From an uncultured Actinomycetes bacterium (GTDB taxonomy: Bacteria; Actinomycetota; Actinomycetes; Nanopelagicales; Nanopelagicaceae), in NCBI GenBank assembly GCA_903891755.1, contig CAITFY010000022.1:1-39139 (forward strand): DNA of 39,139 nt. The letters run 5' to 3'. A program made the position numbers and the translations under genes. Numbering within the stretch: the first letter of the stretch is position 1; every line of letters begins with the position of its first letter. Shown piece by piece: positions 1 to 39,139 of the stretch. The notes under the pieces are model-generated. The model was not told the DNA's origin, did no database searches, and saw nothing but the letters and a program-made list of their open reading frames with translations.

Positions 1-55
1 CGCACCTTAGAAGATGAGGATTACGCCCGCAGCGCAGGGCGGTAACCTTTCACTC

Positions 56-2038
56 ATGGAAAAACCCTCCCGCGAGAATCTACGTACCTGGTTCATTCGC
101 GGTGCGATCTTTACGATCGGCGGAGGCTTTGTCATTGGCACCTATCTATTTGCATATGCATACTTCACCGTCAAAATTCCAGATCCCAATCAATATGTAA
201 ACAGCCAAGCAACCATCATTCAATATGCAGACGGCTCTGAGATTGGGCGCGTAGGGGCGCAAGATCGCACCAGTGTTCAGCTCGCGACAATTCCTATCAA
301 TGTACGCCATGCAATATTGGCCGCAGAAGACCGCAACTTTTATACCGAGCATGCATTCAGCCCGACCGGAATCCTGCGTGCCCTCTGGCACGATCTTCGC
401 GGCGGAAGCTTGCAAGGTGGTTCCACAATCACACAGCAGTACGCAAAGACTGCATTCTTATCTCCTGCGCAGAGCGTGCAGCGCAAGATAAAAGAGATAG
501 TAATTGCGGTTAAGTTAGAGCAGCAGTTATCAAAAGATCAAATCTTTGAAGATTATCTCAACACTATTTATTTTGGACGCGGCTCATATGGCGTGCAGAC
601 GGCATCCCAGGTTTACTTTGGCCGCACTGTTAATCAATTAAATATCTCTCAAGCTGCAGTGCTCGCAAGTATTTTGAATGCGCCTGGTTATTACGATCCC
701 GCAAACGGTCCGAATTATCTGGCCAGACTTCAAGCTCGTTGGAAATATGTTTTAAACGGAATGACAAAAGCTGGATGGATAACCGCAGCGCAAGAGAAGG
801 CTCAAGTATTTCCATTTATCCAACCGCGTGTTACCTCTGGTTCATTGGCTGGTCCAAAGGGATATGTTGTTTCATGGATTGAAAACCAATTAGCGAAATT
901 TGGTTTTACCCAGGATCAGCTCATGCAAGGTGGCTTGGTTGTGAAAACGACCCTTGTAAAGAAAGACCAACAAGCAGCCGTTGACGCCGTTGCTAAACGA
1001 ACTCCAAAATCCCCATTTAAGAATTTGCGGGTTGCACTTGTTTCCATTCAACCGGGCACTGGCGCTGTACTTGCAATGTATGGTGGTCAGGACTATCTGC
1101 TGAATCAATACAACAATGCCACGCAGGCAACGACGCAAGCCGGTTCCTCATTTAAGCCATTTGCCTTAGTAGCAGCGCTGGAATCAGGAATTAGTCTGCA
1201 CTCCATCTGGAACGGTCGCTCACCACAGGTCTTCTTCGATCCAGGTTCACAAGGACCTTATCCAGTATTCAATTACGGAAACGAACAATTCAAAAACATT
1301 AACCTATTAGATGCAATCGCTAACTCTGTAAACACCGTCTTTGTTCCACTTGGTATCAAAGTGGGGCCAGATAAGGTGATCGATGTGGCTCGTAGAGCGG
1401 GTATCCCAACCTCTGTTCAAATGGTTTCAGGACCATCAGTCACTCTCGGCGTTGCTAGCCCACATGTCATCGATTTGGCCTCTGCTTATGCAACATTTGC
1501 CGCGCAAGGCGTATATGCCAAGCCTTATATCGTCTCAGAAGTAGTCGGCAATAATGGCGGCATCTTGTACCAAGCTCAACCTCAAACAAATCAAGTATTT
1601 GCTAGCGATGTCATGGCTGATTTAACAACTGCCTTACAGACAGTTACACAATATGGAACAGCATCTGGCGCCGTTGCTGATTTAGGTCGACCAAGTGCAG
1701 GTAAGACGGGAACTACCACCGATAATGCCAGCGCATGGTTTACGGGTTATGTTCCGCAAATGGCTACGAGTGTGGCTCTCTTTAGAGACAACGCATCACA
1801 ATCACTCAATGGCATCGGTGGCTTGAACGCAGTTACTGGTGGAACTTTCCCTGCAAAAATTTGGGATCAATATATGCGCACAGCTTTAGCGCACACACCA
1901 GTTATGGATTTCCCACCACCTGCAGATATCGGCGGTACTGATCCAACTCCAATGCAGAGTGCGGTCCCAACGCTTGATCCCAAGCTTGCGCTCACACCAA
2001 AACCTACTCCTGCGCCTTCACCAAAGAAGAAGAAATAA
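56..2038 (+). CDS. Class A penicillin-binding protein (transglycosylase/transpeptidase)
   Basis: GT51-like motifs (ILAAEDRNFYTEHAFSPTGILRA, GGSTITQQYAKTAFLS), transpeptidase motifs (AGSSFKPF, SVNTVF, GKTGTT). Start moved from ORF position 14 to ATG 56, which has TAACCT 7 nt upstream. Confidence 0.93.
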   Translation: MEKPSRENLRTWFIRGAIFTIGGGFVIGTYLFAYAYFTVKIPDPNQYVNSQATIIQYADGSEIGRVGAQDRTSVQLATIPINVRHAILAAEDRNFYTEHAFSPTGILRALWHDLRGGSLQGGSTITQQYAKTAFLSPAQSVQRKIKEIVIAVKLEQQLSKDQIFEDYLNTIYFGRGSYGVQTASQVYFGRTVNQLNISQAAVLASILNAPGYYDPANGPNYLARLQARWKYVLNGMTKAGWITAAQEKAQVFPFIQPRVTSGSLAGPKGYVVSWIENQLAKFGFTQDQLMQGGLVVKTTLVKKDQQAAVDAVAKRTPKSPFKNLRVALVSIQPGTGAVLAMYGGQDYLLNQYNNATQATTQAGSSFKPFALVAALESGISLHSIWNGRSPQVFFDPGSQGPYPVFNYGNEQFKNINLLDAIANSVNTVFVPLGIKVGPDKVIDVARRAGIPTSVQMVSGPSVTLGVASPHVIDLASAYATFAAQGVYAKPYIVSEVVGNNGGILYQAQPQTNQVFASDVMADLTTALQTVTQYGTASGAVADLGRPSAGKTGTTTDNASAWFTGYVPQMATSVALFRDNASQSLNGIGGLNAVTGGTFPAKIWDQYMRTALAHTPVMDFPPPADIGGTDPTPMQSAVPTLDPKLALTPKPTPAPSPKKKK

Positions 2039-2048
2039 GCGTTAAAAG

Positions 2049-3257
2049 GTGAAGATCTCTTTCTCCACTAAAGTTGTGATCGCTCTCGCATTTCTGGCAG
2101 TTCTTTTATCAGTTGTGAAATTTAATCATTGTTACACAACTAATTGGACTGGTGTTGGAGTTGATGTCCATGAGTGTTACAGCGATCTACCTGCCCTTTT
2201 TGATGCGCGAGGTTTGGTCAATCACATCTGGCCGTATTCTAGTGCAACAAATTCAGTTGAGTACCCTCCACTTACTGGAGTAGTCATGTGGGCAACGGCT
2301 CTGATCACTCCTCACGGCGACAACGCCGATAAATATTATTATCTTATAAATATCGCTCTCATCGCACTTCTGTTTATTGGATCTGCACTTTTAGTTTCAA
2401 AGATGAATCCCAAGAAATGGTACTTGCTTCCAGTGCTACCTGCAGTTATAGCTTCGATGTATATCAATTGGGATATGTGGGCCGTAGTAACAGCGCTGCT
2501 CGCAATATATTTTTTCGACAAGAAGAGATATGAGTTGAGTGCGGTGGCTTTAGCTATCTCCATCGCAACAAAATTCTTTCCGGTAGTTCTACTAATCCCT
2601 ATAGCTCTTATATTTTTCATGAGACGTGAATTTCGATTGGCTATTCGATATGGCTTACAGACATCTATTTTGTGGTTAATTATTAATCTTCCTTTTGTTC
2701 TGACGACTCCAACTGGCTGGTGGAGATTTTTCAAAATGAACTCAACGAGGCCAGCTGACCTTGGCTCACTATGGCAAGCGTTGAGTATTTACGGGATTGA
2801 TGTTCCACATCTCAATTTCTACTGGATGGCGCTCTTCGCACTGGGCTCTCTAGCGACACTTGGATATTTGTATCGAAGCGCAATTACCCCGACTCTGGCT
2901 CAAATCGCCTTTATCTTTGTGGCGATATTTACCGCCCTTAATAAGGTTTATTCGCCTCAATATGTTCTCTGGTTGGCACCTTTGGCAGTGATCGCCTTGG
3001 TAAATAATCGTGATCGAGCCGCCTTCTGGATCTGGCAGGGCGCTGAAGCTTTTTACCACTTTGCCATTTGGGAGTACCTGGGCGGATATGCGGGAGCGAA
3101 ATTTGCTCTTCCTGCCAGGTGGTACGCCGGGGCGATATTGGTTCGGGTGGCAACCAGCCTCTTCTTCGCCTTTCGCACGCTCAAATCCACGCAATCACAA
3201 GTATCCACAGAGCCAGAACCTTCACAGGAGGATGAATTTCTCCTATCTAACCCCTAG
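2049..3257 (+). CDS. Multi-pass membrane protein, GT87/DUF2029-like (putative mannosyltransferase)
   Basis: Many hydrophobic helices; located between a PBP gene and rpsF, as is the GT87-like gene in mycobacteria; GTG start. Confidence 0.65.
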   Translation: MKISFSTKVVIALAFLAVLLSVVKFNHCYTTNWTGVGVDVHECYSDLPALFDARGLVNHIWPYSSATNSVEYPPLTGVVMWATALITPHGDNADKYYYLINIALIALLFIGSALLVSKMNPKKWYLLPVLPAVIASMYINWDMWAVVTALLAIYFFDKKRYELSAVALAISIATKFFPVVLLIPIALIFFMRREFRLAIRYGLQTSILWLIINLPFVLTTPTGWWRFFKMNSTRPADLGSLWQALSIYGIDVPHLNFYWMALFALGSLATLGYLYRSAITPTLAQIAFIFVAIFTALNKVYSPQYVLWLAPLAVIALVNNRDRAAFWIWQGAEAFYHFAIWEYLGGYAGAKFALPARWYAGAILVRVATSLFFAFRTLKSTQSQVSTEPEPSQEDEFLLSNP

Positions 3258-3321
3258 GAGTTAGGCTTACCCTTCCTACACGTTCAGGGCACCCGTCCTT
3301 TCCGCTGCTAGGAGCAGTAAC

Positions 3322-3365
3322 CCTCCTGCCGTGGAAATACCACGGCCGCTTTAGTCCAGAGGAGG
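3322..3365 (+). promoter_or_regulatory. Structured rpsF leader: SD-sequestering helix enclosing a hairpin (candidate S6:S18 autoregulatory element)
   Basis: CCTCCT (3322-3327) complementary to AGGAGG (3360-3365); nested GCCGTGG-AAATA-CCACGGC hairpin (3328-3346); unpaired segment downstream of the hairpin. Confidence 0.55.
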
Positions 3366-3377
3366 TGGGGTTAACGC

Positions 3378-3674
3378 ATGCGTCATTATGAAATCATGGT
3401 CATTCTCGATCCTGACCTAGAAGAACGCACAGTCGCACCAAGTCTTGAGACATACCTCAAGATCATCAAAGACAGTGGTGGAACCGTCGACAAGCTCGAT
3501 ATTTGGGGACGTCGCCGCATGACCTTCGAAATCAATAAAAAAGCCGAAGGTATCTACGCTGTTGCAGATCTGCACTGTGGTCCAGATGCGATTAAAGAAC
3601 TTGATCGCCAACTCAATTTGAACGAGGCCGTGCTTCGCACAAAGGTCGTACGTCCAGATTCACTCAATTCATAA
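3378..3674 (+). CDS. rpsF: 30S ribosomal protein S6
   Basis: [19 protein letters not shown]...; followed by ssb, rpsR and rplI. Confidence 0.97.
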
Positions 3675-3704
3675 TCAGATAACAGTTAATTAAGCGAGAG
3701 AAAA

Positions 3705-4196
3705 ATGGCAGCTGGCGATACAACAATCACAATGATCGGTAACTTAACAAGCGATCCTGAACTGCGCTTCACACCTTCTGGTGCTGCAGTCGCAAAGTTC
3801 ACCGTTGCATCAACTCCTCGTTATCTCGATAAGGCAACGAACGAGTGGAAAGATGGCGATAGCCTCTTTCTAAACTGTCAGATCTGGCGTCAAGCTGCAG
3901 AGAATGTCGCAGAATCTTTGACACGCGGAATGCGCGTCATTGTTTCTGGTCGTCTCAAGCAACGCTCTTATGAGACTAAAGAAGGCGAGAAGCGCACAGT
4001 ATTTGAGGTTGAAGTTGACGAGGTAGGTCCATCACTTCGTAATGCAACCGCAAAGGTCACAAAGACAACTCGCGGAGCGGGTACTGGTGGCTTCACCGCT
4101 ACAACAGAGACTGCTTCATCAGATGATCCTTGGTCAGCCGCACCAGTAGGTGGCGGTTGGGCAACCGGCGCATCAGATGATCAACCTCCATTCTAA
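3705..4196 (+). CDS. ssb: Single-stranded DNA-binding protein
   Basis: [28 protein letters not shown] fold; acidic tail DDQPPF. Confidence 0.97.
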
Positions 4197-4255
4197 GTAA
4201 TTAATTAATCAACCATTCCTGTTTAATTACAGGGCCCTCTTAAAGGAGCACCACA

Positions 4256-4543
4256 GTGGGAGCAAGAAGTAATAAGACCTTAAAACCAAAGAAGGTCGCG
4301 CCGAAGATGTCGGCTGCGGCCCTCAAAAAGTTTAAGAAGAAGCCATGTTCTTTCTGCCAACAGAAAGTTACTTATATTGACTATAAGGACATCGCGACTC
4401 TTCGTAAGTTCATCTCAGATCGCGGCAAGATCCGCGCTCGCCGAGTAACGGGTGCATGCACCCAACATCAACGTGCAATTGCTGCCGCGGTTAAGAACTC
4501 CCGCGAAATGGCGCTTTTGCCTTACACCTCAACAGCAAGATAA
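4256..4543 (+). CDS. rpsR: 30S ribosomal protein S18 (Cys-containing form)
   Basis: [48 protein letters not shown] start. Confidence 0.97.
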
Positions 4544-4555
4544 GGAGAGCAGCAC

Positions 4556-4999
4556 ATGAAACTCATCCTTACTCGTGAAGTTGCAGGACTCGGACAAGCT
4601 GGCGACGTTGTAACCGTTAAAGATGGTTACGCACGCAACTTCCTCGTACCAAATGGCAATGCAATTGCATGGTCACTCGGTGGAGAGAAGCAGATCGAAG
4701 GAATTCGCCGCGCACGTAGTGCACGAGAGATTCGCGATCTTGATCATGCCCGCGAAATCAAGGCAGCTTTGGAGGGCGCTCCAATAGTTGTGAAGGCAAA
4801 GGTTGGCGCAACAGGCTCACTCTTCGGTTCAGTCACCGATAAGGACCTCATTGCAGCAATCAAGTCATCAGTCGGAATTGATATCGACCGCCACCGTTTG
4901 AAGGCCCCTGCTATGAAGAAGCTTGGTAACTACACCGCCAAGGTAAACCTTCATGCCCAGGTTGCTGCCAACATTCAGGTTCAGGTAGTCGCTGCTTAA
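4556..4999 (+). CDS. rplI: 50S ribosomal protein L9
   Basis: MKLILTREVAGLGQAGDVVTVKDGYARNFLVP. Confidence 0.97.
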   Translation: MKLILTREVAGLGQAGDVVTVKDGYARNFLVPNGNAIAWSLGGEKQIEGIRRARSAREIRDLDHAREIKAALEGAPIVVKAKVGATGSLFGSVTDKDLIAAIKSSVGIDIDRHRLKAPAMKKLGNYTAKVNLHAQVAANIQVQVVAA

Positions 5000-5013
5000 T
5001 ACGCTCAAGAGTT

Positions 5014-5044
5014 AAACCCCGCCTCCTATGAGACGGGGTTTTCT
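5014..5044 (+). terminator. Rho-independent terminator after rplI
   Basis: AAACCCCGCCT-cctatg-AGACGGGGTTTTC, GC-rich stem with one mismatch and a short T run. Confidence 0.75.
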
Positions 5045-5071
5045 CATTTATTGAGATTCCAAAATAATTCT

Positions 5072-5208
5072 TTATCCCCAGCCTTGTGGGTGAAATTGAG
5101 CGTGAATTAGCTGGAAAAGGGAGATCTATCCCCAGACTGGGGCTAGTTACCCACAGTGCCTCCACACCGAAACCCAGGTTATCCCCAGCAATACAAAGGT
5201 TTCCCACA
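5072..5208. promoter_or_regulatory. Cluster of DnaA-box-like 9-mers upstream of dnaB
   Basis: TTATCCCCA (5072), TGTGGGTGA (5085), CTATCCCCA (5126), TTACCCACA (5147), TTATCCCCA (5179), TTTCCCACA (5200); 1-2 mismatches to TTATCCACA or its complement. Confidence 0.4.
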
Positions 5209-5243
5209 CCAGGGCGCACATGCCACCCTAAGAAAAATAGGGA

Positions 5244-6674
5244 ATGTCAGTTGCCCGTAAGAGGATTACGCCCGTGAGCATCGCAGAGTTACCCAATCGC
5301 GGAAATAACAATCTGCCTGCCCGTCCCATTGAATTCGAGCGGACCCCTCCACAAGATTTAGTCGCAGAACAATCTGTTCTCGGCGGAATGTTGCTCTCCA
5401 AAGATGCAATTGCCGATGTTGTAGAGATTATTAAAGAGCGAGATTTCTATCGCCCAGCACACGAACTTATCTATGATGCAATTCTTGATCTCTATGGCCG
5501 TGGAGATCCTGCTGATCCCGTCACTGTCGCCGCTGAGTTAACAAAGCGCGGCGATATTGCACGAGCAGGTGGCGCCCCATATTTGCACACCCTTATCTCC
5601 TCTGTGCCAACCGCAGCTAATGCAGGTTACTACGCACGCATCGTTCGCGATCGCGCAATCTTGCGTCGACTTGTCGAAGCGGGTACCAAGATTGTTCAAC
5701 TTGGATACTCAGAGGCCGGTGATGTTGATGATGCAGTTGATGCAGCGCAAGCCGAGGTTTACCAGGTAACAGAATCTCGAATGACTGAAGATTATGTGCA
5801 GCTCTCTGAATTACTTCCCGCCGCACTCGATGAGATTGAAGCTATCTCCTCTGGTGTTGCCGAAGAGGGCGTGAAGAGTGGATTTAGAGATCTTGATGCA
5901 CTCACTAATGGATTCCACCCAGGCAACATGATTGTTCTTGCAGCGCGTCCTGCGGTTGGTAAATCAACACTCGGCCTTGATATTGCGCGTTACGCATCAA
6001 TTCACAAAGGCGATACCTCTGTAATCTTCTCACTTGAAATGAGCCGATCTGAGATCACGATGCGCATGCTCTCTGCTGAAGCAAAGGTTGGCTTAAACAA
6101 TATTCGTTCCGGATCACTCTCTGATGATGAGTGGGGTCGTTTAGCAAAGCGTATGGGTGAGATTTCACAAGCCCCGCTCTTCATCGATGATTCACCAAAT
6201 CTTTCGCTGATGGAGATTCGCGCAAAGGCTCGTCGTCTCAAGCAACGTCACAATCTCAAACTCATTGTTATCGATTACTTACAGCTCATGACTTCCGGTA
6301 AGCGCGTTGAGAGCCGTCAACAGGAAGTATCTGAGTTCTCTCGTAACCTTAAATTGCTCGCCAAGGAACTCAATGTTCCAATTATCGCAATCTCGCAGCT
6401 CAACCGTTCTCCAGAACAGCGCGCAGATAAGAAGCCGATGCTCTCTGATCTCCGTGAATCAGGCTCAATCGAACAAGATGCAGATATGGTTATTTTGTTG
6501 CACCGCGATGATTTATATGACAATCAAAATCGTTCCGGCGAGGCTGATTTAATCGTGGCTAAGCACCGTAATGGTCAGACCCGCACAATTACCGTTGCAG
6601 CCCAACTCCACTTTGCACGCTTTGCAGATATCGCTCCCGCTTATAGCGGCGGCGAAAACTTCGTAAAGGATTAA
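5244..6674 (+). CDS. dnaB: Replicative DNA helicase
   Basis: PPQDLVAEQSVLGGMLLS, Walker A AARPAVGKSTLGLD, VIDYLQLMTS; start could also be GTG 5274. Confidence 0.96.
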   Translation: MSVARKRITPVSIAELPNRGNNNLPARPIEFERTPPQDLVAEQSVLGGMLLSKDAIADVVEIIKERDFYRPAHELIYDAILDLYGRGDPADPVTVAAELTKRGDIARAGGAPYLHTLISSVPTAANAGYYARIVRDRAILRRLVEAGTKIVQLGYSEAGDVDDAVDAAQAEVYQVTESRMTEDYVQLSELLPAALDEIEAISSGVAEEGVKSGFRDLDALTNGFHPGNMIVLAARPAVGKSTLGLDIARYASIHKGDTSVIFSLEMSRSEITMRMLSAEAKVGLNNIRSGSLSDDEWGRLAKRMGEISQAPLFIDDSPNLSLMEIRAKARRLKQRHNLKLIVIDYLQLMTSGKRVESRQQEVSEFSRNLKLLAKELNVPIIAISQLNRSPEQRADKKPMLSDLRESGSIEQDADMVILLHRDDLYDNQNRSGEADLIVAKHRNGQTRTITVAAQLHFARFADIAPAYSGGENFVKD

Positions 6675-6688
6675 CTCTTAAGAAACCC

Positions 6689-7183
6689 CTAGTTGATGGG
6701 ATTAAGTAATCCACTCTTAACATCGTAGATAGCGCCCATTACCCGCACCTCGTCGTGAAGCAGTGGATAGCTCTCGATCTTTACGATGTCTTTAAGAAGC
6801 GCACCCAATTGGTCATCAGTGGTTTGAAAATCCAGGCTACGTGTATCGACGCCACTCTTCTTAGAGATCGCCTCATGAATCCCAGCTTCATCGGTGCTCG
6901 CCATACGGCAATCTGTATGCGGCATCACCAAAACTCGATTTACTCCAAGTAGGTGAGTTGCTAGAACCAAGGTACGAAGTACGTCATCAGTAACTCTGGC
7001 TCCAGCGTTACGCAAAATCTTTGCATCCCCAGAGCTCATACCAACAATGCGAAGTGGATCAATCCGCGAATCCATGCAAGTGACAATTGCCAAACCTTTA
7101 ACAGCGGTACCGGTTAGATTTTCAGAGGTGAAGCGCGTTGCAAAGTTCTGGTTTGCGCTCAAGATATCGTCAAACTTATCCAT
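6689..7183 (-). CDS. Beta-class carbonic anhydrase
   Basis: CMDSRIDP and MPHTDCRM zinc/active-site motifs. Confidence 0.88.
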   Translation of the reverse strand: MDKFDDILSANQNFATRFTSENLTGTAVKGLAIVTCMDSRIDPLRIVGMSSGDAKILRNAGARVTDDVLRTLVLATHLLGVNRVLVMPHTDCRMASTDEAGIHEAISKKSGVDTRSLDFQTTDDQLGALLKDIVKIESYPLLHDEVRVMGAIYDVKSGLLNPIN

Positions 7184-8120
7184 TGATTTCCCCCTCTAAC
7201 TTTTCACCTTCTGGAATCTTTTCGTTAGCAATAAAGATTCCAACGAGCACAACGCTTGCTCCAACAAGTTGGATGGTAGTGAAAGTTTCCTTCAAAAGTA
7301 TCCAACCAAAGATTCCTGCAAGTACAGGTTCCAACATTCCAATGATGCTCGCAGCTTGAGGCGAGAGGGCATTAACTCCCGCAAGCACGCAGAGATAAGG
7401 CAGAACCGTGCCCACGATGATGATGAAAATAATCAATAACCAGCCAGGAAGGTGATGACCGGCGAAGTGTCCGTTGAGATTAATCTGCTTACTAAAGATG
7501 TGAAAGGGAAAGGACCACCATGGTTGAACGAAAGCAAAGAGAACAGATGTAATTCCAAATCCCCAGACGAGTGCGGTATCTGTGCCGCGGGTCTTTCCAA
7601 GTTCACGCCCTAGGACAAAGTACGCAGCCAAACTCAGAGCGTCTAGAAATGATGAGATAACACCTAATCCATTAAGTGTGAGGCCCTTCCACACCTCTCC
7701 CACTAAAACTAGACCGATGAATGCAGCGACAAGTCCCAGCCACATGGAGTTTGCAATCTGAACCTTCTTGATAAACCTGAGGTAAAGAACAATCCAGATA
7801 GGAGCGGTAAATTCAATAATGAGGGCGATGGAGACATGGAGTCTGAGAATTGAGAAGAAATAAAAGGATTGCACCGCCGCGATCCCAATAACTCCAAAAA
7901 GAAGGAGTAAGCCCATCTCGCCCTTGGCGGGGCGCAAGAGAGGCAGGCGTCCCTTGATTGCTAAATAAATAAGTAGGGCTACGAGTGAGCCAGTCGTTCT
8001 GATCTCAGTCAGGCGCCAGGGTGAGAGTCCAGCTTCCATGACCCATTTGGAGACAATTCCATTTATTGAGTAAAGCAGCGCCGCGCAGGTAAGTAATAGA
8101 TAGGCGCGACGAGTACTCAT
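7176..8120 (-). CDS. EamA/DMT-family transporter
   Basis: About ten hydrophobic helices; EamA-like repeats; 8-nt overlap with the carbonic anhydrase gene downstream. Confidence 0.85.
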   Translation of the reverse strand: MSTRRAYLLLTCAALLYSINGIVSKWVMEAGLSPWRLTEIRTTGSLVALLIYLAIKGRLPLLRPAKGEMGLLLLFGVIGIAAVQSFYFFSILRLHVSIALIIEFTAPIWIVLYLRFIKKVQIANSMWLGLVAAFIGLVLVGEVWKGLTLNGLGVISSFLDALSLAAYFVLGRELGKTRGTDTALVWGFGITSVLFAFVQPWWSFPFHIFSKQINLNGHFAGHHLPGWLLIIFIIIVGTVLPYLCVLAGVNALSPQAASIIGMLEPVLAGIFGWILLKETFTTIQLVGASVVLVGIFIANEKIPEGEKLEGEING

Positions 8121-8199
8121 TGTCCAAACTTATCGGCTCTAGCCCAGGGTGAGAGCCAGGTAGACCGCCGTGATTGCCTTGGCTGATAGGGTTTTGGGC

Positions 8200-8778
8200 G
8201 TGCTACTAAGTGATCGCGATATTGCCGCTGAAGTCTCTGCTGGACGCGTAAAGGTTGAGCCTTTTAGCGAAGGGATGATTCAACCATCAAGTGTGGATGT
8301 CAGACTCGATCGTTTCTTTCGAGTCTTTGAGAACCACAAGTACTCAGTAATAGACCCATCTATTGAACAGGCTGAGCTCACTCGCGAAGTCGCGGTGAAC
8401 CACGATGAGCACTTCATCTTGCACCCAGGGGAGTTTGTTCTTGCAAGCACCTATGAAGTCATTACCTTGCCTGATGACATCGCAGGGCGCCTTGAAGGTA
8501 AATCATCACTTGGCCGTCTTGGACTTTTGACCCACTCCACCGCAGGCTTTATCGATCCAGGATTCTCTGGACACATCACCCTAGAACTTTCAAATGTGGC
8601 AAACCTGCCGGTGAAATTGTTTCCAGGTATGAAAATCGGTCAGCTCTGTCTCATCAAACTCTCATCTCCCGCAGAACATCCATACGGCTCAGCACTGTAC
8701 GGTTCTAGGTACCAAGGTCAGCGCGGCCCAACGCCAAGTAAATCGTGGTTGAATTTCCACCAGTCAAAAATTCAATAA
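8200..8778 (+). CDS. dcd: dCTP deaminase (possibly bifunctional)
   Basis: [12 protein letters not shown].. start, [51 protein letters not shown] 8200 preferred over 8170: matches the family N-terminus and has TAGGGT 7 nt upstream. Confidence 0.93.
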
Positions 8779-8803
8779 CTGATTATTAAATAAGGAGCAG
8801 TTC

Positions 8804-9358
8804 ATGAAGGCAGTTCTCTTCGTAGTGGTCATCCTTGTAATCCTCGCTCTTCTTGCAATCATGTCTCGCAACCGCTTGGTGCGCGCCAACATTTCTGTTG
8901 ATGAAGCTTTCGCACAAATTGAAGTTCAACTCAAGCGCCGCTCGGATTTGATTCCAAACTTGGTCGAAACTGTAAAGGGATATGCATCCCACGAATCAGG
9001 AACACTCGAAGCAATTGTGGCAGCTCGCGCGAAATCAACTTCGGCTACAACTGTTGCTGATGTCGCAGCAGCTGACGGACAATTAACACAAGCCCTTCGT
9101 GGTTTGCTCGCCGTTACCGAAAATTACCCAGATCTCAAGGCCTCAACAAACTTCTTGGCACTTCAAGAAGAGTTGTCTTCTACGGAAAACAAAGTTTCTT
9201 TCGCGCGTCAGTTCTACAACGACAGCGTTCGCACCTTGAACTCTGCAATTAAAACTTTCCCTAGTAGCCTCTTTGTGAATTCAGCGGGAGTGAGCGTTCG
9301 TCCATTCTATGAAGTGGATGACCCACAAGACCGTAAGGCTCCACAGGTCAAGTTCTAG
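8804..9358 (+). CDS. LemA family protein
   Basis: LVRANISVDEAFAQIEVQLKRRSDLIPNLVETVKGYASHE. Confidence 0.92.
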   Translation: MKAVLFVVVILVILALLAIMSRNRLVRANISVDEAFAQIEVQLKRRSDLIPNLVETVKGYASHESGTLEAIVAARAKSTSATTVADVAAADGQLTQALRGLLAVTENYPDLKASTNFLALQEELSSTENKVSFARQFYNDSVRTLNSAIKTFPSSLFVNSAGVSVRPFYEVDDPQDRKAPQVKF

Positions 9359-9360
9359 TT

Positions 9361-10263
9361 ATGGATTTTAGAAAACTTCAATCTGCTAACCGTCTTAAAA
9401 CCACCGAACTCCTGTTCGGTATGGCTTTACTCGTTGGCGTAGTTATCTGGGCGCTTATGACCTATTTCGGTAAAACCGGAATAGGAGTAGTCCCATTTGC
9501 CGTAGGCGTTGCTCTCTTATCTGTCTGGGGTTCTTACTGGAGCTCAGACAAGATCGTTTTAACAATGACCGGCGCCAAGATTGTTACTGAATCAGAGAAT
9601 AAGCAGCTCTATGACTTAGTCACGGAGATCTGCATTGCCGCAGGTTTGCCTGTTCCAAAGATTGCAATTGTTGAAGATAACGCCCCAAATGCCTTTGCAA
9701 CTGGTCGAAATCCCGAACACGCAGTCATCGCATTCACTACTGGAATCTTGCGAGTTATGGACCGCGAGGAGCTACAAGGTGTAACTGCTCATGAGTTAGC
9801 GCACGTTGCCAACCGCGATACCTTGGTTTCGGCTGTTGCCGCGACAACGGCAGGAGCGCTCGCGCTACTTAGCGACTTTATGATGCGCATGATGATCTTC
9901 GGCGGAGGAAATCGTCGCGACAATAACAACAACGAACAGAACCCACTTGCGCTTATTGCTTCACTCGTAATTTTGATTCTCGCACCGCTTGCAGCGTTGC
10001 TTTTGCGCTTGGCAATCTCTCGTAAGAGGGAAGCTCTTGCAGATGTGACCGCTGTTGCATTTACTCGAAATCCAACAGGTCTGCGCCGGGCACTGGAAGT
10101 GTTAGCTTCAGATAGCACCGTCGTGCATCAGAAATCTACAGCCGTGGCACATATCTGGATTGAATCCCCACTTGATGGAAGCAAGACTTCTCAACTCTTC
10201 TCCACCCACCCATCACTTGCATCCAGAATCGCGACGCTTCGCAAGATGGAAGGCAATGCCTGA
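9361..10263 (+). CDS. htpX: M48 membrane metalloprotease, HtpX-like
   Basis: VTAHELAHVANRDTL (HExxH), NAFATGRNPEHAVIAFTTGIL. Confidence 0.92.
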   Translation: MDFRKLQSANRLKTTELLFGMALLVGVVIWALMTYFGKTGIGVVPFAVGVALLSVWGSYWSSDKIVLTMTGAKIVTESENKQLYDLVTEICIAAGLPVPKIAIVEDNAPNAFATGRNPEHAVIAFTTGILRVMDREELQGVTAHELAHVANRDTLVSAVAATTAGALALLSDFMMRMMIFGGGNRRDNNNNEQNPLALIASLVILILAPLAALLLRLAISRKREALADVTAVAFTRNPTGLRRALEVLASDSTVVHQKSTAVAHIWIESPLDGSKTSQLFSTHPSLASRIATLRKMEGNA

Positions 10264-11030
10264 TGCGTAGAGCCCTTGGTGCGCTTGTAGCGGGAGCACT
10301 GCTTTTAAGTGGTTCTTCTAGTTTTGCCGCATCCACTCCTCCTTTGGTCGGTCACGCAGCTAAGGCCGGCGGAACAATCTTGGATGTTCCTATTCCAAAA
10401 GAGTTGCTTAGCATTCCCCTGGTTGATGCCAATGGAAAGAGTTTTACCCTCGCCTCACTCAAGGGTAAGACAATTGTGATGACTGATTTCCTTACCTTGT
10501 GCAATGAGATTTGCCCGATGACTAGTGTGAATATGCGAGATATTGGAGATGCAATTATCCACTCCAAGCTCTCAAAGAGTTTTGTCAGTCTTGAGGTAAC
10601 AGTTGATCCAAAGCGAGATACCCCGGCGCGATTAAAGTCTTATCAATCACTCTTTAATGGCTCAAGCTGGACAATCGCTACCGGTACATCCAAGGGGATT
10701 AGTGACCTTTGGGCCTGGTTCGGGGCGTACACCACAACGCAGAAGGCTGAAGAGGGTGTTATTGATTGGATGACTGGGAAACAGATTGCCTACGATGTTA
10801 ACCATACCGATGTGGTTGTGATTATTGGACCAGATCTTCATTGGCGCTGGCTGGCCTTAGGTGCTCCTGCCGTCAACAATCCAAAGGGTAAGAATGTGGT
10901 TCCCGGCAAGCTCTATACCTACCTATCTAGTACGGGTAAATCCAATTTAGTGAAACCAGAGGAACCATTCTGGTCAACCGCCTCCGTCTACGGAGCTATT
11001 AATGAGATATTTAAAGTAAAAATAGGGTAA
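10263..11030 (+). CDS. SCO1/SenC family copper chaperone-like protein
   Basis: Signal peptide; CNEIC (CxxxC) motif, VTVDPKRDTPARLKSY, downstream conserved His; 1-nt overlap with htpX. Confidence 0.85.
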   Translation: MRRALGALVAGALLLSGSSSFAASTPPLVGHAAKAGGTILDVPIPKELLSIPLVDANGKSFTLASLKGKTIVMTDFLTLCNEICPMTSVNMRDIGDAIIHSKLSKSFVSLEVTVDPKRDTPARLKSYQSLFNGSSWTIATGTSKGISDLWAWFGAYTTTQKAEEGVIDWMTGKQIAYDVNHTDVVVIIGPDLHWRWLALGAPAVNNPKGKNVVPGKLYTYLSSTGKSNLVKPEEPFWSTASVYGAINEIFKVKIG

Positions 11031-11032
11031 CG

Positions 11033-11407
11033 ATGAAAACTAAAATCTTTCTACTTAGCGGTGCGCTATTTCTATCTTTGGGAATGGGGCAAGCTTCAGC
11101 TCACACCACATTAATTGCTTCGACGCCAAGTAAAGGCGCGATTTTGAAAACCGCTCCATCTAATATCTCTTTGAAATTCGAGGAACCGTTACTCACTTTA
11201 AAAGGTCACATCATTAACAAGATAACACTTACAGATCCCAAGAACGCGAATATTGCCTTAGGCAAGATTGTTGTAAGTGGGGCGAGTGTCACCGCACAAA
11301 TTCTAACGAGAGTAACAACGCTCGGAAAATACAGAGTTACTTATCGAGTTGCAGCACAGGATGGTCACGTAGTGACGGGAAGCTTCCTCTTTACGCTTCA
11401 GAATTAA
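11033..11407 (+). CDS. CopC-like copper-binding protein
   Basis: Signal peptide ending ASA-HTTLIASTPSKGAIL, YRVAAQDGHVVTGSFLF. Confidence 0.85.
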   Translation: MKTKIFLLSGALFLSLGMGQASAHTTLIASTPSKGAILKTAPSNISLKFEEPLLTLKGHIINKITLTDPKNANIALGKIVVSGASVTAQILTRVTTLGKYRVTYRVAAQDGHVVTGSFLFTLQN

Positions 11408-12866
11408 TTGGGAAGTGCAGGGTGAATGTTGCACCCTCCCCAACGTTTGATTCCACGGTTACTGAACCGCCATGTGCTTGCATAACTGCATCCACAATTG
11501 ATAAACCAAGTCCACTACCTTCTCCAGCATGACGCGCGCGAGATGGATCAACACGGAAGAAACGTTCGAAGATTCGAGATTGATCAGCCTCGGTTAATCC
11601 GGGACCTGAATCTTTCACGGCAATTGTGATCTCATCATCAGATGAAATGGCGCGAACTTCAATTTCAGTTCCCGAAGGCGTATGTGTTCTGGCATTAGCT
11701 AAGAGATTTGCCAAGGCTTGATGTATGCGCTTGTTATCACCAAGTACATAGAGATCATCTGGAGCATCAACGTGAATACGATGATTTGGACCGGCGGCTT
11801 GGGCCGAGGCGACACACTCATGGATAAGGTGAGTTAGATCCACTGGTTCTAGAGTGAATGGACGAGCCTCATCCATGCGAGCCAATAGCAATAGGTCTTC
11901 TACTAGCGAACCCATGCGGATAGATTCTTTCTCAATTCGTCCAACAAGCTCCTTGGTCTTCTCTTCCCCGGAGACTGCTCCTTGGCGGTGCAACTCTGCG
12001 AAGCCGCGAATGGCGGTGAGAGGTGTACGAAGTTCATGTGAGGCATCAGCGACAAAACGGCGAAGTTTTGATTCAGATGCATTCTTCTGCGCAAAGGACT
12101 CTTCAATTCGTCCCAACATAGTGTTGAGAGATTGAGTTAAGCGGCCCACCTCTGTTGATGGTTCTAGCTCAGGTAGACGAGCGGAGAGATCGCCATCGGC
12201 AATAGCTGCAGCAATAACTTCTACTTCCAAGAGTGGTTTGAGGCTTAGGGTAATCAACCAGCGCGAGATAACCCCAATAAGAATCAAGACTGCCAAGCTG
12301 ATAAGAAGGAAGAGCCAACTTAGTTCATGAAGGGTCTTTTCTACACTTGTGAGCGAAACTGCAATAACAACCGATCCAAGATTTGATGGCAGCACAAATG
12401 CAACAGCACGCGTTGAAGAAGGAGGAGATTCAGTATGGATCGTAAATGCTTTTCCATTTTTAGCCGCAACTTGCGCAAGGGCCATTCCTGTAAATGTTGC
12501 TTGCGCTCCACCCGTTGAGATATCCCCACCTAGTTGTCCGAGAACTACGCCAGTGGGATCAAGAAGTGTTACCGAGGTTGCAGTGGGTACTCCACGCAGA
12601 GGACTTACCGCGCGAAATGGTTGAGCATCAGTGGTGGTTGCTGCAGATTCGTCAGCGTTGGGTTCGATGCCAGCCCTAACTAGTCTCGAGACAGTTCCGG
12701 TTGCAACGCTTGTTAGTTGAGAATCAACTTGTCTAATCAGAAATCCGCGCAGTTCGGCATTCGCCGCAAAATCAGATGCGCCTATGCCTATTGCCGCCAC
12801 TACAAGTGTGGCGAGCAGGAGGCGGTTGCGCAGGCTCCATTGCGAGAAGACCGACAATTTGTGCAT
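11391..12866 (-). CDS. Two-component sensor histidine kinase
   Basis: HAMP region, DASHELRTPLTAIRGFAEL, NLLANARTH, GEGSGLGLSIV. Confidence 0.94.
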   Translation of the reverse strand: MHKLSVFSQWSLRNRLLLATLVVAAIGIGASDFAANAELRGFLIRQVDSQLTSVATGTVSRLVRAGIEPNADESAATTTDAQPFRAVSPLRGVPTATSVTLLDPTGVVLGQLGGDISTGGAQATFTGMALAQVAAKNGKAFTIHTESPPSSTRAVAFVLPSNLGSVVIAVSLTSVEKTLHELSWLFLLISLAVLILIGVISRWLITLSLKPLLEVEVIAAAIADGDLSARLPELEPSTEVGRLTQSLNTMLGRIEESFAQKNASESKLRRFVADASHELRTPLTAIRGFAELHRQGAVSGEEKTKELVGRIEKESIRMGSLVEDLLLLARMDEARPFTLEPVDLTHLIHECVASAQAAGPNHRIHVDAPDDLYVLGDNKRIHQALANLLANARTHTPSGTEIEVRAISSDDEITIAVKDSGPGLTEADQSRIFERFFRVDPSRARHAGEGSGLGLSIVDAVMQAHGGSVTVESNVGEGATFTLHFPINSEA

Positions 12867-12877
12867 GCTGAATTATC

Positions 12878-13621
12878 TTAGTTTCCGGCAGGAATACGCA
12901 TTCGGTAGCCGACGCCACGCACAGTGTGAATCAGAGCTGGCTCATAAATATCAATCTTCTTGCGAAGATATGAGACATATGTTTCAACAATTCCAGCATC
13001 TCCACGGAAGTCGTACTGCCAGACGTGATCCAAGATTTGAGACTTGCTCACAACACGATCAGCGTTGATCATGAGGTAGCGAAGAAGTAGGAACTCGGTA
13101 GGCGAGAGGTCGATGAGGTGGCCTGCGCGACGAACTTCGTGAGTTGCCTCATCGAGTTCAAGATCAACGAAGCGAACCTTCTCTTCATCAACACTTGCCT
13201 CTACGGCGCCGATGCGACGCAAGAGTGCGCGAAGACGAGCGACCAACTCTTCAAGTGAGAAAGGCTTAGTCACATAGTCATCTCCACCAATGGTGAGGCC
13301 GGCAATCTTGTCCTCGACTGTATCTTTTGCTGTTAAAAATAGAACGCCAACGCTATGTCCCTCAGAGCGAAGTTGGCGACAGACTTCAAAGCCATCTTGG
13401 TCTGGGAGCATTACATCGAGAATGAGGGCATGGGGCTTGAACTCTTCCGCGATGGTCAGAGCCTGGGAGCCGGTTGCCGCGGTGCGAACATCAAAGCCCA
13501 CGAAACGAAGGCTGGTCGCAATAAGTTCACTGATTGAACTCTCATCATCAACAACAAGAATTCGCTGCAAGTTGCTCTGGGATGTATCTGCCACGGTGAC
13601 TCTCTCTTTAAGTGCGGTCAT
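12878..13621 (-). CDS. OmpR/PhoB-family response regulator
   Basis: ILVVDDESSISELI, DVMLPDQDGF, C-terminal winged helix (VETYVSYLRKKID). ATG 13621 preferred over GTG 13636: preceded by GGAGG with 8-nt spacing. Confidence 0.94.
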   Translation of the reverse strand: MTALKERVTVADTSQSNLQRILVVDDESSISELIATSLRFVGFDVRTAATGSQALTIAEEFKPHALILDVMLPDQDGFEVCRQLRSEGHSVGVLFLTAKDTVEDKIAGLTIGGDDYVTKPFSLEELVARLRALLRRIGAVEASVDEEKVRFVDLELDEATHEVRRAGHLIDLSPTEFLLLRYLMINADRVVSKSQILDHVWQYDFRGDAGIVETYVSYLRKKIDIYEPALIHTVRGVGYRMRIPAGN

Positions 13622-13645
13622 TTTTCGATCCTCCACATTAATTAC

Positions 13646-13672
13646 CCTGTTACCCCACAGGAGGGGTACAGG
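13646..13672 (-). repeat. Inverted repeat / hairpin upstream of the response regulator
   Basis: CCTGT(T)ACCCC-acagga-GGGGTACAGG, 10 bp with one bulge. Confidence 0.5.
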
Positions 13673-13720
13673 AGAGAGGATTCTCTATCTGACTGGGGAT
13701 TTCCTGAGAAATAGCAGAAG

Positions 13721-13752
13721 TTTTCCACAGGGTTTATCCACGATGTGGAGAA
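13721..13752. promoter_or_regulatory. Three closely spaced DnaA-box-like 9-mers
   Basis: TTTTCCACA (13721-13729), TTATCCACG (13734-13742), TGTGGAGAA (13744-13752); each one mismatch from TTATCCACA or its complement. Confidence 0.5.
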
Positions 13753-13786
13753 TTACAGCGGTGTAATTAAGCGTGATGTGGCGGAA

Positions 13787-14044
13787 TTAGCGCCAGCGGG
13801 TGGCCAAGGTGAAGCCAAAACCGATGAAGCCAAAACCGATGACCATATTCCAAGCCCCAATATGAGGGACTGGATAGCTGGTGTTGCTTACATAGTAGAT
13901 AACAATCCAGACCAAGCCGATAAGGAAGCCGGCAAGCATCGCGGGAGCGAGCCACTTTGGGCTCTCCTTAGGAAGTGGCGCGTGATGGGCGACCTCATCC
14001 GGAATGTAGACCGGATCCTTCTTGCGGCTCTTGGACTTAGGCAT
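13787..14044 (-). CDS. crgA: Cell division protein CrgA
   Basis: MPKSKSRKKDPVY..., two TM helices, C-terminal ATRWR; adjacent to trpG/pknB as in other actinobacteria. Confidence 0.9.
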   Translation of the reverse strand: MPKSKSRKKDPVYIPDEVAHHAPLPKESPKWLAPAMLAGFLIGLVWIVIYYVSNTSYPVPHIGAWNMVIGFGFIGFGFTLATRWR

Positions 14045-14105
14045 AAGCAAAAGGTACACCAATATTAAAAATGTCACGATCATTCCACTCGGTAGCCTTA
14101 CCCCC

Positions 14106-14732
14106 ATGACCCGTGTCCTCGTCGTTGATAACTATGACTCCTTTGTCTACAACTTGGTGCAATATCTTGGCCAGCTGGGAGCAGAGGTCACTGTTCGCCG
14201 CAATGATGAGGTCGATTTCTCCACCCTTGATAGCTTTGACGGAATTTTGATCTCACCTGGTCCAGGAACACCAGAGGCTGCCGGATCGAGTATCGAATTA
14301 GTGAAATACGCGGCAGCTCACAAAATCCCATTACTTGGGGTCTGTCTCGGACATCAAGCAATTGGCGTTGCCTTTGGTGCGACAGTTTCAAGAGCTCCAG
14401 AACTGTTGCATGGAAAAACTTCTGTGGTCACTCATCGCAATAAAGGTTTGTTGGCAGATCTACCATCTCCATTTATTGCTACTCGTTATCACTCGCTTGC
14501 AATCGAACCAGAAACACTTCCTGATGAATTAGAAGTAACAGGCAAAACGGAGTCTGGTGTTGTGATGGCGATTGAACACACCACTCTTCCAATCTCAGGT
14601 GTGCAGTTCCATCCAGAATCAGTATTAACAGAACACGGCCACCAGATGCTTGGAAATTGGTTAGAACGTTGTGGAGATGTTGGAGCACGCGCTCGCTCCG
14701 AAGGATTATCTCCGGTAGTTAATCGCTCCTAA
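14106..14732 (+). CDS. Glutamine amidotransferase, anthranilate/aminodeoxychorismate synthase component II
   Basis: VLVVDNYDSFVYNLVQYL, GVCLGHQAIG, FHPESVLTEHG. ATG 14106 with TAGCCT 7 nt upstream. Confidence 0.93.
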   Translation: MTRVLVVDNYDSFVYNLVQYLGQLGAEVTVRRNDEVDFSTLDSFDGILISPGPGTPEAAGSSIELVKYAAAHKIPLLGVCLGHQAIGVAFGATVSRAPELLHGKTSVVTHRNKGLLADLPSPFIATRYHSLAIEPETLPDELEVTGKTESGVVMAIEHTTLPISGVQFHPESVLTEHGHQMLGNWLERCGDVGARARSEGLSPVVNRS

Positions 14733-16286
14733 TTAATTTGTTGGTTGCGTATTGACTGTGATTGTCACAGCAGATCCAATGCTCTGAGTTGTTCCCGCAT
14801 CAGGTGCTTGAGCCAATACTGTTTGCAGAGGTTGTGTGGAATCAAATGCTGTTGCTGTTCGCACCAAGAAACCTGCTTGAGTCAAAGTAGTGATTGCTTG
14901 CACCTCAGTGAAACCGACGAGGTTTGGAACTTGCAAACTACCGCTTGCTATTTGTAATACAACCCCAGCGCCCGCTTGCAGAATACTTCCGGGTGAAGGG
15001 TTAACCCCCAATACCGTTCCTGGAGCTTGATTGGAGTCCATTGACACAGTCTGTGCAACTGAGAGACCAACTGCTGTTAATGCACTTCTCGCATCCGCTA
15101 AGGAGAGACCAACTAAATTAATTGGCACAGATGTGTTTCCTGCTCCCGAAGATTCCGTGAGAGTGATGCTGCTACCTGGTATCACCTTTGAATCAGCGAG
15201 TGGTACCTGGCCAGAGATTCGCCCCTTGGGAATTGTGGATGATGGACCGCTTTGAATATTGATCGTGAAATTAGGTAGGAGCGCTCGCGCCTGCGCTTCG
15301 GTTAAGCCAACCACATTCGGAACCTGAAGTGATGGAGCGACTGGTGCATGCGAACGTGTCAGCAGAGTTGAGCCGGCAATCACAACTAGTGCAACTACTA
15401 CTCCTCCAATAGCGATAAGACGCTTTCGGGGTGAAGTCTTTCGAATCTTGGTTGTTACTTGTTCGCCACGAACAGCTCTACGCAAATCCGCCAGCATCGC
15501 TCCTGCATCTTGGTAACGATCATCAGGATTTTTATGGAGCGCGACTTTAATGATCGTATCTAAGTTCGGATCAATATCTGGATTGATATCTGAAGGCGCT
15601 GGAAGAGGGGCAGAGACATGCTGGAAAGCAATGGATACAGGTGTATCTCCTATAAAAGGTGGTCTTCCAACTAATAATTCATACATTAAACAACCGACGG
15701 AATAAATATCACTTCGCGCGTCTGCGCTATCGCCAGTTGCCTGCTCTGGTGAGAGATATTGCGCTGTTCCAACCACGCTCCATGTATTGGTCATGGTGGC
15801 GCCGATATCATCAAGCGCTCGCGCAATTCCAAAATCCATCACCTTCACCTTGCCGGATTCAGTGATCATGATATTTCCAGGCTTTATATCGCGATGGATA
15901 ATTCCCTCGTTGTGCGAGTACTCCAAAGCTTCCAAAATTTCAGCAACGATTTGAACTGCTTCATCTTGAGAAATTTCTGCATCGGATTGCAAGACCTGGC
16001 GCAAGGTATGACCCTTAACGAGCTCCATCACGATGTAAGAGTTAGGCCCATCTTCTCCTGAATCAAAAACTGCCACAATGCCGGGATTATTTAAACCGCC
16101 TGCAGCTAGAGCTTCCTTCTTAAATCGAGCAACGAAAGCCGGGTCACGAGCTAAATCACTGCGCAAAATCTTTACCGCCACCTTGCGATGCAAACGTAGA
16201 TCCTCGGCGATATAAACATCTGCCATGCCGCCGGTTCCGATCATGGCACCAATCTCGTAGCGACTATTAAATATCTTGTTATTCAT
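14733..16286 (-). CDS. pknB: PknB-like Ser/Thr protein kinase with three PASTA domains
   Basis: VAVKILR, HRDIKPGNIM, DFGIA; one TM helix; three PASTA-like repeats (VPNVVGLT.., VPINLVGLS.., VPNLVGFT..). Confidence 0.94.
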   Translation of the reverse strand: MNNKIFNSRYEIGAMIGTGGMADVYIAEDLRLHRKVAVKILRSDLARDPAFVARFKKEALAAGGLNNPGIVAVFDSGEDGPNSYIVMELVKGHTLRQVLQSDAEISQDEAVQIVAEILEALEYSHNEGIIHRDIKPGNIMITESGKVKVMDFGIARALDDIGATMTNTWSVVGTAQYLSPEQATGDSADARSDIYSVGCLMYELLVGRPPFIGDTPVSIAFQHVSAPLPAPSDINPDIDPNLDTIIKVALHKNPDDRYQDAGAMLADLRRAVRGEQVTTKIRKTSPRKRLIAIGGVVVALVVIAGSTLLTRSHAPVAPSLQVPNVVGLTEAQARALLPNFTINIQSGPSSTIPKGRISGQVPLADSKVIPGSSITLTESSGAGNTSVPINLVGLSLADARSALTAVGLSVAQTVSMDSNQAPGTVLGVNPSPGSILQAGAGVVLQIASGSLQVPNLVGFTEVQAITTLTQAGFLVRTATAFDSTQPLQTVLAQAPDAGTTQSIGSAVTITVNTQPTN

Positions 16287-17059
16287 TATTTCGCCGCCCC
16301 AAGTAATTCAACGTGAGTTTCACCTTCATCAGCTACTACTTCAACCCAGAGGATAGTTACATTGTCAGGTGCACCTTTGTCATGAACTGCATCGATAAGT
16401 TGATCAACAACGGCGCTCGGATCTGATTTCTTAATGATTGTTGCAATCTCGTAATCACTCAAGACCGAGGAGAGTCCATCGCTACATAAAAGGAATTGAT
16501 CGCCAATCTTGCTCTCATATATATGAAGAATGGGATCGATTCCAGAATCACCAATCAGTGCTTGTGTAAGCAATGAACGTTGTGGGTGATTAATCACCTC
16601 TTCTGCAGTCAGACGTCCTTGATCAAGCAACTCTTGCATAACGGTATGGTCGTAACTTAATTGAACGAGCTTCTTGCCCCGCCATTGATAACATCTGGAA
16701 TCGCCGATGTGCAGAAGTTCTACCTCCTCACCGTTGAGATGCAGCGCGGTGAGCGTTGTACCCATTCCCTGCAAGGATCTGTCAGCGTTTGATACTTCAG
16801 CAATCTCATGGTCGATTGAAAAGGAAATATTGAGAAGTAAATCTTCGCGAGATTCTGCATCTAACGCTGGATCGCCCAAGACCTTCCCTAAATCTCTCAC
16901 TGAGGTAATCGCTATTTTGGAGGCAACTTCTCCGCCAGCATGTCCGCCCATGCCATCTGCAACGGCAACTAAATTCGAAGAGACTAGAGCGGCATCTTCA
17001 TTGCCGTCTCGAACCAATCCAAGTTCACTTCGCGCAATAACCTTGAATGAGCGGTTCAT
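16286..17059 (-). CDS. PP2C-family Ser/Thr phosphatase (PstP-like)
   Basis: SELGLVRDGNEDA, VADGMGGHAGGEVAS, LLCSDGLSSVLSD, GAPDNVTILWVEV. Confidence 0.92.
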   Translation of the reverse strand: MNRSFKVIARSELGLVRDGNEDAALVSSNLVAVADGMGGHAGGEVASKIAITSVRDLGKVLGDPALDAESREDLLLNISFSIDHEIAEVSNADRSLQGMGTTLTALHLNGEEVELLHIGDSRCYQWRGKKLVQLSYDHTVMQELLDQGRLTAEEVINHPQRSLLTQALIGDSGIDPILHIYESKIGDQFLLCSDGLSSVLSDYEIATIIKKSDPSAVVDQLIDAVHDKGAPDNVTILWVEVVADEGETHVELLGAAK

Positions 17060-17095
17060 AGAATTAGCGTAATGGTGCTAACCTCTTATGAGTAA

Positions 17096-17178
17096 GCCCG
17101 AGTGGCGGAACGGCAGACGCGCACGATTCAGGTTCGTGTACTCGAAAGGGTGTAGGGGTTCAAATCCCCTCTCGGGCA
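17096..17178 (+). tRNA. tRNA-Leu (anticodon CAG)
   Basis: GCCCGAG acceptor pairs CTCGGGC; anticodon loop TT-CAG-GT; long variable arm; GGGGTTCAAATCCCC T arm; CCA not encoded. Confidence 0.95.
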
Positions 17179-17205
17179 CTCTCCGTTGTTGAGTAGAGTT
17201 CGCAG

Positions 17206-18039
17206 GTGAGTAAATATGCCTATTTGGGACCTGCCGGGACATTTACTGAAGCGGCTCTATTAGGCATCACCTCTTCATCGGATCAACTGATTGCCTACGC
17301 AAATGTCACCGCCGCGCTTAATGCGATCCGCGACGGGAGCGCTGAATTCGCACTTGTCCCCATTGAAAATTCCGTGGAGGGCGTCGTGGCTCGCACCCTG
17401 GATGAGCTCGCAACTGGGGAGGCGCTTGAGATTGTCGCTGAAACGACGATTCCAGTGAGCTTCTTCCTCATGACTCTGCCAGAGAACGCCACCAAAGAAA
17501 TCACTCGAGTAGCCACTCACCCTCACGCAGAATCACAATGTCGGGCATATATCGCTCGAGTTTTACCAACAGCTGAAATCATTGCGACCCCCTCGACCGC
17601 AGCTGCGGCAGAAGGTTTGAAGGATGGAAATTGGGACGGCGCCATCGCCGCGAAAATTGCCGCTGATAAATATGGTTTAACTATCGTTGCGGAAAATATT
17701 GGGGATAACGAAGGCGCCGTTACGCGATTTGTCCTAGCTCGCAAACCAGGTGAATTATCGGTCGCGACGGGAAATGATCGAACCTCACTTGTTGCATATA
17801 TTGGTATCGACCACGCAGGTGCTCTTTTGGAAATTCTCACTGAATTCGCAAAGAACGATGTGAACCTAACTTTCATTCAGAGTCGTCCGACTGGACGCGA
17901 ATTAGGGCACTACCACTTCATTATCGATGTGGAGGGTCACCAAAATGACGCTGGTGTAGCGAAATCTATTGAGGGCCTACGCGGTATTTGTGAGGATATT
18001 CGTGTTCTCGGTTCATACCCACGTTCCACCACTAGATAG
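17206..18039 (+). CDS. pheA: Prephenate dehydratase
   Basis: YLGPAGTFTEAAL, VPIENSVEGVV, ESRPTGRELGHYHFIID-like ACT region (SRPTGRELGHYHFIIDVEG). Confidence 0.94.
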   Translation: MSKYAYLGPAGTFTEAALLGITSSSDQLIAYANVTAALNAIRDGSAEFALVPIENSVEGVVARTLDELATGEALEIVAETTIPVSFFLMTLPENATKEITRVATHPHAESQCRAYIARVLPTAEIIATPSTAAAAEGLKDGNWDGAIAAKIAADKYGLTIVAENIGDNEGAVTRFVLARKPGELSVATGNDRTSLVAYIGIDHAGALLEILTEFAKNDVNLTFIQSRPTGRELGHYHFIIDVEGHQNDAGVAKSIEGLRGICEDIRVLGSYPRSTTR

Positions 18040-18048
18040 GCTTATCCC

Positions 18049-19311
18049 GTGATTGATTTAAAGATACTTCGTGAAGATCCAGAACGAGTTCGCCTCTCCC
18101 AAAAAGTTCGTGGCGAGAACGTGGAGATTGTTGACCAACTCCTTGAACTCGATGAGGCCCGCCGAGTAGCAATCACAACATTTGAAGCGCTTCGTGCAGA
18201 ACAGAATATTCTCTCTAAATCAATAGGCGCTGCTAAGGGCGATGAGAAAACTGCGCTCCTTGAAAAAGCCAAAGATTTATCTACCCGCGTAAAAGAGGCA
18301 GATGCGGCACGTGCGCTCGCGGAGAGTGCGGCAGATGCTGCGCTTTTGCAAATTCACAATCTCATTAGCCTGGAAGCTCCTGTTGGAGGAGAAGAAGATT
18401 TCGTTGTGCTCGAACATGTCGGTACGCCACGTGATTTCGCAGCCGCTGGCTTCGAACCGAAAGACCATGTAGAACTTGGAAAGATTCTAAAAGCAATTGA
18501 TACAGAGCGCGGAGCGAAGGTTTCAGGATCTCGCTCTTACTATCTCACCGGCGTTGGAGCGCTCTTAGAGTTCGCCCTAGTTAACTACGCAATCTCTTCT
18601 GCAACAAAAGCCGGCTTTACTCCAGTTATTCCACCAGTACTCGTTAACCCTCCAGCAATGGAAGGAACGGGATTTCTCGGTCAAGCGGCAGAGAATGTTT
18701 ATCGCCTTGATGCAGATGATATGTACTTGGTTGGAACGAGTGAAGTTCCACTAGCTGCGTATCACATGGATGAGGTACTTCCACAACTTCCTTTGCGTTA
18801 CGCCGGATACTCAACCTGTTTTCGACGCGAAGCTGGTACTTACGGAAAAGACACTCGCGGAATTATCCGCGTGCACCAATTTGATAAAGTCGAAATGTTC
18901 ATCTTCTGTGAACCTAAAGATGCCCTCGCGGAACACCAAAAGTTATTGCAATGGGAGAAAGATTTCCTCAATGCAATGGAGATCCCTTATCGAGTGATTG
19001 ATGTTGCTTCAGGAGATTTGGGAGCTAGCGCAATTCGTAAATTCGATATTGAGGCATGGATCCCTACTCAGAGCGCTTATCGCGAGGTTACAAGTACCTC
19101 TAATTGCACAGAGTTCCAAGCTCGTCGTTTAAATATTCGTTACCGAGATGAAGATGCAACGAAACATGTTGCGACTCTTAACGGAACTTTGGTCGCGATC
19201 CCTCGCATGATCGTGGCAATTTTAGAGAATCATCAAGAGGCAGATGGATCAGTTAATGTTCCAAACGCGCTTCGCCCCTTCTTAGGAGTCGACAGATTAC
19301 TTCCCGCATAG
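18049..19311 (+). CDS. serS: Seryl-tRNA synthetase
   Basis: [54 protein letters not shown]. Confidence 0.97.
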
Positions 19312-20123
19312 CAGGTTCACGCCCGAAGGTAATTGCAACAGACCTCGATGGGACAATCGTCTCTTCTTACGAACGTATTACCTCCCGCACAGTTTCAGCA
19401 TTTACTGCTGCGCGCGATGCCGGAGTAGAGATCTTCTTCGTTACCGGTCGCCCACCGCGCTGGATGCGCGAAATCAAAGAGACATTTGGCTTCGGAAATG
19501 CCATCTGTGCCAATGGTGCGATGCATTATGACTTACTGGGTGAACGCGTTATTGAAGAGTGGTTGATTCCACTCGAGAACCAATTTGAATTTGTAAAGCG
19601 GATGCGCGAAGCAGTTCCATCAATCTCGTTTGCAACTGAGTACGGAGATGAATTCCACCACGAGAGCGCTTACATCCCACGATGGGACGTTGGCGTTGAT
19701 AACTCACCTGTTCCACGAATTGAAGAGAAATTACTTAAGCCTGCTTTTAAAATGTTGGCCCGTTGTTCTAATTTTGAATACACCTCAGATGAATTGCTTG
19801 AGATTGCAAAACGTGAAGTGGGCGACCTTGTCACGATTACACACTCCAACGCAGGGGAGTCGCTCTTAGAAATTTCTGCGCTCGGAGTAAGCAAAGGTGA
19901 AACGCTGGCAAAGCTCACCGCCCGACTTGGATTTACCGCGAGCGATGTCGTGACCTTTGGAGATAATCCAAATGATTTCTCAATGCTCTCGTGGGCTGAG
20001 CGCTCATGGGCGATGGCAGATGGCCACCCCGATGCTCCCAAGTATGCAAAGTTTGTAGCCGATCCCCACCACTTAGATGGGGTCGCTATCGTCATTGAGC
20101 AACTCTTGGAGTTGCCCGCCTAA
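19296..20123 (+). CDS. HAD superfamily (Cof-type) phosphatase, probable non-canonical start
   Basis: [11 protein letters not shown] motif [23 protein letters not shown]. The ORF-track start (19464) omits the catalytic DxD. No ATG/GTG/TTG/CTG between the in-frame stop at 19254 and the motif; AGGAG (19284-19288) is 7 nt before ATT 19296. Confidence 0.85.
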
Positions 20124-20129
20124 ATCTAT

Positions 20130-20783
20130 TTATTCAGTAGCTCCAGTAAAGATGGTTTCGACTTCACCATCTCGGTTCTCAAATGCCTCAATATATTTCT
20201 TTGCGATGAGATTTGGCGCAAATGGCGTCGCGGGAGCAACTGTTCCCCCGATAGTGATGGTTGCTACGCGGATCCCCTGCGGTTTTAACTCTTGCGCAAG
20301 TAGCAGAGCAGCGGAACGAATCATTGCCTTTCCAACAGACAAGACTCCGTAGTCACTTGAAGGGTAGAGCGCGAAGCCACCACCAGTAACGAGAAGGGCG
20401 CTTCGACCTGCTGTCATATTAGGAAGTGCGGCTTTAGCAGCGCTGAGGAGGCTGTAAAGATTCACTTCAGTGGCTACGCGAACTTCTTCGACTGGGGTTG
20501 CCAGTAGCGGACCGCCAAATGCAGCCGCGTTGTAGACCAAGGCATCAATTGGTTGATCTACAGCCTCAACTGCTCGAGCTACATCATTCGGCACGGAAGC
20601 ATCAGCCACAGCCACATCCACTGTCGCCCCAAGAATTCGCAGCGCCGCCGCCATCTCTTCAAGATTTTCGATATTTCTGGAGATGAGAAGAATTGGATGC
20701 CCCTTTTCGGCAAATGCCTGGGCAACACCTATTCCAACGCCAGGTCCTGCTCCTACAACAACGACGAGTTCAGGGTTATTCAT
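20130..20783 (-). CDS. Short-chain dehydrogenase/reductase family, atypical active site
   Basis: VVVVGAGPGVGIGVAQAFAEKGH; LSVGKAMIRSAALLLAQEL; start ATG 20783 with AGGAGA SD, not 20987. Confidence 0.85.
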   Translation of the reverse strand: MNNPELVVVVGAGPGVGIGVAQAFAEKGHPILLISRNIENLEEMAAALRILGATVDVAVADASVPNDVARAVEAVDQPIDALVYNAAAFGGPLLATPVEEVRVATEVNLYSLLSAAKAALPNMTAGRSALLVTGGGFALYPSSDYGVLSVGKAMIRSAALLLAQELKPQGIRVATITIGGTVAPATPFAPNLIAKKYIEAFENRDGEVETIFTGATE

Positions 20784-20912
20784 TCGATATCTCCTATAAA
20801 TCTTTAGATAACTGTGCCCCAAAGCGGGATCAGGGCTCTGACGATACCTTTGAAGAGCGCGCGCTTCCCGTTGAATTTTGCGACCCTGCACTACTCCAGT
20901 AAGTTTGCCCAC

Positions 20913-20998
20913 GGAGGGCTCGCATAGCGGCCGAGTGCACCGGTCTTGAAAACCGGCAAGGGAAACCTTCGTGGGTTCAAATCCCACGCCCTCCGCCA
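20913..20998 (+). tRNA. tRNA-Ser (anticodon TGA)
   Basis: GGAGGGC/GCCCTCC acceptor; CCGGT-CTTGAAA-ACCGG anticodon arm; variable arm AAGGGAAACCTT; encoded CCA. Confidence 0.95.
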
Positions 20999-21099
20999 GT
21001 TTTCACTCTTGCCCGATTTGCCCTGCTTGTGGGCGATTTCACCCCTAGAACCTATGAACCTACCTAGCGTTATTAGGTGACTGGTAGGAAACTTCCCCC

Positions 21100-21921
21100 A
21101 TGGCAATTGATACCTCAGGCAACGGCGTCTTCTCAGAGGGTCGAGCAAAGTTAAGCGCTCGCACGCTTCGTACGGACAAGTGGTGGCTCCAACCTCTCAT
21201 CACTGTGATCGTTCTTTTCTCCTTCATCGTATACGCAACTCTCCGAGCATTTGAAAACGGAAAATATTTTGCGCAACCATTGATCTCGCCTTTCTACTCT
21301 CCATGCTTATCTACTGATTGCGTTAAAGGTTCTCCTTCCTTTATCGGAACAATCTTCGGGACGTATCACATCTTTGGAATGACGGTCTCACCATCACTCT
21401 TCATCTTGATCTTCCCACTCGCATTCCGCATGACCTGTTACTACTACCGCAAGGCGTACTACCGCTCCTTCTGGATGTCACCACCTGCATGTGCAGTTGC
21501 TGAACCTCATGCCAAGTACACGGGTGAAACTCGCGCGCCGCTCATTATTCAAAATGGTCACCGTTACGCTTTTTATGCAGGTCTAGTTTTCAATGTATTC
21601 CTTACTATTGATGCGATTGGTGCCTTTAGGAATGAGAAGGGTCAATGGGGCCACATGTCCATTGGCACATTAGTACTACTTGCAAATGCAACCTTCTTGT
21701 GGCTGTACTCGATGTCATGTCACACCTGTCGTCACACAGTGGGTGGGCGCCTTCGTAACTTCTCGAAGCACCCGATCCGTTACAAGCTCTGGACCTGGGT
21801 TTCAATTTTGAATCATAAGCACCAGAACTTCGCATGGATCTCACTCTTCGGTGTAGCACTTGCCGATCTCTACGTCCGCCAGGTTTCTGGTGGCTCAATC
21901 CGCAATCTCTACTTCTTCTAA
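21100..21921 (+). CDS. Succinate dehydrogenase membrane anchor subunit
   Basis: Multi-TM protein with conserved His (MSCHTCRHTVGG), directly upstream of the flavoprotein and Fe-S genes. Confidence 0.85.
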   Translation: MAIDTSGNGVFSEGRAKLSARTLRTDKWWLQPLITVIVLFSFIVYATLRAFENGKYFAQPLISPFYSPCLSTDCVKGSPSFIGTIFGTYHIFGMTVSPSLFILIFPLAFRMTCYYYRKAYYRSFWMSPPACAVAEPHAKYTGETRAPLIIQNGHRYAFYAGLVFNVFLTIDAIGAFRNEKGQWGHMSIGTLVLLANATFLWLYSMSCHTCRHTVGGRLRNFSKHPIRYKLWTWVSILNHKHQNFAWISLFGVALADLYVRQVSGGSIRNLYFF

Positions 21922-21934
21922 AGGCGAATAGAAA

Positions 21935-23821
21935 ATGACAGCACAGATCGAACGTCACAAGTATGACATCGTCGTTATCGGCGCCGGCGGAGCAGGATTG
22001 CGCGCTGCCGTTGAAGCTCGTGAAGCGGGACTCTCGGTAGCGATTGTCTGCAAATCTTTATTTGGTAAGGCTCACACCGTTATGGCTGAAGGTGGCGCTG
22101 CTGCATCAATGGGTAATGTCAACGACAATGACAACTGGATGGTGCACTTTAGAGACACCATGCGCGGTGGAAAATTCCTTAACCATTATCGAATGGCAGA
22201 ACTCCATGCAAAGGAAGCCCCAGATCGCATCTGGGAGCTCGAGACCTGGGGCGCGCTCTTTGATCGCACTAAAGAGGGAAAGATTTCCCAACGCAACTTT
22301 GGTGGACATGAATATCCCCGTCTAGCTCACGTTGGCGACCGTACCGGTCTAGAACTCATCCGCACCATGCAGCAACGCATTGTTGCTCTACAGCAGAAGG
22401 ATGGTCGTGACTTTGGAGATCCAGAGAAGAAGATTCGCGTATTTGCTGAAGTAACCATCACTGAAATTCTTAAAGAGAATGGCAAGGTTGCTGGTGCATA
22501 TGGGTATCGCCGCGAGAATGGCGAAGAAGTTCTCTTTGAAGCCCCCGCAGTAGTTATTGCAACAGGTGGCGTTGGTAAGACCTTTAAAATTACCTCAAAC
22601 TCCTGGGAGGGCACTGGCGATGGCCACGCTCTAGCCCTCAAAGCCGGCGCAAACTTGGTTGATATGGAGTTCTTGCAATTCCATCCAACTGGAATGGTCT
22701 GGCCGCTTTCAGTTAAGGGAATTTTGGTTACCGAATCTGTTCGCGGTGAAGGTGGAATCTTGACCAACTCACTCGGTGAACGTTTCATGTTCAAATACAT
22801 TCCAGATGTATTTAAAGACAAGTACGCCGATAACGAAGCTGAGGCTGATCGTTGGTATGTCGATCAAGACAATAACCGTCGCCCACCTGAGTTGTTGCCT
22901 CGTGATGAAGTTGCGCGCGCAATTAACAGCGAAGTAAAAGCTGGTCGCGGAACTGAACACGGCGGAGTATTCCTCGATGTATCAAAGCGACTCTCTGCTG
23001 AAATTATTAAGAAGCGCCTGCCATCTATGTGGCACCAGTTCTATGAACTCGCTGGCGTAGATATCACGAAAGAGGCGATGGAAGTTGGACCTACCTGCCA
23101 CTATGTAATGGGTGGCGTAGAAGTGGATCCAGATTCAGCTGCCGCAGTTGGCGTCGATGGTCTCTTCGCTGCAGGAGAAGTTGCGGGCGGTATGCATGGT
23201 TCAAATCGCCTTGGCGGTAACTCACTCACTGATCTCTTGGTCTTTGGTCGTCGTGCTGGAATGGGCGCGGTCGCCTATGTGAAATCACACGGTGAAAATC
23301 CGGTCAGCCAATCAACACTCGATAGGGCAGCTGCACGAATCGAAGCTCCATTTAGCCGTGTTGGTGGCGAGAATGCATATTCTCTGCACCAAGAGTTACA
23401 GGAAATTACGCACAACTTGGTTGGAATTATTCGTACCGGCGCAGAGCTCACTGAAGCAATTGAAAAGATTGCTGAGATTAGAAAGCGCAGTGCAAATATC
23501 TCAGTAACCGGAGATCGTAAGTTCAATCCCGGCTTCCACCTCGCCTTCGACTTGGACAATATGTTGTTGGTCGCAGAGAGCACAGCGAAATCTGCTCTGC
23601 TTCGCGAAGAGTCACGCGGTGGTCACACTCGCGATGATTTCCCTGGCATGAACTCCACGTGGCGCCAGGTTAACCACATCTCCAGCTTTGATGGCGAGAA
23701 GGTCAACATCAAATCTCAGCCACTACCTGTCCTACCTAAAGAGCTCTTCGATCTCTTTGATGTTCACGAACTAGAGAAGTACATGACCCCAGAGGAAATC
23801 TCGAAAGGCGGTTCCAACTAA
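21935..23821 (+). CDS. sdhA: Succinate dehydrogenase/fumarate reductase flavoprotein subunit
   Basis: DIVVIGAGGAGLRAAVEA, HTVMAEGGAAASMGN, QFHPTGMVWP, ESRGGHTRDDFP. Confidence 0.96.
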   Translation: MTAQIERHKYDIVVIGAGGAGLRAAVEAREAGLSVAIVCKSLFGKAHTVMAEGGAAASMGNVNDNDNWMVHFRDTMRGGKFLNHYRMAELHAKEAPDRIWELETWGALFDRTKEGKISQRNFGGHEYPRLAHVGDRTGLELIRTMQQRIVALQQKDGRDFGDPEKKIRVFAEVTITEILKENGKVAGAYGYRRENGEEVLFEAPAVVIATGGVGKTFKITSNSWEGTGDGHALALKAGANLVDMEFLQFHPTGMVWPLSVKGILVTESVRGEGGILTNSLGERFMFKYIPDVFKDKYADNEAEADRWYVDQDNNRRPPELLPRDEVARAINSEVKAGRGTEHGGVFLDVSKRLSAEIIKKRLPSMWHQFYELAGVDITKEAMEVGPTCHYVMGGVEVDPDSAAAVGVDGLFAAGEVAGGMHGSNRLGGNSLTDLLVFGRRAGMGAVAYVKSHGENPVSQSTLDRAAARIEAPFSRVGGENAYSLHQELQEITHNLVGIIRTGAELTEAIEKIAEIRKRSANISVTGDRKFNPGFHLAFDLDNMLLVAESTAKSALLREESRGGHTRDDFPGMNSTWRQVNHISSFDGEKVNIKSQPLPVLPKELFDLFDVHELEKYMTPEEISKGGSN

Positions 23822-24582
23822 TGGCGCGCACATTGAAACTTCGCATCTGGCGCGGAAGTGACCAAGATGGTGCATTACAAGATGTCACCGTCGAGGCAAA
23901 TAGTGGTGAGGTTGTTCTCGACATTATTCATCGCGTTCAAGCAACACAGATGGGTGACCTTGCTGTTCGTTGGAATTGCAAAGCGGGTAAGTGCGGATCT
24001 TGTTCTATGGAGATCAACGGAAAGCCTCGCCTTGCCTGCATGACCCAAGTCTCTGCTTACGCAGAGGATGAGGTCATCACAATCACCCCACTTCGTGCAT
24101 TCCCAGTAATTAAAGATCTCGTCACCGACGTCTCTTTCAACTACAAGAAAGCCCTAGAAGTTCGCGCGTATGAGCACCCTGCTGATTTGGCGCCTGGTGA
24201 GGCTCGTATGGAACAGATCGATGTCGAGCGCTCACAAGAGTTCCGCAAGTGCATCGAATGTTTCCTCTGCCAGAACACCTGCCACGTCATCCGCGATCAC
24301 GAAGAGAATAAGAAGTCCTTCGCTGGTCCTAGATTCTTTATCCGTTTAGCTGAACTTGATATGCACCCACTGGATACTCTGCGTAATCGTAAGCAGAGCG
24401 CTCAAGAGGAGCACGGCCTGGGCATGTGCAACATCACCAAGTGCTGCACCGAGGTCTGCCCAGAGCACATCCGCATCACGGATAACGCGATCATTCCAAT
24501 GAAGGAGCGCGTTGTTGACGTTAAGTACGACCCACTTCGCTGGTTAGGCTCGGTTATCAGAAAGCGAGAAGGTATCCTTTAA
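23821..24582 (+). CDS. sdhB: Succinate dehydrogenase/fumarate reductase iron-sulfur subunit
   Basis: CKAGKCGSCSMEING..C, CIECFLCQNTC, CNITKCCTEVCPEHI. Confidence 0.96.
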   Translation: MARTLKLRIWRGSDQDGALQDVTVEANSGEVVLDIIHRVQATQMGDLAVRWNCKAGKCGSCSMEINGKPRLACMTQVSAYAEDEVITITPLRAFPVIKDLVTDVSFNYKKALEVRAYEHPADLAPGEARMEQIDVERSQEFRKCIECFLCQNTCHVIRDHEENKKSFAGPRFFIRLAELDMHPLDTLRNRKQSAQEEHGLGMCNITKCCTEVCPEHIRITDNAIIPMKERVVDVKYDPLRWLGSVIRKREGIL

Positions 24583-24584
24583 GT

Positions 24585-24938
24585 ATGAGGATATTTGTTC
24601 GTTGGGGAGTTCTAGCTCTAGCAGTGTGGGCCGCAACCGGCTTAGTTCCAGGAATTAAGGTGCATGGCGGAGCTTGGGACTACCTCTGGGTTGCCCTCAT
24701 CCTCTCTCTCATTAATACCTTCTTGGGATCATTCTTAAAGTTAATGACGCTACCCGCTGTAATCCTGAGCGCTGGGCTATTTCTGATTGTGATTAATGCC
24801 GCGATGCTTGAAGTGACAACACATATCAGTAGCGCGCTAACGATTACCTCATTCTGGTCAGCCATCTTTGCCTCAATCATCATTAGCTTGGTTTCAGGCA
24901 TAGGTTCGCGGCTTACCTCCAAGCGCAATTGGAGTTAA
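24585..24938 (+). CDS. Phage-holin-like four-TM membrane protein
   Basis: Small hydrophobic protein with SLINTFLGSFLKLMTLPAVILSAGLFLIVINA, typical of the holin IV-like family. Confidence 0.75.
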   Translation: MRIFVRWGVLALAVWAATGLVPGIKVHGGAWDYLWVALILSLINTFLGSFLKLMTLPAVILSAGLFLIVINAAMLEVTTHISSALTITSFWSAIFASIIISLVSGIGSRLTSKRNWS

Positions 24939-25312
24939 AGAAACTCTCTCTCGTATCACTTGGCGGAATTGTAGGATCCCTCGCCAGGTGGGGAATCTCA
25001 TTACTGATTGTTGATCCTGGCTTTCCATGGGCAACGCTCACAGTTAATTACATCGGCGCCGTCCTATTAACAATCATCATTGTTTACTCCAAACATCATC
25101 AAAATCCACGCTGGTGGTGGCGCCCGGCGCTAGGCACAGGTTTCTGCGGAGGATTTACAACCTACTCTGCCTTCGCACTAAAAGTTGATCAAGATATTTC
25201 AGCACATAACTATCATGGGGTGGCGACTTATGCGCTCGCCTCACTAGTGGGAACTTTTATATTAGTTTTTGTTACTCACGAATATCTCGATAAGAAATTG
25301 GCGAAGAAATGA
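24929..25312 (+). CDS. crcB: CrcB/Fluc fluoride channel subunit 1
   Basis: GGIVGSLARW, VNYIGAVLLT, GTGFCGGFTTYSAFALK; TTG start overlapping the upstream gene. Confidence 0.9.
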   Translation: MELKKLSLVSLGGIVGSLARWGISLLIVDPGFPWATLTVNYIGAVLLTIIIVYSKHHQNPRWWWRPALGTGFCGGFTTYSAFALKVDQDISAHNYHGVATYALASLVGTFILVFVTHEYLDKKLAKK

Positions 25313-25647
25313 GAGCGCTTCTTATCTCACTCGGTGCTGGCGTTGGAGCGCCACTTCGCTACCTCATCGATAAGAACCTTCGGAAGAGTCGTATCAATTT
25401 GCTCCCGATCGAAACCATGCTAATAAATATTCTGGGCTCTTTTGTTCTGGGTGTAACCGTGCATCGCTCCGCGAATATCGGATTTCTCATTGGTACCGGA
25501 TTTGCCGGTGCGTTCACTACCTGGTCAGCTTTTGCTTTGGAAACGCATGATCTCTTTAAGAGATCAAAGCACTTAACAGCTTGGAGTTACTTAACTTTGA
25601 CCTTAGTACTTGGAGTGAGCGCAGCGGCTCTTGGTAACGCCATTTAA
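25309..25647 (+). CDS. crcB: CrcB/Fluc fluoride channel subunit 2
   Basis: GAGVGAPLRYLID, NILGSFVLG, GTGFAGAFTTWSAFALE; ATGA overlap with subunit 1. Confidence 0.9.
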   Translation: MRALLISLGAGVGAPLRYLIDKNLRKSRINLLPIETMLINILGSFVLGVTVHRSANIGFLIGTGFAGAFTTWSAFALETHDLFKRSKHLTAWSYLTLTLVLGVSAAALGNAI

Positions 25648-27098
25648 TTATTTAAGTTAAGCGCGTTGGAAACCCAGACCTCAACCTCATCAGGGTGGCG
25701 AGGCAATGCCCCACTTAATACTCGCGCCCCTGAGCTTGTTACAAGCACATCGTCCTCAATGCGAACTCCAATACCGCGATATTCAGCAGGGAAGAGGAGA
25801 TCGTCGGGTTGTATGTAAAGCCCTGGCTCTACCGTGAGAACCATTCCCTCTTCTAAGAGACCTTTGCGATAACTTTCAGCACGCGCTGCGGCGCAATCGT
25901 GCACATCTAATCCCAACATATGCCCTGTGCTGTGTATCGTCCAACGGCGATGGAATCCCGCATCTGGATCAAGTGACTCCTCGGCAGTTCCGGGCAGCAC
26001 CCCTAGCTCTTCTAATCCGCGGGCTAAAACTGCGCTGGCTGCTTCGTGGAAAGCAATCCAAGGTGCGCCAGGCTTAACAGCAGCAATTCCTGCCTGCTGT
26101 GCCTCATAAACAAGTTGATAGATCTTGCGCTGCGCAGGAGAGAACTTTCCATTGATAGGAATAGTGCGAGTGATATCTGCGGTGTACATAGATTCAACTT
26201 CAGCCCCGGCATCAATCAAAATGAGATCACCAGGCAGAACATCGCCATCGTTCTTGATCCAATGCAGCACGCAGGCATGAGAACCGCTGGCTGCGATTGT
26301 GTCATAGCCGAGTTCGTTCCCCTCTAGTCGTGCCCGACCATAGAAAGCTGCCTCGATAATTCTCTCGCCTCGTTTTGTGGAGGTCGCTGCAGGGAATGCT
26401 TGAATCATGTCGTTGAATCCACGCATGGTCACATCGACCGCCTTCTGTAATTCAGCAATCTCGTAACTATCTTTAATAAGGCGGTGCTCTGAAAGAATTC
26501 CCTTTAACTTCGCCTCACGCTTCTTATGCTTCTCAACAAGCGAATCAATAATTGGATCTTCACCTCGAATAGCGAGTGTTTCGACCTCATCAGATAAAAG
26601 TTCTGGAAGTGAGTCGATATGTCGCACTGAAATTCCGTAGCGCTTTTGAGCCTCATCAGTAGAGAGTCTGCGACCTACCCAGAATTCTCCGTGGCGACGG
26701 TCAGAGTGAAATTCATCGGTATCTCGAGGTGAACGTGGGTGGATGAAGAGCAAAGCTTGGTGCCCATCTGGCATTGGCTCAAGTACGAGTACAGAATCGG
26801 GAACGCTATCGCTGGCGCTAATTCCAGTTAGGTAAGCGAAATCTGTGAGGACGCGAAATTTGTAGTCGGTATCGTTGCTGCGGGCTTTAAAAGTTCCGGC
26901 AGGAATCACAATACGAACTTCAGGATATAAAGCTGAAAGTTTTGCACGTCTCGCTGCAGCAAACTTCACAACTTCGGCAGCAGATACTCCCTCCAGCGAG
27001 GAATCGGCCCAACCCTGAGACATAAACTCCGCTAAGACCTCACCCTTAGGAATGTCATGTGACTGAGTACTTGGTGCGCGCGAAGGAAGATTGTTCAT
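25644..27098 (-). CDS. Xaa-Pro aminopeptidase (M24B)
   Basis: LIDAGAEVESMYTADITRTIPING, HSTGHMLGLDVHD, MVLTVEPGLYI. Confidence 0.93.
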   Translation of the reverse strand: MNNLPSRAPSTQSHDIPKGEVLAEFMSQGWADSSLEGVSAAEVVKFAAARRAKLSALYPEVRIVIPAGTFKARSNDTDYKFRVLTDFAYLTGISASDSVPDSVLVLEPMPDGHQALLFIHPRSPRDTDEFHSDRRHGEFWVGRRLSTDEAQKRYGISVRHIDSLPELLSDEVETLAIRGEDPIIDSLVEKHKKREAKLKGILSEHRLIKDSYEIAELQKAVDVTMRGFNDMIQAFPAATSTKRGERIIEAAFYGRARLEGNELGYDTIAASGSHACVLHWIKNDGDVLPGDLILIDAGAEVESMYTADITRTIPINGKFSPAQRKIYQLVYEAQQAGIAAVKPGAPWIAFHEAASAVLARGLEELGVLPGTAEESLDPDAGFHRRWTIHSTGHMLGLDVHDCAAARAESYRKGLLEEGMVLTVEPGLYIQPDDLLFPAEYRGIGVRIEDDVLVTSSGARVLSGALPRHPDEVEVWVSNALNLNN

Positions 27099-27105
27099 AT
27101 TGGCA

Positions 27106-27118
27106 AGGGTACTAGTCT
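27106..27118. promoter_or_regulatory. Back-to-back divergent leaderless -10 boxes
   Basis: Minus strand TACCCT (27106-27111), 7 nt, ATG 27098; plus strand TAGTCT (27113-27118), 6 nt, ATG 27125. Confidence 0.55.
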
Positions 27119-27124
27119 TGGCTT

Positions 27125-28639
27125 ATGTCATTACAGCATTTTCAAGCGGTAAATCCTGCTGACGGTTTAGCCTTCGGCGTCACGTATCCTGAACAAGATC
27201 GCGCGGAAGTTGAGGCAACAATTGCTCGCACCTTCGCAACCAAGGGCGCCTTTGCGGCTCTCACCCTGTCTGCTCGCGCAAAGTTCCTAGATGCGATTGG
27301 CGCAGAGTTAGAGAGTTCAAGAACTAGCCTGGTCGAGATTGCTCACCTAGAAACAGGGCTTCCGGAAGCGCGAATCAACGGCGAAATTTCTCGCACGATT
27401 ATTCAATTACAACTCTTCGCCGCAATGGTCCGGACCGGCACCCACCTTGGCGCAACTATTGATCTCGCTGATCCTGACTATAAGCCAGTGGCACGTCCGG
27501 ATATGCGCAAAGTTAACCTCCCAATTGGAGTAGTCGCAGTATTTGGCGCCTCCAATTTCCCATTTGCTTACTCTGTTATTGGCGGAGATAGCGCTGCTGC
27601 GCTCGCCGCTGGATGTCCAGTGGTCGTTAAGGCGCACCCATCACATCCAGGTACATCACAACTGACTTATCAGGCGGTGCAGAGCGCTCTCTCCAAAGAG
27701 GGCCTCTCCAGCGATATCTTCACAATGGTTGAAGGTCGCAGCCCAGAGATCACACATTGGATTGCTCTTGATGAGAAGGTGAGCGCAATCGGATTTACTG
27801 GTTCAGCTCTCGTTGGAAAGCTCTTGGTTGACTTGAGCCATTCTCGTAAAACTCCCATTCCGGTCTTCGCTGAAATGGGTAGCTTAAATCCAATCTTTGT
27901 TACAGCGGCAGCACTTGCTGAACGCGGTGGCGAAATTGGTGGAGCGCTCTTTGATTCAGTCACTCTCGGCTCTGGACAGTTTTGTACCAAGCCTGGGTTA
28001 ATTTTCCTTGGCGCAGAGAGCGAAGATTTCTTAGCGGCAATGCGCGAGAAGATGAAGAGCGTTGGAGATCAACCACTTCTCAATAAAGGTATTGCTGAGC
28101 GCTATAACAACTCCATTTCAGATCTCTCCAAGATTGCCGGAGTAGAGAGCATTGTTGGAAGTGTTAATGAAGTTGGATTCCGAGTACCAGCAACTCTCTT
28201 TGTGCTTGATTACGCTACCTACAAAGCGCACCCAGAGTTCAGTCATGAACATTTTGGACCAACAACAGTAATCGTAAAGTGTGTTGAATCTGATTTTGCA
28301 GAAATCGTTGAGCACTCTGAAGGCAACCTCACAGCGACTCTTCATCTCGGAGCAAATGAGAAAGAAGCTGCATTGGTAAACGCTCTAAGCAATATCGCTG
28401 GACGATTGATTCTCAATGGTGCTCCTACAGGAGTATCTGTTACTGCTGCGCAAAATCACGGCGGTCCTTGGCCATCATCATCCACTCACACGACTTCAGT
28501 AGGAACGGATGCGATCTACCGATTTATGCGCCCCGTTTCCTATCAAGGTTTTCCTGATGAATTGCTTCCACCAGCGTTGGCTCGCACCAACCCGGAAGGA
28601 ATCGCACGACGTACAAATGGAGTGCTTGGTTTAGAGTAA
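27125..28639 (+). CDS. Aldehyde dehydrogenase, alpha-ketoglutaric semialdehyde (2,5-dioxovalerate) dehydrogenase-like
   Basis: FGASNFPFAYSVIGGDSAAALAAGCPVVVKAHPSHPGTS, EMGSLNPIFV, GSGQFCTKPG; convergent with the hydroxyproline operon. Confidence 0.87.
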   Translation: MSLQHFQAVNPADGLAFGVTYPEQDRAEVEATIARTFATKGAFAALTLSARAKFLDAIGAELESSRTSLVEIAHLETGLPEARINGEISRTIIQLQLFAAMVRTGTHLGATIDLADPDYKPVARPDMRKVNLPIGVVAVFGASNFPFAYSVIGGDSAAALAAGCPVVVKAHPSHPGTSQLTYQAVQSALSKEGLSSDIFTMVEGRSPEITHWIALDEKVSAIGFTGSALVGKLLVDLSHSRKTPIPVFAEMGSLNPIFVTAAALAERGGEIGGALFDSVTLGSGQFCTKPGLIFLGAESEDFLAAMREKMKSVGDQPLLNKGIAERYNNSISDLSKIAGVESIVGSVNEVGFRVPATLFVLDYATYKAHPEFSHEHFGPTTVIVKCVESDFAEIVEHSEGNLTATLHLGANEKEAALVNALSNIAGRLILNGAPTGVSVTAAQNHGGPWPSSSTHTTSVGTDAIYRFMRPVSYQGFPDELLPPALARTNPEGIARRTNGVLGLE

Positions 28640-29632
28640 GAATCCATCTGGGAAAGGGTCACTGGAATCTAAAATCCACGTGGCCTCTCCCATGATCCAA
28701 GCGCGTCCGGTAATCGTGGGAACGATTGCTTCATAACCTACAACTGTTGTGTGCTCTTTTACTCTCGCTTCAAAGCGAGAGCCAATCCAAGACTCATTGA
28801 TTAGCACATCGCCATCTTTAAATTCACCTCGGGCGACGAGTTGAGCTAACCGAGCACTTGTTCCAGTTCCGCAAGGGGAGCGGTCGAACCACCCAGGATA
28901 GATTGCCATCGCATTCTTCCAATGCAGAGGTGATTCTCCTTGAGTAATGAAATCAATGTGATGACAGATTGCAATCTCTGGATTCTCAGGGTGAACCGGG
29001 CGATTCTGCTCATTAATGGCATCGGATATCGCCAAGCCGGCCTCTAGAAACTTAGCGCCGTTCTTACGTTCAAAGGCTATGCCGACCTCTTCGATAGGAA
29101 CAATCGCGTAGAAATTTCCACCGTAGGCCATGTCATATTTAATGGTTCCAACACCCGGTACCTCAATTACTTGATCTCGTTGATAGAGAAATGAAGGAAC
29201 GTTGGTAATTGTTACTGCAGTTGCTTTGCCATCTTTTACCTGCACATCAACAACAACAAGTCCGGCCGGAGTATCAAGGCGAAGAGTCGTGACTGGCTCG
29301 ATTACGGGCACGAGTTGCTTCTCTATAAGTACTGTCGCAACCCCGATAGTTCCATGACCACACATCGGCAGACAGCCCGATACTTCGATGTAAACAACAC
29401 CGATATCAGCATCTTCTCGAGTGCTCTTCTGCAAGATGGCACCGCTCATCGCTCCATGTCCGCGTGGTTCAAACATTAACCATTGACGGATGTGATCCAT
29501 GTGCTCCATAAAATAAGCACGTTTTTCAAATGCGGTGTTTCCGGGGATCTCACCAATTCCATCAATAACAACCCGAGTCGGCATACCCTCGGTATGCGAC
29601 TCAACGGTTCTGACAGAACGAATCGTCGACAT
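28631..29632 (-). CDS. Proline racemase family, 4-hydroxyproline 2-epimerase-like
   Basis: RTVESHTEGMPTRVV, CGHGTIGVAT, DRSPCGTGTSARLA; both catalytic Cys present. Start ATG 29632 preferred over 29656. Confidence 0.88.
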   Translation of the reverse strand: MSTIRSVRTVESHTEGMPTRVVIDGIGEIPGNTAFEKRAYFMEHMDHIRQWLMFEPRGHGAMSGAILQKSTREDADIGVVYIEVSGCLPMCGHGTIGVATVLIEKQLVPVIEPVTTLRLDTPAGLVVVDVQVKDGKATAVTITNVPSFLYQRDQVIEVPGVGTIKYDMAYGGNFYAIVPIEEVGIAFERKNGAKFLEAGLAISDAINEQNRPVHPENPEIAICHHIDFITQGESPLHWKNAMAIYPGWFDRSPCGTGTSARLAQLVARGEFKDGDVLINESWIGSRFEARVKEHTTVVGYEAIVPTITGRAWIMGEATWILDSSDPFPDGFLL

Positions 29633-29633
29633 G

Positions 29634-30527
29634 TTAGCGATTCTTGAAGAAGGCAACTGCCCTTGCTACATCGGCGCGTAACTTTGCATCATCTGATGCA
29701 GGCAGAGGTAGGCGTGGAAGTCTGGTTGCGCCACCGTAGCGCCCGAGAATATCCATGGCCAACTTAATCGCTTGGATAAATTCCTTCTTGGAGTCCCAGT
29801 TGAAGAGATCGTGTACCGCTGCATACATTGGAGCTGCAGCTGCATACTCTCCGGAAGTTACAAGATTGTAGAGCTCCAGTGATTCAGCTGGCATTGCATT
29901 GGGGAATCCTGCGATCCAACCGACAATTCCCGCTGTCGATAGTTCGAGAAGCACATCATCGGCTCCAACTAATACTTCAATACGTGGAGCACGTTGGTGA
30001 ATCTGCCACACTCGCTTTACATCGCCAGAGAACTCTTTAATGGCAACTACTTCTGGAACTGCATCGGCAATTCGACCGACAAGGTCTGGGTTGAGATCAA
30101 CTCTCGTATCAAAGGGATTGTTATAGGCAACGATCGGAATTCCAACCTTCGCTACTTCTTTATAGTGCGCAACGACTTCATCATCGTTTGCGCGGTAGGC
30201 ATTGGGAGGGAGCAACATCACCGCTCCAGCGCCTCTCTCTGCTGCATGCTCCGCCCAACGGCGTGACTCATAAGCACCGTATGCGCCTACTCCTGCGACA
30301 ACGTGAAATCCTTCTGGAGCTGCTGCGAGAGCGGTTTCTAGCATCTTTCCGCGCTCATCTGAAGTGAGGACCTGGTATTCACCCAACGATCCATTGGGAA
30401 CGACGCCATGAGTTCCGTTAGCAGCGAGCCATTGGACATGCTCTGCATACTTATCGAAATCAACATCAAGGTTGGCTTTAAATGGGGTTGCTGTTGCGGT
30501 GAGAATTCCATGCCATGGTCTTGTCAT
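29634..30527 (-). CDS. DHDPS/NAL family lyase, probable 1-pyrroline-4-hydroxy-2-carboxylate deaminase
   Basis: WHGILTATATPFKANLDVDFDKY, VPNGSLGEYQVLTSDER, VAYNNPFDTRVDL, VAIKEFSGD; operon context. Confidence 0.85.
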   Translation of the reverse strand: MTRPWHGILTATATPFKANLDVDFDKYAEHVQWLAANGTHGVVPNGSLGEYQVLTSDERGKMLETALAAAPEGFHVVAGVGAYGAYESRRWAEHAAERGAGAVMLLPPNAYRANDDEVVAHYKEVAKVGIPIVAYNNPFDTRVDLNPDLVGRIADAVPEVVAIKEFSGDVKRVWQIHQRAPRIEVLVGADDVLLELSTAGIVGWIAGFPNAMPAESLELYNLVTSGEYAAAAPMYAAVHDLFNWDSKKEFIQAIKLAMDILGRYGGATRLPRLPLPASDDAKLRADVARAVAFFKNR

Positions 30528-30531
30528 GGCG

Positions 30532-31899
30532 TCACAATAATCCCTCTTGTGCGAGTTCTCCAAGGGTTATCGGTGTGATTATTGGTCTCTGGCTTCCTCG
30601 AATTCGATCCTCTTCACTGCTCTGCAAGAGATCAAAAATATTTCTAGAGCAGATTCGACCCTGACACATTCCCATGCCACAGCGAGTCATTAATTTCATT
30701 GTTCTTGCATCACTAGCACCAAGCACCTGCCCAGCTTCGAGAAATTCTTGATAATCGACCTCTTCACAGCGACAGATGGTTGTGTCGTTCTTCAACCAAC
30801 CCTTCCAACCATTAGGTACTGGGTAAACCTTAAGTAGCGCCTGCGCGAATCGAGCTGAACGCCTTCGCAATTTCAGAAGAGTCTTTTTGTTCTGAGAAGA
30901 TCCGGCTGCAGCTAATCCGGCGATGGCACCCTCCACCAAGGCTAAATCAGAGCCCCCTACTCCAGTTAATTCGCCCGCAGCAAAGATTTGATATTTCGCA
31001 TCTAAAGTCGTGGCACGTTGCTCGGCATCCACTTCAATAAAAGTCGATCCATCGCTCGCGACTTTTGCCTTGAGGCTAAGTGATGCAGCGAGTGCAATAT
31101 CGGGAGTAAATCCATAGGAAATTGCCACGACATCACATGGAACTTCTCGCTCTGAAAGAACTTTGTAGTTGGAATCTATCTTCGCAACTGTGACAGATTT
31201 GAGCAGCCCAGAATCATCTGCATGAGCCGCAACAACTGCGCTGTGATACTGCATTTTCACTTTGTTGTTCCGCAACGTTTTAAAGTAACCGAGAGCGCCA
31301 AAAATTTTTGAAGGATTTTGTAGCAGGATATGAAGTTGGGAAAGCCAGGCGTTCCAAGGTGTTGCTTCATACAGTTCTACTGATTCTGCGCCATGTGTGG
31401 AGAGCGCAGCAGCAACAGGAAGTAAGAATGGACCGGTTCCGGCGACAACTATCTTCTTTCCTGCAATAACACCGCTTCCCTTAAGGAGTGATTGTGCAGC
31501 GCCAGCGGTCATAACCCCCGGAATATCCCAACCTGGAAATGGAATGGTGCGATCGTATGCACCTGTAGCAAGTACCAAGCGTTGGGTAATAAATGCACCG
31601 TTCTTGGTTCGCAAAATTATTTGCTCATCGAGGATGGAAGCGCTCCAGATTGAAGTATCTGAGCAGATGGTTATACGGGGGTTAGCTCGAACCGCATCCA
31701 CTAATAGAGAGGCAGAATCAAAGTCATCGTGGAGTGATTGATCAAAATCTTGGACTCCCGTGTGGCGCCAGTATTGGCCACCTAGCCTTTTGCCGGAATC
31801 TATCAACGCCACATCGCAACCCGCATTTGCAGCATATTTAGCGGCGTTGAGGCCTGCAGGACCAGCGCCTACAACCACCACCTGATGTCTACGCTCCAT
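30532..31899 (-). CDS. FAD/NAD-dependent oxidoreductase with BFD-like [2Fe-2S] domain, probable D-hydroxyproline dehydrogenase subunit
   Basis: VVVGAGPAGLNAAKYAANAGCDVALID, C-terminal CRCEEVDYQEF...CGMGMCQGRIC. Confidence 0.85.
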   Translation of the reverse strand: MERRHQVVVVGAGPAGLNAAKYAANAGCDVALIDSGKRLGGQYWRHTGVQDFDQSLHDDFDSASLLVDAVRANPRITICSDTSIWSASILDEQIILRTKNGAFITQRLVLATGAYDRTIPFPGWDIPGVMTAGAAQSLLKGSGVIAGKKIVVAGTGPFLLPVAAALSTHGAESVELYEATPWNAWLSQLHILLQNPSKIFGALGYFKTLRNNKVKMQYHSAVVAAHADDSGLLKSVTVAKIDSNYKVLSEREVPCDVVAISYGFTPDIALAASLSLKAKVASDGSTFIEVDAEQRATTLDAKYQIFAAGELTGVGGSDLALVEGAIAGLAAAGSSQNKKTLLKLRRRSARFAQALLKVYPVPNGWKGWLKNDTTICRCEEVDYQEFLEAGQVLGASDARTMKLMTRCGMGMCQGRICSRNIFDLLQSSEEDRIRGSQRPIITPITLGELAQEGLL

Positions 31900-32137
31900 C
31901 TTGGATCCTCACCTGCATTCCATCAGAGACTTCTACAAGGCAACTTCGCTGATTGCTCTCTCCATTAATTATTACTAAGCAATCAAAGCAAGCACCAATT
32001 CCACAGAAGATTCCTCGCGGTTTCGATTTTCCTCGCGTCAATCGCGTGATTCGCTCGTGGTTTGCGAGCAGAGCAGCAGCAAGAGTCTGCCCTTCCCTCG
32101 CCTCGAGAGATTCACCTTCAAAGAAGAAATGGATCAT
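31889..32137 (-). CDS. (2Fe-2S)-binding subunit, HcnA-like
   Basis: 82 aa; GIFCGIGACFDCLVIINGESNQRSC. Confidence 0.87.
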   Translation of the reverse strand: MIHFFFEGESLEAREGQTLAAALLANHERITRLTRGKSKPRGIFCGIGACFDCLVIINGESNQRSCLVEVSDGMQVRIQDGA

Positions 32138-33294
32138 GCGACTGCGCCTTGCATAAACCGTGCGGGAGAAAAGGGGGTTGAGTCCATGAAAGCTCTCTGC
32201 CCCGTCAGGCTCTCTGCAATTAATTGGGCGCTGGCAGGAGCGAGACCAATCCCCGCACCTTCATGACCCGCGTTATGCCAAAGCCCTTTAATCTGTGCAT
32301 CTTCTCCAATAACTGGCAGGTGATCAGGAGCATAGGGTCTAAAGCCGCGGTAAGCGCGTAGGAGTTGTACCTCAGCCAAGATTGGGAAGAGCTCAATTGC
32401 CTGTCGTGCTAAGAGACGCAAGACGGAGTAATCAATTCCCTCTTTAAATCCAACTCGCTCTCTTGAGGCGCCAATCAAGATAGTCCCGCTCTGTGTACCT
32501 TCAACGACAGCGCTCGACTGCAAATCTGCAGCTCCACTTGCTACGTTTGCTACATATTCTGCATCGTAAACTTTATGGAAGATTAGCTTGCGCATTGGGA
32601 CGGTAACTAAAATAAATCCACGCCTGGGTGCAATAGGTAGATGTGAACCAGCAAGTTCGGCAATCTCACCTGCCCAGGTTCCTGCAGCGTTAATAACTAC
32701 TGGACTGCTGATAAAACCTGACGTTGTTTCTACCCCAACAATTTTCCCGCCCGAGCTCTTGATACTGGTTACTTCAAGATTTGGTAGAAATTGCCCACCT
32801 CTATCTATGATGTATTTGAGTGTCTGTGCAGTCGCAAGCATTGGTTGACATTGCGAATCCTGCGGATAGAAGGCGCCTTCTGTTATTGAATGGGAGAGAT
32901 GAGGTTCTAACTTACGTAGCTCAGTCGCTGAGATATCTTCTGCAGAAACTCCGGCACCTCGTTGCCGTGAGGTAAGTTCACGCAAACCTGAAACGCCAAC
33001 CTCACTTCGAGCAACAACAATTCCGCCCTTTGCCTCTAATTCAAAAGAATTACCGATCTCTTGCGCTAACTCAAACCAAGCGTCCCTAGAGCGAAGTGCC
33101 AGATCTAACTCTGGACCTGGCTCCTTATCGCTAACAAGAATATTTCCTTCACCGGCGCTCGTCGTGCCGCTCGCTAGAGTTCCGCGATCTATCACCAGTA
33201 CTTTTAATCCAGCCCTGGTAAGTGCGTATGCGCTAGTGGCCCCAACTATGCCCGCGCCAATGACTATGGCATCGCATCGATCAGGTCGGCTCAC
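32134..33294 (-). CDS. DadA/HcnC-like FAD-dependent amine oxidoreductase, probable D-hydroxyproline dehydrogenase subunit
   Basis: AIVIGAGIVGATSAYALTRAGLKVLVID; YRGFRPYAPDHLPVIGE, GLWHNAGHEGAGIGLAPASAQLIAE; ATGA overlap with the 2Fe-2S subunit. Confidence 0.87.
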   Translation of the reverse strand: MSRPDRCDAIVIGAGIVGATSAYALTRAGLKVLVIDRGTLASGTTSAGEGNILVSDKEPGPELDLALRSRDAWFELAQEIGNSFELEAKGGIVVARSEVGVSGLRELTSRQRGAGVSAEDISATELRKLEPHLSHSITEGAFYPQDSQCQPMLATAQTLKYIIDRGGQFLPNLEVTSIKSSGGKIVGVETTSGFISSPVVINAAGTWAGEIAELAGSHLPIAPRRGFILVTVPMRKLIFHKVYDAEYVANVASGAADLQSSAVVEGTQSGTILIGASRERVGFKEGIDYSVLRLLARQAIELFPILAEVQLLRAYRGFRPYAPDHLPVIGEDAQIKGLWHNAGHEGAGIGLAPASAQLIAESLTGQRAFMDSTPFSPARFMQGAVA

Positions 33295-33349
33295 TCGACA
33301 ATAATAGGGACACTAGCCTCATTTAATAGGTGTAGATAGACTCTTTCAT

Positions 33350-34324
33350 ATGAGCGGATTACGTTGGGGTTTCTTAAGTGCTGGCGGCATTGCGACCGCA
33401 GTAGCAGATGATTTTCGTATCGCAGGAATTAACATCCAAGCAGTTGGTGCGCGGGATCTTGAAAAGGCGAACGCCTTCGCAGATAAATTTGGAATCCCCA
33501 ATCGCCATCAAGGTTATGAAGCCCTTGTAAATGACCCTGAGGTGGATGTTGTCTATGTATCGACCCCTCATCCTTGGCACCACCAGCACACTCTTCTCGC
33601 CCTCAACGCCGGCAAGCACGTGCTCCTTGAAAAGCCATTTACTATTAATGCTCGCGAAGCCCAAGAGATTAAAGAGTTAGCTGAAAGCAAGAAGCTATTT
33701 GTCTTGGAAGCGATGTGGACCAGATTCTTACCTTCGATGGATGCAATCTTTGATGTTATTCGTTCTGGAGTGCTCGGAGAAATAAAGTTAATTACCGCCG
33801 ATCACAGCCAATACCTGCCACACGTTCCACGACTCTGGGAACCAGAGCTTGGCGGTGGAGCACTTCTGGATCTAGGTATTTATCCTGTCTCCTTTGCGAT
33901 TCGCGTACTGGGTTTTCCAGAGAAGGCAACAGCAAAGGCAACGCTCACCAGTGACAAAGTTGATGAGACAACCTCAATCATCTTTGAATATGAAAGTGGA
34001 GCACAGGCAAGCCTTACAACGACGATGGCTGCAGCCGGTCCCGTCACAGCAACTGTTGTCGGCACATTCGGGCGCATCGAAATTGATAAATCTTTTTACA
34101 ACCAAACATCATTCCGGGTTTACAACCAAGGTGGCGAAGTAATTCAGAGCTACAACGAAAAAATTTCTGGGATTGGTCGCCAGTATCAAGGACTACATCT
34201 CGAAAAATGTGTAGCCGAAGGGTTAGCCGAGAGTCCAGTACTGAGCGTGAGCGAATCAGTTCGCATCATGGAGGTCATGGATGGGCTACGTGCACAGATT
34301 GGCGTCAAATACCCAACCGAGTAA
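33350..34324 (+). CDS. Gfo/Idh/MocA family oxidoreductase
   Basis: VDVVYVSTPHPWHHQHTLLALNAGKHVLLEKPF, GGGALLDLGIYPVSFA. Confidence 0.92.
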   Translation: MSGLRWGFLSAGGIATAVADDFRIAGINIQAVGARDLEKANAFADKFGIPNRHQGYEALVNDPEVDVVYVSTPHPWHHQHTLLALNAGKHVLLEKPFTINAREAQEIKELAESKKLFVLEAMWTRFLPSMDAIFDVIRSGVLGEIKLITADHSQYLPHVPRLWEPELGGGALLDLGIYPVSFAIRVLGFPEKATAKATLTSDKVDETTSIIFEYESGAQASLTTTMAAAGPVTATVVGTFGRIEIDKSFYNQTSFRVYNQGGEVIQSYNEKISGIGRQYQGLHLEKCVAEGLAESPVLSVSESVRIMEVMDGLRAQIGVKYPTE

Positions 34325-35299
34325 TTAATCTCGGAAAGGTGGCTGATCTACCAATTCATATTGAATAGGACCATCTGCTGGGCAGGTGGCATTGAGTTCT
34401 GCAATCTCTTGCTCGCTCAATTCAATTGAGGCACCGCTCAGAGAATCAAGTATCGAAGCGGCTTTTGATGCACCTGGAATGGGAATTGCAGTTGGGAATT
34501 GATTGAGATGCCAAGCAACCGTCAACGCATAAGCGGAGACTCCCTTTGCGGCGGCGATTCGATCAAAGGCGCCAAACTCACCAGTTGCAATCTTTTCAAA
34601 ATTTGAACCGCCACCAAGTGGGGACCATGGCAAGAAGGCAATTCCGTATTCGGTACAGATATCAATCACGTCAGCAGAGAGTCTGTAACGCGGACTAAAT
34701 TCATTTTGGACTGAGATGACACCGCCTTGCTCCGGTGTTCCACCAATCTTTATCGCTCTACGCAACTGTTCTGCATTCACATTACTTAAGCCGATTGTTT
34801 CAACATAACCATGCTCTTTGAGAGTTAAAACGTTCTCAAACTGCTCTTCAAAGGTGATTGAGGTATCAAGACGGTGATGCTGCCAGAGCGGAATCTTCGA
34901 TAATCCCATCTTGGCGGCAGATGCTTCAACAGCGCGATAGAGGTAGTGCTTAGAAGCATTTCTCCCTGGAACACCCCACCAGTCATCACCCTTAGCCCTG
35001 GTGATACCACCCTTGGTTGCTATAACAACCTTTGCCTTAGCCTCAGCAGAGCCACCCCACGTTCTAAAGGCCTCACCCACAACGCGCTCGTTATGCCCCA
35101 TGGCATTCCACGCCGGAGCGTAAATATCGGCGGTATCAAGGAGTTGGACGCCTGCATCAAGCGCAGCATGGATAACGCCAATCGCGTAATCAGGATCATC
35201 AAGGATCCATTTATTGCGCTCAGTTGCCATGGAAAGCGGCATACATCCCAGACCAACAGCTGTAACTTCAAAGGGACCTAATTTACGAGTTGATGTCAT
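34325..35299 (-). CDS. Aldo/keto reductase
   Basis: QLLDTADIYAPAWN, VIATKGG, IGLSNVNAEQLRRA, IPIPGASKAASI. Confidence 0.92.
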   Translation of the reverse strand: MTSTRKLGPFEVTAVGLGCMPLSMATERNKWILDDPDYAIGVIHAALDAGVQLLDTADIYAPAWNAMGHNERVVGEAFRTWGGSAEAKAKVVIATKGGITRAKGDDWWGVPGRNASKHYLYRAVEASAAKMGLSKIPLWQHHRLDTSITFEEQFENVLTLKEHGYVETIGLSNVNAEQLRRAIKIGGTPEQGGVISVQNEFSPRYRLSADVIDICTEYGIAFLPWSPLGGGSNFEKIATGEFGAFDRIAAAKGVSAYALTVAWHLNQFPTAIPIPGASKAASILDSLSGASIELSEQEIAELNATCPADGPIQYELVDQPPFRD

Positions 35300-35319
35300 G
35301 CGACAAACTTTAGCCTGAT

Positions 35320-36900
35320 TTATAAAGTTATGGTTTTCACAGAATTCGGAAGACTTAGATGGCTCGCGACAATAACTGCCTTATCGCGCAGAGCGTCAAG
35401 AACTCTGATGGAGATTCGTTCCACCATTTGTGCATCTAAGAATTCAAAGGGTTCATCGAGAATTACTATTGGCGTTTCTCGCAGCAAAACCCTCGCCAAC
35501 TTGAGTCGTTGCTTCTCCCCGCCAGAGAAATTCAATCCAAGAGGGCCAACCATCGTATCTAGACCTTCTGGAAGTTCTGAAACGAATTTATCAAGCTCGA
35601 CAAGCTTAAGTGCTTCAAGTAATTCTTCATCACTCGCCTCTGGGTTGCCAATCTTTAAATTTTCGCGGATTGATGTTCCAAAGAGGTAATCATCTTGAAG
35701 CAGAGTCGTGACGAGATGTTGATCGCCAGCTTTTAGATTTTCTCCATTTAGTACTACTCGCCCTGTAAATGGGAGGAAACCCAAGATTGCATTAATGATC
35801 GAAGATTTACCTGCTCCAGATCTTCCGGTTATTAAAAGCACATCCCCAGGTGTAATAACCGCGCTGATACTTCGGGTATGTGCTCCTTCGATGAGTGGGT
35901 GGAGTTCAATCAACTCAAGTTTTACAGTGGCAGGTACCGGCGAAGCAACGATTTGCAGATCTTTACTCTCCTCCAACATTGGTGCTAAGTTCTCTACAGC
36001 TCCTAGCACTTGTCGTAACTGCGAAAATGCCGCTGGGAGTGGAGTCATACCATCGAAGATTGCGAGTGGTACGAGTGCAATTACCGCAACGTTTATTCCA
36101 GCTAACTGGTGGGTAAATACTCCGCGGGCTGCAAACCAAAGCGCGATCGCGATAGTAAATCCCAGGATAAGAAAATATGCACCAGATGCCAAACCAGATC
36201 GTTGAGCATTCTTGCTCTCAACATGGGCAATTTTCTTCTGAGCTGATTCAATCTGCTTCAAGAGCTCGTTATCATAATTAAAAATCAATGATTCAGGAGC
36301 AGATTCAGAGATCTGCAATATTTGATCGAAGAGTTCTCCCTCATATTTACGTGTATCTGACTTACTAGAAGAGAGCGTGGCTAAGAATGGAATCAGGAAC
36401 ATAGCGAGTAAAAAGAGCAGACCAATTACCTTGCCGCAGCTCGGTAGAAGCCAATGAATAATCGTGATTCCAGATACTCCGGAGATCAGCGCAGCGAGCC
36501 ATGGTGATGCAATTCGAAGCCAGAGATCTTGCGCTAACTCCACATCATTCATGATCTGAGAGAGAACGTTTCCACGATGTAACCCGGCAAAATCAGAGGG
36601 GAGTAAGCGACTAAATCTCTCGTAAATGCGCACTCGCAATGCAGTCTGAATCTTCAGCGCGCTGTTATGTTCCAATATTCTGCTGGCATATTTCAGCGCT
36701 CCGCGGGAGAGACCGAAGAAACGCACGCTCACAATTGCGACTTCCAGCACCAAGACGGGAGGTTTGGTTGATGCCATTGAGATCAGCCAGGCACTTGTTG
36801 CAAGCAAGCCCACTGCAGCTCCAAGTGAGCAACCACCGAGGAATACCGCAGCAAACATCTCTGTGCGCTGTGCTTTAAAGAGACGCAATAAATTTTTCAT
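35320..36900 (-). CDS. cydC: Thiol reductant ABC exporter subunit CydC
   Basis: ABC TM domain plus GRSGAGKSS, NFSGGEKQRLKLARVLL, VILDEPFEFLD; follows cydD with ATGA overlap. Confidence 0.92.
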   Translation of the reverse strand: MKNLLRLFKAQRTEMFAAVFLGGCSLGAAVGLLATSAWLISMASTKPPVLVLEVAIVSVRFFGLSRGALKYASRILEHNSALKIQTALRVRIYERFSRLLPSDFAGLHRGNVLSQIMNDVELAQDLWLRIASPWLAALISGVSGITIIHWLLPSCGKVIGLLFLLAMFLIPFLATLSSSKSDTRKYEGELFDQILQISESAPESLIFNYDNELLKQIESAQKKIAHVESKNAQRSGLASGAYFLILGFTIAIALWFAARGVFTHQLAGINVAVIALVPLAIFDGMTPLPAAFSQLRQVLGAVENLAPMLEESKDLQIVASPVPATVKLELIELHPLIEGAHTRSISAVITPGDVLLITGRSGAGKSSIINAILGFLPFTGRVVLNGENLKAGDQHLVTTLLQDDYLFGTSIRENLKIGNPEASDEELLEALKLVELDKFVSELPEGLDTMVGPLGLNFSGGEKQRLKLARVLLRETPIVILDEPFEFLDAQMVERISIRVLDALRDKAVIVASHLSLPNSVKTITL

Positions 36901-38534
36901 TGCGAGGCTCCGAGGACGGTTACAGATGCTGATGTGCCAATGAGCAATTCTCGGTGGGAGATGAGCAGGATGCTGGTACCGGACTTTGCGCGTTTTTCTA
37001 ACAATCGGGCAATTGTTGCTTCGGATATGTCATCGATTGAAGCAGTAGGTTCATCAAGAATTACTAACGAAGATTCTTTGAGTAGCGCTCTAGCAAGTGC
37101 AATCTTTCGCATCTGCCCGATTGATAACTTCTGACGAACAGTTCCAAGTTCAGTCTCTAGTCCATTGGGGAGATCATCGATTTTAAGATCCACCTCAATG
37201 AGAGCATCAATCAATTGAGCATTGGTGGTGCTAGGTGCGGCATATCTCAAAATCTCCGCGACGCTTCCAATTGGATACTTCGGCTCTTGTGGTTGCCAGG
37301 CGATTAGTTTTCGCCACGCCTTGATATCTAAATCTTGAAGGCGATGCACTCCAGAATCCGAATCCACCCGGACCTCTCCCGCGCTTGGATTAATGAACCC
37401 GAGCAATATCGACGCAAGAGTTGATTTTCCAGATCCCGAAGGCCCCACCAAAGCATGGATTCGTCCGGGTTCTATCTCTCCAGATGGGATCACAACTTCA
37501 CTTCGCCCTGGGTATGAAACTTTGAGTTCGCTCCATGAGATACGTGAAAACGAGGTGAGTTGTGCTGCGCCGTTGGAATTCGGCTTTTCAAGAATAGTAA
37601 AGAGTTGATCAAATGCAGCTAAACCATCGGTCGCAGAGTGAAAGTAAGCGGAGACTTGTCGAATTGGCCAGTAGACCTCCGGGGCGAGTACGAGAACGAA
37701 TAAACCAACGCTCAATGGCATTGAACCATTTACTAAACGCAGACCAATCGTGACCGCTAAGAGCGCCACGGAGAGGGTAGCTACCAACTCAAGAGCGAGT
37801 GAGGTAAGAAATGAGATACGCAGAACCTGCATCGTCTCCTTGCGATACTTCTCGCCAACCTCGCGAAGTCGCTGTGACTGCAGCTTCTCGCGCCCGTATA
37901 CCTTCAAAGTGGTGAGTCCACTTAAGAGATCGAGGAAGTAACCACCGAGCAGTCCCAGAGTTTTCCATTTCTTCTCAGTAGCACTTGCGGTAAATCTTCC
38001 GATAAGAATGCCAAATATAGGAATAAGAGGGAGAGTGAAAAGAATGATCGCCCCGGATTTCCAATCGCGTAAGGCAATGCTCACGCCGACCGCAACTGGA
38101 ACAACCACTGCGATAAAGAGTTGTGGCAGAAACTTTGCAAAGTACCCATCAAGGTTATTAATCCCCTTTGTCACCAGGACGGCCAGACCCGCCGTACCTA
38201 GGCTCTGGGTATCACTTCCACCATTTGAAAGCGATTTCTTCATCACCTCGGTGCGAAGTTCGTTGCGCATCTTGCTACTTGCTCTGGCGCCCAATCGATC
38301 ATTTATGTAAGCCAGCAATGCTCTTGCGATAAAGACTGCTGCGAGGGCAACGACCTCATGGGTCAGGGAGGAGAAGGTGCGTTTCTGTTGAAAGAATTTG
38401 CAGATCAAATCAACGAGCAAGAACGCCTGCCCAATGGTTGCAATGGCACCCACAACTGCAATGAGAACGAGGGTGAAAATAAAACCCCGGCTGCTTCGAG
38501 AGTACCGAAGCAGCCGGGGGTCAAATGGTTTCAC
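36897..38534 (-). CDS. cydD: Thiol reductant ABC exporter subunit CydD
   Basis: KPFDPRLLRYSRSSRG N-terminus, GPSGSGKSTLA, LSIGQMRKIALARALL, VILDEPTAS; GTG start overlaps the cydB stop by 1 nt. Confidence 0.93.
   Translation of the reverse strand: MKPFDPRLLRYSRSSRGFIFTLVLIAVVGAIATIGQAFLLVDLICKFFQQKRTFSSLTHEVVALAAVFIARALLAYINDRLGARASSKMRNELRTEVMKKSLSNGGSDTQSLGTAGLAVLVTKGINNLDGYFAKFLPQLFIAVVVPVAVGVSIALRDWKSGAIILFTLPLIPIFGILIGRFTASATEKKWKTLGLLGGYFLDLLSGLTTLKVYGREKLQSQRLREVGEKYRKETMQVLRISFLTSLALELVATLSVALLAVTIGLRLVNGSMPLSVGLFVLVLAPEVYWPIRQVSAYFHSATDGLAAFDQLFTILEKPNSNGAAQLTSFSRISWSELKVSYPGRSEVVIPSGEIEPGRIHALVGPSGSGKSTLASILLGFINPSAGEVRVDSDSGVHRLQDLDIKAWRKLIAWQPQEPKYPIGSVAEILRYAAPSTTNAQLIDALIEVDLKIDDLPNGLETELGTVRQKLSIGQMRKIALARALLKESSLVILDEPTASIDDISEATIARLLEKRAKSGTSILLISHRELLIGTSASVTVLGASQ
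38481..38519 (-). terminator. Intrinsic-terminator-like hairpin embedded in the 5' coding region of cydD
   Basis: Minus strand: CCCCGGCTGCTTCG-gtactct-CGAAGCAGCCGGGG-TTTTATTTT; perfect 14-bp stem, 7-nt loop, T-tract only on the operon's 3' side. Confidence 0.7.
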
Positions 38535-39139
38535 TAGTGGACGGTATCCAAAACTCCAGCTTCTGGGGTAGAAATCTGGTTTGGATTAATACGCTTACGG
38601 AAGACCCAATATGACCAGCCCTGATAGAGCAAGACGATTGGGGTTAAGACCACTGCAACCCAAGTCATAACGCCCAAGGTGTAGTGAGTACTTGAAGCGT
38701 TAAAGATTGTGAGGCCAGGACCACCGGCGGTGATATTTGGCATCACATTTGGATAGAGACCAGTGAAGAGGGTGATTACCACCGCGGCTGTTGCAATTGC
38801 GGAGAATAGGAAGGCATAACCTTCACGCCCCCTGGCATTTGAAGCCAGAGCAGTCAACCAGGCAACAACAACAACGACTGATCCTGCGATGACGCCACCC
38901 TTAGAGGTAAGTCCCAACATCGTCCAACCCAAGAAGAGCACAGCGAGAAGAGCTGTAACTAGTCCGACGCGTTGACCGAGTTTGTTGGCACGAACTCGAA
39001 TCTCGCCTTCGGTCTTGAGTGCCAAGAAAAATGCACCATGAGAGACGAAGAGTGAGAGTGTCGTGAGGCCTCCGAGAAGTGCATATGGATTTAGCAAGTT
39101 CCAGAAGCCACCGCTGTATTGAATATATCCAGCGGAGAC
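38534..39139 (-). CDS. cydB: Cytochrome bd ubiquinol oxidase subunit II (5' end outside window)
   Basis: GYIQYSGGFWNLLNPYALLGGLTTLSLFVSHGAFFLALKTEG; reading frame stays open to the window edge, so the ORF-track start at 39097 is internal. Confidence 0.92.
   Translation of the reverse strand, partial: VSAGYIQYSGGFWNLLNPYALLGGLTTLSLFVSHGAFFLALKTEGEIRVRANKLGQRVGLVTALLAVLFLGWTMLGLTSKGGVIAGSVVVVVAWLTALASNARGREGYAFLFSAIATAAVVITLFTGLYPNVMPNITAGGPGLTIFNASSTHYTLGVMTWVAVVLTPIVLLYQGWSYWVFRKRINPNQISTPEAGVLDTVH

Follow-up and report, generated by a model that had tools for sequence, protein, structure and literature searches.

A hairpin within the first codons of cydD

The window analyzed here, a stretch of DNA of 39,139 nucleotides, ends inside a cyd operon that is encoded on the minus strand (Table 1). 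The identities of cydB, cydD, and cydC were confirmed by NCBIfam equivalog models, and the cydB stop codon TAG and the cydD start codon GTG have one base in common (38534). The first 47 residues of the cydB fragment are repeated, with 100% identity, at positions 1-141 of contig C83 of genome G000, and this repeat between the window end at 39139 and C83 is probably an assembly break.

Table 1. Features of the cydB-cydD-cydC region and of the hairpin in the window
Feature	Position	Strand	Description	Evidence
cydB, 3' part	38534..39139	(-)	cytochrome bd oxidase subunit II, cut at window end; stop TAG 38536-38534	Pfam PF02322, NCBIfam TIGR00203
cydB stop/cydD start overlap	38532..38536	(-)	TAGTG; no recognizable Shine-Dalgarno ahead of cydD	sequence
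cydD	36897..38534	(-)	thiol reductant ABC exporter subunit CydD; GTG start at 38534	NCBIfam TIGR02857, E 1.5e-159
cydC	35320..36900	(-)	overlaps cydD stop (ATGA)	NCBIfam TIGR02868, E 8e-129
5' arm of hairpin	38506..38519	(-)	CCCCGGCTGCTTCG; cydD nt +16..+29, codons P-R-L-L-R	sequence, folding
Hairpin loop	38499..38505	(-)	GTACTCT, 7 nt (5 nt if G-U pair forms)	sequence
3' arm of hairpin	38485..38498	(-)	CGAAGCAGCCGGGG; cydD nt +37..+50, codons R-S-S-R-G	sequence, folding, covariation
U-tract	38476..38484	(-)	TTTTATTTT, adjoining 3' side of stem; codons G-F-I-F	sequence

The start of the cydD message can form a hairpin with a perfect stem of 14 base pairs, or of 15 when a G-U pair at the loop is counted; in the latter form 11 of the 15 pairs are G-C and the loop is 5 nt. 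It spans nt +16 to +50 of cydD on the minus strand, is encoded by codons 6-17, and is followed by a tail with T at 8 of 9 positions. An earlier note on this DNA had reported a perfect 14-bp inverted repeat with a 7-nt loop and a T-rich tail, about 15 nt inside a cydD whose GTG overlaps the cydB stop, and had read it as a terminator written into coding sequence; the arms, loop, and tail lie exactly where it placed them, and stem, loop, and U-tract all fall inside the cydD open reading frame (ORF). Both hallmarks of an intrinsic (Rho-independent) terminator are present, namely a GC-rich stem with a short loop and a U-tract immediately 3' of the stem, the latter in the window as well as in the other family members that encode GFIF.

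The 50-nt hairpin stretch folds with a minimum free energy (MFE) of -31.5 kcal/mol (z -7.7 relative to dinucleotide shuffles, with 0 of 200 equally good), and when the 81 nt around the hairpin are folded the terminator stem alone appears. Under a simple scoring scheme of our own (G-C 3, A-U 2, G-U 0.5, one mismatch tolerated) this is the strongest hairpin in the window, and one other, interrupted and located at 13110-13155, has a score of at least 26. Because a simple scan lists 13 weaker terminator-like matches in the window, compared with 4.8 in shuffles, a terminator-like match alone has little meaning; what distinguishes the cydD hairpin among these matches is the length of its stem.

Several other readings of the element were discarded at this stage. 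The matches above the Rfam 15 gathering score in the window are two tRNAs only, with none at the hairpin, which rules out a known RNA family. A frameshift stimulator was set aside on inspection, as no slippery sequence was seen at the overlap. An annotation artefact, in which the hairpin would be intergenic and cydD would start later, was rejected because CydD proteins throughout the class, those of hairpin-less genomes among them, share the conserved motif DPRLLR..R..R.

Conservation of the hairpin and selection on its structure

A scan of genome contigs with CydD yielded 28 relatives, metagenome-assembled actinobacteria, and was followed by whole-genome searches within the family; the relatives are mostly metagenome assemblies. 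All relatives from the scan that have an intact 5' end carry the hairpin at the same codons. Across the family, cydD was found in 43 of the 151 genomes searched, cydB and cydD almost always occurring together, and the hairpin is formed from the same codons in 62 of 63 cydD genes, with the core stem starting at +15 to +17 in nearly all. It is present in members whose peptide differs: in a distant clade the CydD N-terminus is DLRLLLSRSGSRRLF instead of DPRLLRYSRSSRGF and a stem of 10-20 bp is still found at approximately nt +12 to +54, while in three genes (L067, L098, and L109) the number of codons differs and the stem re-forms in a shorter peptide. The sole exception in the family is the AT-rich L189 (genome G011), which has cydB and cydD without the hairpin, so that the hairpin has been dispensable at least once. 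The CydD N-terminus of L189 is divergent, making this a natural case of hairpin loss.

A palindrome of this kind could in principle be a by-product of the protein motif and codon usage, and part of the stem is indeed inherent in the peptide, whose first and second codon positions come close to being self-complementary (CTN/AGY, CGN/CGN). Such a stem, however, almost never arises when the peptide is randomly recoded with synonymous codons according to family codon usage (200 recodings for each gene, a number that bounds the P-values). For the window peptide, 0 of 200 recodings gave such a stem, with a null score of 11.7 ± 4.0 compared with 39.5 for the real sequence. The recoding null was beaten by 46 of 46 genes (largest P 0.01; mean MFE z -4.84), by all 14 genes of a second batch from genomes fetched later as a test, and by L160 and L187 (all P 0.000 in the later set); among the 63 genes, L189 alone failed this test. 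Codon choice points in the same direction, with the serines of the 3' arm encoded by AGY in 119 of 119 cases compared with 29% in the remainder of cydD.

Changes on both sides of the stem are also more frequent than expected. Clade 1 has 24 two-sided changed cells, compared with 7.9 in shuffles (0 of 500), and in clade 2, where 99.6% of cells are paired, two-sided changes occur at 6 pairs and in 15 cells, compared with 1.1 and 2.5 after shuffling (0 of 500); these are raw counts over related sequences, without a dedicated relatedness test. When the changes are placed on the CydD tree by parsimony, each clade accounts for roughly 10 two-sided events. Disruptions number about a dozen; they are confined to clade 1 and affect mainly the wobble pairs and positions close to the loop. 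In L212 the base of the stem has changed from C-G to U-A by way of CTG to TTG (Leu) and AGA to AAA (Arg to Lys), and the pairing was retained even as a protein residue changed. The alignment of relatives that the earlier note had proposed thus shows stem complementarity kept by compensatory changes, and the relatives did not show the outcome it had named as evidence against its reading, a loss of complementarity with the protein conserved.

Strong intragenic hairpins are not a common trait in this group. A 400-kb stretch of the complete relative G091, comprising 355 predicted genes and 18,836 coding windows, holds no coding-strand hairpin stronger than the one in cydD, and only 14 there reach a score of 25. 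The recoding nulls and the covariation refute a chance or protein-only origin of the stem, which moreover outlasts a different peptide and indels, and we regard coincidence as scarcely credible. Because independent events in two clades coincide with the result of the recoding null, selection on RNA (or single-strand) structure is hard to avoid, and we conclude that an RNA hairpin in cydD codons 6-17 is almost certainly under selection across the family, independent of the encoded peptide. The stem also seems to have influenced the sequence of the CydD N-terminal peptide, which has RSSRG or SGSRR in the family where CydD elsewhere is RATR-like; the description of this segment in the earlier note as a normal CydD N-terminus holds within the family and does not extend beyond it.

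Perfect inverted repeats can also be sites in DNA, and the contigs of two relatives, L001 and L061, start at or within the hairpin, as might be expected given that palindromes can break assemblies. A DNA-level element, whether a protein-binding inverted repeat, a cruciform, or a mobile palindrome, nevertheless appears very improbable, since the sequence, length, and loop of the stem vary with complementarity kept, unlike a binding site, and T-richness beside the stem is confined to the coding strand. A mobile palindrome in particular was rejected, as comparison with hairpin-less homologues shows N-terminal regions of equal length and hence no insertion.

A candidate partial terminator at the cydAB/cydDC boundary

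We consider it likely, from the position and form of the hairpin, that it is a boundary element reducing cydDC relative to cydAB. In the window's lineage we lean somewhat toward transcription termination as the main step, with the hairpin as a putative partial intrinsic terminator within the cydD reading frame, and this reading is favored because of the U-tract. RNA polymerase leaving cydB would transcribe the GC-rich stem and the U-tract, and some polymerases would stop at approximately cydD nt +55 to +59. The resulting cydAB transcript would have the hairpin at its 3' end, and this structure would also shield the terminated mRNA against 3' exonucleases. The remaining polymerases would read through into cydDC, expression of cydC, the downstream partner of cydD, being likewise affected. 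The net outcome would be CydAB, the oxidase, in excess of CydDC, the exporter.

Sense tails contain 6.3 T of 9, compared with a synonymous expectation of 5.4, and antisense tails contain 2.2 of 9, which rules out an antisense terminator. The synonymous T expectation is exceeded by 38 of 46 tails, although relatedness among these sequences must be borne in mind and the sister clade includes some poor tails. The T-rich tail arises mostly from hydrophobic codons (GFIF, RLFF), with an excess of about one T of nine, and the U-tract therefore supports termination only moderately. Canonical terminators do exist in the lineage of G091, since the intergenic hairpins of the G091 stretch include typical examples, in which a GC stem lies between a run of A and a run of T.

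Conservation is stronger for the hairpin than for the U-tract. The window's lineage has a full U-tract and parts of the sister clade do not, with poor tails in L098 (ATTCGTCCC), L064 (CTATTTCCC), and L106, and because the U-tract is weaker there, 3'-end protection is a serious rival. In that case a full cydABDC mRNA would be cut in cydDC and the hairpin would block 3'-5' exonucleases, so that cydAB outlives cydDC in a differential decay like that of malEFG. In E. coli most protective hairpins behind stabilized upstream genes (17 of 26) are located within the downstream ORF, and they are conserved, wobble positions included (Dar and Sorek 2018, PMC5927463). Like the cydD hairpin, these are stable structures in the 5' part of a downstream gene, at the border of an operon segment. 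They differ in lacking a U-tract and in lying on average about 107 nt into the ORF, whereas the cydD stem already begins at +16 and, in the window's lineage, is followed by a U-tract, the distinction becoming ambiguous only in some sister-clade members. The cydD hairpin is also kept family-wide with two-sided changes and peptide remodeling. On balance we think protection without termination rather unlikely, and the two may possibly act jointly; whether by termination or by 3'-end protection, cydAB mRNA should exceed cydDC mRNA.

The role of translation

The earlier note suggested that termination could be coupled to translation, with translation of the first cydD codons disrupting the hairpin. 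The idea of coupling can be retained, but a different ribosome is the likelier modulator. In E. coli, translation of an ORF that contains a terminator causes almost no repression if the terminator is in the first 100 bp, and a terminator 30 bp inside an ORF loses only about 10% of its efficiency; repression is strong at short distances and eases gradually as these increase to about 30 bp, and a stem needs 10-15 nt from the ribosomal A site to fold fully (Li et al., PMC4824070). Given these distance effects and the scant repression by the containing ORF, the relevant ribosome would be the one finishing cydB. In 45 of 46 genes the stem lies 11 to 17 nt beyond the cydB stop codon, nearly always at 11 or 14 nt, and in the remaining gene the distance is 36 nt; this spacing also makes cydB translation the more likely modulator. 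By analogy, the terminator is probably modulated by the ribosome finishing cydB and not by one starting cydD.

A ribosome finishing cydB would halt 11-14 nt ahead of the stem, just the clearance that stem folding needs, and read-through should increase when such a ribosome is close behind the polymerase. As some E. coli constructs were strongly repressed when the terminator came 8-17 nt after the stop codon (PMC4824070), the putative cydD terminator could be largely silent under good cydB translation. Those constructs are relevant in that a terminator approximately 30 bp inside an ORF can work and can be repressed by a ribosome that finishes translation shortly before it, but they carry an engineered lambda tR2 in a proteobacterium, unlike the natural actinobacterial hairpin. 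A still broader scheme is conceivable, though we hold it to be doubtful as a whole: a working terminator in the cydD ORF throughout the family, a CydD N-terminus shaped by it, and read-through gated by the cydB-finishing ribosome. If this were true, the cydAB:cydDC ratio would track and respond to translation or respiratory state.

The same geometry could serve translation directly, the stem just past a ribosome on the cydB stop/cydD start tuning re-initiation or slowing early cydD elongation and thereby lowering CydD, or aiding it by pausing. The two genes overlap in nearly all family members, the cydD start codon is mostly GTG, and no run of more than three bases matching AGGAGG is found at -18 to -4 in any of the 63 family members, as expected for re-initiation after cydB; the core stem also begins just beyond the expected ribosome footprint. 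However, its constant distance to the start is explained by codon homology alone, and translational control would require neither a U-tract nor a stem as long as 20 bp. It also leaves unexplained why other orders have intergenic hairpins at this boundary (see below), and we judge it distinctly unlikely.

Relation to known systems

In the trp and pyrBI attenuators a terminator is located in or near translated sequence and its efficiency can depend on the position of a ribosome. The cydD hairpin shares the location in translated sequence and differs from these attenuators in having no leader peptide and in being placed in the ORF of a structural gene. In cellulolytic clostridia, internal terminators separate highly from lowly expressed genes of ABC importer operons (Wu et al., PMC9045158). 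Like the cydD element, these terminators consist of a hairpin and a U-tract between a gene needed in excess and its transporter genes, with a long GC-rich stem and a U-tract weaker than canonical ones. They lie in long intergenic regions and their function has been tested, whereas the cydD element is wholly in the downstream ORF and is a predicted terminator.

The cydD element is thus a combination of two known kinds, with the form of a terminator and a location inside an ORF, at its very start and family-wide. No earlier description of such an element for cyd operons was found in the literature searched, which took in few subscription papers. It provides a clear natural case of RNA structure, not protein function, dictating codon choice and even N-terminal residues, and of a single reading frame that seemingly carries a transcription stop signal. 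It also suggests a testable explanation of how unequal levels of an oxidase and its assembly exporter can be set in a compact operon that has no intergenic space, and the compensated stems of the family are a rich natural set for studying ORF-internal terminators and transcription-translation coupling in actinobacteria.

The cydB-cydD boundary in other families

Elsewhere in the class, genes from approximately 30 genome families were sampled, and the majority of them lack such a hairpin at these codons, as in the Streptomyces-like genomes with DPRLLRYARATR. A strong intergenic hairpin is present in the cydB-cydD gap in other actinobacterial orders (L085, L092, L111, L193, L194, and L197). Within one further family, f34, there are members with a hairpin embedded in the ORF at these codons: L191 has it, and L085 has it together with the intergenic one. 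L110, from another family, has a different ORF-embedded hairpin of 15 bp at cydD nt +26..+58, above synonymous expectation. In this small sample, with its noisy high-GC background, it looks as though one boundary function may be served by either an intergenic or an embedded hairpin.

Other repeats were observed along the way. Ten Streptomyces-like loci (L069, L070, L072, L074-L076, L083, L084, L088, and L090) have parS-like TTTCACGTGAAAC boxes at the cydB-cydD junction, often doubled or within perfect hairpins, and located in the gap or across the cydD start. The second-strongest coding-strand hairpin in the 400 kb of G091 is a 13-bp stem in codons LAAVGGYGRGEL of glnD (PII uridylyltransferase; L178:16223-16255), which is kept in most close genera (L217-L221, L223, L224, and L232) and absent from the window's genus and others. 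Finally, the cydC gene of L064 (G091 822950-824515) contains a long imperfect mid-gene hairpin at nt +966..+1011, with a score of 33, above synonymous expectation.
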